64,000 nt of DNA from assembly GCF_023503965.1 (NCBI RefSeq), contig NZ_CP097298.1:1381001-1445000 (forward strand). The letters run 5' to 3'. The notes under the pieces are model-generated. The model saw nothing but the letters and a program-made list of their open reading frames with translations, was not told the origin of the DNA and did no database searches. Source of the DNA: Brevundimonas albigilva (lineage in GTDB: Bacteria > Pseudomonadota > Alphaproteobacteria > Caulobacterales > Caulobacteraceae). Numbering within the stretch: the first letter of the stretch is position 1; each line of letters starts with the position of its first letter. Both the position numbers and the translations under genes were made by a program. Below are positions 1-64,000 of the stretch, piece by piece.

Positions 1-387
1 GGACTTGCCCGCGTGGATGGGGATCTCGGCGTCGGAGTTGTTGAACACCGAGCGGCGGCCCGAGGACACCGTGCGATGGATCCAGGCCACGGCGCCGTCC
101 GGGTCGCACACCTTGCGCCACTCGGTCGTCTCGGCCACCACCTGCACCGGCAGGCCGGCGGCGCGGTATTCCCACAGGATCGGATAATCCAGCCCCGGTC
201 CCTGACGCGCACGCACGTGCGAGGATTTCAGCGAGATCCAGCGCGGCACCTCAAGCCCGGTCGGCGTGGGCCGGCCGTCGGGCATGGTCTGGCCCGCGCC
301 GGCCATCACGGCCAGGCCCGCCACGGCCGCCAGAACCGGGGCGCGACGGCGAAGGCTTTGGAAGATGATGGCGGCTTTGCTAGACAC
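1..387 (-). CDS. SH3-domain (SH3_4-like) exported protein, C-terminus cut off by window edge
   Basis: The minus strand is open from a GTG at 387 to the window edge, so the C-terminus is missing. After a short basic start, a hydrophobic stretch ('APVLAAVAGLAVMAGA') looks like a signal peptide. The mature part contains 'SLKSSHVRARQGPGLDYPIL' and later 'GAVAWIHRTVSSGRR', the pattern of the alphaproteobacterial bacterial-SH3 family (SH3_4). That family is usually periplasmic and thought to bind cell wall or protein partners. It is divergent from the dehydrogenase at 456. The GTG start is chosen because no in-frame ATG precedes the signal peptide; upstream in-frame codons stay open, so a longer form cannot be excluded. 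Confidence 0.7.
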   Translation of the reverse strand, partial: MSSKAAIIFQSLRRRAPVLAAVAGLAVMAGAGQTMPDGRPTPTGLEVPRWISLKSSHVRARQGPGLDYPILWEYRAAGLPVQVVAETTEWRKVCDPDGAVAWIHRTVSSGRRSVFNNSDAEIPIHAGKS

Positions 388-455
388 CCAGGCACGACCC
401 GTCGCTCGCGGGCTCCGATCCCTGTTGAATCGCCGCCCGCAGACCAAGGCCCGCA

Positions 456-1442
456 ATGTCCGCCTCCAAGCTTAAGGTCGTATTAACCAGACGCCTTCCC
501 GACGCCGTCGAGACGCGGATGCGCGAACTGTTCGACGCCGAACTGAACCTGACCGACCGCCCGATGGACCGTGCGGCGCTGCAGGCGGCCGTCCAGCGCG
601 CCCAGGTCCTGGTCCCGACCATCACGGACGTGATCGACGCCGAGCTGATCCAGGGCGCGGGCGATCAACTGAAGGTGATCGCCAACTTTGGCGCCGGGGT
701 CGACCACATCGACATAGAGGCCGCCGTCGCCCGGGGGATCATCGTCACCAACACCCCCGGCGTCCTGACCGAGGACACCGCCGACCTGGCCATGAGCCTG
801 ATCCTGGCCGTCAGCCGCCGCATCGTCGAAGGCGCCCAGGTGGTCGCCGAAGGCCGCTTCGAGGGCTGGACCCCCACCTGGATGTGCGGCCGCAAGCTGT
901 GGGGCAAGCGGCTGGGGATCGTCGGCATGGGCCGCATCGGCCAGGCCCTGGCCCGGCGCGCCAAGGCCTTCGGCCTGCAGGTCCACTATCACAACCGCAA
1001 GCCCGTCTCGGCCCTGATCGAGGAAGAACTGGGCGCCACCTATTGGGACGACCTGGACCAGATGCTGTCGCGCATGGACATCATCTCCCTGAACTGCCCG
1101 GCGACCCGAGACACCCACCATCTGCTGTCGGCCGAACGCCTGGCCCGGCTCCAGCCGCACGCCATCCTAGTCAACACCGCGCGCGGCGAACTGATCGACG
1201 AGGAGGCGCTGGCCAAGGCCGTCGACCGCCGCCTGTTGGCCGGCGCCGGTCTGGACGTGTTCGAAAAGGAGCCGGCCATCCACCCCGGCCTGCTGGGCCA
1301 CCCGAATGTGGTGCTGCTGCCCCACCTGGGCTCGGCCACCCTGGAGGCGCGCCAGGACATGGGCGACCGCGTCATCGCCAACATCATGACGTTCCAGAAC
1401 GGCCACCGCCCGCCGGATCGGGTCATTCCCGCGATGTTGTAG
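456..1442 (+). CDS. D-2-hydroxyacid dehydrogenase (glyoxylate/hydroxypyruvate reductase family)
   Basis: A 328-residue cytosolic NAD(P)H-dependent dehydrogenase of the D-isomer-specific 2-hydroxyacid family, likely reducing glyoxylate or hydroxypyruvate. The Rossmann fingerprint 'LGIVGMGRIGQALARRA' lies near residue 150. The family's catalytic Arg ('NTARGELIDE'), Glu ('LDVFEKEP') and His ('LLPHLGSAT') are all present in the usual order. Length is normal for the GyaR branch. The ATG at 456 gives 'MSASKLKVVLTRR', a typical start. It is divergent from the SH3 gene. Substrate cannot be fixed from sequence alone, so no gene symbol is given. Confidence 0.9.
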   Translation: MSASKLKVVLTRRLPDAVETRMRELFDAELNLTDRPMDRAALQAAVQRAQVLVPTITDVIDAELIQGAGDQLKVIANFGAGVDHIDIEAAVARGIIVTNTPGVLTEDTADLAMSLILAVSRRIVEGAQVVAEGRFEGWTPTWMCGRKLWGKRLGIVGMGRIGQALARRAKAFGLQVHYHNRKPVSALIEEELGATYWDDLDQMLSRMDIISLNCPATRDTHHLLSAERLARLQPHAILVNTARGELIDEEALAKAVDRRLLAGAGLDVFEKEPAIHPGLLGHPNVVLLPHLGSATLEARQDMGDRVIANIMTFQNGHRPPDRVIPAML

Positions 1443-1559
1443 GGCGCGGATTTCACACGCCTGTCGGAGCGCCCTCATACGGTTGTCGAAAACGCCGTTC
1501 AGGGGCGGAACCGCCGGCGACGCGCCTCGTTTCCGGCGACCTGTTCGAGGAAGCGTGCG

Positions 1560-1808
1560 TTGGACTCCTACTATTGCATCGTCAATCTGCCCGGCGTGCC
1601 GGTGCGGGACATCTGCGTGCTCGACGCCGCCTCGGACGAGGCCGCCGACAGGGCCCTCCAGGACCTGGCCCGGCGATGGGTCGGGTTTGAGACCCTGTAC
1701 CTGTATTGCGGCGAGCGGGTCGTGACGGTGCTCAGCAATCCGGCCCTGGGCTTCGCCGAGCCGCTGCCCGACCTGCCGCTGCCCGTTCGCTTCGCCACGG
1801 CGGCCTAG
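1560..1808 (+). CDS. conserved-looking hypothetical protein, 82 aa
   Basis: Short ORF starting at a TTG (1560) preceded at good spacing by a GAGGAAG ribosome-binding site. The product begins 'MDSYYCIVNLPGVPVRDICV' and is acidic with no membrane segment or recognisable domain. I do not recognise the family. Codon use is like the neighbours, and the frame ends exactly at the nested inverted repeat (1808-1882), which may act as its terminator. Confidence 0.55.
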   Translation: MDSYYCIVNLPGVPVRDICVLDAASDEAADRALQDLARRWVGFETLYLYCGERVVTVLSNPALGFAEPLPDLPLPVRFATAA

Positions 1809-1882
1809 AGCCTGATCGGCTGAGGTGGAATCGCTTCGCGATTCCGCAGATGCCGTGAATCAGGCTCCAGTTGATCCTGGAG
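1808..1882. repeat. nested inverted-repeat element, probable bidirectional terminator
   Basis: The outer arms GAGCCTGAT (1808-1816) and ATCAGGCTC (1859-1867) are perfect complements. They enclose a perfect 8-bp stem GGAATCGC / GCGATTCC (1827-1834, 1838-1845) with a TTC loop. A third hairpin CTCCAG / CTGGAG (1865-1870, 1877-1882) follows. The element lies between convergent genes. The shape resembles dispersed intergenic palindromes of Caulobacterales genomes; only one copy is evident here. Confidence 0.7.
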
Positions 1883-2672
1883 CGAAATCTGAGCCGAGTT
1901 GGACTACGCCCCCCTCAACCGATCTCGCTCTGGCGCCGCCCCCGCACACGGGACAATCCGGATCGGCCGCGACTCGCGCGGTGCGGCTGGTTCCCGCAAG
2001 GCCGTCGTAGATCAGCAGCCGGCCTTCAAGCGGCTGGCCGGCGCCGACGATCAGCTTGATCGCCTCCAGCGCCGCCATCGACCCAATCACCCCGGCCAGG
2101 GCGCCGACCACGCCGACGCGCGCGCAGGTCTCCGCCTCGGGCGGGACCTCGGGCGTCAGGCACTGATAGCAGGGGCGGCCCGCGAAGATCCCGACCTGCC
2201 CGTCCCAGCGTCCAAGGGCGCCCGAGACCAGGGGCCTGCCCGCGGCGACGCAGGCCGCGTTGACGATGTGACGGGTGGCGAAGTCGTCCGTGCCGTCGAT
2301 CACCAGATCGTGGTCGCCGATCAGGCCGGCGGCGTTCTCCGGCGTCAGCCGCTCGCGCCAGGCGCGAACCTCGACCCCGGGGTTCAGCCCAGCCAGGCGC
2401 GCCGCCGCGGCCTCGACCTTGGGCCGGCCGACATCCTCGGTCGCGAACAGCACCTGGCGCTGAAGGTTGGACAGGGCGACCGTATCATCGTCGATCAGGC
2501 CCAGCGTCCCGACGCCCGCCGCCGCCAGGTACAGGGCCGCCGGCGCGCCGACGCCCCCCGCGCCGACGATCAGCACCCTGGCGCGCCTCAGCGCCTGCTG
2601 GCCCGGCCCGCCCACCTCGGCAAGGACCAGATGGCGGGCGTAGCGCTCGACGTCGTCTTCGGAAAAGCTCAC
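1860..2672 (-). CDS. moeB: molybdopterin-synthase adenylyltransferase MoeB / HesA-ThiF family
   Basis: A 270-residue E1-like enzyme that adenylates the C-terminal glycine of a small sulfur carrier (MoaD or ThiS) with ATP. The nucleotide site 'VLIVGAGGVGAPAALYLAAA' is near residue 33, followed by the conserved D, 'SNLQRQ' arginine, 'VGRPKVE' lysine and 'IDGTDDF' aspartate. A zinc site is formed by 'CYQC' and 'CPVC'. The cysteine in 'AETCARVGVVGAL' fits the active-site position. About 25 residues after the last zinc cysteine are encoded partly by the intergenic repeat, so the tail may not be conserved. MoeB and ThiF cannot be fully separated by sequence; no carrier gene is adjacent. Confidence 0.85.
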   Translation of the reverse strand: MSFSEDDVERYARHLVLAEVGGPGQQALRRARVLIVGAGGVGAPAALYLAAAGVGTLGLIDDDTVALSNLQRQVLFATEDVGRPKVEAAAARLAGLNPGVEVRAWRERLTPENAAGLIGDHDLVIDGTDDFATRHIVNAACVAAGRPLVSGALGRWDGQVGIFAGRPCYQCLTPEVPPEAETCARVGVVGALAGVIGSMAALEAIKLIVGAGQPLEGRLLIYDGLAGTSRTARVAADPDCPVCGGGARARSVEGGVVQLGSDFAPGSTGA

Positions 2673-2711
2673 GCCCCTATCTAGGGTCTTCCACCGTCGG
2701 GGAACAGCGCC

Positions 2712-3122
2712 TCAGGGCGCGACGGCCATCGACCGGCTGGCCTGGACCAGCAGCGCCTCGGCCCGGTCGCCGGCGTCGGGGGCCTCCAGATGGTCGTCCA
2801 GGAAATCGTCGGCGGCGGGCGGCGCGTCCAGCCGCACCATGGCCCAGTCGGGAAAGCCGCGGCTCTCCACCGGCCGGTCCGCCAGGATCCTGAGATCCTC
2901 ATGCCGGCGGTCCTGATGCAGACGCTTCATCAGCCGGTCCAGGTCGCCGCGCGCGCCCTCGATCACCTGAATGAAAAAGCCCTGGTGGCGCATCAGGGCG
3001 CCGGTCAGGTGATCGCGACGATTGTTTCGGTCCGACACGCCGATGATGTCGATCAGCGGCATCAGTCCGTCGCTGACGGCCTCGGCGGCGCGGCTGACGT
3101 AGACGATTCGAAACAATTTCAC
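2712..3122 (-). CDS. BLUF-domain blue-light photoreceptor (complete photoactive set)
   Basis: A 136-residue single-domain BLUF protein starting at GTG 3122. Residue Y8 ('RIVYVSRA') is the flavin-coupled tyrosine. 'DRNNRRDHLTGAL' carries the conserved asparagine, 'FFIQVIEG' the switching glutamine, and 'DWAMVRL' the Trp/Met pair near the C-terminus. Such proteins bind FAD non-covalently and sense blue light. There is no output domain, so it must signal through a partner protein. It sits downstream of and co-directional with a second BLUF gene (3193-3591), 70 bp away, suggesting a two-gene unit. Confidence 0.9.
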   Translation of the reverse strand: MKLFRIVYVSRAAEAVSDGLMPLIDIIGVSDRNNRRDHLTGALMRHQGFFIQVIEGARGDLDRLMKRLHQDRRHEDLRILADRPVESRGFPDWAMVRLDAPPAADDFLDDHLEAPDAGDRAEALLVQASRSMAVAP

Positions 3123-3192
3123 GGCGTACTCACGAACTCGAACGCCGAATCCCGGCGCGCCGCCGCGAGCCTAGGGGTCGAGCCGCGTGTTC

Positions 3193-3591
3193 TCAAGCAG
3201 CCTGCAGGCTGCAAGCCTGCATCAACCGCTCCAGCTCGACCGCGCTCAGGGTCCGGAGCGGGCGGCCGCCGGAGTGGCGCGCCACGCAGCGATGATCGGT
3301 CTGACACAACTGCATGGGCTGGCGATAGCGACGCTGCATAACAGGTCGATCCTCGACCACCACCAGATCGCAATGCCTCGGATCGACCGCGACCCGCCGC
3401 ATCAGCCGGTCCAGGTCCGTGCGCGCGCCCTCGACGATCTGCACGATCTCGTCGCCATGAAACATCATCGCGCCGCTGACTTCGTCACGGCGATTGTTGC
3501 GCTCGGACGCGCCCAGGATGTGCGCCAACGACTGCGGGCTCTGTCCCGCATCCCCGACAGCTTTGCTCACAAAAACGAGGCGGTACAGCAA
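3193..3591 (-). CDS. second BLUF-domain protein, photoactive tyrosine replaced by phenylalanine
   Basis: About 132 residues, best started at TTG 3591 with GAAAG seven bases upstream (an ATT six bases earlier is less likely). It aligns end to end with the neighbouring BLUF protein: 'ERNNRRDEVSGAM' keeps the asparagine and 'VQIVEGARTDLDRLMRR' keeps the glutamine. The position of the essential tyrosine is Phe in 'YRLVFVSKA' (codon TTT), and the Trp of the W-x-M motif is also missing ('YRQPMQL'). It has a longer C-terminal tail. From work on AppA and related proteins, a Tyr-to-Phe change stops the normal photocycle. This may therefore be a light-insensitive flavin protein or a dimer partner. Confidence 0.85.
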   Translation of the reverse strand: MLYRLVFVSKAVGDAGQSPQSLAHILGASERNNRRDEVSGAMMFHGDEIVQIVEGARTDLDRLMRRVAVDPRHCDLVVVEDRPVMQRRYRQPMQLCQTDHRCVARHSGGRPLRTLSAVELERLMQACSLQAA

Positions 3592-3733
3592 TTTAATGCT
3601 TTCAACTGGCGGGATGAATGGTCGAATATGACCGTTATACGAAGCATATTGGTCGAAATTAGGCCGCGACCGAAAACCGCGGCGCTTTGCGCATGGCCTT
3701 GATGATCGCGACGCGCGCCGCCATCTGCGTCGC

Positions 3734-4300
3734 ATGACCCGTCCTTCCGCCCCCTCCGCCTTTCCCGACTGGCACGGCACCACCATCCTGGCCGTTCGCA
3801 AGAACGGGCGCACCGTGATCGCCGGCGACGGCCAGGTTTCGATGGGCCCGACCATCGTCAAGGGCGCCGCCCGCAAGGTCCGGACGCTCGCGGGGGGCAA
3901 GGTCCTGGCGGGGTTCGCCGGCGCCACGGCCGACGCCTTCACCCTGATCGAGCGGCTTGAGGCCAAGCTGGAGCAGTATCCCGACCAACTGGCGCGCGCC
4001 TGTGTCGACCTGGCCAAGGACTGGCGCACCGACCGCTATCTTCGCCGGCTGGAGGCGATGCTGCTGGTCGCGGACGCCTCTTCCATCTTCACCGTCACCG
4101 GCGTCGGCGACGTGCTGGAGCCGGAACACGGCGTCGCCGCCGTCGGCTCGGGCGGCAACTTCGCCCTGTCGGCCGCCCGCGCCCTGATCGAGGAGACCGA
4201 CCTGGACGCCGAGCAGGTGGCGCGCAAGGCCATGAAGATCGCCGCCGAAATCTGCGTCTATACGAACGGCAACCTGACGGTGGAGACGCTGGGCGCCTGA
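3734..4300 (+). CDS. hslV: ATP-dependent protease subunit HslV (ClpQ)
   Basis: A 188-residue peptidase of the HslUV complex, a proteasome-like N-terminal threonine hydrolase forming double hexamers in the cytosol. The catalytic threonine is T16 in '[10 protein letters not shown]', so a 15-residue propeptide is removed. 'GDGQVSMG' and '[16 protein letters not shown]' are standard HslV blocks. Length matches the family. The partner ATPase HslU is normally next door but is not in this window; the following gene is an esterase on the other strand. The upstream 140 bp is comparatively AT-rich and shared with the divergent BLUF genes. Confidence 0.95.
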
Positions 4301-4315
4301 CCGTCGCCAAGGGGC

Positions 4316-5165
4316 TCAACCCAGGGCGCGATGGAGGAAGGCGACCAGGTCATCGAGCACGGGCGCCTTCTTGCGGAACAGGGGCGAAAAGGTCGCGATC
4401 AGGTCGGCGTGGTTCAGGCCGGGATAGATCCGGGCGGTCGATCGCCCGCCGGCGGCCTTGATCCGGTCGTTCAGGATCAGGGTGTCCTCGTCGTGCACGA
4501 CCGTGTCGTCGGCGCCGTGGCCCAGCCAGAGGGGCGGGGCGTCGGCCCGGGCGAAGGTCACGGGCTGGGTCTGGACGGGATCCGGCGCGGCGCCGAACGC
4601 GTCCCTGGTGGACGCCACGTCGAAGGGCAGGAAGTCGTAGGGGCCGGCCAGGCCCGCGGCGGCCCGGATCAGGTCGGGCCTGCCGGCCGCCTTCATGTAG
4701 CGGGCGTCCAGCGCGATCATCAGGGCCAGATAGGCGCCGGCGGAATGGCCCAGCACGGCCAGCCGCGCCGCGTCGCCGCCATAGGTCGGGGCCAGGTCGG
4801 CCGCGCGCGCCGTCGCCTTCGCCGCATCCTCGACAAAGACCGGGAAGACCACCTCGGGGACCAGACGGTAATCGGGCAGGAAGACGACGAAGCCGCGCGC
4901 GGCCAGGGCCTGCGCCGCCCAGCCGTAGAGATCGCGCGATCCCGAATTCCACCCCCGCCGTAGAAGAAGACCAGCGTCGGAAACGGACCCTCTCCGGGGG
5001 CGCATAGACGTCCATCCGCTGGCGAGGGTGGTCGCCGTAGGCCAGGTCCCGCCCCGCCCGGCGGGCGCCCGGGTCCCGCGGGCCGAACCGGTCGAGCAGG
5101 GCCAGCGGCGAACAGGCGGCGGCCAGGGACGCCAGGGCCGGCGCGATCAATCCTCTACGGGTCAT
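4316..5165 (-). CDS. alpha/beta hydrolase (esterase, lipid-modified or exported), two frameshifts
   Basis: An alpha/beta-hydrolase of the BD-FAE/carboxylesterase type. The N-terminus 'MTRRGLIAPALASLAAACS' has a twin Arg and a cysteine after a hydrophobic run, suggesting export and possible lipidation. The nucleophile elbow is 'LGHSAGAYLALM'. Later come the Asp region ('GHGADDTVV') and His ('GLNHADL'). The gene is split by two one-base losses: in the G5 run at 4996-5000 and the C5 run at 4952-4956 (plus-strand view). Adding one base to each gives a continuous 'FFYGGGWNSGSRDLYGW' oxyanion-hole region. It lies 45 bp downstream of the AsmA gene on the same strand, so co-transcription is likely. 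Natural substrate unknown. Confidence 0.75.
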
Positions 5166-5210
5166 GGGGCCTATACGTAGCAAGAGGCGATCGGCCTGCG
5201 CCTGCCGGGC

Positions 5211-7257
5211 TCAGCGCGCGGAGGCGATCAGGCGGCCGCAATCGGCGTCCTCCGCCAGGCCCGGATCCACGAAGGCGAACAGGGCCGTCACCGGAGCCAC
5301 CACCGCGCCCAGCAGCCCCGCCAGGCCGCCCTGCCCGACCACCTCGCCCACGTCCACGCCGATACGCGGCGCCGTCAGGGGACCCCGACGGTGATGGGCG
5401 CCCAGACCCGCAGCAGGCGCGGCTTCTTGCTCTCGCCGTCGATGCGCAGGTTCAAGGTCTCGGCGCCCAGGTCGATGGAGCCCTTGCCCTGGGCCAGGAC
5501 CACGTCGGTGTCGACTACGAAGGTGCGCGCCGTCGCCGTGCCGCCCGAGACCGTGAAATCGGCCACGGCGCAGCGGATGTCGGCCTTGGACTGGTCGCCG
5601 CTGAGCAGCTTCAGAAGCCCCGCGCTGGCGTTGATGCCCAGCAGTTCGGCGAAGGCGGCGCGCATTTCGCCCTGCGGCACCACCACGCTGATCGACCCCT
5701 TGGAGCCCGCCGCGAAGTCGTGGATCGAGGCTCCGGGTCCTTCCAGCCTGGCCCGGCCCAGGGCCCGGCCGGTCAGGGGCGCCGGGCCGTCGCCGGCCGG
5801 GATCAGGGATTCCAGCGGATAGCCCGACAGGCGGAAGTCCACATTGCTGTAGGGCGTGTCGCGCGTCGCGTTGATCCGGGCCGTGCGTTCAGTTCGCCGC
5901 GATTGAAGGCGAAGCTGACGGGGTTCAGGGCCAGCACGCCGTCCTTCAGATCGGCGCCCAGATTGACCGCGCGGACGTCGAAGTCGTTCGCCTTCACCGC
6001 GGCGGCGCGATATTTCAGCGTCCCGTCCATGGTCCGCAGTCGATCGACCTGCAGGGTGGCGTCGGGCAGCAGCCGGCCGGGCGCGGCGACGGTGGTCTCG
6101 GTGTCGGTCGCGGCCGCATTGGTCTGAGGCCGGCCGCCCAAGACGGCCAGCAGGTCGTCCAGGTCCAGCCGTCGCGAGGTCAGGTCGGCGTCGACCCGCA
6201 GCCGCTCGGCCGCATCCACGCGCACGTCGCCCGACAGGTCCGAGGCGCCGACCCGGCCGTCGAAGTCCTTGAAGGTCCATATCCGCTCGTCGCGGCTCAG
6301 CGCGCCGGCCAGCCTGTAGCGCGGGGTGTTGGGCAGAGTGACGCCGGTCAGCAGATACAGGTCGGCCAGGTTCTGGCCTTCCAGCGTCAGTGTGGCGTTG
6401 AACCGACCCAGGTCGAACGGCCGGGTGATCGCCCCGTCCGCCGTCAGCCGCGAACCGGCGCCGCTCAGCACCGCCTCGAAATTGTAGGGTCGATTGCGGC
6501 GGATGTTGATGAAGGGTCCGCCTTCGATCCGCAGCGTCAGGGGCGAGTCGTTCAACGCGCCCGTGCCGTCCAGCACGAAGCCGGCGTCGCCGTCGTTGGC
6601 GGTCTCGCGCGCGGTCACCGTGGCGTCCAGCGTCAGGCCGCGACGCTGCTCGTCGAAACGGATGCGGCCGTCCGTGATGATCAGCTGCTGGATCACGGGC
6701 AGCTTCATGCCCTCGCCGGTGTCGGGCTTGTCCGGCTCCAGCGCCCAGCTCTTGCGGCCGTCTTCGGCGGCGATCAGCACGACGTCCGGGCGGGTGACGC
6801 TGAGCAGCGGCATTTCGATCTGGCCCGCGAACAGCTTGCGCAGCCGCACGGAAGCCTCGATCCGCTGGACGTTGGCGGTGTCCGCCTCGCGCGCCCAGTC
6901 CGGCCCGCCGAACTTCAGATCGTTGACGACGACCGACGGCGTCCAGCTGAACAGTCTGACGTCCAGGTCGCCGCGCAGGGCGATCTCGCGGTCATACTTG
7001 GCCGAGGCCCATCGGCCGATCGGCCCGCGCAGCCAGTTCCAGTCGAACAGCATCAGGAAGACGACGACGGCGGCGATCAGCAGCAGAGTGACGGACGCCG
7101 CCCATTTCTCGGCCGCGCCGGGCCGGCGGGCCGCGGCGTAAACGGGATCGTTCTGCCGGATCCAGTCGCGCCAGTCGCGGGCGCGGGCGCCGGCCGGAAC
7201 CAGCGCCTTGTCCCGCACGCCTGACCACATGTCGTTCCATTTCAGTGATCTGGCCAC
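5211..7257 (-). CDS. AsmA-family envelope protein, two frameshifts
   Basis: An inner-membrane-anchored AsmA-family protein of about 680 residues, a family linked to outer-membrane assembly and lipid transport. A transmembrane helix around residues 53-71 ('SVTLLLIAAVVVFLMLF') is followed by a long beta-rich periplasmic region. The typical 'FGGPDWAREADTANVQRIEA' block comes early. The second half ('ETLNLRIDGESKKPRLLRVW') and the C-terminal 'TAPRIGVDVGEVVGQGGLAG' lie in other frames. Single missing bases near 5881 and in the run at 5383-5386 account for this. The restored tail ends at TGA 5211-5213. It is divergent from the small gene at 7426. Confidence 0.8.
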
Positions 7258-7425
7258 GCGTCCACCTCCTCAGGTCACAGACAACGCGCCAGCCGCCGAT
7301 TGGCGCCGCCCCGCGCTTTGTCGTCGATTTGACGCGGGAATGTCGCAAATCCTTTACACAGCGAGAATTCGGCGCATAATTCGTCAGAGTCCTGATCGAA
7401 AATCAGGCCATGGAGGATGTTTGAC

Positions 7426-7757
7426 ATGACCCGTATCGCTGCTTCCGCCCTGACCCTCGCGGTCCTGGCCGCCAGCGCCGCCCCGGCGGCCGCCCAGAAT
7501 CGACCCAGAATCCGGTCCAGAGCCAGAAGATCGACCGATCGACGCCCATCGCCCGCCAGTCGGTGATGATGTGCGGCACCGACGTCGCCACGCGGCGCGC
7601 CTATCAGCGCGAACATGGCGTCCAGCCGGTGTTCGTCACCGCGCGCGAGGCCGTCGAGGCGCGCCGCAACGGCGAGGCCTGGTCGGCGCCGCGCTGCATG
7701 ACCGAGCGCGAGTACGGCCGCCTGGTCGCCACGGCCAGCACCCGCGCCGGTCTCTGA
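7426..7757 (+). CDS. small exported hypothetical protein, one frameshift
   Basis: ATG 7426 follows a GGAGGA ribosome-binding site. The first 24 residues ('MTRIAASALTLAVLAASAAP') form a clear signal peptide ending AAAQ. The frame then breaks near 7500; restoring one C gives a continuous mature protein of about 85 residues with Gln/Asn-Pro repeats, then 'MMCGTDVATRRAYQREHG' and 'PRCMTEREYGRLV'. Two cysteines could form a disulfide in the periplasm. I do not recognise the family. A strong terminator follows at 7776. Confidence 0.65.
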
Positions 7758-7775
7758 ACGATCCGGTGAACGACA

Positions 7776-7802
7776 AAGGGCGCGGCCGTCGACCGCGCCC
7801 TT
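7776..7802. terminator. bidirectional rho-independent-type terminator
   Basis: Perfect 10-bp stem AAGGGCGCGG / CCGCGCCCTT with a 7-base loop, placed between the convergent genes ending at 7757 and 7826. Confidence 0.8.
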
Positions 7803-7825
7803 CGGTTCTCTGATCGCGGCAGGCG

Positions 7826-9937
7826 CTACTCGGCCTGGCCGAGATGCTTGTTCAGCCAGCCGAACACCTCGTCGTGCCATTGCAGGCTGTTGGCCGGCTT
7901 CAGCACCCAGTGGTTCTCGTTGGGGAAGACGATCAGCCGGCTGTCGACGCCCCGCCGCTGAAGCGCCGTGAAGGTCGACAGGCCCTGGGCGGTCGGGATG
8001 CGGAAATCCAGGTCGCCCTGCACCACCAGCATCGGCGTCTTCCAGTTCTCGACGTGATTGGCCGGGTTGAACTTCTGATAGCCCTCGGGGTGATCCCACG
8101 GCGTGCCGCCGTATTCCCATTCGGTGAACCACAGTTCCTCGGTCGCGTAGCCCATGCCGAAGGTGTCGAAGACCCCGTCGTGGTTGACCAGGCACTTGAA
8201 GGCGTCGTTCCACTTCCCGGCGATCCAGTTGATCATGTAGCCGCCGTACGAGGCGCCCAGGGCGCAGGCGTTGTCGCCGTCCAGGAAGTCGTACTTCTGC
8301 TGCGCCGCCGCCCAGCCCTTCTGCAGGTCCTCCAGCGGGCGGTCGCCCCAGTGCTGGCTGATCGCGTCTGTGAAGGCCTGGCCGTAGCCGGTCGAGCCGT
8401 GGAAATCGATCATCACCACCGCATAGCCGGCGCCGGCGTAGGTCTCGGGGTTCCAGCGATAGGACCAGCTGTCGCCGAACGAGCCCTGCGGTCCGCCGTG
8501 GATCAGGAAGGCGACCGGATACTTGCGCCCTTCCTGATAGCCGACCGGCTTGATGACATAGCCGTGGACCGTCTCGTTGTTCCAGCCGGGGAAGCTGAAC
8601 TGCTCGTAGTCGCCGAACGCCTTGGCGGCGAAGTCGGGATTGGCGGTGGTCAGGCGCCGGGGCGTCTCGCGGCCCAGATAGGTCTTGAAGTACAGGTCGC
8701 CCGGCTCGCGCAGGCTGTCCTGGGCGAAGACGAAGCCCGACGGCGTCTGCTGGAAGGCCGAGACATGACCGCTCCCCGTGATCGGCGTCACCACCCCGTT
8801 GCGGGTGTCCACCGCGAACAGCCGGGTCGAGCCGACGTCGCCGGCGGTGGTGTAGAGGGTCTGGCCGTCGCGCGACCATTGCAGGGTGTCGGCCGAACGG
8901 TCCCAGTTCGAGGCGATCTCGCGCGTCTGGCCGGTCTCGACGTCCTTCAGCACGATCTGGTAGCGGTCGGCCTCGAAACCCGGGCGGGCCATGGCGCGAT
9001 AGGCCAGGGTGCGGCCGTCCGGCGAGAACACCGGCCCGGCGTCCCAGGCCGGATTGTCCGGGGTCAGGTTGGCGAAGGTCCCGTCGCCGGTCAGGCCATT
9101 GGTCTTCCACAGGTCGAAATTGGTGCTCCACGGCTCGGTCTGGCCGGCCAGACGGGCCGAGAAGACGATGGCGTCGCCCGCCGGGGTGAAGGTGAAGTCG
9201 CTCTCGTCGCCGAACGGCTTGGACGGCGTGTCGCCGTCGAAGCCCTTGGTCACCCACACCGGCTGCCCCGTCGCCTTGCCGTCGCGGCCGATCGACTGGA
9301 CGAACAGGTGGTTCTGGGTGTGGTCGTTCCAGGTGTCCCAATGGCGCACGAACATGCGGTCATAGACCTGGCCGGTGGTCTTGCGCTCGGCCAGCGCCTT
9401 GCCCGTCTCGACCGAGGCGTTCAGGTCCGCCGCGTCGGGATAGACGGCCAGCGACACCGCCATCTTGTCCGCCGAAGGGCTCAGGCGATAGGCGTTCACG
9501 TCCAGCGGCAGGCTGGTGACCTGAATGGGCGCCGCCGTGGGCGAGGCGACGCGCCAGACCTGGCTGGTCCCCGACTTTCCGGACAGGAAGTACAGATTTC
9601 CGTCCCCGCCCCAGCGGGCGGTGTTGGCGCCCTGGTCCGAGATGGCCAGCCGGCGCGGCGCCTGATCCGGCGCGTTCAGATCCAGCATCCATAGGCTGCC
9701 CGCCCGCCGGTTCGCCGCCACGTCGGTGGTGGTGACGGAATAGACCACATAGCGGCCGTCCGGCGAGACCTGCGGATCGCCCAGACGGTTGGCCGAGATC
9801 ATGTCGCGATAGGTGAAGGCGTCGGGCGTCGCGGGGGCGGCCGGAACCGGCGCGGGCGGCACCTGGGCCAGGGCCGGCGCGGCGGCCATCAGGGCGGCGG
9901 CCGCGCAGGCGGCGGACAACAGGAAACGGTGGCGCAT
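7826..9937 (-). CDS. S9-family prolyl-oligopeptidase-like peptidase (acylaminoacyl/dipeptidyl peptidase), exported
   Basis: A 703-residue serine peptidase. ATG 9937 follows GAGGAAT and gives a signal peptide ending 'AAAPALAQ', so the enzyme is periplasmic or secreted. Residues ~40-430 carry WD40/PD40-like blades ('RLGDPQVSPDGRYVVYSVTT', 'AGPVFSPDGRTLAYRAMARP') forming the beta-propeller. The C-terminal alpha/beta-hydrolase domain holds the Ser in 'LGASYGGYMINWIAG', the Asp in 'VQGDLDFRIPTAQG' and the His in 'ENHWVLKPAN'. The open frame extends further upstream, but only through unrelated sequence. Such enzymes trim short peptides in peptide-scavenging bacteria. Confidence 0.92.
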   Translation of the reverse strand: MRHRFLLSAACAAAALMAAAPALAQVPPAPVPAAPATPDAFTYRDMISANRLGDPQVSPDGRYVVYSVTTTDVAANRRAGSLWMLDLNAPDQAPRRLAISDQGANTARWGGDGNLYFLSGKSGTSQVWRVASPTAAPIQVTSLPLDVNAYRLSPSADKMAVSLAVYPDAADLNASVETGKALAERKTTGQVYDRMFVRHWDTWNDHTQNHLFVQSIGRDGKATGQPVWVTKGFDGDTPSKPFGDESDFTFTPAGDAIVFSARLAGQTEPWSTNFDLWKTNGLTGDGTFANLTPDNPAWDAGPVFSPDGRTLAYRAMARPGFEADRYQIVLKDVETGQTREIASNWDRSADTLQWSRDGQTLYTTAGDVGSTRLFAVDTRNGVVTPITGSGHVSAFQQTPSGFVFAQDSLREPGDLYFKTYLGRETPRRLTTANPDFAAKAFGDYEQFSFPGWNNETVHGYVIKPVGYQEGRKYPVAFLIHGGPQGSFGDSWSYRWNPETYAGAGYAVVMIDFHGSTGYGQAFTDAISQHWGDRPLEDLQKGWAAAQQKYDFLDGDNACALGASYGGYMINWIAGKWNDAFKCLVNHDGVFDTFGMGYATEELWFTEWEYGGTPWDHPEGYQKFNPANHVENWKTPMLVVQGDLDFRIPTAQGLSTFTALQRRGVDSRLIVFPNENHWVLKPANSLQWHDEVFGWLNKHLGQAE

Positions 9938-10104
9938 GGGGCATTCCTCGCAAAGCGTGCTGCGCGAGGCGTAGCACCACCGTTCGCCGGGCGGAAGTTG
10001 CCGATGCGGCGGAGGGCCGCCCGCCCCGACAAGCGGCCGCCCCACGTCTTGGAAGCGGCGCGCATCTGACAGCTTGCCCGGCCGCGGCGAACCGGCGACA
10101 AGCG

Positions 10105-10976
10105 ATGAGAATGGAAGCTGCTTCGCCGACAACGGCCCCGCCCGGGGCCCAGCCGCACATCGTCGACGTGCTGATCGCCGAGCGCGCGCCGCGCCTGACG
10201 GCCTCGCCCTTCTGGCCGGTCGTGCGACCAGTCCTCTACGGCGTTCTGGGCTATGGCGAGGCGGTGCGGATGGCCGACGCGATCCGGCCGCTGTCCGGTC
10301 ATGACACCCTGGAGCACGTCTCCGACCTGTTGTCGCTGAAGGTGACGGCGAAGGACATGGACCGACTGCCCGCGGCCGGCCGCGCGTGGTGGTGTGCAAC
10401 CATCCGACCGGCATCGCCGACGGGGTGGCCGTCCATGACGCCGTCAGGACGCGGCGCCAGGATGCGATATTCTTCGCCAACGCCGACGCCCTGCGCGTCT
10501 CGCCGCGCCTGGGCGAGGCGATCATTCCCGTGGAATGGGTCAACGCCAAGCGCACGCGCGAAAAGACGCGCGCCACCCTGAACGCGGCCAGGGACGCCTT
10601 CGAGGCCGAGCGGTGCGTGGTCATGTTCCCGGCCGGGAGGCTGGCGCGGGTGGACAGGGCGGGCCGGCTGACCGACCCGGAGTGGGCCCCGACCGCCGCC
10701 TCCCTGGCGCGGAAATACGATGCGCCGGTCGTGCCCATGCATGTCGCCGGCCCCTACAGCCGCCTGTTCCACCTGTTCGACAAGGTCTCGCAGGAACTGC
10801 GCGACGTCACCCTGTTCCACGAACTGCTGAACAAGGCGGGCAAGTCCTTCACCGTCCAGGTCGGCCGCCCCATACCCGCCCAGCGGCTGGACATCGACGC
10901 GGCCCGGGCGACCGAGGCGCTGAAGCGGTTCACCGAGCGCACGCTGGCCGCCGACCCCGACGCGGTGTTCGCATGA
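10105..10976 (+). CDS. lysophospholipid acyltransferase (PlsC/LPLAT-type), one frameshift
   Basis: A membrane-associated glycerolipid acyltransferase of about 290 residues. The acceptor motif is 'VVVCNHPTGIADGVAVHDAV' (His and Asp of the HxxxxD-like site). 'CVVMFPAGRLARVDRAG' is the phosphate-binding FPxG-type block, and 'PVVPMHVAGPYSRLFHL' follows. The N-terminal 93 residues are in another frame; one C lost near 10380 splits the gene. The first ATG (10105) is used, though ATG 10111 is close. It overlaps tsaE by 4 bp (ATGA), so it heads a tightly coupled run through addA. The motif resembles the OlsA/hemolysin-like branch; the true acceptor lipid is unknown. Confidence 0.8.
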
Positions 10977-11413
10977 GGATCGTGCTGCCCGACGCCGCGG
11001 CCACCACGCGCCTGGGCCAGGCCGTCGCGCCCCTGTTGCGGACGGGCGACAGCGTGCTGCTGTACGGGCCGCTGGGCATGGGCAAGTCCACCCTGGCGCG
11101 CGGCCTGATCCGCGCCCTGACCACGCCGGACGAAGACGTGCCGTCGCCCACTTTCACCCTGGTCCAGTTCTACGACAGCGAGCCGGCCGTGGCGCATTTC
11201 GACCTGTATCGCCTGACCCGGCCGGAAGAGGCGTTCGAGATCGGCCTGGACGAGGCGCTGGACGACGGCTGCGCCGTCATCGAATGGCCCGAACGGCTTG
11301 GCGAGGATCCCGGTCGTTTCCTGGGGCCGGATCGGCTGGTCATCGCCATCTCCGAACAGGGCGAAGGCCGCCTTGCGACCGTTTCGGCGCAGGGCGCTGG
11401 GAAACGCGGGTGA
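10973..11413 (+). CDS. tsaE: tRNA threonylcarbamoyladenosine biosynthesis ATPase TsaE
   Basis: A 146-residue cytosolic P-loop protein that energises TsaBCD in making t6A37 of ANN-decoding tRNAs. Walker A is 'LLYGPLGMGKSTLARGL'; 'VPSPTFTLVQFYDS' and 'HFDLYRLTRPEEAFEIGLDE' are family signatures, and 'CAVIEWPERLGE' is near the end. Length is standard. The start overlaps the acyltransferase stop (ATGA) and the gene is 9 bp from amgK. Confidence 0.93.
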   Translation: MRIVLPDAAATTRLGQAVAPLLRTGDSVLLYGPLGMGKSTLARGLIRALTTPDEDVPSPTFTLVQFYDSEPAVAHFDLYRLTRPEEAFEIGLDEALDDGCAVIEWPERLGEDPGRFLGPDRLVIAISEQGEGRLATVSAQGAGKRG

Positions 11414-11422
11414 AGGAACTGC

Positions 11423-12516
11423 ATGTCTGACCGCGAAGCCCTCCGTCTCGATTTCCTGAAGGCCGCCGGCCTGGACGACGCCGTGCGCCTTGCCCTGCCC
11501 GGCGACGCCTCGACCCGGCGCTACGAACGGCTGACGCCCGCGACCGGCCCCACCCTGATGCTGATGGACCAGGCGCCGGCCGCCGAAAGCCCGCCGTGCG
11601 ATCCGTCCTGGTCGCCGGACCAGCGCCGCGCCGCCGGCTGGAATGCGGTCGCCCGGCTGTCGGCCGGCCGGATCGAGGCCTTCGCCGCCGTCGCGGCCCA
11701 CCTGAAGGCGCTGGGGCTGTCGGCGCCCGACCTGCCCGCCCTCGACGCCGCGAACGGCCTGGCGGTGCTGGAGGACTTCGGCGACGACCTGTTCGCCCGC
11801 GTGATCGCCGACGGCGCCGACGAGACGCCGCTTTACCTGGCCGCCATAGAGGCGCTGGCGACGCTGCATGACGCCGGTGATCCGCCGCCGCCGTCCTGAA
11901 CGGCCCCGGCGGCGACTGGCCGATGCTGACCTATGACGAGACGGCGCTGCAGGGCGGCGCGGACCTGTTCGTCGACTGGCTGCCGAAGCTGGACGACCGG
12001 GTGAGCTTCGACGACGACGCTGTCGCCGACTGGCGCGAGGCCTGGGCGCCGATCGTCGCCTCGGGCGCGCGCGGGGCCTCGGTCATGGCGCACCGCGACT
12101 ATCACGCCGAGAACCTGATCTGGCTGCCCGAGCGCCAGGGCGCCGCGCGGGTCGGGATGATCGACTTCCAAGACGCGGTGCGGGCCCATCCGTCCTGGGA
12201 CCTGCACTCCCTGTTGCAGGACGCGCGCCGCGACGTGTCGCCCGCCCTGGAAGCCCAGGCGCTGGACCGCTATTTCGCCCTGCGTCCCGGCGTCGACCGG
12301 GCCGCCTTCATGGCCGACTACGCCGGTCTGGCGGCGCTGAACCAGGCGCGGATCATCGGGATCTTCGCCCGGCTGATCGCGCGGGACGGCAAGCCGCGCT
12401 ACGCCCGCTTCCTGCCGCGCATGTGGCGACATCTGAACGCCAATCTGGAACAGCCGGCCCTGGCGCCCGTCGCGCGCTGGTTCGACCGGCACGTGCCGGC
12501 GGAGGTCCGGGCATGA
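11423..12516 (+). CDS. amgK: anomeric MurNAc/GlcNAc kinase AmgK, one frameshift
   Basis: An aminoglycoside-phosphotransferase-fold sugar kinase of about 364 residues. In the AmgK/MurU peptidoglycan-recycling route it phosphorylates MurNAc at C1. Kinase motifs are 'VMAHRDYHAENLIWLP' (catalytic HxDxxxxN) and 'GMIDFQDAVRAHPSWDL' (metal-binding DFQD). The N-terminal lobe 'LPGDASTRRYERLTP' matches the family. One base is missing near 11891, just after 'LHDAGDPPP'. Identification rests on the kinase motifs plus direct overlap (ATGA) with murU, a pairing known from Pseudomonas and Caulobacter. Confidence 0.87.
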
Positions 12517-13232
12517 GCCGCGCGCCCACGACCGCGATGGTGCTGGCCGCCGGCCTGGGCACCCGGATGCGCCCCCTGACCGACGACCGGCCCAAGGCCC
12601 TGGTCGAGGTGGGCGGCCGCGCCCTGATCGACCATGTGCTGGACCGGCTGGCCGACGCCGGGGTGGAAAAGGCCGTGGTCAACGTCCACTGGTTCGCCGA
12701 CCGGCTGGAAGGCCATCTGAATTCGCGGGACCGCGGCCCCGAGGTCGTCATCTCCGACGAGCGCGCCGAACTGCTGGAGACCGGCGGCGGGCTGAAGAAG
12801 GCCCATGCCCTGCTGGGCGACGATCCGGTGTTCGTGGCCAATATCGACAGCATCTGGATCGACCGGGGGGACGCCCTGGCCGACCTGGTCCGCCTGTGGA
12901 ACCCGGATACGATGGACGCCGCCCTGCTGCTGGCCCGCCGCGAGGGCTCGATCGGCTTCGAGGGCGACGGCGATTTCTTCCTGGCCGAAGACGGTCGCCT
13001 GACCTTTCGCGGCGACGCCCCGTCCGCCCCCTTCGCCTATATGGGCGTCCACATCACCCGGCCCGGATACGCCGACGACGGCCCGGACGGCCCCTTTTCG
13101 CTGAGCCCCCTGTGGCGCCGGTCGGCGGCCGAGGGACGCCTGTTCGGCTGCGTGCTTGACGGCGACTGGATGCACGTTGGCGACCCCGGCGCGCGGGACG
13201 AAGCCGAGGCCAGGCTGGGCGAGGCCGCGTGA
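12513..13232 (+). CDS. murU: MurNAc-1-phosphate uridylyltransferase MurU
   Basis: A 239-residue nucleotidyltransferase. It converts MurNAc-1-P plus UTP to UDP-MurNAc, bypassing MurA/MurB and therefore the fosfomycin target (established for the pathway). The signature 'MVLAAGLGTRMRPLTDDRPK' is at residues 10-29. 'LLETGGGLKKA' and 'VFVANIDSIWIDRG' are the uridylyl-binding and metal-site regions. The ATG at 12513 overlaps the amgK stop by 4 bp, and its own stop overlaps the addB GTG. Confidence 0.88.
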   Translation: MSRAPTTAMVLAAGLGTRMRPLTDDRPKALVEVGGRALIDHVLDRLADAGVEKAVVNVHWFADRLEGHLNSRDRGPEVVISDERAELLETGGGLKKAHALLGDDPVFVANIDSIWIDRGDALADLVRLWNPDTMDAALLLARREGSIGFEGDGDFFLAEDGRLTFRGDAPSAPFAYMGVHITRPGYADDGPDGPFSLSPLWRRSAAEGRLFGCVLDGDWMHVGDPGARDEAEARLGEAA

Positions 13233-16200
13233 GCGGATTCGACCCCTTCGTCGGGTCCGGCCCCCGCTGGTTCGCCGTGCCGGCGCACCGGCCGTTCCTG
13301 GAGGATCTGGCCGCCGGCGTGCTGGACTGGCTGGGCGAACAGGCGCCGGAAACCTTGTCGGACGCCCTCATCCTGCTGCCCAATCGTCGGGGCGGCGCGG
13401 GCTTTCGCCGGCGCCCTGTCCAGACTGTCCCGGGATCGTCCGGTGCTGCTGCCCCAGGTGCGGCCGCTGGGCGATCTGGAGGAGGACGAGCCGCCCTTCA
13501 CGCCCGGCGCCCTGGGCCTGGACCTGCCGCCCGCCATCGCCCCGCTGACGCGCCGGTTCGAAATGGCGCGCATGATCGTGGAGCGGTTCGATTCCGACCT
13601 GACGCCGATGCGGGCGCTGGACCTGGCAGACGCCCTGGGCGGCTTCCTGGACTCGTGCCAGCTGGAGGAGGTGGTCGAGCCGGAGCGCGTCGCGCGCCTG
13701 GTCGAGGGCGAGATGGCCGAACACTGGGAGCGGTCGGCCGAATTCCTGGGACTGGGGGTCAGGGCCTGGCCGGAGCGTCTGAAGGAACTGGGCCTGGTCG
13801 ACCCGGCCTGGCGACGCGCGACCCTGCTGCGCCGTCTCGCCGAACTGTGGGACGCCCATCCGCCGGCCCAGCCGGTCATCGCCGCCGGTTCGACCGGCAC
13901 CATGCCCGCCGCCGCCGACGTCCTGGGCGCGGTGGCGCGCGCGCCCCTGGGATGCGTGGTCCTGCCGGGCCTCGACCTTGATCTGGACGAGCAGGTCTGG
14001 CGCCAGATCGACGCCGACAACGAACAGCACCCCCAGCGCGCGCTGAAGCGTCTGCTGGAACGGCACGACGTTCCCCGCGCGGCGGTCCGCCCCTGGTTCC
14101 GCCCCGCCGTCTCGGCCTCGGTCGAACAGAAGGGCCTGGCCCGCCAGCGTCTGCTGAACGAGGCCCTGCGTCCCGCCGACGCCACCGGCGACTGGCGCGA
14201 CGCCATCCGCGACATCCGCGTCCGCGCGGCCGAGGCCGGCCGGTCCAGCGATCCCATCGCCGACGGGCTGGACGGTCTGTCGGTCCTGACGATGCGTCAC
14301 GACGAGGAGACCGCGGCCGCCATCGCCCTGATGATGCGCGAGGTGCTGGAAACGCCCGGAAAGACCTGCGCCCTGGTCACGCCGGATCAGGGCTGGGCCG
14401 GCGCGTCGCCGCGCGGCTGGAACGGTGGGGCGTCGTCGCCGACGCCTCGGCGGGCCAGCCGCTGAACCGGATGCCGGCCGGCGTGCTGGTCGATCTCTGC
14501 GCGCGGTGGATGGCGACGCGCACCGATCCGCAGGTGCTGCTGGGCCTGCTGAAACACCCGCTGGTCAGCCTGGACCTGGGCGAGGTCGACCCGGCCCGCG
14601 CGACCGCCGCCCTGGAGGACATGGGCCTGCGCGGCCCGCGCCCGTCCAGTTTCGCGCGGCTGAACCTCAGGCTGGACAAGGCCTTGGGGCCGAACCGCGA
14701 CGGCGCCCCGCCCTCCGAAGGGCGGGTCAGGCGCCACGCCGAGGCCCGCGCCCTGTCGGCCCGGCTGGAAAGCCTGGCGTCGGCCGCCCGCGCCGTCTTC
14801 GGGCCCGAGGCCCCGCTGGACGCCGCCGCGCGCGCCCTGACGGCCCTCGTCGAGGCGCTGGCGGGCCAGGACGCCTGGGCCGGGCTGGACGGGGAGGCCG
14901 CCGCCGCCCTGTTGTCGAATCTCATCACCGGCGGGGCTTCCCTGGGCGCGGTGCGGCCCCAGGACCTGGTCGACCTGGTCCAGGGGCTGCTGGCCGATTC
15001 CGTGGTCCGCACCGGCGGGGCGACCCATCCGTCGCTGCGGATCCTGGGCGCCATCGAGGCGCGGCTGGTGCGGGCCGACCGAATGATCCTGGCCGGTCTG
15101 GAAGAGGGCGTCTGGCCCCAGGGCGCGCCGGTCGATCCCTTCCTGTCGCGGCCGATGCGAAAGGCGCTGGGCCTGCCGCCGCCGGAACGCCGCATCGGCC
15201 AGAGCGCCCAGGACTTCGTCCAGGCCGCCTGCGCGGACGAAGCCGTCCTGATCCACACCGAGCGGCGCGGGGGCCAGCCGGCCGTGCGCTCGCGCTGGCT
15301 GTGGCGACTGGACATGCTGGCGCGCGGGGCCGACGCCGAGACAACGCCCGTGGTCGTCCCCGCCCCTGCTCACGTCGCCGAATGGACCCGCGCGCTGGAC
15401 GCCCCGGCGCGGCCCGCGCCCGACTACGCCCGCCGTCCCGCGCCGACGCCGCCCGCGGACCGGCGGCCGCGCGAACTGCCCGTCACCGGCGTGGAGCGCT
15501 GGGTGCGCGACCCCTACGCCATATACGCCCAGCGCATCCTGGGGCTGAAGGTCCTGGACCGGCCCGGCGCTTCGGCCGAGGCGATGGCGCGCGGAAACGC
15601 CATCCACGCCGCCATCGAACGCATCGTCCACACCTGGCCCGAGGCCCTGCCGGACGACTGCGCCGACCAGATCGAGGGCTTCCTGCACGAAGCCCTGACC
15701 GACGCCGGGTTCGAGGACGCCGCCCTGGCCCGAGAGCGTCCCTTGGCCCGCAACTGCGCCCGTTGGCTGGAGCGGTTCGAGCGCGAGCGGCGCGAACGGG
15801 GCGCGACCCTGCTGATCGAACAGTCGGGCGCCCTGGCCTTCGATGCGCCGGGCGGCCCCTTCACCCTGACCGCGCGCGCCGACCGGATCGAGCTGGACGC
15901 GACCGGCGCGGCCGTGATCGACTTCAAGACCGGATCGACGCCCAGCCAGAAGCAGGTGGTGCAGGGTTTCGCCCCGCAGCTGACCCTGACCGCCGCCATC
16001 CTGGCCGAAGGCGGCTTTTCCGCCCCGCCGACCCAGGCCAGCGAACTGCTGTATGTGCGGGTCACCGGCCGTCGCGAGCCGGGCGTCGTCACCGACGTCT
16101 CCCGGCAGGGGCGCAGCAACGCCCTGTCGGCCGCCGACCTGGCGACGCGCGAGCTGGAACGGCTTAAGCAGGGCGTCGAGGCCTTCGACGACGAGGCCAC

Positions 16201-16318
16201 GCCCTACGCCTCGTGGGTGGCGCCCCAGTTCATGGGCTCCTTCGGCGGCAACTACGACCACCTAGCGCGCGTGTGGGAATGGCACGTCGTGGGCGGAGAG
16301 GACGAGGCGACCGAATGA
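13229..16318 (+). CDS. addB: double-strand break repair protein AddB, two frameshifts
   Basis: The second subunit of the AddAB helicase-nuclease (RecBCD replacement), about 1,030 residues. The N-terminal half is a degenerate helicase: 'ALILLPNRRG' replaces Walker A. The C-terminal RecB-type nuclease shows 'RGNAIHAAIERIVHTWPE' and the active site 'DRIELDATGAAVIDFKTGS' with a downstream Gln. GTG 13229 overlaps murU. The frame breaks in the G4 run at 13389-13392 and near 14393; one base added to each restores continuity, giving 'GRRVAARLERWGVVADASAG' across the second break. Confidence 0.88.
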
Positions 16319-19300
16319 CCGACCCGTCCCCGCTCGACCCGAACCCCGTGGACCTGGCCCGCGCCAATCAGGCGACCGCCGCCGATCCGGCCCTGTCGAT
16401 CTTCGTCACCGCCAACGCCGGGTCGGGCAAGACCACCACCCTGGTCAGCCGGGTGGCGCGCCTGCTGCTGAAACGGGTGAAGCCGGGCGAGATCCTGTGC
16501 GTCACCTACACCAAGGCCGCCGCCGCCGAGATGCAGGCCCGGCTGTTCCAGCGGCTGGGCGAATGGGCCGTCGCCGACGACCGCGCATTGGCTGAGGACC
16601 TGGCCCGGCTGGACGGGCGCGACCCCGGCGATCTGGGCGACGCCGAACTGTCCGAGGCCCGCGTCCTGTTCGCCCGCGCGCTGGAGACGCCCGGCGGGCT
16701 GAAGATCCAGACCATCCACGCCTTCTGCGAAAAGCTGTTGCGCCGCTTTCCGCTGGAGGCCGGGGTCGCGCCGGGTTTCGAGGTGCTGGAGGACCAAGCG
16801 GCGCTGACCCTGTCCCACGCCGCGCGAGAGGATCTGGCCCGTTACGCGCTGAAGGACGGCGACGGCCCGGTCGGGGACGCCTACGCCCCAACGCGGTGGA
16901 ACTGGCGTGGGGCGACTTTCACGCCCTGCTCGACGCCATCGAAGCCCGGCGCGAGGCGCTGCTGGACTATCTGGCCCGCATCGAGGCCGGGACCGCGCCG
17001 GGGCCGCACGTCCTGTGCGGGGTCGCGCCCGACGAGACGCCCCAGGCCATCGAGGCCGACTTCATGGCCTGGCTGAATCCCGACGATTGGCGGGCCGCCG
17101 CCGACGGCTTCGCCGCGGGCGGCGCCAACGACCAGAAGCTGGCGGCCCAGATGCGCGCCGCCGTCCCGCCCGAGACGACGCTTCAGGCCATGACGTCGAT
17201 CTTCATCGATTCCAAGGGCGTGGCGCGCGACAGGTTCGGCACGTCCAAGGCCCCGCCCGGCGCCTCGACCTATCTGGCCGACATCTCGCTGAAGTACCTG
17301 TCGACGCTGGACCGGGCCCGCGCGGCGCGTGTCGCCGACGAGACGCGCAAGGTCCTGACCCTGGCGGGCGTCCACGCCGCCCTCTATGAGGCGGCCAAGC
17401 GGGCCAGGGGGCGCTGGACTTCACCGACCTGGTCGGCCGCACGGTCGAGCTGCTGACCCGGCGCGCCAGCGCCGCCTGGGTGCTCTACAAGCTGGACGGC
17501 GGAATCGAGCACGTGCTGATCGACGAGGCCCAGGACACGGCGCCGGATCAGTGGGCCATCGTGCGCGCCCTGACCGAGCCCTTCTTCGCCGGAGACGGCG
17601 CGGCTCGTCGCGACGCCGCCATCCCCCGCACCGTCTTCGGCGTCGGCGACGAGAAGCAGTCGATCTATTCCTTCCAGGGCGCCCGGCCGGAACGGCTGAG
17701 GCAGGAGGCGCGGGCCTATGACGCCCTGGCGCGCGCGGCGGGGGCCCAGTTCCGCGAGGTGCCGCTGGACACCTCGTTCCGCTCCACGCCCGAGATCCTG
17801 GCTTTCGTCGATGCGGCCTTCGACAACCCCGAACGGACCCGCGCCCTGGCGGGGGACGCCGGCGACATCGCCGTGCACCGGCCCGCCCGCGCCGGCCAGT
17901 CGGGCTCGGTGGACCTGTGGCCCCTGTTCGAGGATCCCGCCACGCCCGACCGCGAGGCCTGGAACGCCCCCGTCGACAAGGAGGACAGCCGCAGCGCGAG
18001 AAAACAGCTGGCCCAGGCCCTGGCGCGCGAGATCGGACGCCAGGTGCGGGAAGGCGCGGCCATCCACGACCCCGAACGCCGCGGAGCGATGCGCCCCGTC
18101 CGCTACGGCGATTTCCTGGTGCTGGTGCGCCGTCGCGACGCCACCTTCGAGGAGATCATCCGCGCACTGAAGATCGAGGGCGTCCCCGTCGCGGGGGCCG
18201 ACCGGCTGAAGCTGTCCAGCCACATCGTCTTCGACGACCTGGTCTCCCTGGCGCGGTTCGCCCTCTATCCCGACGACGACCTGTCGCTGGCGGAAATCCT
18301 GCGCAGCCCGTTCTGCGACGTGCCCGATTTCGGGCCGGACCACGCCCTCTATCCGTTGGCGGACAAGGTGGCGCGCCAGGGTCGCGGCCTGTGGCGGACC
18401 CTGAGGGACCGCGCGCACGAACAGCCGGCCTGGGCCGAGGCGCGCGCCCTGCTGGAGGCGCTGATCGCCGCGCGCGACCGCGCCCCGTTCGCCTTCTTCT
18501 CCCTGGCGCTGAACCGGATCGGCGCCGACGGCCGCTCGGGCCGCGCGCGCATCCTGGACCGGCTGGGACGAGAGGCCGAGGAGGCGATCGACGAGACCCT
18601 GGCCCAGGTCCTGGCGGCCGAGGAGCGGGGCGGCCGCGACCTGGAGACCTGCCTGAGCCTGCTGGAACAGGCCGATGTCGAGGTGAAGCGCGAGATGGAG
18701 GGCGCGCGCGACGAGGTGCGCGTGATGACCGTCCACGGCTCCAAGGGGCTGGAGGCGCCGATCGTGATCCTGCCCGACACGACGGCGAAGGCGAAACCGC
18801 AGGGGCCCACCCTGATGCCCGCCGCCCTGCCCGACGGGACGGAAGCCTGGCTGATGTGCCCCTCCAGCGCCAAGGCCGACTGCGCCCTTTCGGCCCAGGT
18901 GCGCCAGGCCCGCGTGGACCGCGCCGACGCGGAATCCCTGCGCCTGCTCTATGTCGCCCTGACCCGCGCGCGCGACCGGCTGATCGTCATGGGCCGCAAG
19001 ACCCGTTCGCCCAAGGAGGGGTTCGAGGCCGGCAGCTGGTGGGACGTGATCGCCGGAACCTTCGAGCGGCTGAAGGCCGAAGGAAAGGTGCGCGATCTTC
19101 CCGAAGGCCGCCTGCGGTTCGGGCCCGATCCCGCCTCCGGGGCGCCGACGCCCTCGGCCGCCGCCGCGCGCGCGGTCGTCCCCGACTGGGCGATGCGGCC
19201 GCCGCCCGCCGACGCCGCGGCCCGTTTCGCCTCGCCGTCGCGGATGGAAGGGTCGATTCGCATCCCGGCGCCCTCCCCCTGGCCCAGGCGGGCGGCGGAG

Positions 19301-19832
19301 CGGGGCTCGGCTCGGCCCTGGGTCGGTTCCGTCGCGGCGACCTGATCCACCGCCTGCTGGAACGCCTGCCCGACATCCCCCCGGCCGATCGCCCGACGAC
19401 GCGGCGCGTCGCCTGTTGGCGCGCGAGGTCGACCTGAACGAGGCCCAGCGCGCCGAGATGATCGCCGCCGCCTTCTCGGTGCTGGACGACGACCGCTTCG
19501 CCCCCGTCTTCGGCCCCGGCTCGCGCGCCGAGGTCGCCCTGACCGGATCGGCGCCCGAACTGCCCGCCGGCGTCGCGATCAACGGCCGCATCGACCGGCT
19601 GGTGGTCACGCCCGAGCGCGTTCTGGTCGTCGACTACAAGACCAACCGCCCCGCCCCCGACGTGATCGAGGCGGTCGATCCGGCCTATGTGCTCCAGGCG
19701 GCGGTCTATGCCGCGGTGCTCAGGCGGCTCTACCCGGACCGCCCGGTCGAGGCGGCCCTGGTCTGGACCGACGGGCCAAGGCTGATGCCGATCCCCGAGC
19801 CGATGCTGAAGGCGGCGCTGGCGAGCGGTTGA
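16315..19832 (+). CDS. addA: double-strand break repair helicase-nuclease AddA, four frameshifts
   Basis: A UvrD-type helicase with a C-terminal nuclease, about 1,170 residues, partner of AddB in double-strand break resection. Helicase motifs in order: Walker A 'VTANAGSGKTTTLVSRVARL', 'VTYTKAAAAEMQARLF', Walker B 'LIDEAQDTAPDQW', motif III 'GVGDEKQSIYSFQGARP', motif V 'VMTVHGSKGLEAPIVILPDT' and motif VI 'LLYVALTRARDRLIVMG'. The nuclease site is 'RIDRLVVTPERVLVVDYKTN'. Breaks lie in short C or G runs at 16886-16889, 17407-17411, 19275-19279 and 19392-19394, each fixed by one added base. The start overlaps addB (ATGA). Confidence 0.9.
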
Positions 19833-19951
19833 TTTGCCCGCGATTCGCTCCCACATCTGCCATCGAACCCGGACGAATCCGGCCACTCTCATTCGCGCTC
19901 ACGCCGCGAGCCCCCGCGGGCCGCAGCGCCAGCGCCCCAAGGAGCCCCCCT

Positions 19952-20287
19952 ATGGCGACGGTAAAAGTCACCGACGAAAGCTTCGACGCCGACGTCCTCA
20001 AGGCGTCCACGCCGGTCCTGGTGGATTTTTGGGCCGAGTGGTGCGGCCCCTGCAAGCAGATCGGCCCGGCGCTGGAGCAGATCGCCGACGAACTGGGCGG
20101 CCAGGTCACGGTGGCCAAGGTCAATATCGACGACAGCCCCATGACCCCCTCCAAGCTGGGCGTGAAGGGCATTCCGACCCTGATGCTGTTCAAGGACGGC
20201 CAGATGACCTCGATGAAGGTCGGCGCCATGCCCAAGGGCAAGATCGTCGAATGGCTGGCCGAGGCGGGCGTCAAGGCCGTCGCCTGA
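19952..20287 (+). CDS. trxA: thioredoxin
   Basis: A 111-residue cytosolic thioredoxin with the redox motif WCGPC in 'VDFWAEWCGPCKQIGPALEQ' and the cis-proline in 'VKGIPTLMLFKDG'. AAGGAG is 8 bp before the ATG. It lies 119 bp after addA, co-directional, and ends in a strong terminator; trxA next to addA is a known Caulobacterales arrangement. Confidence 0.96.
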   Translation: MATVKVTDESFDADVLKASTPVLVDFWAEWCGPCKQIGPALEQIADELGGQVTVAKVNIDDSPMTPSKLGVKGIPTLMLFKDGQMTSMKVGAMPKGKIVEWLAEAGVKAVA

Positions 20288-20310
20288 TCCTTCGCTTCCG
20301 CCGAAGATCG

Positions 20311-20345
20311 AACGCCCGCCGGTGTCTCGACCGGCGGGCGTTTTT
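20311..20345 (+). terminator. rho-independent terminator of trxA
   Basis: Perfect 12-bp stem AACGCCCGCCGG / CCGGCGGGCGTT with an 8-base loop, running into five T residues. It sits between trxA and the convergent gene ending at 20351. Confidence 0.92.
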
Positions 20346-20350
20346 GTCCG

Positions 20351-20782
20351 TCACCTGAACCAGAACGTGGACGCGTTCGCGGGCTGCATGCCTGAATAGG
20401 ACGTCAGCGCCTTTCCTTGGATCGTCGCCGACGCGACCTCATATCGAACAGCGTCGGCCATGCCCGCCTCGCCCCGATTTATGCGGACCATGAAGGCGTC
20501 GTCGCGCCCGCAGGTGATCTCAAGGCGATAGGCGGCTGAAACGTGCCCCAGATCGGCCGCCATGTCGGCGACGTGGACGCCTTCCACATCCGCGCCGTCG
20601 GTCGAGAGGCTGACGCCCCTGTCCAAGGGACGGCCTGCGCCATAGCCCTCGATGCGCAGGGTTTCACTCCCGCAGCGTGCGCTTACGGACTGGATCCAGG
20701 GATCGGCCGCGCGCGGCTCTACGGCCGATACGACGATCTCCTGGCCTGCGAACAGAAGGGCGAACAGCGCGATGGATGACAT
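20351..20782 (-). CDS. small exported hypothetical protein, 143 aa
   Basis: Starts 'MSSIALFALLFAGQEIVVSA', a short hydrophobic N-terminus consistent with a signal peptide. Two cysteines ('SARCGSETLR', 'EITCGRDDAF') may form a disulfide. Third-position GC is lower than in flanking genes and there is no recognisable domain. It is convergent with trxA and divergent from the 61-residue ORF at 20850. I do not recognise it. Confidence 0.55.
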   Translation of the reverse strand: MSSIALFALLFAGQEIVVSAVEPRAADPWIQSVSARCGSETLRIEGYGAGRPLDRGVSLSTDGADVEGVHVADMAADLGHVSAAYRLEITCGRDDAFMVRINRGEAGMADAVRYEVASATIQGKALTSYSGMQPANASTFWFR

Positions 20783-20849
20783 GAGGCCATCCCACCACGC
20801 GGGACCTCGGTTGGATACAGTCTAACTGGAACGTGATAGACACGAAGCC

Positions 20850-21035
20850 ATGACCGACGACGCCCCCACGCCCCCCGCCGACGACGTGCCGGGCGAAACC
20901 CCGGCGCAAAAGGCGCTGCGGCTGAAGACCGCCAAGATCGACGCCCGGCCCAAGCCGCCGCGCGGCGGCCGGTTCCAGCGCGAGCAGAACGCCAAGATCG
21001 ATGCGGGCAAGTCGCGCCCGTGGATGAGCAAATAG
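20850..21035 (+). CDS. small basic protein, 61 aa, unknown function
   Basis: Begins 'MTDDAPTPPADDVPGETPAQ', then a Lys/Arg-rich helix-forming region with a duplicated 'AKIDA' motif ('KTAKIDARPKPPRGGRFQRE' and 'QNAKIDAGKSRPWMSK'). The acidic-Pro N-terminus and basic C-terminus suggest a nucleic-acid- or ribosome-associated small protein, but that is a guess. It is convergent with folC, with only 13 bp between. Confidence 0.6.
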   Translation: MTDDAPTPPADDVPGETPAQKALRLKTAKIDARPKPPRGGRFQREQNAKIDAGKSRPWMSK

Positions 21036-21048
21036 GGACGGCGGACCG

Positions 21049-22323
21049 TCAATCCGGCCAGGTCTCGCGACTGGAGCCCAGCACCTCGCCGGCCAGATAC
21101 AGCGAGCCGCAGATGGCCACGCGACCTGCCCCCAGACGCAGCGCCAGCTTCAGCGCCTCATCGACCGAACCGGCCGCCGTCGCGCCCAGGCCGTGGCCGC
21201 GCGCCACCGCCGCCAGGGCGCTCGGTTCGGCCGCGGCGCCTTCGAATCCGACCGTGAAGACGGTCGCGCCCGTCTCCTTCAGCGCCTCGAAGAAGCCGCC
21301 CTGGTCCTTGTTCGCCAGCATGCCGCAGATCAGGGCCAGCGGGCGCGGCGCACGCGCCTGCCGCGCGGTCAGGAAGGCGGCCAACGCCCGCCCGGCGTGG
21401 GGATTGTGCCCGCCGTCCAGCCACAGCTCGGCGTCCGCCGCCCGCGCCGCCTCGCCATAGGGCCCCGCCGTGATCCGCTGCAGCCGCGCCGGCCAGCGCG
21501 CCGTGCGCAGGCCCTCCGCGATGGCGGCCTCGGGCAGGTCCAGTTCCAGCGCCGCCGCGATCGCCAGGGCGGCGTTGTCGATCTGGTGCGTTCCCGCCAG
21601 GGCCGGCGCCGGCAGGTCCATGAACAGGTCCGCCGTCTGGAAGGCCAGGCCGCCGCGCTCGGCCCAGGCGTCGAAGTCGACGCCCAGCACCGTCAGCCGC
21701 GCCCGAACGTCGGTCGCGCGCCGTTCGATGGCGGCCATGGCCTCCTCGCGCTGGCGGCCTATAACCGCCGGCGCCCCGGCCTTCAGCACCCCCGCCTTTT
21801 CCGAGGCGATGACCGCCAGGTCCGTGCCAAGGAATTCGGCATGGTCGTAGTCGACCGGCGCGATCACGCTCAGCAGCGGGCGTTCGATGACGTTGGTGGC
21901 GTCCAGCACCCCGCCCAGGCCCACCTCGACGATGGCCAGGTCGGCGGGGGTCTCGCTCATGGCGACGAAGGCGGCGGCGGTGGTGCTCTCGAACACGGTC
22001 GCCTGGCCGGAAACCGCCTCGATCCGATCCAGCACGGCGTTCAGCGCCTCGTCCTCGATCAGCCTTCCGGCCAGGCGAATCCGTTCGTTGAAGCGCACGA
22101 GGTGCGGCGAGGTGTAGGCGTGAACGCGCAGGCCCGCCGCCTCGGCGATCGCGCGCAGGAAGGCGACGGTCGATCCCTTGCCGTTGGTGCCCGCGACATG
22201 GACCACCGGCGGCAACCGATGCTGCGGATCGCCCAGCGCCGCGCACAGCGCCCGCATCCGGTCCAGCGACAGGTCGATCCGTTGCGGGTGGCGGGCGCGC
22301 AGCCGTTCCGAAATCGGGTCCAC
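21049..22323 (-). CDS. folC: bifunctional folylpolyglutamate/dihydrofolate synthase FolC
   Basis: A 424-residue cytosolic Mur-ligase-family enzyme that adds glutamate to folates and makes dihydrofolate. ATP-binding '[20 protein letters not shown]', '[15 protein letters not shown]' and '[20 protein letters not shown]' are diagnostic; '[19 protein letters not shown]' is in the C-terminal domain. The GTG start (22323) is five bases after the accD stop. The raw reading frame appears fused to accD, but that comes from a one-base insertion in accD. The accD-folC order after trpA is conserved in Caulobacter. Confidence 0.93.
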
Positions 22324-22328
22324 GGCCG

Positions 22329-23223
22329 TCAGGCCGCCTGGCGGGTTCCGCCCATCAGCATGGACAGGATCTGACCCAGGGCGCGCGGCAGGGTCGGCTC
22401 GGGCCACGACCTGGTCGACCATGCCCTTCTCCTGCAGATATTCCGCGCGCTGGAAGCCCGGCGGCAGCTTCTCGCGGATGGTGGCCTCGATCACGCGCGG
22501 GCCGGCGAAGCCGATCAGGGCGCCCGGCTCGGCCAGGTGCACGTCGCCCAGCATGGCGTAGGAGGCCGTGACCCCGCCGGTCGTCGGGTCGGTCAGAACC
22601 ACGGCGTAGGGCAGGCGGGCGGTCTTCAGTTCCTCGATGGCCAGGGTGGTGCGCGCCATCTGCATCAGCGACAGGGCGCCCTCTTGCATGCGCGCGCCGC
22701 CGGCGGCGGTGAAGCACACCAGCGGCGCCTTGCGCGACATGGCCTCGCGCGCGGCCTTGATGAAGGCCTCGCCCGCCGCCATGCCCAGCGAGCCGCCCAT
22801 GAAGGTGAAGTCCTGCACGATCACGACCGCGTCCTGGCCGCCCACGGCGCCGACGCCGATGGCCATCGTGTCCTTGCGGCCCGCCGCCTTGCGCGCGGCG
22901 TTCAGACGGTCCTTGTACGGCTTGCCGTCCGAGAATTTCAGCGGGTCCTCGGGCACGTCCGGCGTGTCGATCGCCTCATAGCGGCCGTCGTCGAAGGTGA
23001 AGCGCAGCCGCGTGGGCGCGTCGATCCGCATATGCCGGCCCGACGGCGTCACCCACAGCGAGGCCTCCAGGTCCGAGCGATACAGCATCTCGCCCGTGTC
23101 CGGATCCTTGACCCACAGATTGTCCGGGGTCTCCCGGCGCGAGACGATCTTGCGGACGCCTGGCGCGAAGCGGCTCAGCCAGCCTCCGCGCTTTTCCTGT
23201 TGCGGCTTGTTCTTGTCGACCAT
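22329..23223 (-). CDS. accD: acetyl-CoA carboxylase carboxyltransferase beta subunit AccD, one frameshift
   Basis: A ~297-residue subunit that, with AccA, transfers the carboxyl group from biotin to acetyl-CoA in fatty-acid synthesis. The crotonase-fold core is clear: '[20 protein letters not shown]', '[20 protein letters not shown]' and '[20 protein letters not shown]'. The N-terminal zinc ribbon of E. coli AccD is recognisable by position ('[20 protein letters not shown]') but all four cysteines are absent. An extra C in the run at 22391-22393 shifts the last ~25 codons; correcting it gives the tail '[18 protein letters not shown]' and stop TGA at 22329-22331. Confidence 0.92.
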
Positions 23224-23233
23224 GGCTGGCCCT

Positions 23234-24076
23234 TTAGACGGTTTCCGCGACGGACGCACTAGAGGCCGCGGACCGAACCGCGTCGCCCAGCGCCTTGACC
23301 TTGGCCAGAACGCGCGGCGCGACCGCTTCGTTCGCCTCCAGGGCCGCGGCGACCTCGTCCACCAGGGCCGAACCCACGACCACGGCGTCGGCGACGCGGG
23401 CGATCTCGGCGGCGCGTTCTGGCGTCTTGACGCCGAAGCCGACCGCGACGGGCAGGCCCGAGGCGCGCCTGACCCGCTCCACCGCCGGAGCGACGGCGGC
23501 CGCCTCGGCTTCCTTGACGCCGGTGACGCCCGCGACCGAGACATAATAGACGAAGCCCGACGTGCCCTGAGCGACGACCTTCAGGCGCGCGTCGTCAGAC
23601 GTCGGCGTGGCCAGGCGGATCAGCGACAGGGACGCCTTGTCCAGCGCCTCGACCAGCGGCGCGGCCTCTTCGGGCGGGCAGTCCACCACGATCACGCCGT
23701 CGACGCCGCAGGCGGCCGCCCGCTGGGCGAAGGCGTCATAGCCCAGGTTCTCTATCGGGTTCAGATAACCCATCAGGATGACGGGGGTGTCGGCGTCGCC
23801 CTGGCGGAAGGCGCGCGCCAGTTCCAGCGTCGCGCCCAGGCCGAAGCCGGCCTTCAGACCGCGCAGCGCCGCCTTCTGGATCGGCGGCCCCTCGGCCATC
23901 GGATCGCTGAAGGGAAAGCCCAGTTCGATGATGTCGGCCCCGGCTGCGGGCAGGCCCTTCAGGATGTCCAGCGCCTGGTCGCCGTCGGGGTCGCCGCCCA
24001 TCACATAGGCGACGAAGCCGGCGCGGCCTTCGGCCTTCAGGGCGTTGAAGCGGGCGTCGATGCGGGCGGTGGTCAT
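23234..24076 (-). CDS. trpA: tryptophan synthase alpha subunit TrpA
   Basis: A 280-residue TIM barrel that cleaves indole-3-glycerol phosphate to indole and glyceraldehyde-3-phosphate, channelling indole to TrpB. Catalytic Glu and Asp are in '[19 protein letters not shown]' and '[14 protein letters not shown]'. The phosphate loop is '[16 protein letters not shown]'. The ATG overlaps the stop of the small gene upstream (ATGA), and accD starts 10 bp downstream. Confidence 0.96.
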
Positions 24077-24542
24077 TGCGGCTCGGAGGCTGGAGGCGTG
24101 GCGGAAGGCGCGGACGCGCAGACGTCGCCGGGCACGGCGGCGAAGGCCAGATAGCCGGGCTCGGTCCCGGTCGTCGGCTTGTCCTGGTCGTAGAAGGCCA
24201 GCATCTGCAGGCCGTCGCAGCCGCCGGCCTCTCGCCGCCGGATGAAGATCACCCGATTGTCGTCGCCGTCCGCCGGAAGCCAGCCCAGCGCCTGGAACCT
24301 GGCGAAATAGGCGTCGCCCAAGCCCCCGATCGCCGACAGGGGCGCCGTGACGCAGAAGGCGATGTTGGAAAGTTCCGGTCGCGGCCCGCAGTCCGGGGCG
24401 GCCGTCGCCCCCGGCAGGACGAGGTCGGCGGCCGTCGGCTGGGCTTCCGCTGGCGGGCTCTGCGTCGATTGGGCCAACGCCGCCGCCGGGGTCGGCGAGG
24501 CGGCGGAAAGGGTCAGAGCGGCCAGCGCCGCCAGGGTCTGGA

Positions 24543-24546
<4 letters not shown>
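24073..24546 (-). CDS. small exported protein embedded between trpB and trpA, unknown function
   Basis: A 157-residue product starting at GTG 24546, which overlaps the trpB stop (GTGA); its own stop overlaps the trpA ATG (ATGA). It is therefore translationally coupled on both sides. The N-terminus '[20 protein letters not shown]' is a signal peptide with a likely AAA-A-Q cleavage region. The mature part has four or more cysteines ('[20 protein letters not shown]', '[11 protein letters not shown]', 'GDVCASAP') and a Pro/Ala-rich tail. I do not recognise a domain. trpB and trpA are normally adjacent in this order, so this is an insertion in the operon. Confidence 0.7.
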
Positions 24547-25772
<1,226 letters not shown>

Positions 25773-25804
25773 GCAGGGGACGAAATCCCGGGGAGGCGGC
25801 GTAA

Positions 25805-26441
25805 TTACGTCCGGCGCGCGTTTTGGATGAAGGCCGCGATCCGGCCGGCGTCCTTAACACCCGGCGCGCTTTCCACGCCAGAGGACACATCCACCATCGG
25901 CGCGCCGGTGATCCTGAGCGCCTCGCCGACATTGTCAGGATTCAGCCCCCGCCAGGAACCACGGATGGCGAAACACCCGGTCGCCCAGCAGGGTCCAGTC
26001 GAAGCGGTGTCCGACGCCGCCCGGCAGCACGGCCCCCTCGGGCGGCTTGGCGTCGAACATCAGGTGATCGGCGTGATAATCCCATTCGTCGGCGGCGGCG
26101 AAGTCGTCTCCACGCCGGATCGGCAAGGCCTTGATCATCCCCGCGCCCGTCACGGCGCGCGCCCGCTCGGCGCGGACGGGCGTTTCGGCCCCGTGCAGCT
26201 GGATGAAATCCGGCTTCAGCGTCCGCGCGATCTCGTCAAGCAGGGCGTCCTCGGCGTCGACCGTCACCGCCACGATCTTCGCCCGCCCGCGCGCCCGCTC
26301 GAACAGCCTGGCGGCCCTGTCCGGCACGATGTGGCGCGGGCTTTGCGGAAACACCACCGCCCCGACGAAATCCGCCCCCGCATCCAGGGCGGCGTCCAGC
26401 GTTTCCGGCGTCGTCAGGCCGCAGATCTTGATCGCCGTCAT
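25805..26441 (-). CDS. trpF: phosphoribosylanthranilate isomerase TrpF, one frameshift
   Basis: A ~210-residue TIM barrel catalysing the Amadori rearrangement in tryptophan synthesis. '[20 protein letters not shown]' has the catalytic cysteine; '[13 protein letters not shown]' and '[11 protein letters not shown]' follow. The catalytic Asp/phosphate part ('[10 protein letters not shown]', 'FLAG..LNPDNV', '[15 protein letters not shown]') crosses a frame break in the C5 run at 25946-25950 (plus view). The family motif FLAGGLNP suggests two bases lost there, or one gained. The restored end is TAA at 25805-25807. Confidence 0.9.
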
Positions 26442-26559
26442 ACCGAAATCACCTCGACACCCGTCAGCCTGGCCGCCGTCGCAGTCTCATCGCCGAAAGC
26501 GTAAGCCACGACATGCTGGACATGGCCGTCAAGATAGCCGTCGGGCGTGCGAAATCCAT
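26438..26559 (-). CDS. doubtful 40-residue ORF between the FAD oxidoreductase and trpF
   Basis: If one C is restored in the CGCCCG early in the ORF, an ATG overlapping the oxidoreductase stop (TGATG) opens a 40-residue frame. It contains 'GYLDGHVQHVVAYAFGDETA' and ends in a TGA overlapping the trpF ATG (ATGA). The overlaps at both ends are suggestive, but the length, the need for a correction and the lack of recognised homology make this weak. It may instead be a degraded remnant or spacer. Confidence 0.25.
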
Positions 26560-27772
26560 CAGGGCCGATACAGGTCCGCGTCCGGATCGGTCTCGCCCCG
26601 CACCGCCCGTCCGACCACTTCGGAGGCGATCACCGAATAGGTGATGCCGTTGCCGCCGAACCCCATGACGGCGTGGACATGCTCCATGCCCTTCACCGGC
26701 CCGATCTGCGGCAGGCCGGTCTGGCTTTCGCCGAAGGCGCCCGCCCAGGCGTAATCGACTTCGAAGTCCACGTCGGGCAACAGCCGGCGCAGCTTGCGCG
26801 TGATCGTCTCGCACTTGCGTTTCAGCTTCGCCTTGTCCTGGTGCGCGGTCGCCGAGGGCTCGTCCTCGCCGCCGACGATCAGCCGCCCGTCGCGCCCATG
26901 CGAAAATAGAGGTACGGATCGGACGCCTCCCAGACCAGGGTGTCGCGCAGCCAGGCCGGGCATCGCATCCGGGGCCTGGACGCCATCGCCCAGGTCGAGA
27001 TCACCTTGGCGCCAGGCGTCGGCACGCCCTTGGGGAATTCGTAGCCGCAGCAGAAGACGACCGTCCTGGCCCGCACGGCGTGGCCCGCGTCGGTCAGCAG
27101 GGTGACGCCTTCGGGATCGCCGACCGCTTCCAGCACCTCGACCGGGGAATGGATCCTCGCGCCGTTTTCGCCTGCGCGCCGCAACAGCCCAGCCGCCAGC
27201 CGGGCCGGATCGCCGCTGGCGGATCCTTCCGAAAGGATGGCGCCGGTGCGCGCCATGTCGAAGCGGTCGCGCAACTCCGCCGGCGGGACGAAGCGGCTTT
27301 CCAGCCCGATCGCCGCCCGGGCTTCGGCCTCGGCCTCCAGCGCTCGTCGACCGTAGTCGTCGCCCGCCAGATAAAGCGTCCGCTTGGGCTTGAGTCCGCA
27401 GCGGATTCCTTCATCCGACACGATCCGCTCCAGCGCCTCGACCGCCGCCCGCGACCGGAGATAGGCCCGGCGCGCCTTCGCCGTGCCGATCCGTTCGGCA
27501 AGGGCGTTCAGCGGCAGGTCGATCTCCCACTGCAGCAGGGCGGTGGAGGCGATGGTGGAGCCCATCAGCGGCGGCCGCCGATCCAGCACGGCCACCGAAT
27601 GATCGCGGGCCAGTTCGTGGGCCATGAAGGCGCCGCTGATCCCCGCGCCGACGATGGCGACATCGACCGCGATCGCCTGGGTCAGCGGGCGCGTCCTGAC
27701 GCCCAGCCCCGGGCTGTCCGCCCAGAGCGAGCGCCCCGTTCGCAGATCCCTCTTGGTGGTGGCCCCGGCCAT
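26559..27772 (-). CDS. FAD-dependent oxidoreductase (DAO family), one frameshift
   Basis: A ~404-residue D-amino-acid-oxidase-fold flavoprotein. The N-terminal dinucleotide motif is 'VDVAIVGAGISGAFMAHELA' near residue 37, with the adenine-binding acid in 'VAVLDRRPPLMG'. The C-terminal part 'DGRLIVGGEDEPSA' and 'AFGESQTGLPQIGPV' is typical of amine and amino-acid oxidases. 'VMGFGGNGITYSVIASEVV' closes the FAD site. A missing G at 26895-26897 splits it. It lies in the minus-strand run between rsuA and the trp genes; the substrate is not predictable. Confidence 0.8.
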
Positions 27773-27803
27773 GATCGCTCCCCTCCAGCGGAGCCATAGA
27801 TCA

Positions 27804-28553
27804 TCAGGGAGCGGTCGGTTCCGTGAAGATCGAACCGATTTCTTCCGGCGTCAGCAGCCGCCACTGGCCGGGCGCCAGGTCGGGCGGCAGGGTCAGCCCG
27901 CCCATACGCTCGCGGTGCAGCGCCTCGACATGGTTGCCGACGGCCGCGAACATGCGCCGCACCTGGTGATAACGGCCCTCGGTCACGGTCAGCAGCGCCT
28001 CGGTCGGCGACACCACCTCCAGCGCGGCGGGGGCCAGGGGCTTGTCCTCGCCTTCCAGAACCAGCTCGCCCGAGGCGAACAGGGCGGCTTCCGTCCCGAC
28101 CAGCGGTCGCGCCAGCGCGGCGCGATAGACCTTGGCCACATGACGGCGGGGCGAGATCACCCGGTGCAGCAGGTCGCCGTCGTCGGTCAGCAGCAAGAGC
28201 CCCGTGGTCTGCTTGTCCAGCCGTCCGATGGTCGAGATGGCCGGATCGCGCCTGCGCCACCGGTCGGGCAGGATGTCATAGACCAGCGCGCCCTCTTCCT
28301 TGTGCGAGCACGTCATGCCCAGCGGCTTGTTCAGCATCAGCACCAGGCCCGGAACGGGGTCCAGCGGCTCGCCGTCGATGTCCATCCGCGACGGCAGGTC
28401 GGGGGTGACCGCGATGCGTTTCGACACGTCCGTCAGGTCCGCGCCGTCCAGCACGACGCCGCCGGCCTTGGCCATGCGCGCCATCTCCGCGCGCGAGCCA
28501 TAGCCCATCGAGCCGAGCAGGCGATCGACGCGAGAGGTCGGAATTTTTCTCAT
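27804..28553 (-). CDS. rsuA: 16S rRNA pseudouridine synthase (RsuA/RluB family)
   Basis: A 249-residue rRNA-modifying enzyme. The N-terminal S4 RNA-binding domain is 'RVDRLLGSMGYGSRAEMARM'. The catalytic Asp is in 'TIGRLDKQTTGLLLLTDDGD', and 'EGRYHQVRRMFAAVGNHVEA' is the conserved family block. RsuA makes pseudouridine at 16S position 516. The family also includes RluB/E/F; domain layout and size favour RsuA but do not prove it. Confidence 0.85.
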   Translation of the reverse strand: MRKIPTSRVDRLLGSMGYGSRAEMARMAKAGGVVLDGADLTDVSKRIAVTPDLPSRMDIDGEPLDPVPGLVLMLNKPLGMTCSHKEEGALVYDILPDRWRRRDPAISTIGRLDKQTTGLLLLTDDGDLLHRVISPRRHVAKVYRAALARPLVGTEAALFASGELVLEGEDKPLAPAALEVVSPTEALLTVTEGRYHQVRRMFAAVGNHVEALHRERMGGLTLPPDLAPGQWRLLTPEEIGSIFTEPTAP

Positions 28554-28585
28554 GCGCTATCGCCCTGCGGGCTGCTTGGGCGCGG

Positions 28586-29497
28586 TCACTTCACCGCCTC
28601 GAACAGCTTGTAGCCGCCGGCGTCCGCGACCAGCCGAACCCGCGTGAACGCCGCGTCAAGTTCGGCCTCATAGGGCAGGTGCCGGTTGGCGACGATCCAG
28701 GCCGTTCCGCCCTTCTTCAGCAGCTCCGCCGCCTTCCTGACAAAGGCCTGGCCCAGCCGACGGTCTTCGGCGCCCCCGTCGTGGAAGGGCGGATTGCTGA
28801 CCACGAAATCCTTGTCGCCCCGCGCCTCCAGCGTGCGCGCGTCGGACCACCACACCTTGGCGCGGGCGTCCTCGATGTTGCGGCGGGCGGCCTGGATGGC
28901 GCGGCGGTCCAGATCCACCAGCTTCAGCTTCGTGACCTCGGGCGAGCGCAGCACCACCGTCGCCAGGGCGCCGTAGCCGCAGCCCAGGTCGACGCCTTCC
29001 CCCTTCATCGGCGGCAGGTGGTCGGCCAGCAGGGCGGTGCCCGGGTCGATCCGGTCCCAGGCGAACACGCCCGGCTGCGACCAGGCCTCCAGCCCCGGCA
29101 CGATCTGCGGGCCGCCCGCCTGGATCGCCGCCTGGATCGCCGCGTCCAGTCCATCGGCCGTCCGGGGGCGGATGACGACGCAGCGCCGGTGGTGCGCCTT
29201 GGCCGTCTCGGCGACCTCGACCCCGAAGGCCTTCAGCTCCTTGCCCAGCCGCGAACCGCCCTTGTCCTTGGGGGCCATGACGTCCAGTCGCCCGCCGGCC
29301 TTGAGCGCTCGCAGCGCCAGCGCCAGGACGTAGCGTCGTTCCAGCACGCCCGGCGGCGCGTAGATCATCACGGCGTCCGCCGATCCGGGCGCCTGCGCCT
29401 CCAGGGCGGCCGACTCCGGGATCAGCGGCGAGGTCTGGGTCGCGTCGCCGGGCGGGTCGAACACCGCCGGCGGCCGGCCGTACAGCAGCACGGTCAT
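28586..29497 (-). CDS. class I SAM methyltransferase, RsmC-like (rRNA/DNA guanine-N2)
   Basis: A 303-residue methyltransferase with two weakly similar halves, as in 16S m2G1207 methyltransferase RsmC. The SAM site is 'GVDLGCGYGALATVVL'. The catalytic NPPF motif is in 'VVSNPPFHDGGAEDRRLGQA', which identifies an N-methyltransferase acting on exocyclic amines. It begins one base after the uppP stop, so they are co-transcribed. RsmC function is inferred from fold and motif. Confidence 0.8.
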   Translation of the reverse strand: MTVLLYGRPPAVFDPPGDATQTSPLIPESAALEAQAPGSADAVMIYAPPGVLERRYVLALALRALKAGGRLDVMAPKDKGGSRLGKELKAFGVEVAETAKAHHRRCVVIRPRTADGLDAAIQAAIQAGGPQIVPGLEAWSQPGVFAWDRIDPGTALLADHLPPMKGEGVDLGCGYGALATVVLRSPEVTKLKLVDLDRRAIQAARRNIEDARAKVWWSDARTLEARGDKDFVVSNPPFHDGGAEDRRLGQAFVRKAAELLKKGGTAWIVANRHLPYEAELDAAFTRVRLVADAGGYKLFEAVK

Positions 29498-29498
29498 C

Positions 29499-30299
29499 TC
29501 AGAATCCGGCCTGCAGCAGCGCCAGGCCCGCCACGCCGACCACGATCCGCCACCAGGCGAACGGGGCGAAGCCGCGTCGCGACACGAAGTCCAGCAGGAA
29601 GCGCACCACCGCCAGGGCCGAGACGAACGCCACCAGGAAGCCTACGACGATCAGGCCGATGTCGCTGAAATCCAGCACCGCCCGGTTCTTGAACAGGTCG
29701 TAGGCCACCGCCGCGCCCATGGTCGGCAGGGCCAGGAAGAAGCTGAACTCGGCCGCCGACCGCTTGTCGGTCTTCAGCAGCAGTCCGCCGGCGATGGTCG
29801 CGCCCGAGCGCGACACGCCGGGAATCATCGCCAGGCACTGGAACAGGCCGATCAGGAAATAGACCCGCATCGGATAGGCGCTGGCGTCCAGCCACCGGGG
29901 CCGCTTGTCCATCCGGTCCAGCGCCAAAAGGATCACCCCGCCGACGATCAGGGCGACGCAGATGACCTGGGGCGTCTCGAACAGCACCGTCTTGATGAAG
30001 TCATAGGCCAGAAAGCCGATCACCACCGCCGGGGCGAAGGCGACCAAAAGGCCGATCAGGAAGCGGCGGGCCTCGGGGTCGAACGGCCAGCGCGTCGCAA
30101 GCGTCCACAGCCGGCGGAAATAGACGCTGACGATGGCCAGCAGGGCGCCCAGCTGGATGACGATCTCGAAGGTCTTGCCGGCGCTCTCGAAGCCCATGAA
30201 ATGGCCCAGCAGAAGCATGTGGCCGGTGGAGGACACCGGAATGAACTCGGTCAGTCCCTCGACCAGACCCAGAATGATCGCCGCAAGCCAGTCCGACAT
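29499..30299 (-). CDS. uppP: undecaprenyl-diphosphate phosphatase UppP (BacA)
   Basis: A 266-residue multi-pass inner-membrane enzyme that recycles undecaprenyl pyrophosphate for cell-wall and polysaccharide export. The active-site signatures are '[20 protein letters not shown]' near the N-terminus and '[20 protein letters not shown]' later. About eight hydrophobic segments are visible. The ATG at 30299 is the conserved start '[15 protein letters not shown]'; the longer open frame upstream is a shadow. Confidence 0.95.
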
Positions 30300-30322
30300 G
30301 AAGATCCCGCTGAAGACCGGGA

Positions 30323-31483
30323 TCAGTTCGCGCCCGGTTCGGGCCCCACATAGCGCATGCGCGCCCGGATAGGCGAGCCGTCGATGACCTGGTCCAGCGC
30401 ATGGGCGATCAGGCCGATCAGCCGACCCAGCATCAGAAGATCGCCCGCGCCCGTCGGTCCCAGCTCCAGGCGACGCGAGATCAGCGCCAGCGCCAGGCCG
30501 AAGTCCGCCTTGCGGCCGCTGGCCCTCTCGCCCTCGGTCCTTATCGCCGCCAGCTCGTCGCCCAGGTCCGCCGCCTTCAGCAGCGCCGCGGCGCGCGGAT
30601 CGTCGGGCGTGACGTTCCAGCCGCCGAAGCCGGGAGGCGAGCCCCTGAGCGCGATCCACCGCCGCGCCGCCTCTTCGGGATCGCGCCGCGCTTCCCCGAC
30701 ATAGGCCACGACATCGTCGAGCGCGCCCAGGACCGAGCCTTCCAGCGTCGTCAGGCCCGCCAGGACGGCCCCGGCCAACGGGGCGCCGCCGGCCGCCGCG
30801 GTCCGGGTCGCCAGCACGGCGTCGCTCAGCCCCGCCTCGGCGCCCAGGATCAGGGCGCGGCGGAGCAGATGGCTGTCGCGCTCGGGCGCCTTCAGGCCCC
30901 GCGCCAGGCGCTGGTGGAAATAGAGGCGCGGCCCCGGGCCGGAGACGCTGTCGACCACTTCGTTCAGCAGCGCGCCGGCCTCGCGCTTGAGGCTGGGGAC
31001 ATCGTGGGCGCGCATGGACCGATCCTCGGTCAGGCGCCGCCCCAGCACCGCCAGGATGCGCCGGCGCGTGGCCCCGCCGACGATCGGATCGATGCGCGGC
31101 TTGAGCCCGGCGAAACAGTCGTCCGGCCGCGCGTCCCACAGCCGGCGCGCCACATCCTCCACCGTCGCCTGTTCGGCCAGCTGGATGGCGTCCAGGCCGC
31201 GATAGAACAGGCGCCCGCCCGCGAACAGCGAGACCGAGGAGGTCAGGTCCGCCTCGCCCCGCGCCGCGGCGCCCTGCGCCGGTCGGGCCGTCGCGGCGTC
31301 TTGCGTGTCCGCGCCGCACAACCGCGCCACGTCGGCGGCCGCGTAGAGGCTTCGCCTGGGATGCGCGGGGTCCGGCCGGGCGGCGATGCGGCCCCGGCTG
31401 ACGTAGGCGTACAGCGTCTGCGCCTTGACGCCCAACCGTGTCAGGGCCTCGTGGCGGTCGATCCAGCGCCGATCCTCGTCCAT
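30323..31483 (-). CDS. citrate-synthase-fold pseudoenzyme with N-terminal helix-turn-helix domain
   Basis: A 386-residue protein. Residues ~7-50 ('[20 protein letters not shown]', '[15 protein letters not shown]') are the MerR/excisionase-like HTH found on a subset of citrate synthases. The rest follows citrate synthase, but the catalytic positions are lost. The usual 'HADHxLN' block is '[10 protein letters not shown]', 'GPxHGG' is '[10 protein letters not shown]', and 'PGFGHxxY' is '[14 protein letters not shown]'; only the Asp-containing 'ADFGLALAL' remains. It is therefore unlikely to make citrate. A regulator that binds DNA and perhaps senses a metabolite is an inference. It is the most upstream gene of the minus-strand run and lies 23 bp before uppP. 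Confidence 0.85.
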
Positions 31484-31603
31484 GGCGTTCGCCCCCGTGA
31501 TCGAATGACGGGAAACGACATAGCGGCGTTTTATGTCTTTAACCCTAACGCGCGCGCGGCGTCGGTTGGCTTTCGACGGCGATTGCGCGACAAGGTCGAG
31601 ACC

Positions 31604-32613
31604 ATGACGACGCCCGCCCCCTCGACGACGCCCATCTCGCCACGCGGCGGATCACCCGGCTGTCCGTCGCCGTCGCGGTGGTGCTGATCGCGCTCAAGGC
31701 CTTCGCCCTGGGCGCCTCCGGTTCGGTCTCCATCCTGGCCAGCCTGGCCGATTCCGCCCTGGACCTGGCGGCGTCCCTGGCGACATTCTTCGCCGTGCGA
31801 TGGGCCGCCGCCCCGCCGGATTCCGAACATCGCTACGGCCACGGCAAGGGCGAGGCCTTGGCCGCCCTGGTCCAGGCCGGGCTGGTGTTCGCCTCGGCCG
31901 TCTTCATCGGCTGGGAGGCGTTGCAGCGGGTGATGGACCCCCGTCCCGTCACCGCCGGCGCCTGGGCGACCGGCGTGGTCGTCGTCTCGATCCTGATCAC
32001 CGCGGGCCTGGTGGCGATGCAGACGCGCGCGCTCAGGAAGACCGGCTCCCTGGCCGTCGCGGGCGACCGGGCGCACTACGCCGCCGATCTGGCCGCCAAT
32101 GCGGTGGTGCTGGTGGGGGTGGTCTCGGGCGCCTTCCTGGGCGCGCCGGGGCTGGACGCCGCGGCCGGCCTGGTGGTCGCGGTCTGGCTGTTCTGGGGGG
32201 CGGTCGGAATGCTGCGCGCGGCGGCCGACCACCTGCTGGACCGGGCCACGCCCGCGGAGGACCTGGCCGCCATCACGCGCGCCGTGCTGGAGGACCCGCG
32301 CATCTCGGGGGTGCACCAGCTGCGCACCCGCATGGCGGGTCAGGTGATGATGATCCAGATGCACGTCGACCTGGATCCCGCCCTGACGCTGGAGGCCGCC
32401 CACGCCATCGTGGTCGAGGCCGAGACGCGGGTGCTCAGCCATTATCCGACAGCCGGCATCCTGATCCACGCCGATCCGCGCGGCGTGGGCCAGGCCCACG
32501 GCGGCGTCCATGCCGAGGCGCCGGCCGAACACCGGGACGTGGCGCCGCCCGAGCCCGACGTCCCCGTCGAAGCGGTCCAGGCGCCCGCCGCGCCGAAGGG
32601 GCCGTGGTCCTGA
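31604..32613 (+). CDS. cation diffusion facilitator (FieF/ZitB-like metal efflux), one frameshift
   Basis: A ~336-residue inner-membrane proton antiporter exporting Fe2+, Zn2+ or similar ions. 'ASLADSALDLAASLATFFAV' carries the DxxxD of the transport site in TM2, and 'HRYGHGKGEALAALVQAGL' is the family HGK motif. The C-terminal cytosolic metal-binding domain ('DPRISGVHQLRTRMAGQVMM') has His residues. ATG 31604 starts 'MTTPAP'; one C lost in the run at 31617-31621 throws the first ~25 codons out of frame. The tail after residue ~300 is Pro/Ala-rich. Confidence 0.85.
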
Positions 32614-32657
32614 CGCGGTAAACGCGCGTTTAACGGGTGTCGGCGCATCTAGCGACG

Positions 32658-33343
32658 ATGGCCCAGCCCTGCGTTCTCTATCATTTCGCCTTCCATCCCG
32701 CTTCGCGCGCCGCGCGCCTGGCGCTGGGAGAGGCGCGCATCGACTGGACCGACACCCCCGTCCGGCCCTGGGAGCCGGACTGTCCCCTGGGCGCGCTGAA
32801 TCCGTCGGGCATGCCGCCGGTGATCCAGACCGCGGACCGGGGGCGCGACCTGACGCTGTGCGAACTGCCGGCGATCCTGGGCTGGATCGAGGACCAGCAG
32901 AAATCCCCCTGCTGCTGTCCGCCGACGTCGCCGAACGGGCCGAGGCGCGCCGCCTGACGACCTGGTTCGAGAGCCGCTTCACCGACGAGGTCGACGCCGT
33001 CCTGCTGCACGAGCGGATGGAAAAGCCCCTGCTCAAGCTGGGCCCGCCGGAGGCCCGCGCCCTGCGCGCCGGGCGCGACGCCCTGAAAGGCCACCTGGCC
33101 CTGCTGGACGACATGGCCGGGGCGCGCGACTGGCTGGCCGGACGCCGGCTCAGCCAGGCCGATCTGATCGCGGCGGCCCACCTGTCCGTGCTGGACTATT
33201 TCGGCGAGGTGTCCTGGGGCGGCTGGCCCGCGCTGAGGACCTGGTACAGCAAGATCAAGTCGCGCCCCTGCTTCCGTCCCCTCCTGGCCGACCGCTTCAT
33301 CGGCGTCGCCCCCGCTGCGACCTACGCCGACCTCGACTTCTGA
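32658..33343 (+). CDS. fzlA: GST-family FtsZ-binding cell-division protein FzlA, one frameshift
   Basis: A ~228-residue glutathione-S-transferase-fold protein. It begins 'MAQPCVLYHFAFHPASRAAR', has 'LGALNPSGMPPVI' (the cis-Pro loop) and 'LCELPAILGWIED', and ends 'FRPLLADRFIGVAPAATYAD' plus LDF. From my knowledge of Caulobacter FzlA, the conserved C-terminal tail and an HPASR N-terminus mark this essential regulator, which curves FtsZ filaments and activates constriction. A missing C in the run at 32905-32909 splits it. A generic GST is the alternative. Confidence 0.75.
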
Positions 33344-33364
33344 CCCCCGCTTAGGCCGCCCCCT

Positions 33365-35167
33365 TCAGGCAGCCCAGGCGTTCGGCCTGTCCGTCTCCAC
33401 GCGGAAGCGGGCGACCAGGTCGGCCAGGCGGTCCGCCTCCTGGCTGAGGGCCTGGTTGGCGGCGGTGGTCTGTTCGACCATGGCCGCGTTCTGCTGGGTC
33501 GTCTGATCCATGTGGTTCACCGCCGTATTGATCTCGGCCAGGCCCACGGCCTGTTCGCGGGCGGAGGCGGCGATCTCGGCCGCAAGGCCGTTGATCTGGG
33601 CCACCTGGCCGATCAGGGCGGTCAGCGCGCCGCCCGTGCGCGCCACCAGGCGCGCGCCTTCGCCCACGCTGGCGCTGGAGGCGCCGATCAGGGTCTTGAT
33701 CTCCCTGGCCGCCTCGGCCGAGCGCTGGGCCAGGGCCCGCACCTCGGACGCCACCACGGCGAAGCCGCGGCCGGCCTCGCCCGCGCGGGCCGCCTCTACC
33801 CCGGCGTTCAAGGCCAGCAGATTGGTCTGGAAGGCGATCTCGTCGATCACGCCGATGATCTCGCCGATGCGGCCCGAGGTGGTCTCGATCTCGCTCATGG
33901 CGGCCGTGGTCTCGGCGATGATCTGCTCTCGCGCCTCGGCGCCGGAGCGGGCCTCGGCGGTGATGGCGGCGGCCGACTGGGCGCCCTCGGCGGTCTTCTT
34001 CACCGTGACGGTGATCTGGTCCAGGGCGGCGGCGGTCTGTTCCAGGCTGGCGGCCTGGCGTTCGGTGCGGCGCGACAGGTCGTCGGTGGCGGTCGTGACC
34101 TCGGCGGTGCCCGCGCGCATGGCCTGGACCAGGTCCACGATGTCGCCCATCGTCTGGCCCAGGGCGTCCATCGCGGCGTTGTAGTCGTCCTTCAGCTGGC
34201 GGCTGCGCGCGACGAAGTCGACGCGGATGCGATGGGTCAGGTCGCCGCGCGCCAGACAGGCCAGGCCTTCGCCCAGCGCCGCCACCACGACGGCGTCCTC
34301 TTCGGCGATCCGGTGACGCTCCTGTTCGGCGGCGATGCGGTTGGCCTTGGCCGTCTCGCGCAGGGCCTCGGCCTCGGCCTCCATCTCCACGCGCTTGACG
34401 GCGGCGTCGCGGAACGAGGCCACGGCGCGGGCGATCTGCCCGATGTCGTCGCTGCGTCCGGCCCAGGGCACGCTGATCTCGAGCCGTCCCTGCTGCAGCG
34501 CCTCCATCCGTCGCCGCAACTCGCCCAACGGCGCAAACATCCGCCGCGAGAGATAGAGGCACGCGCCCAGCACGACCAGCGACACCACGGCCCCGACGCC
34601 GAACAGCGCCATCATCGTCTGGTTCACCGTGGCCATGAAGTCGGCCTCGGGGATGCCGACGTAAAGCACGCCGACGACGGCGCCCGAGGCGTCCTTGATC
34701 GGGTCGTAGGCGACGAAATAGGGCTTGCCCAGGATGTCCGCCCGGCCGCGATAGGCGCGGCCGTCGCGCAAGACGGCGTCGTACACGGGCCCGGGCTTGA
34801 GCTTGGTGCCCACGGCGCGCGAGCCGTCGTCCTTCTTGACGTTGGTGGTGATGCGGGTGTCGCCCTGGAAGACGGTGGCGGTGCCGCCCACCAGGGTCTT
34901 GATCCGGTCCACCGGCTCGACCAGGCCGTTCAGCGGCGTGAAGCCGACATAGAGCCGCCCGTCGCGGGCCGAGAACTCCGAGCCGTAGTCGCCCAGCACG
35001 TCCCAGGCCACGCGCATGTTGGCGTCCTGCCGCTCGGCGGCCATCAGCCGCGCGTCCCTGGCCATCATCCAGCCGGCGACGATCATCAGCGCCAGGGCCA
35101 CGGTCCCGACCGACGCGACGACCATCAGCGCCGTCTTGTTGGCCAGGGAAAGAGATCGAAACATCAT
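33365..35167 (-). CDS. methyl-accepting chemotaxis protein with periplasmic single-Cache-type sensor
   Basis: A 600-residue inner-membrane chemoreceptor. TM1 is at ~13-33 ('[20 protein letters not shown]'). A periplasmic sCache-like domain is at ~35-180 ('[20 protein letters not shown]', 'VVGVLYVGI'). TM2 at ~185-210 is followed by a HAMP region. The cytoplasmic hairpin tip is '[20 protein letters not shown]', then '[20 protein letters not shown]'. The C-terminus lacks a CheR/CheB docking pentapeptide. The ligand is unknown. No other che genes are nearby, so it is an orphan receptor. It is convergent with fzlA. Confidence 0.93.
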
Positions 35168-35233
35168 GCGCTGGCCCGGTCGGCGATTCGTCGCCCATCG
35201 TGCCCGCGAACGGTTAAGAAGCGCCGAAACCCG

Positions 35234-37926
35234 CTAGATCAGGGTTTTCAGCCGATACAGGGTCTCCAGCGCCTCACGCGGGGTCAGGGCGTCCGGATCC
35301 AGATCCCGCAGCGCCGCCTCGGCCGCCGACGGTCCGCGCGGCGGCTCGGGTTCGGCGACGGCGAACAGGGGCAGATCGTCCAGGCGGGCGGCGGCGGCTT
35401 TTCACCCTCCAGCCGCTCCAGCACCGAGCGGGCGCGCGCCACCACCGGGGCGGGGACCCCGGCCAGCTTGGCCACCTGCACGCCATAGGACCGGTCGGCC
35501 GCCCCCGGCGCCGCCTCGTGCAGGAAGACCAGTTCGCCGTTCCACTCCCGCGCGACCATCGACAGGTTGCAGACGTGGTCCAGCCGCGTCTCCAGCTGGG
35601 CCAGCTCGTGATAGTGGGTGGCGAACAGGGTGCGGGCGCGGTTGGCTTCGTGCAGGGCCTCGGCGGTGGCCCAGGCGATGGCCAGGCCGTCATAGGTCGC
35701 CGTGCCGCGCCCGATCTCGTCCAGCACGACGAAGCTGCGGTCCGTCGCCTGGGTCAGGATGGCGGCGGTCTCGACCATCTCCATCATGAAGGTGGAGCGG
35801 CCGCGCGCCAGATCGTCGCCGGCGCCGACGCGGCTGAACAGCCGGTCCACGACACCCAGCCGCATCGACCGGGCCGGCACGAAGGCGCCGGCCTGGGCCA
35901 GGATCACCAGAAGCGCGTTCTGGCGCAGGAAGGTCGACTTGCCGGCCATGTTCGGCCCGGTGACGATGGCCAGCCGGGCGCAATCGGCGCCGGACCCATC
36001 CAGCCGGGCGTTGTTGGGGGTATAGGGATCGCCCGCCGCCTTGACCGCCGCCTCGACCACCGGATGGCGCCCGGCCTCGACGGCGAAGACCAGGGTGTCG
36101 TCCACGACCGGCCGGGTCGCGCCGACCTCCTGGGCCCATTCGGCCAGGGCGGCGTGGGCGTCCAGTTCGGCCAGGGCCTCGGCGACGGCCTGCAGCGGCT
36201 GGGCCAGGCGCGCGGCCTCGCGCCGCCAGCCCTCGAACGTCTCGCCCTCGATGGCCAGGGCGCGGTGGCCCGCCTGGCTGATCCGGGCGTCCAGTTCCGA
36301 CAGTTCGACGGTGGTGAACCGCACCTGGCTGGCCAGGGTCTGACGGTGGATGAAGGGACTGTCCGGCCCGGCCCGCAGCAGGCCTTCCGCCGCCTTGGCG
36401 CTGGTTTCCAGGAAATAGCCCAGCACGGCGTTGTGCTTGACCTTGAAGGCCACGCCCGCCTCGGCGGCGGCGCGCGCCTCCAGCTCGGCGATCACCTTGC
36501 GGCTGTCGTCGCGCAGGGTCCGCGCCGCATCCAGCTCCGGCCGATAGTCCGGCCGCACGAAGCCGCCGTCGCGCGCCAGGTGAGGCGGCTCCTCGACCAG
36601 CCCCTCGGCCAGGTCGATCATCAGGCGCGATATGTCCGGGCTCAGCGTCAGCCGGTCCAACGCCAGGGCGATGCGGCGCGGCTGTCCGGTCAGGGGGTCC
36701 ACCTGTCCGATGAACAGGCCGGCGACGCCCTCGGCGATGGTCAGGCCGGCGCGCACGGCGGCCAGATCGCGCGGCCCCCCGCGCCCCAACGCCAGCCGCC
36801 CGACCGCGCGGGCGATGTCCGACGACGCCTTCAGCCCTTCCCGCAGATCGCGGCGCAGGGTGCGTCGTTCCAGCAGCCACTCGACCGCGTCCAGCTGTTC
36901 GTTGATCGCCAGCGGATCGCGCAGCGGCCGGGCGATCCGCTCGGCCAGCGCCCGCGCCCCGCCCGAGGTGACGGTGCGGTCGATGCAGGCCAGCAGCGAT
37001 CCCTCGCGCTCGCCCCTCTGGGTGCGGTCGATCTCAAGGCTGGCGCGGGTGGCCGGGTCGATGGCCAGGAAGCCGCTTTCGCCGGACCGGCGCGGCGGCG
37101 ACAGGGCCGGAACCTTGCCCGCCTGGGTCGTCTCCAGATAGGCGGCGATCAGGCCCAGGGCGGAAACCTCGGCCTCCTCGAAGGCGCCGAAACCGTCCAG
37201 GGCCGCGACGCCGTAAAGCCGCTCGACCCGCGTGCGCGCCGCCTGCGGCTCGGCGATGGCGGCCGCCAGGGCCTGGACCACGCCGCCGGAACCGTTCAGC
37301 GCGTCGCGCGTCGCCTCGTCCGAGAACATCCGGTCGGTGACCAGCACCTCGGACGGGCGGAAGGCGGCCAGGGCCGCGGCCAGGTCGTCGGGCGCGCAGG
37401 CGACGCAGTCCACCGCCCCGGACGACAGCTCCACCACCGCCACGGCCGCCCGACCGCGCCTCACGGCCGCCGCCGCCAGACGGTTGGCGCCGCGCGCGTC
37501 CAGCAGCGAATCCTCGGTCAGGGTGCCCGGCGTCACCACCCGCACCACGCCGCGCTGGACCACGGCCTTGGATCCGCGCTTCTTGGCCTCGGCGGGGTCT
37601 TCCAGCTGCTCGCAGATGGCGACCTTGTGCCCCAGGCGGATCAGCCGGGCCAGATAGCCGTCCATCGCATGGACCGGCACCCCGGCCATCGGAATGTCCT
37701 CGCCCTGGTGCTTGCCCCGCTTGGTCAGGGTGATGCCCAGGGCCGCCGCCGCGACCTCGGCGTCCGTGAAGAACAGCTCGTAGAAGTCGCCCATGCGAAA
37801 GAACAGGATGGCGTCCGGTTGGCTCGCCTTGGCCGTCAGATACTGCGCCATGAATGGCGTCGCGCCCTCCAGCGAGGCGGCGATGTCGGACGGGGGACCG
37901 GAGGGCGGGAAGGCGGGCGCGTTCAT
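35234..37926 (-). CDS. mutS: DNA mismatch repair protein MutS, one frameshift near the C-terminus
   Basis: A ~897-residue mismatch-recognition ATPase. The mismatch-binding Phe is in '[20 protein letters not shown]'. Walker A is '[20 protein letters not shown]', Walker B '[20 protein letters not shown]', and '[20 protein letters not shown]' is the conserved ATPase block. The last ~55 codons shift frame at the T4 run 35399-35402 (plus view). Adding one A on the coding strand gives a tail ending '[14 protein letters not shown]', which matches the family's C-terminal helix, and a TAG stop at 35234. It is divergent from the riboswitch-btuB unit. Confidence 0.95.
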
Positions 37927-38009
37927 GTGGCGTCAGGGTGACGGATCGCAACGGTCGTCTCAAGCCCGATCCGCCGCTCTTGCACAGGCATCTTGGCCCT
38001 GCGATAGGC

Positions 38010-38170
38010 CGCGTCAGGCGGTTTAGGGAACGCGGTCGAACACCGCGGCTGTGCCCGCAACTGTAGGCGGCGAGCGTGTCGTCCGTCCGGGGTCCGCCCC
38101 GGCGCCACTGGGAAACTGGGAAGGCGAGGACGCGACGTGGAGACCCGCAAGCCAGGAGACCTGGCCGCCG
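38010..38170 (+). promoter_or_regulatory. cobalamin (AdoCbl) riboswitch
   Basis: Canonical blocks occur in order: TTTAGGGAACGCGGT, then CGGCTGTGCCCGCAACTGTA, then GCCACTGGGAAACTGGGAAG, ending with the B12 box GCCAGGAGACCTG (38151-38163). It lies in the leader of the TonB receptor (ATG 38323), so vitamin B12 should repress the receptor. The exact ends are approximate. The mutS-btuB gap otherwise holds no gene; the ~150 bp from the B12 box to the ATG would house the expression platform. Confidence 0.93.
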
Positions 38171-38322
38171 ACGTCGCTCGTCCGCTGTCCGGGACCAGAC
38201 AGGGGCGCGGGGACTTCCGTCGCAGCGACCCGATCTTGCGCCGCCCGACCCTCCGGCCGGGCGGATCGGCTCGCACACAGGCGCCCCGCACGCAATCGCG
38301 GCGCCGATACGGGGGAACCGCC

Positions 38323-40139
38323 ATGACGCGTTCCATGCTTCTTTCCACGGCCGCCGTCGCGGCCGCCGCCTTCGCCGCCGCGCCCGCCTGGGCGCAACCG
38401 GCAGACCAGCTGGAGGAGGTGATCGTCACCGCCACCCGCCTGCCCGCCGTCGCCGCCGACACGCCCGGCGCACGCGTCATCGACGCCGAGACCATCGAAC
38501 AGCGCGGCGCGGTCTTCGCCGCCGACATCCTGGCCGACGTGCCGGGCCTGTCGGTCACGCGCACCGGCGCCTTCGGCGGCGTCGCCCAGGTGCGGATGCG
38601 CGGCGCCAATCCGGGCAAGACCCTGGTTCTGGTCGACGGCGCGCCCGTCAACGACCCGGCCGACATCAACGGCGCCTATGACTTCGGCGCCTTCGAGCTG
38701 GCCGACATCGACCGGATCGAGGTGCTCAGCGGCCCGCAGTCGTCGCTGTGGGGATCCGACGCCATCGGCGGCGTGATCGCCTTCACCACCCGCGAGGTGG
38801 ACGGACTGCGCGCCGAACTGGAGGCCGGCAGCCTGGCCACCGCGCGCGGCCGCCTGTCGGTCGGGACCGCCAACGACGCCTACGCCGTCAGCGCCTATGT
38901 CTCGCAGTTCGAGACGGACGGCGTCAGCGCGGCCGACGAAGCCGACGGGAACAGCGAGCGCGACGGCCTGCGCAGCACCACCGCCGGCGGCAAGGCGCGC
39001 TACGCCTTCTCCGACACGGTGTCGGTCGACGGCTCGATCCGCTGGGCCAAGGCCCATGTCGACATCGACGGCTATCCGGCCCCCACCTACGCCCTGGGCG
39101 ACACCGACGACGTGCAGGACAGCGAGCAATGGTCCGGCGTCGCCCGGCTGAGCGCCCGGGCCCTGGGCCTGTCGCACCAGTTCAGCGTCTCGGCGTCCGA
39201 CATCGACCGCACCTCCTACAGCGGCGGCTTCGGCTCGACCTTCAGCGGCGACCGCCAGGTCTATCGCTGGCAGGCGGACGGCGAAACCTCGGGCGTGGCC
39301 TACGCCTTCGGCGCCGAGCGCGAGGAAGCCTCAGGCGCCCTGTCGTCGGGCGAGGCGCGCGACCTGGCGACCACCTCGGTCTTCGGCGTGGCCCAGTACG
39401 ACGCCGGCCCGCTGAACCTGACCGGCGGCCTGCGCTACGACGACACCGACGACTTCGGCGCCGAGACCACCGGGCGCCTCTCGGCGGCCTACGACCTGGC
39501 CGGCGGCTTCACCCTGTCGGCGGCCTACGGCACCGGCTTCAAGGCCCCGACCGTCAGCCAGGCGGTGTGCGACTACTGCTACGCCCCCTGCCCTGGCCCG
39601 AACTGACCGCCGAGACGGCCGACAGCGTCGAGGTCGCGCTGGGCTGGGCCTCGGCCGACGGCCGCCTGGACGGCCGCGTCACCGCCTATCGGCTGAACGT
39701 CGACGACGAGATCGCCTGGCGCGACGGCCGCTACATCAACATCGCCAAGACCGAGACGGACGGCGTCGAGGCCGAGGGCCGCGCGGCCCTGGGCGGCGGC
39801 TTCGACCTGACCCTGGCCTACGCCTGGACCGACGCCCGCGACGGGACGACCGACGCCCGCCTGCTGCGCGTGCCGGAACACGCCGGTTCGGCGACGCTGG
39901 GCTGGAGCGGGGACCGGCTGTCCGGCGCCCTGACCGTGCGCGCCGAGGGCGATATGGACGACTCGGGCGGCGTGCGCGACGGCTTCGTCACGGCGAACCT
40001 GAACGCGGCCTACGCCCTGACCGACAACGTCGTGCTGACGGCGCGGGTCGAGAACCTGGCGGACGAGCGCTATCAGCAGGTGCTGGGTTACGGAGAGCCG
40101 GGCCGAACCGGCTATCTGGGGATCAGGCTGCGCTACTGA
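38323..40139 (+). CDS. btuB: TonB-dependent vitamin B12 receptor BtuB, one frameshift
   Basis: An outer-membrane beta-barrel of ~605 residues. Its signal peptide ends 'FAAAPAWAQ' and the TonB box is 'LEEVIVTATRLP'. The plug domain follows ('RMRGANPGKTLVLVDGAPVN', 'IEVLSGPQSSLWGSDAIGGV'), and then a 22-strand barrel ending in aromatic Y at the C-terminus. The riboswitch upstream assigns cobalamin as substrate. One C lost in the run at 39584-39588 splits it; the repaired junction reads 'PELTAETADSVEVALGWAS'. The 3' end overlaps the convergent AKR-like gene by 17 bp. Confidence 0.92.
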
Positions 40140-41043
40140 TCCGCAGCCGGGCGTCGGCGGTGAAGGCCGCCGGCGCATCCAGCGCCAGCCGCGCCCAGTC
40201 CAGGTTCGGGCACGGCGCGTGGGCCGCCGCCAGGATGGCGCGCAGTTCGGCGGCCGAGGCCACGCTGGCGACCACCATCGCCACGCCCTTCAGCGACAGG
40301 GCGTAGCCCAGGGCCGCCTGCATGGGATCGCAGCGCATCTCGGCCAGGCGCCGACGCGTGCGCGACAGGCCCTGGGCGTGGCCGGCCATCTCTGGCGGCA
40401 GATCTTCGCCCCCGGCGAACAGCAGGCCGTTCGCGAACACCGACGACAGATGGACGTCGACGCCCATGCCGGCCAGTTCGTCCAGCACCCCGTCCTGCGC
40501 CGCGCGCTGGTCCAGCAGGCTGCATCCGATCTGGACCACGTCGGGCTCCAGCCGTCGCGCCAGCAGCGCCGGCCCGTCCTCGATCGTCGCGCAAAAGCCG
40601 ATGCGGCGGAACAGGCCGCGCTGCTTCAGCGCCTGCATCCGGTCCCACAGGGCGCGGCCCTCGGCCCCGGCCAGTTCGGCGGCGTTCGACACCAGCAGGG
40701 CCTCGCCGCGCGGCAGGCCCATGCGTTCCAGCGACCGGCGGGCGCGCGCCTCGACCCGGTCAAGGCCGTCGGCCAGCGGCACGGTCCGCACCGTCACCTG
40801 GAAGGGCGAGGGAAAGGGCCAGGCCTGGCCCAGCAGCCGCTCGGCGTCGCCTTCCGGCTTGGTCGCGACCAGTTTGACGCCCGCGTCGGCCCCGGTCTGC
40901 AACAGGAAGCGCATCGCCTCCTCGCGCGCGCCGGAGGGGGCGGCCATGAAGGCGCCGGGCGCGCGCTCGGGCTCGGTCACCACGGCCAGGGCCAGGCGAT
41001 GGACGGGCGAGGGCGCCGAAGGGGTGGCGGGGGATGGCGTCAC
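40123..41043 (-). CDS. aldo/keto-reductase-fold protein lacking the catalytic tetrad
   Basis: A 306-residue protein that follows the AKR barrel pattern ('HRLALAVVTEP', 'LEPDVVQIGCSLLDQRAAQD', 'GVDVHLSSVFANGLLF', 'AALGYALSLKGVAMVVAS'). The NADPH-dependent catalytic residues are missing. The usual DxxxxYG region is 'LVATKPEGDAERLLG', the lysine strand is 'FQVTVRTVPL', and the His strand is 'EALLVSNAAELAG'. It is likely inactive as a classical reductase and may act as a binding or regulatory protein. It overlaps btuB's 3' end and has its own short leader. No pathway is suggested by its neighbours. Confidence 0.75.
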   Translation of the reverse strand: MTPSPATPSAPSPVHRLALAVVTEPERAPGAFMAAPSGAREEAMRFLLQTGADAGVKLVATKPEGDAERLLGQAWPFPSPFQVTVRTVPLADGLDRVEARARRSLERMGLPRGEALLVSNAAELAGAEGRALWDRMQALKQRGLFRRIGFCATIEDGPALLARRLEPDVVQIGCSLLDQRAAQDGVLDELAGMGVDVHLSSVFANGLLFAGGEDLPPEMAGHAQGLSRTRRRLAEMRCDPMQAALGYALSLKGVAMVVASVASAAELRAILAAAHAPCPNLDWARLALDAPAAFTADARLRISSAA

Positions 41044-41137
41044 CCCGGGACAATGACTCGCAATGTTTAAGGGACGCTGAGCGAGACCTTGCCCAATCCT
41101 TACTTATCCACCGCCGGTCGGCGAAATCGGTGGACGA

Positions 41138-41773
41138 TCAGGCGTCGGCGTCCGGCTGTCGGTCCGGGTGCGCGGCGGCGAAGGCCGGGTGGGCCAGGGC
41201 GCGCGCCTCCACCGCTTCCAGCGCGGGCCAGGCGGCGGTCTCGATGTTGAAGCGCCGGGCGGAATAGAGCTGCGGAATCAGGTAGCAGTCCGCCAGGGTC
41301 GGCCCGTCGCCGAAGCTGAAGCCCGCCCCGTCGCGCGCCACCAGCGCCTCCAGGGCGTCAAAGCCCGGCGCGATCCAGCGCGCGGCCCAGGCGTCGACCG
41401 TCGCCTGATCGGCCCCCAGGTCGCGCCGCAGCGAGGTCAGCACACGCAGATTGTTCAGCGGATGGATGTCGCAGCCGATCAGGGCGCTCATGGCCCGCAC
41501 CGTCGCGCGATCGCCGGCGCCGCGCGGCAGCAGGGGCGGCTCGGGCCAGGTTTCCTCCAGCCATTCCAGAATGGCGGGGCTCTGGATCAGCACCCGCCCG
41601 TCGACCTCCAGCGCCGGGACCATGCCCTGGGGGTTCAGCGCCATATAATCCGGCGCCTTCTGTCGGCCCTGCCGCAGATCGTGCGCCGCCTGCCGATAGG
41701 CCACGCCCTTCAGATTCAGGGCGATGCGGACCCGGTAGCTGGCGCCGGAGCGCCAATAGCCGTGCAGGATCAT
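41138..41773 (-). CDS. maiA: maleylacetoacetate/maleylpyruvate isomerase (zeta-class GST)
   Basis: A 211-residue zeta-class GST that isomerises the cis ring-cleavage product to its trans form using glutathione. 'YWRSGASYRVRIALNLKGVA' is the glutathione-activating N-terminal motif; 'ALNPQGMVPALEVDGRVLIQ' holds the cis-Pro. The C-terminal 'GPTLADCYLIPQLYSARRFN' is diagnostic. Its ATG shares one base with the stop of the FAH-family gene upstream. Together they would finish homogentisate or gentisate breakdown; the dioxygenase is not in the window. Confidence 0.88.
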   Translation of the reverse strand: MILHGYWRSGASYRVRIALNLKGVAYRQAAHDLRQGRQKAPDYMALNPQGMVPALEVDGRVLIQSPAILEWLEETWPEPPLLPRGAGDRATVRAMSALIGCDIHPLNNLRVLTSLRRDLGADQATVDAWAARWIAPGFDALEALVARDGAGFSFGDGPTLADCYLIPQLYSARRFNIETAAWPALEAVEARALAHPAFAAAHPDRQPDADA

Positions 41774-42426
41774 CAGACGATCTCGAACTTCAGCGTCTCC
41801 AGCCCGTCAATGGTCGCCACGACCGTATCGCCGCGCACGACCGGCCCGACGCCGGACGGCGTGCCGGTGAAGATCAGGTCGCCGGCCTGGAGCGCCCACA
41901 GCTTGCCGGCCTCCTCGACGATGCGGTCGGGGTTCAGGATCATGTCGTCCAGACGGCTGGACTGGCGCACCTGCCCGTTGACGCTCAGTTCGATGCGCCC
42001 CGCCGGATCGGGCAGCGCTCCCAGGGTCACGGCGCCGCAGGGCGCGGACTGGTCGAAGCCCTTGGCCGCGTCCCACGGGCGGCCCGCCTTCTTGGCCTCG
42101 GCCTGGAGATCGCGCCGGGTAAGGTCGCAGCCGACCGCCCAGCCGACGATCCGTCCGCCCTCGCCGATGGCGGCGACCAGTTCCGCTTCGTAATGAAGGT
42201 TGTCGGTCGCCGAGGGATAGGCCGGGTTGGCCCCGTCCGTCACCAGGGCGTCGCCCGGCTTGGAAAAGAAGAACGGCGTCTGCTTGTCCGGGTCGGACCC
42301 CATCTCGCGCGCATGGGCCGCATAGTTCTGGCCGACGCACAGGATGCGCCGCACCGGCAGGCGGCGGTCGTCGCCGACGATCGGCAGGGACGGGATCGGG
42401 CGGGGCGGAAACAGCCATTGGGTCAT
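41773..42426 (-). CDS. fumarylacetoacetate-hydrolase-family hydrolase (fumarylpyruvate hydrolase-like)
   Basis: A 217-residue FAH-fold metal hydrolase. 'RRILCVGQNYAAHAREMG' opens the fold. The metal ligands are in 'NLHYEAELVAAIG' (the E-x-E pair) and 'VGCDLTRRDLQ' (Asp). 'GDLIFTGTPSGVGPV' is the C-terminal signature. The short length matches fumarylpyruvate or acylpyruvate hydrolases rather than full-length FAH. It is co-translated with maiA (TGATG junction), which supports a ring-cleavage role. Confidence 0.87.
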   Translation of the reverse strand: MTQWLFPPRPIPSLPIVGDDRRLPVRRILCVGQNYAAHAREMGSDPDKQTPFFFSKPGDALVTDGANPAYPSATDNLHYEAELVAAIGEGGRIVGWAVGCDLTRRDLQAEAKKAGRPWDAAKGFDQSAPCGAVTLGALPDPAGRIELSVNGQVRQSSRLDDMILNPDRIVEEAGKLWALQAGDLIFTGTPSGVGPVVRGDTVVATIDGLETLKFEIV

Positions 42427-42560
42427 GCCGTCTTCTAGATCGCCGCGTCGCGACTGGCGAGCCCGTCGCCATGCTGCGGCGCGGGAACCTTGACCACGCG
42501 GTAGCGTTGGCTATCGGGGTTCCCTATTCTAATGCAAAGCTTGCGAATGGAGCGCGCATC

Positions 42561-42905
42561 ATGGCCACGACCAAGGCTCGAGAAGACATCAAGAACGACC
42601 TGAAGACCCTCAAGGAGGATCTGAAGGCGGGCGCGCGCGAGGAAACGCAGCGCCTGCGCGAAAAGGCCTCCGAGGCCGAAACCCGCCTGCGCGCCAAGAG
42701 CGACGAGGTGCGCGAGCAGGCCCGCGGCTATTACGAACAGGCCCGCGTGCGCGGACGCGAGTATTACGACGACGCCGCCGAACGTCTGGACGAGGCCCAG
42801 CGCTACGTCGTCGAGCGGGTGCAGGAGCGTCCGCTCCAGTCGACGGCCATCGCGCTCGGCGTCGGCATGGTGCTGGGCATGTTGCTGGCCGGCCGCCGCC
42901 GCTGA
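42561..42905 (+). CDS. DUF883 (ElaB/YqjD-like) membrane-anchored helical protein
   Basis: A 114-residue protein, mostly charged coiled coil ('EDIKNDLKTLKEDLKAGARE', 'RLREKASEAETRLRAKSDEV'), ending in a glycine-rich transmembrane tail 'ALGVGMVLGMLLAGRRR'. In E. coli this family tethers ribosomes to the inner membrane in stationary phase. ATG 42561 gives 'MATTKAREDIK'. Its stop overlaps the start of the holin-like gene (TGATG). Confidence 0.85.
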   Translation: MATTKAREDIKNDLKTLKEDLKAGAREETQRLREKASEAETRLRAKSDEVREQARGYYEQARVRGREYYDDAAERLDEAQRYVVERVQERPLQSTAIALGVGMVLGMLLAGRRR

Positions 42906-43311
42906 TGTTCCGGGGCTCATCAAGCGCGTGGTGGCGACCGCCGTGGCCGCCGCCAGCGCCTTTCTCGCCGTGGTCTTTCTGGGCCTGGCCATCTTCTATG
43001 CGCTCAGCCTGGCCATGACGCCCCTGGGCGCCGCGGCGGCGACCTTCGGCCTGTTCGCCCTGGTCGCCCTGGTGACCGCCCTGGTCTTCCTGCGCGGCGA
43101 CAGCCGTGACGACGAGGACGAGGACGACGAACCCGAGGGTCTGCTGGGCAAGGTCATTCACATCGTGCGCGACCGCCCGGTGATCGGCGCCGTGGGCGGC
43201 CTGGGCGCCCTGTTCCTGCTGCTGCGCAATCCGGCCCTGGCCGCGATCGTGGCCAGCATGGTGACCGAGCGAAAACTGGACGAGCGCGGTTATCGTCGGC
43301 GGCGGCGATAG
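42904..43311 (+). CDS. holin-superfamily-III-like inner-membrane protein, start disrupted by a frameshift
   Basis: About 135 residues with two strong transmembrane segments ('AVAAASAFLAVVFLGLAIFY' and 'AAAATFGLFALVALVTALVF') followed by an acidic loop ('DDEDEDDEPEG'), a third hydrophobic segment and a basic tail. Such proteins commonly pair with DUF883 in alphaproteobacteria and are not phage genes in this setting. The natural start is probably ATG 42904, overlapping the DUF883 stop. One G lost at 42912-42915 hides it, leaving GTG 42928 as the visible start. Confidence 0.75.
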   Translation, partial: DVPGLIKRVVATAVAAASAFLAVVFLGLAIFYALSLAMTPLGAAAATFGLFALVALVTALVFLRGDSRDDEDEDDEPEGLLGKVIHIVRDRPVIGAVGGLGALFLLLRNPALAAIVASMVTERKLDERGYRRRRR

Positions 43312-43422
43312 AATTTAGCCGTCTCGCGACCGGGAACGGCCCGTAAGCGGGAGCGTTGTTCCATCGAGGGAAGGGACAAGATCCCGACCTTTTGGAAACA
43401 ACAACTTCAGGAGGACCGGGCC

Positions 43423-43599
43423 ATGATTCGTTGGGCCATTATTTTCCTGGTCGTGGCCTTGGTCGCGGCCGTTCTCGGCTTCGGCGGCATCGCGAACTTC
43501 TCGTTCGAGATCGCCAAGTTCATCGCCGTGGTCGCCATCATCCTGTTCGTCATCGCGCTGGTGGCGGGCGGACTGCGCGGGCGCGGCACGCGGATATAG
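43423..43599 (+). CDS. DUF1328 / UPF0391 small membrane protein, 58 aa
   Basis: Starts at ATG 43423 after a CAGGAGGA ribosome-binding site. Two transmembrane helices ('AIIFLVVALVAAVLGFGGIA' and 'FIAVVAIILFVIALVAGGL') match the stress-associated UPF0391 family (E. coli YtjA). It is followed at once by a terminator. Together with the DUF883 and holin-like genes it forms a cluster of small envelope proteins, probably induced by stress. Confidence 0.88.
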   Translation: MIRWAIIFLVVALVAAVLGFGGIANFSFEIAKFIAVVAIILFVIALVAGGLRGRGTRI

Positions 43600-43620
43600 A
43601 CCGCGTCGCCTGACGACGAC

Positions 43621-43652
43621 AAAGGGCCGGAGCGTCAGCTCCGGCCCTTTTC
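43621..43652. terminator. bidirectional rho-independent terminator
   Basis: Stem AAAGGGCCGGAGC / GCTCCGGCCCTTT with a 4-base loop and a flanking T run, between convergent genes (43599 and 43688). Confidence 0.9.
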
Positions 43653-43687
43653 TCATGCCTCGTCTCATGCCTTGGCGAGACCGGGGC

Positions 43688-44539
43688 TCAGACCGCCGCC
43701 TTCTCGCGTTCGCCCGGATGTTGCGGATCAGGCGCGGTGGCGGCCCGGCGGGTGTCCTGACGACGCGGCAGCCGCCAGACCTGGTGAGAGCAGAATCGCT
43801 CTCCGTCCCAGGCCAGGGCGGTGACAGTGATGGTCTTGGCGTCCCAGTCGATCTGGTTGAACCCCGGCGGCGAGCCGCGTTCGCGGTGCGACAGCGTTCC
43901 GCACCCGACCGCATAGGAGCATTTGTCGGCCAGGGGGATCGGCATGGCGAAGGGCACATGCACATGCCCGGTCATGATCAGGTCGACGCCCGCCTCGGCG
44001 AAGATCAGCGCCGCCTCGTCGCCACGCTTGACGTCGCCGGTCATCGGCGTGCCGACCATCTCGATCAGCGGGTGGTGGCAGGCCAGGACCCTCAGCGCCC
44101 CGATCGGGGCCTGACGCAGGGCCTCGGCCGCGCGCCGCGTCTGGTCCAGGTCGATCACGCCCTTGGACCAGTTGGGTCGAGCCTGAAAGCCGCGAGCGGT
44201 GACGACGCCGCGCACCATCACCGTGTCGTCGCAGAACTGGCCGTCGTGCGCCGGAAAGCCGGTCGCGGTCTCGAAGGCCCGCCACGGGTGAAACACCCGC
44301 GCCACCGCGTCCCAATAGGGCACGTCGTGATTGCCCACGATGACGAAGCGCGGCTCGGGCATGGCGCGCATCCAGTCGCGCGCGGCGGCGAACTCGGCCG
44401 GATACCCTTTCTGGGTGATGTCGCCGGTGATCAGCACCAGATCGTTGGGCGTGGCGTGGGCGTAGTCCAGGGCGGCGGCCACGGCGCGCTTGTGCTCGCA
44501 CCCGAAATGAATGTCGGAAAACTGGAGAATGCGCCCCAT
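43688..44539 (-). CDS. metallophosphoesterase (cAMP-phosphodiesterase/3',5'-cyclic-nucleotide-like)
   Basis: A 283-residue calcineurin-like phosphoesterase. All metal-binding motifs are visible in order: 'QFSDIHFGCEH', 'LITGDITQKGY', 'VGNHDVPYWD', 'ACHHPLIEM' and 'TGHVHVPF'. The class III CpdA-like layout fits, but substrate could be a nucleotide or UDP-sugar. Its ATG shares a base with the stop of the lipid-kinase gene upstream, so the two are translated together. Confidence 0.87.
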   Translation of the reverse strand: MGRILQFSDIHFGCEHKRAVAAALDYAHATPNDLVLITGDITQKGYPAEFAAARDWMRAMPEPRFVIVGNHDVPYWDAVARVFHPWRAFETATGFPAHDGQFCDDTVMVRGVVTARGFQARPNWSKGVIDLDQTRRAAEALRQAPIGALRVLACHHPLIEMVGTPMTGDVKRGDEAALIFAEAGVDLIMTGHVHVPFAMPIPLADKCSYAVGCGTLSHRERGSPPGFNQIDWDAKTITVTALAWDGERFCSHQVWRLPRRQDTRRAATAPDPQHPGEREKAAV

Positions 44540-45476
44540 CAGACGCTGTCCTCGGCGGCCGGCGGCTTGGGCGTCAGGGCGCGAAAGGCCTTGGGCGCGA
44601 AGCGGACCGTGGCTTCGGACTTCAGGCGGATGGTTTCGCCGTCGATGACGGCGGGGATGCGAGAGCGCGCCCAGGCGTCGATGCGCCGCGCCGGCTGGGT
44701 CGAGACCGAGGGGTCCTGGCGCCAGTCGGTGAACAGGGCCGTGGCCGCCAGTCGAAACGCCTGCATGGCGTCCAGCGGATCCATCGCCGCCGCCTCCAGG
44801 CCGACCGGCTCCTCCAGGGCGCGCGAGATCATCGGGCTGATCAGGACCAGAGCCTCGGCCCGGCGCTTGCGCCCGCCGTCCAGGCTGAAGCGCAGCCGAC
44901 CGCTGAACGCCCGCTTCAGGGCCAGGCGCGCATGGCCGACGGCCTGACGCAGCTTGCCCGTGCGGATGGCCTCGCGCGCCGGCGCCCAGAGGGCGGGGGC
45001 GCCCAGGATGGCGGCGCAGTAGAAATATTCTCCGCCGACCTCTCCGCCCGAGACGTACTGCGGCTCGCCCTCCTCCAGCGCGCGTCGCAGGGCGTCCTTC
45101 CAGTCCGCCGTCCCGTACAGGGCCTTGGGCAGCATGTTCATGGTGCCGCCCGGCAGCGGCGCGATCATCGGTCCGTCAGGCTTAGCGCGCGAGGCCACGG
45201 ACCGGGCGGTCCCGTCCCCGCCAGCACGAAGATGACGTCCGGTTCCTCGGCGAAGGCCTCGGCGATCGCCGCGTCGAAGTCGCCTTCAAGCACGACGACG
45301 CGCGCCTCCAGATCATAGTCGGCCAGGATGGCCTCGGCCTCGCCGGCCGCCCTGGGCCCCACGCTGCCCGACAGAGGATTGACCAGCATCACCGCGCGCC
45401 GAAGCGGCGTGTGCGGCGTCAGGCTCGCCTTCGGCCCGGCGGCCGTCGTTCCTTCGGGCGCAATCGTATCGCTCAT
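44539..45476 (-). CDS. diacylglycerol-kinase-family lipid kinase, one frameshift
   Basis: A ~312-residue cytosolic/peripheral lipid kinase (DagK/YegS type). The N-terminal domain starts with 'VMLVNPLSGSVGPRAAGEAE'. The ATP motif GDGT is restored only after adding one G in the run at 45216-45219 (plus view), giving 'FVLAGDGTARSVASRAKPDG'. 'IAPLPGGTMNMLPKALYG' is the conserved GGTxN block, and a beta-sandwich domain follows. The pairing with a phosphoesterase suggests phospholipid or phosphorylated-lipid turnover, which is inference. Confidence 0.83.
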
Positions 45477-45632
45477 GAGCGCCGCAACGCCTCGCATCCG
45501 CGCCCGTTCCGCACGCCGCCAAAGAAAGCTTCGCCATATATCGGCCCCGACGTCGTGATGGCTGGGAACCGTCAAGCCCGGACCACGTTTTCGTCGTCAG
45601 GGCGAAAGCAACAGAGTTCCAGGAGAGACATC

Positions 45633-45983
45633 ATGAAAATGGCGATTATCGCGATCGCGGGGGCCGGTCTGCTGGCCTCGGCCTGCGCCAGCGATCCCTA
45701 CGGCTACAACAACGGTTCCAACCAGACGGTTCGCCAGGGCGCCATCGGCGCGGGCCTGGGCGCCGTGGCCGGCGCCATCGTCGGCAACAACGTCGGCGGC
45801 GGCAACGCCGCGACCGGCGCGCTGATCGGCGGCGCGCTCGGCGGCGCGGCGGGCGCGATCCGCGGCTCGGCCCAGGACCGCAACAACCAGCAGCGCTACC
45901 GCGACAACCAGGGCCGGTACTACTACTGCTACGACAATCGTCAGGACGAATGCTACTGGGATAACGGCCAGCGCCGTTACTGA
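45633..45983 (+). CDS. glycine-zipper outer-membrane lipoprotein
   Basis: A 116-residue lipoprotein with signal peptide and lipobox 'GLLASACAS'. A glycine-zipper region ('GAGLGAVAGAIVGNNVGGG', 'ALIGGALGGAAGAIRG') is followed by a Tyr/Asn/Gln-rich tail with two cysteines. It resembles the Rickettsia 17-kDa-antigen/SlyB fold, which sits in the outer membrane. ATG 45633 follows CAGGAGAG. It is divergent from the kinase gene. Confidence 0.85.
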   Translation: MKMAIIAIAGAGLLASACASDPYGYNNGSNQTVRQGAIGAGLGAVAGAIVGNNVGGGNAATGALIGGALGGAAGAIRGSAQDRNNQQRYRDNQGRYYYCYDNRQDECYWDNGQRRY

Positions 45984-46025
45984 TCCCGGTCAGCGCGCCT
46001 GACGGGTGCGAAAAGACCAAGGATG

Positions 46026-46057
46026 GGGCGGCTCGTCGGACGACGGGCCGCCCTTTT
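46026..46057 (+). terminator. rho-independent terminator after the glycine-zipper lipoprotein
   Basis: Stem GGGCGGC / GCCGCCC with an internal TCGTCGGACGACGG stem-loop and a following TTTT, 40 bp past the stop codon. Confidence 0.75.
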
Positions 46058-46078
46058 CATGACCGAGGAGGCGGATCG

Positions 46079-46516
46079 ATGAGAGTGATTGCGGCGGGAC
46101 TGATCGGCGTGGCGCTGGCCGCGGCGGGGTGCGCGAGCCGGCCCAGCCGGGATGATCTGGTTGAGCGGACGGACTGCGCGCCGGTGCGGTTCGACATCTA
46201 TTTCGCCAACGACCAGACGAGCCTGACCCCGGTGGCGCGCGAGGCGATCCGGCTGGGCGCGCAACAGGTCGCGGGCTGCGCTATCGAGCGGGTGCGGGTG
46301 CTGGGCCTGGCCGATGCGCAGGGCGGGGCCACGGCCAATCTGAACCTGTCCGAACGGCGCGCGCAAAGCGTCACCGCGGCGCTGGAGGCGGACGGCCTGC
46401 CGGTCCCGACCTTCGAGGTCCAGGCCGCGGGCGCCAGCGGCGCGACGACCCCGCAGGGCGCCAACGCCCCGATGCGCAGGCGCACGGAAGTGCTGATCGA
46501 GGCGCGCCCGCGCTGA
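46079..46516 (+). CDS. OmpA-family lipoprotein
   Basis: A 145-residue lipoprotein: signal peptide and lipobox 'ALAAAGCAS', then an OmpA-like peptidoglycan-binding domain. 'FDIYFANDQTSLTPVAREAI' opens the domain and 'LNLSERRAQSVTAALEADGL' with 'RRRTEVLIE' are its conserved parts. The usual Asp/Arg peptidoglycan contacts are only partly recognisable (the first-Asp position reads 'LADAQGGATANL'). It is convergent with the GreA-like gene, 6 bp away. Confidence 0.82.
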   Translation: MRVIAAGLIGVALAAAGCASRPSRDDLVERTDCAPVRFDIYFANDQTSLTPVAREAIRLGAQQVAGCAIERVRVLGLADAQGGATANLNLSERRAQSVTAALEADGLPVPTFEVQAAGASGATTPQGANAPMRRRTEVLIEARPR

Positions 46517-46522
46517 TCCGGT

Positions 46523-47005
46523 TCAGGTCGAGACGGCGACGATGGCGACGACGCCGCCCGCCACGGTCGCCTCGTCGTCCACGCGCTTGCCCAGCAGGGC
46601 CTGGGCCAGGGGCGAGACATAGCTGACGCAGCCCTGGGCGGGATCGGCCTGATCCTCGCCGACGATGCGCCAGGTCTGGACGCGCCCGTCCTCCCGCTCG
46701 ATCGTCACCGTCCCGCCGAAACGCACCACGCCGTCGTCCGCGCCGGGCGCCACCAGTTGGGCCGAGGCCCGCCGCGCCGACCAGTAGCGCAGGTCGCGCG
46801 TCGCCCGCGCCATCGCCGTGCGGTCGCTCTCGATCGAGCCCTGGACCTGGGCGGCCGTGTAGGCGGCGCGCGCGGCGGCCAGTTCCTGTTCGATCAGGGC
46901 CAGGCCCTGTTCCGTCACCAGGTTGGGATGGGGCGAGATCGGCCGGTCGGCCAGGTCGGCCGCGGTTGCTTCCAGATCTTCCTCGCGGGTGAAGGCGACG
47001 CTCAT
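46523..47005 (-). CDS. GreA/GreB-family RNA polymerase factor (non-canonical tip)
   Basis: A 160-residue protein with an N-terminal coiled coil ('VTEQGLALIEQELAAARAAY') and a C-terminal FKBP-like domain ('VRFGGTVTIEREDGRVQTWR', 'VSYVSPLAQALLGKRVDDEA') of the Gre secondary-channel family. The canonical LSENAEY tip, whose Asp and Glu promote transcript cleavage, is replaced by a sequence with 'SIESDRTAMARATRDLRYWS'. It may bind RNA polymerase without standard cleavage activity. ATG 47005 is the best start. Confidence 0.83.
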   Translation of the reverse strand: MSVAFTREEDLEATAADLADRPISPHPNLVTEQGLALIEQELAAARAAYTAAQVQGSIESDRTAMARATRDLRYWSARRASAQLVAPGADDGVVRFGGTVTIEREDGRVQTWRIVGEDQADPAQGCVSYVSPLAQALLGKRVDDEATVAGGVVAIVAVST

Positions 47006-47069
47006 GGTACGGAACATAGCGCCTGACGACCCTATGGCCAGCGGGGCCGTGAACGGGCAAAGCGAGGCG

Positions 47070-48311
47070 ATGCGAGCGGACGCCCCCCAGATCGTCGTCA
47101 TCGGCGCCGGCCCGGCCGGGCTGATGGCGGCCGAACGCCTGGCCGCCGGCGGCCTGACGGTCGCCGTGCACGAGCGCATGCCGTCGGTCGCCCGCAAATT
47201 CCTGATGGCCGGCCGGGGCGGGCTGAACCTGACCCATTCCGAGCCGGCGGAGGCCTTCCTGGGCCGGTACCGCGAGGGCCGCGCCCGGGTCGCGCCCTGG
47301 CTGGACGCCTTCTCTCCCGCCGACCTCGTGGCCTGGGCCGAGGGCCTGGGCCAGCCCACCTTCGTGGGCACCAGCGGCCGCATCTTTCCGCGCGCGCTGA
47401 AGGCTTCGCCCCTGCTGCGGGCCTGGCTGGCGCGCCTGTCCGAACTGGGGGTGACGATCCACACCCGCTCGACCTGGACGGGCTGGCGGGACGGCGCCCC
47501 GGCGTTCGACACGCCCGAGGGCGAACGTCGCGTGCGGCCCGACGCGACCATCCTGGCGCTGGGCGGCGCCAGCTGGCCCCGCCTGGGCTCGGATGCGGCC
47601 TGGACGCCGTGGCTGGAAGCGGCGGGGGTGACCCTGTCGCCCTTCCGTCCGGCCAATGTCGGCGCCGACATCGCCTGGTCGCCGGTGCTGCGCGACCGGT
47701 TCGCCGGCGCGCCGCTGAAGGGCATCGCCGTGCGCCACGAGCGGACGACGGTGCGGGGCGAGGCGGTGATCGCCGGCTACGGGCTGGAAGGCGGGGCGAT
47801 CTACGCCCTATCGGCGGCGATCCGCGATGCGACGGCGCGCAAGGGCCGCACCGTCCTGACCCTGGACCTGAAACCCGACGTGACGGCCGAAACGCTGACC
47901 GCGCGGCTCGCGGCCCAGCCGGCCAAGGCCAGCCTGTCCAACCGCCTTCGAAAGGCGGCGGGGCTGGATCCGGCGGCGGCGGCCCTGCTGCGCGAAGCCG
48001 GCCCCCTTCCCGAGACGCCTGACGCCCTGGCCGCCCGCATCAAGGGGCTGGCCCTGACGGCGACCGGCGTGCAGGGGCTGGAGCGGGCCATATCCTCGGC
48101 GGGCGGCGTGGCGTGGGAGGCGGTCGACGACCGCCTGATGCTGAGGGCCCGGCCCGGCGTCTTCGTCGCCGGCGAGATGCTGGACTGGGAGGCGCCGACC
48201 GGCGGCTATCTGCTGCAGGCCAGCTTCGCCTCGGGCGTGGCCGCCGCCGCGGGCGTGCGCGACTGGCTGGCGGGCGCGGTCGACACGGCGGCCGCGACGG
48301 TTCAGGGTTAG
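47070..48311 (+). CDS. HI0933/BaiN-like NAD(P)/FAD-dependent oxidoreductase (TIGR03862 type)
   Basis: A ~413-residue flavoprotein. The FAD motif 'IVVIGAGPAGLMAAERLAAG' starts about 10 residues in. 'KFLMAGRGGLNLTHSEPAEA' is the hallmark of the HI0933 family. 'ATILALGGASWPRLGSDAA' and the C-terminal 'EMLDWEAPTGGYLLQASFAS' close the FAD site. ATG 47070 is preferred because GCGAGG precedes it. In-frame ATGs at 47034 and 47004 exist, and the latter would overlap the divergent Gre start codon. The reaction is unknown. Confidence 0.85.
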   Translation: MRADAPQIVVIGAGPAGLMAAERLAAGGLTVAVHERMPSVARKFLMAGRGGLNLTHSEPAEAFLGRYREGRARVAPWLDAFSPADLVAWAEGLGQPTFVGTSGRIFPRALKASPLLRAWLARLSELGVTIHTRSTWTGWRDGAPAFDTPEGERRVRPDATILALGGASWPRLGSDAAWTPWLEAAGVTLSPFRPANVGADIAWSPVLRDRFAGAPLKGIAVRHERTTVRGEAVIAGYGLEGGAIYALSAAIRDATARKGRTVLTLDLKPDVTAETLTARLAAQPAKASLSNRLRKAAGLDPAAAALLREAGPLPETPDALAARIKGLALTATGVQGLERAISSAGGVAWEAVDDRLMLRARPGVFVAGEMLDWEAPTGGYLLQASFASGVAAAAGVRDWLAGAVDTAAATVQG

Positions 48312-48341
48312 GATCCCGCCCGCCTGCCGGAGACCCTATTC

Positions 48342-50000
48342 ATGCGCCGTCTTCTGTCCGCCGCGTCCATCCTCGCCCTGTCGCTGTCCTGCAATGCGGC
48401 GCTCGCCCAGAGCCCCGCCCGGGACCCGGGCGTCGCCGCCATCGACGCCGAGCGGATGAACCAGGCGGTGCGGATCCTGGCGTCGGACGAGTTCGAGGGG
48501 CGCGGCCCGGTCTCGGCGGGCGAGGAGAAGACCGTCGAATGGCTGGCCGACCAGTTCCGCGCGGCGGGGGCCGAGGGCGGCGGGCCAGACGGTTCCTTCT
48601 TCCAGACGGCCCAGCTGTCGCGCACCCGCCAGGACGGGCCGGCGACGATTACCGCCTCGGCCGGAGGCCGCACCCTGAACTTCGAACGCGGCCCGGACGT
48701 GCTGGTCTCCAGCGACCGGCCGACCGACCACATCACCGTCGCCGACGCGCCGATCGTCTTCGTCGGCTATGGCGCGACGGCGCCCGAACGCCAGTGGAAC
48801 GACTTCAAGGACGTGGACGTGCGCGGCAAGGTGATCGTCGTCCTGGTCAACGACCCGGACTTCCAGGCGCCTGACGGCGATCCGGTGGCGGGCAAGTTCG
48901 ACGGCCAGGCCATGACCTTCTATGGCCGCTGGACCTACAAGTTCCAGGAGGCGGGCCGGCGCGGGGCCGCCGGCGTCCTGGTGGTGCACGAGACGGCCGG
49001 GGCGGGCTATCCCTGGTCGGTGCTGCAGAACTCCTCGGCGGCGCCCAAGTTCGACATCGTGCGGGCGAACCCCGACGCCGAGCGGGCGCCCTTCCAGGGC
49101 TGGATTCAGCGCGCCAAGGCCGAATTGTTCAGGGCTGCCGGCCTGGACTTCGCCGCCCTGAAGAACGCGGCCCGCCGCGCCGACTTCCGCCCGGTCGAAC
49201 TGCCCGGCGCGACGATGAGCGTCGATTTCGGCCAGATCGCCGACCGGGTCCAGACGCGCAACGTCCTGGCCCGCATCCCGGGCGCCCAGCATCCGGACGA
49301 GACGGTGATGTACGGCGCCCACTGGGACGGCTACGGCGTCGGCACGCCGGATGCGTCCGGCGACAAGATCTACAACGCCGCCGTGGACAATGCGACGGGG
49401 GTGGCGGCCCTGCTGGAGCTGGCCCACGCCTTCGCCGCCGGCCCGCGGCCCAAGCGGTCGATCGTCTTCGCCGCCTGGTCGGGCGAGGAAGCGGGCCTGC
49501 TGGGCTCGACCTACTACGCCGCCAATCCGGTCTGGCCGCTGGAGAAGACGGTCGCCAACATCAACGTCGACAGCCTGTTGCCGGGGACCGAGGTCGACCC
49601 GAACGTGGTGGTGATCGGCAAGGGCAAGAACCAACTGGACGCGGTGCTGGAACGCCATGCGAGCGCCACGGGGCGCACCCTGATCGCCGATCCGGCGCCC
49701 CAGGCCGGCGCCTTCTATCGCTCGGATCACTTCCCCCTGGCGATCCAGGGCGTGCCGGCCCTGTTCCCCGCCGCCGGCTTCACCGGGGCCAGCGCCGCCA
49801 GCCGGGACTATGTCGAGAACCGCTATCACCAGCCGTCCGACGAATGGGGCGAGACCTGGCGCATGGACGCCGCCGCGGCCGACGTGGCCCTGATCTACGC
49901 CGTGGGCCGCGACCTGGCCGATTCCGACGCCTGGCCCGAATGGAACGCCGACGCCGAGTTCGCCGGCGCCCGCGCCGCCTCGGCCGCCGAACGCCGCTAG
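48342..50000 (+). CDS. exported M28-family zinc metallopeptidase with PA domain
   Basis: A 552-residue aminopeptidase-like enzyme. The signal peptide ends 'LSCNAALAQ'. A PA-like insert ('PIVFVGYGATAPERQWNDFK', 'GAAGVLVVHETAGAGYPWSV') precedes the catalytic domain. Co-catalytic zinc ligands are visible as His in 'YGAHWDGYG', Asp in 'NAAVDNATG', the catalytic Glu pair in 'AWSGEEAGLLG', and the downstream Asp and His regions ('NINVDSLLPG', 'RYHQPSDEW'). It would work in the periplasm or outside. Its last four bases overlap the convergent flavoprotein. Confidence 0.9.
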   Translation: MRRLLSAASILALSLSCNAALAQSPARDPGVAAIDAERMNQAVRILASDEFEGRGPVSAGEEKTVEWLADQFRAAGAEGGGPDGSFFQTAQLSRTRQDGPATITASAGGRTLNFERGPDVLVSSDRPTDHITVADAPIVFVGYGATAPERQWNDFKDVDVRGKVIVVLVNDPDFQAPDGDPVAGKFDGQAMTFYGRWTYKFQEAGRRGAAGVLVVHETAGAGYPWSVLQNSSAAPKFDIVRANPDAERAPFQGWIQRAKAELFRAAGLDFAALKNAARRADFRPVELPGATMSVDFGQIADRVQTRNVLARIPGAQHPDETVMYGAHWDGYGVGTPDASGDKIYNAAVDNATGVAALLELAHAFAAGPRPKRSIVFAAWSGEEAGLLGSTYYAANPVWPLEKTVANINVDSLLPGTEVDPNVVVIGKGKNQLDAVLERHASATGRTLIADPAPQAGAFYRSDHFPLAIQGVPALFPAAGFTGASAASRDYVENRYHQPSDEWGETWRMDAAAADVALIYAVGRDLADSDAWPEWNADAEFAGARAASAAERR

Positions 50001-51325
50001 ACCGCCAGGTCGCGCACGACCGCCGCGGCCAGGTCCTGCGCCTGGCCGCGCAGGTCCGGCACGGCCGTGATCTCCCAATAGGCGCCGCGCGTCAGCGGGC
50101 CGATGGCGTAGAGGCCCGGCGTCGGTCCTCGCCGGCCGATCAGGCCGCCGATGTCGTCCACCCGCGCGCCCAGGCCCAGCGGATCGGGGGCGGCCAGCCC
50201 CTGGGCCAGAAGGTCCGCGACCAGTGGCTCGGCGCTGCGGCCGATCTCGCCCAGGGGGCCCGTGCAGTTGATCACCAGGTCGAAACGGCCGCGAATGGCC
50301 CGCCGCCGCCCGCGCGGCCGCCAGGCCGCGTGCACCCCGTCCGCCTGCAGCGCCGCAGAGGCCAGCTTGCCGGCCTGAACGGCCAGTTCGCCCGAGGCGA
50401 TCATGCCGTCGACCTGACGCGCAGCGCCGGGCGACAGCCGATGGCGGTGCACGTCCCACAGGGGGCGCAGGTGGCGCAGGAAGCGGCCGCGCTGGGCCGG
50501 GGTCCAGCCGCGCCACAGCGGCCGGGCCTGATGTCTCAGCCGGTCGAACACCGCGCGCCAGTCGTGATCGCGGGTCGCGGCCCGGACCTGGGCCAGGATC
50601 GTCGCCGGGTCGCCTTCGAAATCCCCTGTGAACGGCGCCGGCGCGGCCGAGGCGTGGGCGCGGGGCAGCAGGCCGTGGCGCGACAGGGCCGTGAACCGAC
50701 GCGACGGCCGCCGCAGCGCCAGGGCGCAGTCCACCATCGTCAGGCCGGCCCCGATCAGCAGGACGTCGCGCGCCGCCTCGACCCTGGCCGGGTCCAGGCT
50801 CCACGGGTTCTCGACATAGGCGCCCGAGGCCCTCAGCGCCGGATCGACGCCGCTCAGGGCGGCCGGCTCCAGATTGCCCAGGGCCAGGATCACGGCGTCG
50901 GCGTCCAGCGGCGACGCGCCCTCGATCTCCAGCCGCCAGCGGTCGCCGGCGCGCCGGATCGCCCTCGCCTCGCCGGGAACCAGGGCCAGGCGGTCCGGGG
51001 CCTCCCGCACCGCGTCCTCCAGCAGGGCGCGCAGATAGCGGCCATAGGTTCCGCGCGTGATGAAACCGTCCTGCGCCTCCCAGCGGGGCTGGTCCGCCAG
51101 CCAGTCGGCCAGGTGGCGGGGCCGATCGGGAAAGGCGCTCATATTGTCCAGCCGCACGTTCAGCAGATGCGTGGGATTGCCGGTGTCATAGGCCGCGCCG
51201 ACGCCGAAGACCGGTCGGCGCTCGATCAGGCTGACCCGGGCGCGGGGGGCCAGGCGCAGCAGGTGGATGGCGCTCAGCAGGCCGCTGAAGCCGGCCCCGA
51301 CGATGGCGATGTGCGCTTGTGTCAC
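49997..51325 (-). CDS. FAD/NAD(P)-binding protein (COG4529-like)
   Basis: A 442-residue flavoprotein. 'HIAIVGAGFSGLLSAIHLLR' is the N-terminal FAD site and 'DVLLIGAGLTMVDCALALRR' a second dinucleotide motif. 'NCTGPLGEIGRSAEPLVADL' and the C-terminal 'GLYAIGPLTRGAYWEITAVP' are typical of this uncharacterised group of hydroxylase/oxidase-like proteins. It is downstream of and co-directional with the WecG-type gene, 61 bp away. Function unknown. Confidence 0.82.
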   Translation of the reverse strand: MTQAHIAIVGAGFSGLLSAIHLLRLAPRARVSLIERRPVFGVGAAYDTGNPTHLLNVRLDNMSAFPDRPRHLADWLADQPRWEAQDGFITRGTYGRYLRALLEDAVREAPDRLALVPGEARAIRRAGDRWRLEIEGASPLDADAVILALGNLEPAALSGVDPALRASGAYVENPWSLDPARVEAARDVLLIGAGLTMVDCALALRRPSRRFTALSRHGLLPRAHASAAPAPFTGDFEGDPATILAQVRAATRDHDWRAVFDRLRHQARPLWRGWTPAQRGRFLRHLRPLWDVHRHRLSPGAARQVDGMIASGELAVQAGKLASAALQADGVHAAWRPRGRRRAIRGRFDLVINCTGPLGEIGRSAEPLVADLLAQGLAAPDPLGLGARVDDIGGLIGRRGPTPGLYAIGPLTRGAYWEITAVPDLRGQAQDLAAAVVRDLAV

Positions 51326-51386
51326 CGGCGTCTCCGTGAGGGAGACGCGATCATTCGCCGTAAAACTCTATCGCACAAGTAGGTTT

Positions 51387-52258
51387 TTAGTGACGGCCGC
51401 TGTGAGCGGCGCTGGCGCCTCGCCGCCCGCGGGCCGCGCGCAGATCCTGTAGGGCGGCCGGGACCAGGCTCCACGGTTCGACGCAATAGCGCACGAACAG
51501 GCGCCGGGGATCGCGCATCAGGCGATAGGCCCACTCCAGCCCCACGCGCCCGGTCCAGCGCGGCGCGGCGGCCTGGACCCCCGCCTCGTAGTCGAAGGCC
51601 GCCCCGACCGACAGGATGGCGCAGTCGGGCAGCCGCTCCAGGTTATGGACGATCCACGCCTCCTGGCGGGGCATCCCCATGCCGACGAACAGCACGTGCG
51701 GGCGGAAGGCGGCCACCTCGGCCAGGACCGCCGTAGTCTCCGCCGAACCCGGCGTCGCGTCGAAATAGCCGTGATGGGTGCGGATGTTGGCCTGGGGATG
51801 GCGCGCGCCCAGGCGCCGGGCCGCCGTCTCGCCCACGCCCGGCGCCCCGCCCACGGCCATGACCCGCCAGCCCTCGCGGTCGGCCAGGCTCCAGAAGCGT
51901 CGCGCCAGTCCAGGTAGGTGCAGCGGTGAAACGGCCGCGCGCTGAGGCCCAGGATCCGCGCGAACCACAGCAGGGGCCGCGAGTCCACCTGTACCAGGTC
52001 GGCCGCGGCGTAGAAGGCGCGCATCTCGGCCGTTTTGCGCACCAGGTGCAGGCTGTGCAGATTGTGGTTGGCGATCACGGTGCGCCGGCCCTCGCGCACG
52101 TGGCGGGCCAGGTGCAGCAGGACCTCCTCGGGCCGCACTAGGTCGACCGACTGGCCCAGCAGGCGCACGCGCTCGTCGTCGCGCCGGGCCTGACGAAAGG
52201 CCGGGCGGGCGTGGGCGCGGCGGTCGTCCGCCGGGGTCTGGATCAGGGAATCCGCCAT
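51387..52258 (-). CDS. WecG/TagA/CpsF-family glycosyltransferase (HfsJ-like?), one frameshift
   Basis: A ~290-residue GT26-family enzyme that transfers a ManNAc(A)-type sugar to a polyprenyl-linked acceptor. 'RRTVIANHNLHSLHLVRKTA' and 'LVQVDSRPLLWFARILGL' lie in the N-terminal part. 'VLFVGMGMPRQEAWIVHNLE' is the diagnostic block, and 'DYEAGVQAAAPRWTGRVGLE' holds the C-terminal appendage. A missing G at 51905-51906 splits it between 'CTYLDW' and 'RRFWSLADREGW'. In Caulobacter the holdfast gene hfsJ belongs to this family and is also unlinked to the hfs cluster. That identity is plausible but unproven. Confidence 0.8.
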
Positions 52259-52374
52259 GGCCCCACCTTGCGCCCCCTGCCTTCAAGGCGACGTTAGCGA
52301 ACAGGCCTAACACGCCTTAGCCACGCCGGATCGGCCCCTTGTCACGGAAAGCGAAAAAAGCGCCAAAACGTCTG

Positions 52375-52402
52375 TTGACCCCGCCGATGCTCTGCCTTAG
52401 AG
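52375..52402 (+). promoter_or_regulatory. probable sigma-70-type promoter of tRNA-Leu
   Basis: TTGACC (52375-52380) and TTAGAG (52397-52402) are separated by 16 bp and end 45 bp before the tRNA. This resembles strong stable-RNA promoters of alphaproteobacteria. No other candidate is evident in this gap. Confidence 0.55.
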
Positions 52403-52447
52403 GTCCGCGCCTTCCCGATGGAAACGCCGCGAGGCGGGACCGACGGG

Positions 52448-52534
<87 letters not shown>

Positions 52535-52540
52535 TCTTTC

Positions 52541-52580
52541 GAACGGCGCCGCATCCCCGATGCGGCGCCGTTCTTGGTTT
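52541..52580 (+). terminator. rho-independent terminator of tRNA-Leu
   Basis: A perfect 15-bp stem GAACGGCGCCGCATC / GATGCGGCGCCGTTC with a CCC loop, followed by a T-rich tract, starts six bases after the tRNA. Confidence 0.9.
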
Positions 52581-52640
52581 TGGCCTATCGCATCGCGCGC
52601 GGCGTGGCGCTGCTTGAGGCCGGCGTGTAAGAACCTGCCC

Positions 52641-53255
52641 ATGACCGTCTATCTGCATCAGGGCGACCTGCCCGACGACCTTGACCTGGGGCCCGAGGTC
52701 GCCGTCGATTCCGAGACCATGGGCCTGCGCTTCGGCCGCGACCCGCTGTGCGTGGTCCAGTTGTCGGCCGGCGACGGGAACGCCCATGTCGTGCGCCTGA
52801 ACCGCCCCGCCTACGACTGCCCGAACCTGAAGCGGCTGCTGGCCGACCCGAAGGTGCTCAAGATCTTTCACTTCGGCCGGTTCGACATCGGCATGTTCCA
52901 GCTGCATCTGGGCGTCGAGACCCGGCCGGTCTATTGCACCAAGATCGCCTCCAAGCTGGCGCGCACCTACACCGACCGTCACGGGCTGAAGGACGTGGTG
53001 CGCGAGACCGTCGGCGTCGACCTGTCCAAGGCCCAGCAGTCGTCCGACTGGGGCACGGCCGAGCTGACCCAGGCCCAGCTGGACTACGCCGCCTCGGACG
53101 TCCTTTATCTGCACGCGGCCAGGGCCCGACTGGACCAGATGCTGGCGCGCGAAGGGCGCACCCAGCTGGCGGCCCAGTGTTTCGACTTCCTGCCGACGCG
53201 TTCGGCGCTCGACCTTGCCGGCTGGGACGAGGTCGACATCTTCGCCCACAGCTAG
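52641..53255 (+). CDS. ribonuclease D-like 3'-5' exonuclease (short, DEDDy domain only)
   Basis: A 204-residue exonuclease containing only the DEDDy domain: 'EVAVDSETMGLRFGRDPLCV' (DxE), 'KIFHFGRFDIGMFQLHLGV' (motif II Asp) and 'LDYAASDVLYLHAARARL' (motif III Tyr/Asp). No HRDC domain is present, unlike E. coli RNase D. Short RNase D-like proteins are common in alphaproteobacteria. It is 8 bp upstream of lptC and probably co-transcribed. Confidence 0.9.
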   Translation: MTVYLHQGDLPDDLDLGPEVAVDSETMGLRFGRDPLCVVQLSAGDGNAHVVRLNRPAYDCPNLKRLLADPKVLKIFHFGRFDIGMFQLHLGVETRPVYCTKIASKLARTYTDRHGLKDVVRETVGVDLSKAQQSSDWGTAELTQAQLDYAASDVLYLHAARARLDQMLAREGRTQLAAQCFDFLPTRSALDLAGWDEVDIFAHS

Positions 53256-53263
53256 GCCGCCCC

Positions 53264-53923
53264 GTGACGGACCCGCGAGACACCCCCGCCACCCGCGCCG
53301 ACGAGGCCCGCGTCGCCCAGGAGGGCCGGCGCTGGCGCGCCCACTCGCGCCGGGTGCGGCTGTATCGCCGGGTGCTGCCGATCATCATGCTGGTTCTGGC
53401 GGGCGGCGCCCTGACCTGGACGGTGTTCCGCACCGTCATGTCGGGGGTGGAGCGGCGCGCCACCCAGGGCCAGGAGGTCCGGCTGGACAATCCGATGTTC
53501 CACGGCCAGGACGCGCAGGGACGCTCTTTCGTCATCGGCGCGCAAGGGGCGGTGCGGGACGGAGCCACCGGCCATTTCCGCCTGATCGGCCCGGCGCTGA
53601 AGCTGAACCTGGGCGGGCGCAAGGTCACCGAGATGACGGCGGACGGCGGAACCTACGACGAGGCGGCCCGCACCGTGACGATCGGCCCGAACGTGCGCAT
53701 CTCCGACGGCGGCTCGGGCTTCGTCCTGACCACGCCGGAAGCGGTGGTCGACACCCGCACCGGCATCATCACCGGTTCAAAGGGCGTTCAGGGAGCCGGC
53801 CCTATTGGAACCATCAACGCTTCGTCCTATGCGATCTACGACCAGGGCCAGCGGGTGGTTTTCAACGGCCAGGGCGATAACAAGATAAGGGGGACGATAA
53901 ATCCCTCCGGATCAGGCGGATGA
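53264..53923 (+). CDS. lptC: LPS-transport protein LptC
   Basis: A 219-residue bitopic inner-membrane protein that passes LPS from LptBFG to LptA. GTG 53264 starts it. A long cytoplasmic N-terminus precedes one transmembrane helix at ~39-60 ('VLPIIMLVLAGGALTWTVF'), then a beta-jellyroll domain ('VRLDNPMFHGQDAQGRSFVI', 'MTADGGTYDEAARTVTIGPN', 'DTRTGIITGSKGV'). The stop overlaps the lptA ATG. Position directly before lptA and lptB confirms the call. Confidence 0.9.
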   Translation: MTDPRDTPATRADEARVAQEGRRWRAHSRRVRLYRRVLPIIMLVLAGGALTWTVFRTVMSGVERRATQGQEVRLDNPMFHGQDAQGRSFVIGAQGAVRDGATGHFRLIGPALKLNLGGRKVTEMTADGGTYDEAARTVTIGPNVRISDGGSGFVLTTPEAVVDTRTGIITGSKGVQGAGPIGTINASSYAIYDQGQRVVFNGQGDNKIRGTINPSGSGG

Positions 53924-54422
53924 CGGCGATGAAGATGAAGATGCTGGCGGCGGCGACCGCCCTGACCGTCCTGGTCCTGCCGAGCGTGGGCGACGCCCAG
54001 AGCGGAAGCGCGGCCGGCCGGACCTCGAACCAGCCGATCGCCTTCGGCGCCGATTCGGGCGAGCAGACCGCCGAGACCATCTCCCTGCGCGGCCGGGCCG
54101 AGGTGACCCAGGGCGACAACCGCCTGCGCGCCGACGCCATCACCCTGTACCGCGACGCCTCGGGCGACCCGGATCGGGTGGAGGCGACCGGAACCGTCTA
54201 TTTCGTGACCCCGACCCAGTCGATGCGCGGCGACCGCGCCGTCTATTCCATCGACGGCGGCGAGGTGGTGGTGACCGGCAATGTGGTCCTGACCCAGGGT
54301 CGGAACGTCCTGACGGGCGGCCGGCTGACCTACAACGTCAACACCGACGCCGCGACCATGGCCGCCCCGCGCGGGTCGGCCGGCAACCGCATCCAGGCGT
54401 CTTCTACCCCAACGGCAACTGA
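53920..54422 (+). CDS. lptA: LPS-transport periplasmic bridge protein LptA, one frameshift at the C-terminus
   Basis: A ~167-residue periplasmic protein with signal peptide 'MLAAATALTVLVLPSVGDAQ'. Its OstA-like jellyroll includes 'AEVTQGDNRLRADAITLYRD', 'VEATGTVYFVTPTQSMRGDR' and 'YSIDGGEVVVTGNVVLTQGR'. The last codons read out of frame because a G is missing at 54396-54397. Restored, the protein ends 'GVFYPNGN' with TGA at 54420-54422. lptB follows within 26 bp. Confidence 0.9.
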
Positions 54423-54447
54423 GGCCTTTCGGCCGGACTGAGCAGAT

Positions 54448-55238
54448 TTGGCGCGCAAGGAACTCTCCGCCCTGAACCGTGACGAACCGGCCGCCGCGAG
54501 GTCGAGGCCGCGCCCGCAGACAAGGGCCTGCGGGTGCGCAACATCGCCCGCGCCTTCGGCCAGCGGCAGGTGGTGCGCGACGTCTCCCTGACGGTCCAGC
54601 GCGGCGAGGTCGCGGGCCTGCTGGGTCCCAACGGCGCGGGCAAGACGACCTGCTTCTACATGATCACGGGCCTGATCCCGCCCGACGCCGGCTCGATCTG
54701 GCTGGACGGCGAGGACATCACCGCCCAGCCCATGTACCAGCGCGCCCGCATGGGCTTGGGCTATCTGGCGCAGGAGGCCTCGATCTTCCGCGGCATGACA
54801 GTCGAGCAGAACATCCGCGCGGTGGTCGAGCTGAACTATCCCAAGGCCAGCATCGAGGCCGAGACCTCGCGCCTCTTGGGCGAACTGCACATCGAACACC
54901 TGCGCCACGCCCCGGCCACGGGCCTGTCGGGCGGGGAACGGCGCCGGGTCGAGATCGCGCGCGCCCTGGCGGGCCGGCCGCCGTCCTTCATGCTGCTGGA
55001 CGAACCCTTCGCCGGCATCGACCCCCTGGCCATCGCCGACATCCGCTCGGTCATCCGCTACCTGGCCGGCCAGGGCATCGGCGTGCTGATCACCGACCAC
55101 AATGTGCGCGAGACCCTGGAGATCACCGACCGGGTGTCGATCATCTCGGCCGGATCCGTCCTGTTCGAAGGCACGGCCGACCAGGCCATCCACGACCCCG
55201 AGGTCCGGCGCGTCTATCTGGGCGAAATGTACGGCTGA
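54448..55238 (+). CDS. lptB: LPS-export ABC ATPase LptB, one frameshift near the N-terminus
   Basis: A ~263-residue cytosolic ATPase that powers LPS extraction with LptFG. Walker A 'GLLGPNGAGKTTCFYMITGL', Q-loop 'LGYLAQEASIFRGMTVEQNI', signature 'GLSGGERRRVEIARALAGRP', Walker B 'SFMLLDEPFAGIDPLAIADI' and H-loop 'GVLITDHNVRETLEITDRV' are all intact. The best start is TTG 54448 ('MARKELSALNRDE'). One base is missing near 54496; without that repair a GTG at 54534 is the visible start. The extra N-terminus is typical of Caulobacterales. Confidence 0.92.
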
Positions 55239-55377
55239 TCGCGCGTGCGCCCTTCCCCTGCCGGCCTGACGCTGATTTTATCGGGACGACGCCGCGTCGC
55301 CACGATTTGGTCGTGTCTGCGGGGCCTGTGATCGAAGCCGGGCGCCTTCCATGATCGGGCCCACCGAAAGAGACCGA

Positions 55378-56759
55378 ATGCGTAAACTGCTCCTCGCGGC
55401 TGCGCCGCCCTCGCCCTCGGCGGCTCCGCCGCCGCCGTCGCCAGCCAGACCCCGCGCAACGAAACCTTCCGCATGCTGGAGCTGTTCGGCGACGTAGTGG
55501 GCATCGTCGAGCGGCTTTACGTCGTTCCGGTCGACAACAAGAAGCTGATCGAGGCGGCGCTCAGCGGCATGATGACCGCGCTGGATCCGCATTCGAACTA
55601 TCTGCCGCCCGACAGCTATGGCGATCTGCAGGAGCGGACCACCGGCCAGTATTCCGGCGTCGGCCTGACCATCACCTCGGAAGGCGGCCTGGTGAAGGTG
55701 ATCTCGCCGATGGACGAGAGCCCGGCGGCCCGCGCCGGCGTACAGGCGGGCGACGTGATCAGCGCCATCGACGGCCAGAACGCGGCGGGCCTGACAGTCA
55801 GCCAGGTGTCGGAAAAGCTGCGCGGCGAGGTCGGCACCAGCGTCAAGGTCACCTTCCTGCGCGACGGCGAGGACCCGCTGGAGGTCGTGCTGACCCGCGA
55901 GGTCATCAAGGTCCAGTCGGTCACCGGCCGGGTCGAGGGCGACTTCGGCTATCTGCGCGTCTCGACCTTCAACGAGAACACGGGCCGGGAACTGACCGAG
56001 GCCATCAACAAGATCAAGGCCGAGAAGCCGGGTGTGAAGGGCTATGTCCTGGACCTGCGCAACAACGGCGGCGGTCTGCTGACGGCGGCGATCGACGTGT
56101 CGGACGCCTTCCTGGAACGCGGCGAGATCGTCAGCCAGCGGGGCAGGAAGCCCGAGCAGATCGAACGCTATTCCGCCAAGCCCGGCGACCTGACCGGCGG
56201 CCTGCCGCTGGTGGTGCTGATCAACTACGGCTCGGCCTCGGCGTCCGAGATCGTCGCCGGCGCCCTGAAGGACCACGAACGGGCGACCGTCGTGGGCCTG
56301 ACCAGCTTCGGCAAGGGGTCGGTGCAGACGGTGATCCCGCTGCGCCAGGGGCAGGACGGCGCCCTGTCGATCACCACGGCGCGCTACTACACCCCGTCCG
56401 GCGCCTCGATCCAGAAGATCGGCATCGAGCCGGATTACGAGGTGGCCCGGTCGGCGGCCGAGGCGCGCATCGTCTCGCGCTCCAGCTTCATCTATTCCGA
56501 GGCGGCCTACGCCACCGCGCTGGACGCCTCCATCGGCGCCGAACGCAAGGGCGCCCACACCCCGCGCGAGGCGCCGGGCGAGGACTATCCCAAGGACAAG
56601 GACTATCAGCTGGAGCGCGCCCTGGACCTGCTGCGCGCCGGCGGCGACCTGTCGAAGCTCGGCGCGCCGCCGGAAGGGATCGTGGTCACGGAGCCCGGCT
56701 CGGAGCCCAGGCCGGACCAGGCCCCGGCGGACGAACCGGAGACGGACGAGGAGCCGTAG
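55378..56759 (+). CDS. ctpA: S41-family C-terminal processing peptidase (CtpA), one frameshift in the signal peptide
   Basis: A ~460-residue periplasmic serine peptidase. ATG 55378 gives a signal peptide whose frame breaks near 55404; one base restores 'ALGGSAAAVASQTPRNETFR'. The PDZ domain has 'SPMDESPAARAGVQAGDVIS'. The catalytic Ser is in 'NYGSASASEIVAGALKDHER' and the general-base Lys in 'TSFGKGSVQTVIPL'. The C-terminus is Pro/Glu-rich. CtpA-type enzymes trim envelope and cell-wall proteins. Confidence 0.9.
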
Positions 56760-56777
56760 AGCGAAGACCAGTCGGCG

Positions 56778-57291
56778 CTACAGGCAGGCCAGCAGGTCGT
56801 CTTGGATGGCCGAGGTCAGATCGCCCAGAAGGCCGCCATTCGGGTCGAAGGTCGTGACCTGAGCCTGATGGATCGCGTCCCGCCCTCCCCAGGTCGAGGG
56901 TGTAGTTCGTGCCATGAGCCCCAATGACAAGGCCCTGTTCCTGGGAATCGGAGGCATAGGGAGGCGGCGGCCGAAACGCGGCGATCCTTTCCACTGCTCT
57001 TCGCAGTTGAGGACAGTCGGATTCGTCGAGCCATGCATCGAAGGACTGATCCGTCTGTCCCGGGAGCCCGTCATGTCGGCGAACGACATGCGCCACCCAA
57101 TAGGCGGCGGGAGCGCCCCTAGCGGCGGGATAGGGCGAGCGTCGCCAGAACCGGGCCTCCAGCCTGTCGGCAAAGCCGAACCCGCCCCGGCCGCCTTTCA
57201 GAGCGAAGAGTTCCCTCTCGCTCCATCCTTGGGGCAACGGCGGGAGGGAAGGCGAGGTCTGGAGGAGGATGGCGGCCAGAAGGGAAATCAT
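56778..57291 (-). CDS. small exported hypothetical protein, one frameshift
   Basis: ATG 57291 starts a signal-peptide-like 'MISLLAAILLQTSPSLPPLP' and is followed by 'GWSERELFALKGGRGGFGFA'. A pair of cysteines is possible (one in 'DESDCPQLRRAVERIAA', one near the C-terminus 'QDDLLACL'). The frame jumps between 56878 and 56890; the second part contains 'AIHQAQVTTFDPNGGLLGDL'. Base composition is less GC-rich than the neighbours. No known domain is recognised. It is convergent with ctpA. Confidence 0.5.
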
Positions 57292-57596
57292 ACGTTTCCT
57301 CGGTGCAGTTTCCCGACACCCTGCCCTCCGCACGCTCGATCAGAAAGGGCTCGTTTAAGACAAGCCGCCACTTCGCTGGAGCTTGATTGGGCGCCTTGCG
57401 GACGATGCGAAAGGGGATTCGACATTTCCCTTGTTTTCCGTCATAAGCCGCCGCTTCCGACGCAAGTGAACCTCGCGTCTCCACCTGAACGACCCCGGCC
57501 CGCCGGACGAGTCAGGCGAGAACCCCCTGTCGACGTGATCGTCCACAGGGGCCGTTGTCGTATGGAGCCGTTTCACCCGTCGCAACGAGGTAGTGA
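57292..57596. other. gene-poor 305-bp interval upstream of ffh
   Basis: Less GC-rich than its surroundings. A minus-strand frame starting at 57484 is open through it ('AAYDGKQGKCRIPFRIVRKA'), but it runs out of frame into the next gene and has no ribosome-binding site I can support. The last ~60 bp contain a partial inverted repeat (CCCCTGT...ACAGGGG) before the ffh ATG. No RNA gene or clear promoter was recognised. Confidence 0.4.
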
Positions 57597-59123
57597 ATGT
57601 TCGAGGCTCTGAACGAGCGGCTGACAGGCGTCTTCGACCGGATCACCGGGCGCGGCGCCCTGTCCGAAAAGGATGTCGCCGAGGCGATGCGCGAGGTGCG
57701 CGTGGCCCTGCTCGAGGCCGACGTCGCCCTGCCGGTCGTCAAGGAATTCATCGCCTTCGCCACCGAGCGCGCCACCGGCGAAGAGGTCATCCGCTCGGTC
57801 AAGCCGGCCGACCAGGTGGTCAAGATCGTCTATGACGGCCTGATCGAGATGCTGGGCGGCGAAGAGCCGGTCCCGCTGAACACCAACGCCAATCCGCCCG
57901 CTGTGGTGCTGATGGCCGGCCTGCAGGGCTCGGGCAAGACCACGACCTCGGCCAAGCTGGCGCTGCGCCTGACGAAGTTCGATCGCAAGAAGGTCATGAT
58001 GGCCTCGCTGGACACGCGCCGTCCGGCCGCGATGGAACAGCTGGCGACCCTGGGCAAGCAGATCGAGGTCGCTACCCTGCCCATCGTTCAGGGCGAGAGC
58101 GCGGTCCAGATCACCCGCCGGGCGCTGCAATCGGCCAAGCTCCAGGGCTTCGACGTCCTGATCCTGGACACCGCCGGCCGCATCACCCTGGACGAGGGGC
58201 TGATGAACGAGGTGGCCGAGGTCGCCGAGATCGCCAGGCCGGTCGAGACCCTGCTGGTCGCCGACAGCCTGACCGGCCAGGACGCGGTGCGCACGGCGTC
58301 GGCCTTCCACGCGCGCCTGCCGCTGACCGGTCTGGTCCTGACCCGCGCCGACGGCGACGGGCGCGGCGGCGCCATGCTGTCGATGCGCGCCGTCACCGGC
58401 CTGCCGATCAAATATCTGGGCGCCGGCGAAAAGGTCGATGCGCTGGACGTGTTCGACGCCCGCCGCGTCGCCGGCCGCATCCTGGGTCAGGGGGACATCG
58501 TCGCCCTGGTCGAAAAGGCCGCCCAGGACCTGGACCAGGCCAAGGCCGAGAAGATGGCCAGGAAGCTGGCCAAGGGCCAGTTCGACCTGGACGACCTGGC
58601 CGGCCAGCTGCAGCAGATGAAGCGGATGGGCGGGCTTCAGGGCATCATGGGCATGCTGCCCGGCGTGGCCAAGATGAAGGGCCAGATGGCCGAGAGCGGC
58701 ATCGACGACCGCATGATCCTGCGCCAGGAAGCCATCATCTCCTCGATGACCAAGGCCGAGCGCAAGAAGCCGGACCTGCTGAACGCATCGCGCAAGAAGC
58801 GCATCGCCGCCGGCGCGGGCGTCGAGGTCCAGGACGTCAACCGGGTCCTGAAGCAGCACCGCCAGATGGCCGACGTGGTCAAGTCGATGGCGCGCGGCGG
58901 ACCCAAGAAGATGCAGCAGATGGCCGCCATGCTGGGCGGCCTCGGCGGCGGCGGCGGGCCGGACATGGCGCGCCTGAAGGCCCTGGGCGGCGGCAAGACG
59001 CCGGAACCCAGCGCCGACGAACTGAAGGCCATTCAGGACCGGCTCGCCGGACTGGGTGGCGGTCAACTTCCGAACCTGCCGGGAGGGCTTCCAGGCCTTC
59101 CGGGCTTCCCCAAGAAAAACTGA
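57597..59123 (+). CDS. ffh: signal recognition particle protein Ffh
   Basis: A 508-residue SRP54 GTPase that binds 4.5S RNA and signal sequences. The N domain is 'LNERLTGVFDRITGRGALSE'. The G domain has 'MAGLQGSGKTTTSAKLALRL', 'SLDTRRPAAMEQLATLGKQI', 'VLILDTAGRITLDEGLMNEV' and 'TRADGDGRGGAMLSM'. The methionine-rich M domain includes 'GLQGIMGMLPGVAKMKGQMA' and 'INGxxxxV-like' helices. The C-terminus is Gly/Pro/Leu-rich. It heads ffh-rpsP-rimM. Confidence 0.97.
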   Translation: MFEALNERLTGVFDRITGRGALSEKDVAEAMREVRVALLEADVALPVVKEFIAFATERATGEEVIRSVKPADQVVKIVYDGLIEMLGGEEPVPLNTNANPPAVVLMAGLQGSGKTTTSAKLALRLTKFDRKKVMMASLDTRRPAAMEQLATLGKQIEVATLPIVQGESAVQITRRALQSAKLQGFDVLILDTAGRITLDEGLMNEVAEVAEIARPVETLLVADSLTGQDAVRTASAFHARLPLTGLVLTRADGDGRGGAMLSMRAVTGLPIKYLGAGEKVDALDVFDARRVAGRILGQGDIVALVEKAAQDLDQAKAEKMARKLAKGQFDLDDLAGQLQQMKRMGGLQGIMGMLPGVAKMKGQMAESGIDDRMILRQEAIISSMTKAERKKPDLLNASRKKRIAAGAGVEVQDVNRVLKQHRQMADVVKSMARGGPKKMQQMAAMLGGLGGGGGPDMARLKALGGGKTPEPSADELKAIQDRLAGLGGGQLPNLPGGLPGLPGFPKKN

Positions 59124-59146
59124 TCTGATCTAGAAAGAGACTGACA

Positions 59147-59689
59147 ATGCTGAAGATTCGTCTGGCCCGCGGCGGCGCCAAGAAGCGCCCCTACTACCAC
59201 ATCGTCATCGCCGACTCGCACTCGCCGCGCGACGGCAAGTTCATCGAGAAGGTCGGCAGCTACAACCCGATGCTGCCCAAGGACGGCGAGACCCCGCGCG
59301 TCGCCCTGAAGGTCGAGCGCATCGCCGAATGGCTGGGCAAGGGCGCCCAGCCGACCGACCGCGTCGCCCGCTTCCTGTCGCAGGACGAGACCCTGGGCGC
59401 CAAGGTGAAGTGGTCGCAGGGCAACAACCCGAACAAGGCCCAACCGGGCAAGAAGGCCCAGGAACGCGCCGCCGAGCGCGCCCAGCGCGAGGCCGACCGC
59501 CTGGAAGCCGAAGCCGCCGCCAAGGCCGAGGCCGCCGAAGCCGCCGCCAAGGCCAAGGAAGAGGCCGAAGCCGCCAAGAACGCTCCGGCCTCTGAAGAGG
59601 CCCCGGCCGAAGAGGCGCCCGCCGCCGAAGCCGCTGCTGAAGAAACCCCGGCCGCCGAAGAAGCGACCGAGGAAAAGGCCGAAGGCTGA
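59147..59689 (+). CDS. rpsP: 30S ribosomal protein S16 with long Ala/Glu-rich C-terminal extension
   Basis: A 180-residue S16. Residues 1-85 are canonical ('[20 protein letters not shown]', '[20 protein letters not shown]', '[20 protein letters not shown]'). From ~105 on it is a low-complexity charged helix of Ala, Glu and Lys. Extensions are known in alphaproteobacterial S16, but this one roughly doubles the protein. It lies 23 bp after ffh and ends before a strong terminator. Confidence 0.96.
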
Positions 59690-59710
59690 GTCCTTCGGTT
59701 CTGACATGAG

Positions 59711-59741
59711 AACGGCGGCTCCTTCCGGAGCCGCCGTTTTT
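59711..59741 (+). terminator. rho-independent terminator of rpsP
   Basis: Stem AACGGCGGCTCC / GGAGCCGCCGTT with a 4-base loop, followed by a T run, 22 bp after the rpsP stop. Confidence 0.92.
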
Positions 59742-59751
59742 CGTTTGATCC

Positions 59752-59899
59752 TCTCCCGCTTGCGGGAGAGGCGGCCCGTCGATCGGCGCAGCCGATCCAG
59801 GGTCGGAGAGGGGAGTCTTCTCTCAAGTAGAAACTTCCCCCATCGTCACGCGTGTCGCTGCGCGCCACGACGCGACACTTCCCCCGCGCCGGGGGAAGA
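59752..59899. repeat. two dispersed-type hairpin repeats in the rpsP-rimM gap
   Basis: The first is CTCTCCCGC-TT-GCGGGAGAG at about 59752-59772. The second is CTTCCCCC / GGGGGAAG around GCGCC (59878-59899), just before the rimM ribosome-binding site GAGGAGG. Similar short palindromes occur as dispersed intergenic repeats in many proteobacteria. The second could affect rimM translation. The rest of this 224-bp gap holds no gene that I can see. Confidence 0.6.
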
Positions 59900-59913
59900 T
59901 CGAGGAGGACGGC

Positions 59914-60440
59914 ATGACCACAGATAGCAGACTCATCCTCGTCGGCCAGGTCGGCGGCGGCTTCGGCGTCAGGGGCGAGGTGCGGGTGACCGCCTTCACC
60001 GCCGATCCGCTGGCGTTGACCGCCTATGGGCCGCTGCTGCGCGCCGACGGCTCGGTGGGCCTGACCCTGACCTCGGCGCGACCGGACAAGAACGGGGTCG
60101 TCGGCCGGGCCAAGGAGATCGCCACCAAGGAACAGGCCGACGCCCTGCGCGGCCTGAAACTGCACGTGCCCCGCGACCGCTTCCCCGAACCGGAGGAGGA
60201 CGAATTCTACCTGGCCGATCTGATCGGGCTTCAGGCGCGCGACGGCGACGATGCGGCGATCGGCGTGGTCAAGGCGGTGCAGAACTTCGGCGCCGACGAC
60301 ATGCTGGAGATCGCGCCCGCCGCCGGGGGCCGACCTGGTATCTGCCCTTCACCCGCGACGCCGTGCCCGACATCCGCCTGGCCGAGGGCTGGCTGCGCGT
60401 CCTTCGCCCGGTCGAGGTCGGAGAGCGCGAGCCGGACTGA
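59914..60440 (+). CDS. rimM: 16S rRNA processing protein RimM, one frameshift
   Basis: A ~175-residue 30S-maturation factor. The N-terminal barrel is 'LVGQVGGGFGVRGEVRVTAF' and 'ALRGLKLHVPRDRFPEPEED'. The C-terminal PRC-like barrel is 'EFYLADLIGLQARDGDDAAI' then 'VQNFGADDMLEI'. One base is missing near 60325-60331; the repaired C-terminus reads 'LPFTRDAVPDIRLAEGWLRV' and ends at TGA 60438-60440. trmD and rplS, which usually follow, are not here. Confidence 0.92.
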
Positions 60441-60454
60441 ATGCGCTCACTATG

Positions 60455-60583
60455 CGTCATTCCGGGGCGTCCGCAGGACGAACCCGGAACCCAGGAGGAT
60501 GGCTCCAGCGCCGAACGCGGCTTGGCGCCTGGGCTGCGGTCCTGGGTTAGGGGTTCTTCGCTTCGCTCAGCCCCGGAAGGACG
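60455..60583. repeat. long imperfect palindromic repeat element
   Basis: The outer arms CGTCATTCCGGGGC (60455-60468) and GCCCCGGAAGGACG (60570-60583) match at 13 of 14 positions. Inner arms GAACCCGGAACCCAGGA (60480-60496) and TCCTGGGTTAGGGGTTC (60540-60556) are near-complementary. The whole element can fold into one long hairpin of about 130 bases. It resembles the dispersed repeat family with CATTCCGGG ends in alphaproteobacteria, and lies where synteny after rimM breaks. Confidence 0.75.
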
Positions 60584-60612
60584 ATGGGGGATGAGGGACC
60601 GGCGTTGCTCCC

Positions 60613-61491
60613 TCAGAAGAAGGTCGTGTCGTCCTGTTTCTGCGCCTGGGGCGCCGAACGTGGCGGCTGGGCGGGACGTGAGGGCGCCGGCGGATTGCGC
60701 TGGGCCTGCGGGGTCTGGGGATTCGCACCCGGCTGCGGCGGCGCGACCTGGCCCGGCGGAACGGTCGCCGGCGCGCCGGAGACGTCGGGATAGGACATCG
60801 ACGGCACGGACCCGGCGGCCGGGGCTTCGGACGCCTCGCCGATCCGGTCCGGCGCGCCGAGGTCGTCGCGGATGAAGGGCCAGCCGCGCGCATCGGCGCA
60901 GGCGCAGGCCTTGAGGAAGCCCTGGCGGTCGCGCCACAGCACCAGCGGGCGGGCGTCCTCGACCCCCGACGGCTCCAGCAACTCGGTCAGGCGCGCGTCG
61001 AAGCGGCGGGCGCCCTCGACCACCGCCTCGCGCGCCAGGTTCCCGTCGGCCGGCGTCACCCCTTGCGCGGTCCAGCTTCGCGGCGGCGTCGCGGTCCAGC
61101 GCTGGAACAGCCGCCAGTCGCGCGTCAGCCACAGCTCGGCCACCGTGGACCGTTCGGCGGCGGTGGACTGGGGCGCGCCCTCTCGGTCGGGCCGGGCGAA
61201 GAAGATGAACCGCGGCTCGGCGCCGCCGGCGCGCAGGCGGGGCGCCTCTTCGCGCAGATAGCGATCCATCGCCGCGCTGTCGCGCCAGCCGACGACATAG
61301 ACCGCCTGCCCGCCCGCGCCGTCCGAGACCCAGGACGACTGGTCCAGCAGTTGCTGAATCTCGGCCTGATTCTGCGTCACCGTCACCGGCTGGAACCGGG
61401 CGAAGAAGTTCCAATAGGCCCAGTAGCCGACGCCCATCAGGATCAGGGCGGTGACCGCCGTCAGGATCGACCAGATCAGAACACGCCGCAT
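60613..61491 (-). CDS. inner-membrane-anchored hypothetical protein, 292 aa
   Basis: ATG 61491 gives 'MRRVLIWSILTAVTALILMG', a single N-terminal transmembrane helix (~5-27). A soluble, probably periplasmic domain follows ('YVVGWRDSAAMDRYLREEAP', 'FIFFARPDREG', 'LVLWRDRQGFLKACACADAR', which contains a CxC). The C-terminal third is Pro/Gln/Ala-rich low complexity. I do not recognise the domain. It lies 75 bp downstream of obgE on the same strand, so it may be co-transcribed. Confidence 0.65.
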   Translation of the reverse strand: MRRVLIWSILTAVTALILMGVGYWAYWNFFARFQPVTVTQNQAEIQQLLDQSSWVSDGAGGQAVYVVGWRDSAAMDRYLREEAPRLRAGGAEPRFIFFARPDREGAPQSTAAERSTVAELWLTRDWRLFQRWTATPPRSWTAQGVTPADGNLAREAVVEGARRFDARLTELLEPSGVEDARPLVLWRDRQGFLKACACADARGWPFIRDDLGAPDRIGEASEAPAAGSVPSMSYPDVSGAPATVPPGQVAPPQPGANPQTPQAQRNPPAPSRPAQPPRSAPQAQKQDDTTFF

Positions 61492-61566
61492 CGAAACGCC
61501 TCCCCCAGCTTCGCTGTACGCGATCCTAACGCACGAAGGGACGATTCCGTTGTCGGCCGGCATGAA

Positions 61567-62670
<1,104 letters not shown>

Positions 62671-62699
62671 TTAACCAAAGCAGCCGAGCGTTAACGCTC

Positions 62700-63086
62700 A
62701 TGAAACCTTTGGCCTCGCCCGCCCTGGCCCGTCCGTTCGTCGAGACGACGAAGCCGGCCGTCGCGCGCGACTGGCCCCTGCGGCCCGAACGCGCCCAGAC
62801 CGAAAGCGCCCAGACTGAACGGCCGCGCCGCGCCGAAGCGGGCGAGACCGTCGCGACCGAGGCCGCCAAGCGCCATCTGGAACAGCTGGCCGCCCATCTG
62901 CGCATCCTCCAGACCAGCGGCGCGGCCAATCCGGCGATGGCGGCGATGCTGGCCTATGAGATGAAGGCGGCGCTGGGGGCCTATGCGGCGGCCGGCGCCG
63001 TCGCGCCGCCGATCGTCGGGCTGGACGCGCTGCGCGCCCGCGACCAGGCGGCCCCGCCGCCGCGACGCGTCAGCGTGGTCGTCTAG
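62700..63086 (+). CDS. hypothetical protein, 128 aa, alanine-rich
   Basis: Begins 'MKPLASPALARPFVETTKPA'. A mid-region of duplicated 'ERAQTESAQTERPRR' and an alpha-helical segment 'LEQLAAHLRILQTSGAANPA' lie before a short Pro/Arg/Val tail. It has no signal peptide or transmembrane helix and no family that I recognise. The 3' end overlaps galU by four bases (convergent). It is divergent from obgE. Confidence 0.5.
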   Translation: MKPLASPALARPFVETTKPAVARDWPLRPERAQTESAQTERPRRAEAGETVATEAAKRHLEQLAAHLRILQTSGAANPAMAAMLAYEMKAALGAYAAAGAVAPPIVGLDALRARDQAAPPPRRVSVVV

Positions 63087-63961
63087 AGCAGCGCCGAAAT
63101 CGCCGCCCGCGCGGCCTCGCCCAGATCGGGGCGCTTCAGGGCCAGGGCGACATTGGCGCGCAGCAGGCCGATCTTGTCGCCGCAGTCGTGGGTGACGCCT
63201 TCGTATTCCACGGCGGTGAAGCTCTGGTCGGCCATCAGCCGGGCCATGGCGTCGGTCAGCTGGATCTCGCCGCCCGCGCCCTTTTCCTGGGTCGCCAGCA
63301 GGTCGAAGATTTCCGGCTGCAGGATGTAGCGGCCCGAGATCGACAGGTTTGACGGCGCCGTGCCTGCGGCGGGCTTTTCCACCATGCCCTTCATGACGAT
63401 GCGGGCGCCGTCGCGGCTGACCGGATCGACGATGCCGTATTTGTGGGTCTGGTCCTCGGGCACCGACTCCACGCCGATGATGTTGCCGCCGGTTTCCGCA
63501 TAGACCTGGGCCAGCTGCTTCAAGGCGCCGGGCTGGGAATCCACGATCACGTCCGGCAGGATGACGGCGAAGGGTTCGCGGCCGATGATGTCGCGGGCGC
63601 ACCAGACCGCGTGGCCCAGGCCCTTGGGCTGCATCTGGCGGGTGAAGCTCATTTCCCCGGCGGTCGCCAGTTCGGCGTTCATCATGGCCAGGATGTCGGT
63701 CTTGCCCTTGGCCTCCAGCTGGGCCTCGAGCTCGATCTGGTGGTCGAAATAGTCCTCGATGGCGCCCTTGGAGCGTCCGGTGACGAAGACGATGTGCTCG
63801 ATGCCGGCCTCGCGCGCCTCTTCCACGATGTAGGAGAGGATGGGCCGGTCGACGACGTTCAGCAGTTCCTTGGGCGTGGTCTTGGTGCCCGGAAGGACAC
63901 GGGTGCCGAGGCCCGCGACGGGCAGCACGGCCTTGCGCAGGCGCGCGGGAGTGGAAGTCAT
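63083..63961 (-). CDS. galU: UTP-glucose-1-phosphate uridylyltransferase GalU
   Basis: A 292-residue cytosolic enzyme making UDP-glucose for LPS, exopolysaccharide and glycogen-related routes. The nucleotide-binding signature is 'AVLPVAGLGTRVLPGTKTTP', followed by 'KELLNVVDRPILSYIVEEAR', 'FVTGRSKGAIEDYFDHQIEL', 'GLGHAVWCARDIIGREPFAV' and 'EYEGVTHDCGDKIGLLRANV'. Length and motif order are standard. ATG 63961 is the normal start. Confidence 0.96.
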   Translation of the reverse strand: MTSTPARLRKAVLPVAGLGTRVLPGTKTTPKELLNVVDRPILSYIVEEAREAGIEHIVFVTGRSKGAIEDYFDHQIELEAQLEAKGKTDILAMMNAELATAGEMSFTRQMQPKGLGHAVWCARDIIGREPFAVILPDVIVDSQPGALKQLAQVYAETGGNIIGVESVPEDQTHKYGIVDPVSRDGARIVMKGMVEKPAAGTAPSNLSISGRYILQPEIFDLLATQEKGAGGEIQLTDAMARLMADQSFTAVEYEGVTHDCGDKIGLLRANVALALKRPDLGEAARAAISALL

Positions 63962-64000
63962 GTATGATCCTGACAGCTGTCCCGCCCCTTCTAGCCGGTG

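Follow-up and report, generated by a model that had tools for sequence, protein, structure and literature searches.

The analysed window, a stretch of 64,000 nt from Brevundimonas albigilva, carries on its minus strand a gene for a protein in which an N-terminal head of the HTH_17/MerR helix-turn-helix (HTH) type is fused to a domain of citrate synthase (CS) fold, with full-length homology to a family of proteins that we here call HTH-CS. The gene is flanked by uppP and by a divergently transcribed cation diffusion facilitator (CDF) gene (Table 1).

Table 1. Features of the HTH-CS locus in window coordinates ("clade" denotes the branch of 62 degenerate Caulobacteraceae sequences described in the text).
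Feature	Position	Strand	Basis or remark
uppP	29499..30299	-	23 nt beyond the HTH-CS stop, on the same strand; found in all clade loci as fetched (62/62)
HTH + citrate-synthase-fold protein, 386 aa, CitC-type, catalytically degenerate	30323..31483	-	ATG start; Pfam and alignments
Citrate-synthase fold domain, aa 88-383	30335..31222	-	Pfam and profile-profile alignment
R373 = Arg421' (other subunit)	30365..30367	-	clade: R 47/62, K 7/62
R354 = Arg401 of the oxaloacetate clamp	30422..30424	-	62/62 in clade
G329 in the catalytic Asp375 column	30497..30499	-	ungapped alignment
R297 = Arg329 of the oxaloacetate clamp	30593..30595	-	62/62 in clade
G288 in the catalytic His320 column (GFGH to GFGG)	30620..30622	-	both alignments
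L252, beside the gap replacing catalytic His274 (LHGG)	30728..30730	-	both alignments
A217 in the His238 column (ADHE to AEAG)	30833..30835	-	both alignments
Stretch with several newly fixed positions, aa 184-198 (GPRLxxHQRLARxxK)	30890..30934	-	clade conservation
HTH_17/MerR-type DNA-binding head, N-terminal, aa 7-55, ending ...PRRSLY	31319..31465	-	Pfam, conservation, dN/dS
GACATAAAACGCCGCTATGTC, inverted repeat with 6-nt arms by eye (GACATA-N9-TATGTC), candidate promoter/operator element	31517..31537	-	
CDF gene, divergent	31618..32613	+	59/62 clade loci; 5' end probably frame-shifted in the assembly

Homology of the larger domain to citrate synthases is clear from the Pfam model Citrate_synt (PF00285; 68.8 bits, E 5.6e-19, cut-off 27) and from an hhalign comparison with a partner CS of the kind described below (99.9%). 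The head of the query itself scores below the cut-off of the HTH_17 model (residues 12-53, 18.4 bits, cut-off 27 bits), and the same model matches 21 of the 22 clade members in alignment A2 at E<=0.01, bearing out the description in the earlier note of a CS-fold protein with a DNA-binding domain. The HTH_17 cut-off is passed by the degenerate clade member L071 (27.4 bits) and by L061, an orthologue that retains the active-site histidines (32.3 bits), while MerR_1 recognizes the head of the distant orthologue L129 (37.6 bits, cut-off 21.6). Fourteen NCBIfam models match the query, none of them at its cut-off. The protein is 74% identical to near relatives over residues 1-385 and 41% identical to the L061 protein (residues 3-376 of the latter), and an AlphaFold2 model built from four sequences reached a mean pLDDT of 38. 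The second PF00285 gene of the same genome encodes a full-length house-keeping CS (462.9 bits) in which all three His motifs are present.

For the active site, we take His238 (oxaloacetate-binding), His274, His320 and Asp375 (catalytic) and the clamp arginines R329, R401 and R421' in pig CS numbering as reference positions, and columns were assigned by MAFFT alignment with house-keeping and partner CS as well as by profile-profile alignment. At the first four positions, the query has Ala, a gap, Gly and Gly, and the basic residues of the CoA loop (GHRxYK) are replaced by Trp and Thr; all three arginines of the clamp are in place (R297, R354 and R373). The earlier note had thus correctly seen in the letters that all three conserved histidines are gone, as two alignments agree, and was mistaken in its view that the Asp region is kept: the catalytic Asp is lost as well, and the Asp of KADFGL aligns without gaps to an Asn two residues before the catalytic column. 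Throughout the clade, H238 is retained in 16/62 rows, H274 in 0/62, H320 in 5/62 and D375 in 5/62, with no fixed substitute residue at any of these four columns, and the third clamp arginine is replaced in 15/62 rows (7 times by Lys).

Searches with the query found matches in 30 of 61 relatives and, among Caulobacteraceae, in at least 246 of 299 genomes at E<=0.001, some of the matches in both searches being ordinary CS genes. With L061 as query, the Alphaproteobacteria gave 45/289 at E<=1e-20, of which 31 begin within the first nine residues and hence include the HTH, and the Pseudomonadota gave 36/299 at E<=1e-35, all 36 aligned from the HTH onward. Our family set of 126 distinct full-length HTH-CS sequences (fragments excluded) stems from loci that were hand-chosen from these match lists and are not a random sample; 58 of them retain all three histidines and 68 do not, and retention is the rule outside the degenerate Caulobacteraceae clade. 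All three are absent from 44 of the 126, among them the query's nine closest neighbours in the tree, and their loss is therefore neither chance nor the product of one bad read.

Many HTH-CS genes stand head to head with a second CS gene, which we found in 45 distinct upstream regions and invariably on the opposite strand (45/45). Among the 43 partner sequences of sufficient length (the non-partners L001, L033, L034 and L104 excluded), all retain the three histidines and the basic residues of the CoA loop (R in 43/43 at the first position, R or K in 43/43 at the second). The Asp375 column holds Glu in 43/43 of them, a variant also seen in the aligned PDB citrate synthase 8gll. The partner of L061 passes the cut-off of 332 of the NCBIfam model NF009005 (442.9), and the adjoining HTH-CS does not (157.5). 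Even the HTH-CS proteins that retain their histidines mostly lack the CoA-loop basic residues, with R at the GHR position in 3/58 and P at the VYK position in 54/58.

This arrangement is probably the citB/citC pair of Caulobacter crescentus. CitC and CitB (CCNA_03758/CCNA_03757) are described in PMC7083601 as CS-type genes with neighbouring locus tags, of which CitB complements an E. coli gltA mutant and CitC does not. That the partner CS passes NF009005 and that HTH-CS proteins mostly lack the CoA-loop basic residues fits this result. The terms "helix-turn-helix" and "HTH" do not occur in the main text of that paper, and we infer from the paired loci, in which a complete CS lies beside an HTH-CS, that CitC is the HTH member and that the query most likely corresponds to it. 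The earlier note had pointed to an enzyme-independent regulatory role of a Caulobacter citrate synthase; this parallel is misplaced, as the protein studied there is CitA, the house-keeping CS with 65% identity to E. coli GltA (PMC7083601), and the query would correspond to one member of the CitB/CitC pair instead.

The B. albigilva genome has no CitB-type partner, and its protein differs from CitC/CitB also in having lost all catalytic residues. A partner CS is likewise present in 0/62 degenerate loci, and in the whole genomes tested a citB orthologue (61-100% identity) is found in 8/8 paired, 1/18 degenerate-group (G068) and 0/3 sister genomes, the citB copy of G150 being seen as a search match only. 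G068 harbours both forms, a citB/HTH-CS pair with operator-like site (L282) and, on another contig, a degenerate HTH-CS between CDF and uppP (L072); one TAG was flagged in the match to its paired HTH-CS in the whole-genome search. The query lies beside both CDF and uppP, one or both of which mark the position of HTH-CS genes in Caulobacteraceae whether or not citB is there. CDF also appears in 13 paired loci, mostly beyond the partner CS, and uppP in 3, counts that include many fetched stretches too short for either. Based on these shared neighbours and the distribution of citB, the locus looks like a citB/citC locus from which citB is gone. In Brevundimonas genomes without an HTH-CS match (L245-L262), CDF directly adjoins uppP in 18/18 cases with the gene missing in between, so HTH-CS is dispensable and can be lost cleanly.

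In a tree from which the catalytic columns were omitted, and for which branch support was assessed by the quick SH-aLRT method, the 62 degenerate Caulobacteraceae rows share one branch with SH-aLRT 100. This answers the proposal of the earlier note to look for a clade with these losses in common. It had further named close homologues with all three histidines as evidence to the contrary: the near relatives share the loss, and it is distant orthologues, several of them beside the same CDF gene, that keep all three. Within the clade, 44 rows retain none of the histidines, 13 retain His238 alone, 3 His238 and His320, 2 His320 alone and none His274. It is most likely that His274 was lost first, since it is retained in none of the 62 rows while other histidines survive, e.g., in L071 (HFH), L076 (HLH) and L020 (HVH). 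The sister group comprises 9 rows, of which 5 keep all three histidines; none of their loci contains a partner CS. On the tree, the His losses require at least 5 changes. Outside the main clade, His320 is changed to Gln in L069, L099, L100, L091 and L139 and to Asp in L101, which has also lost His238; these six sequences show that His loss happened more than once. Brevundimonas (genus g1) falls mostly into a single branch of 44 rows, composed of the basal row L020 and 43 crown rows including the query, with L076, L077, L080 and L082 outside.

Comparison of coding sequences showed that the HTH is under strong purifying selection and is the most constrained part of the degenerate proteins. Across 61 degenerate pairs (lacking one or more His, at least 3 of them HHQ rows of the sister group), the CS part had a median dN/dS of 0.147 (range 0.028-0.276) and the HTH one of 0.064, compared to 0.151 and 0.135 in 18 His-retaining pairs and 0.106 in 14 pairs of other CS proteins; all pairs are 80-98.5% identical and, sharing branches, are not independent. 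We further found 24 positions that are newly fixed, i.e., present in at least 95% of the clade with the same residue in at most 55% of the 58 His-retaining proteins, including R10, K20, R54, R149, E153, E175 and G184-P185-R186-L187...Q191...R195...K198. His-retaining Caulobacteraceae already show five of the 24 commonly (R32, P39, R150, D178 and R267); the other 19 also stay at or below 54% in 28 His-retaining rows of this family. Conversely, 17 positions fixed in His-retaining proteins are now free in the clade, many of them near the active site. Taken at the level of sequence, selection together with new constraint looks like re-use and not decay.

Upstream of HTH-CS, and often overlapping its start, paired loci share an operator-like site, GTCAATCTTGATCAATATAATCAATAT (24-bp form TCAATCTTGATCAATATAATCAAT; core TCAANNTTGAT-N7-ATCAAT). 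Its pattern TCAANNTTGA occurs in 43/45 paired upstream regions, with 0.08 expected from letter shuffles, and in 27/28 further loci that were not used in defining the site (re-fetched duplicates L219, L222 and L228 excluded), among them 5/6 from outside the class. The loci from other classes of the phylum (L263-L268) have an HTH-CS with no CS partner in the fetched stretch, and the presence of TCAANNTTGA in 5/6 of them suggests that autoregulation may be the common core function of HTH-CS. Along the tree, TCAANNTTGA is found in 52/55 rows that belong to neither the degenerate nor the sister group and, in its strict form, in 0/9 sister rows, some of which retain TTGATCAA variants. Of the 18 degenerate rows not in the 44-row branch, 17 have the site, including 11/11 rows of genus g24, which retain none of the three histidines. 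That the site has outlived the active site in g24 is the strongest sign that degenerate proteins may still act on DNA. Within the 44-row branch, it is present in basal L020 and in none of the 43 crown rows, the query included. The 64,000-nt window contains no match to this old operator at up to 3 mismatches, and the 4 matches to TCAANNTTGA with one mismatch are at chance level (4.2 expected). Elsewhere in the family, G247 (genus g32, the source of L061) has TCAANNTTGAT six times in 5.7 Mb, one of them upstream of its HTH-CS.

An expanded regulon was considered for G132 (g24), where TCAANNTTGAT occurs 77 times compared to 7 for a reversed-pattern control, and rejected as coding bias: in 22 fetched stretches covering part of the matches, 28/30 TCAANNTTGA sites lie inside ORFs of at least 90 aa, so no regulon is visible. 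A single TCAACATTGATCGATTAGGTTAA between genes (L206:1001), which precedes a small ORF in the close relative G008, is a possible second target site of the old operator type.

The promoter region of the query carries sequences of its own. GACATAAAACGCCGCTATGTC is single-copy in the genome and lies at the same place in the five near relatives tested, and the pattern GACANNNNNCGNCGCTATGTC, written from loci of this kind, is found without mismatch at the HTH-CS promoter in 6/6 genomes tested (the query and near relatives); elsewhere, there is one match with one mismatch (G290), while the reversed control pattern gave six matches in total at up to one mismatch. An automated inverted-repeat scan did not list GACATAAAACGCCGCTATGTC, and a promoter/terminator scan gave nothing usable. 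Across Brevundimonas, a box GTCAYSAAANSNNCNCAW is present in its strict form in 22/43 crown loci, and in 13 genomes its near edge lies 46-84 nt before the first codon in the alignment. It occurs at the HTH-CS promoter of 13/13 tested genomes that have the gene (13 of 15 matches lie there), partly by construction because the pattern was written from loci including most of these genomes, and at the corresponding place in 0/18 genomes that lack the gene, with one match elsewhere in G001. An element of the CDF promoter is out as an explanation, given its absence from this place in all 18 gene-less genomes despite the preserved CDF-uppP arrangement; the box goes with HTH-CS as a candidate operator or core promoter, but it may simply have been deleted along with the gene. 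A looser form of the box, GTCANNAAANCGNCNNNATG, has no match with up to one mismatch in the 64,000-nt window.

The explanation that we favour with moderate confidence is a transcription regulator with a dead CS as its effector domain, perhaps serving as a di- or tricarboxylate sensor. Its ancestor would have been a CitC-type HTH-CS encoded head to head with a CS gene of intact active site, with the operator-like site in the shared upstream region. In a Caulobacteraceae lineage without the partner, catalytic residues would then have been lost one by one while the DNA-binding head was kept. Dimers would presumably still form through the CS fold and bring a pair of HTH heads onto an inverted repeat; a di- or tricarboxylate resembling oxaloacetate or citrate would presumably still be bound by the arginine clamp and alter DNA binding. 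We infer DNA binding, dimerisation, the ligand and the direction of regulation from what the sequences themselves carry, i.e., domains, locus, order of loss, selection, the arginine columns and the co-conservation of the site. The idea of a repurposed metabolite-sensing transcription factor in the earlier note is the best reading as far as its regulatory half goes, given the clade-wide loss, the constraint on the HTH and the operator-like site in 17/18 rows; for metabolite sensing, the one sign is perhaps the conserved arginines, and R329 and R401 could be kept for reasons of fold. Against this explanation stand the absence of the operator in the crown, the lack of a visible regulon in the G132 stretches, the dispensability of the gene, the sub-cut-off score of the query's HTH, the replacement of the third arginine in 15/62 clade rows and the pLDDT of 38.

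The CS fold might instead be a dimerisation scaffold only, making the protein a non-sensing DNA-binding regulator or nucleoid-type protein. We regard this as unlikely: the four catalytic columns are indeed free, and even HTH-CS that retain their histidines lack the basic residues of the CoA loop, which the partner CS has, but the conservation of R329 and R401 in 62/62 rows and the clustering of new positions in GPRLxxHQRLARxxK seem to exceed what a scaffold needs. Retained clamp arginines, newly fixed Arg and Glu positions and purifying selection would suit a protein that has remained an enzyme and altered its chemistry on the CS fold (e.g., a lyase or isomerase acting via the arginine clamp). 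We give this little credence: none of the four catalytic columns has a fixed replacement, the CoA loop lacks its basic residues, and constraint is tighter on the HTH than on the CS part. Regulation by protein contact in the manner of CitA, with DNA binding lost in crown Brevundimonas, appears similarly improbable. It would account for the loss of the old operator in 43/43 crown loci and has a precedent in Caulobacter CitA, which acts without catalysis (PMC7083601), yet conservation within the clade remains highest in the DNA-binding segment and CitA is, as stated above, a different CS. A decaying pseudo-enzyme on its way out, as the absence of the gene from many Brevundimonas at an otherwise intact locus and a few matches that are shortened or flagged with an in-frame stop might suggest, is very improbable in view of dN/dS values of 0.03-0.28 across all 61 degenerate pairs, full-length frames and new invariant positions.

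A broader proposal can be made tentatively, with slightly less than even confidence: HTH-CS may form a so far undescribed family of transcription factors across the phylum, in which the CS fold reads an oxaloacetate- or citrate-like carboxylate and a single operator, TCAANNTTGAT-N7-ATCAAT, is the dedicated site of action, and the clade containing Brevundimonas may display a stepwise transition from enzyme to regulator, beginning with the absence of the partner and continuing via loss of His274 and then of the other His and Asp to replacement of the operator.

The CS fold and the HTH are each of an already known kind. With the enzymes of PF00285 (GltA/CitA and the NF009005-type partner), the query shares the fold family and the three clamp arginines, and it differs from them by the missing catalytic His and Asp, the missing CoA-loop basic residues and the added HTH. 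MocR/GabR regulators combine an aminotransferase with an HTH and ROK/NagC regulators a kinase fold with an HTH; the principle of joining a metabolic enzyme fold to an HTH as sensor or dimeriser is common to them and the query, and the fold differs. To our knowledge, no enzyme-fold regulator of the MocR or ROK sort is built on citrate synthase. The usual layout of MerR proteins is a coiled coil with a metal or drug pocket; heads of the query clade match MerR/HTH_17 domains, but the query has a CS fold in place of the coiled-coil dimeriser and effector. In the open-access literature, including PMC7083601, PMC9739823 and PMC11475020, we found no description of an HTH-citrate synthase as such or of a CS-derived transcription factor with an operator. 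The favoured explanation, if true, would mean that the first enzyme of the TCA cycle was made into a gene switch, with living intermediates for several steps in sequenced genomes and a candidate operator, and would help to explain why Caulobacter CitC resembles a CS and yet does not replace one. It would also link the state of central carbon metabolism directly to transcription in the Caulobacterales, where, according to PMC7083601, the regulation of the cell cycle by central energy metabolism is not well understood.

The query genome is 89% complete, and in the window the reading frame shifts along L003 homologues at 25948 (trpF), 26885-26906 (FAD oxidoreductase) and 32906-32921. The frame of the CDF gene around 31600-31618 has no start codon upstream of 31678, yet homology begins by 31618. 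All of these frame changes, that at the 5' end of CDF included, are probably indel errors of the assembly. The HTH-CS reading frame of the query is intact end to end.
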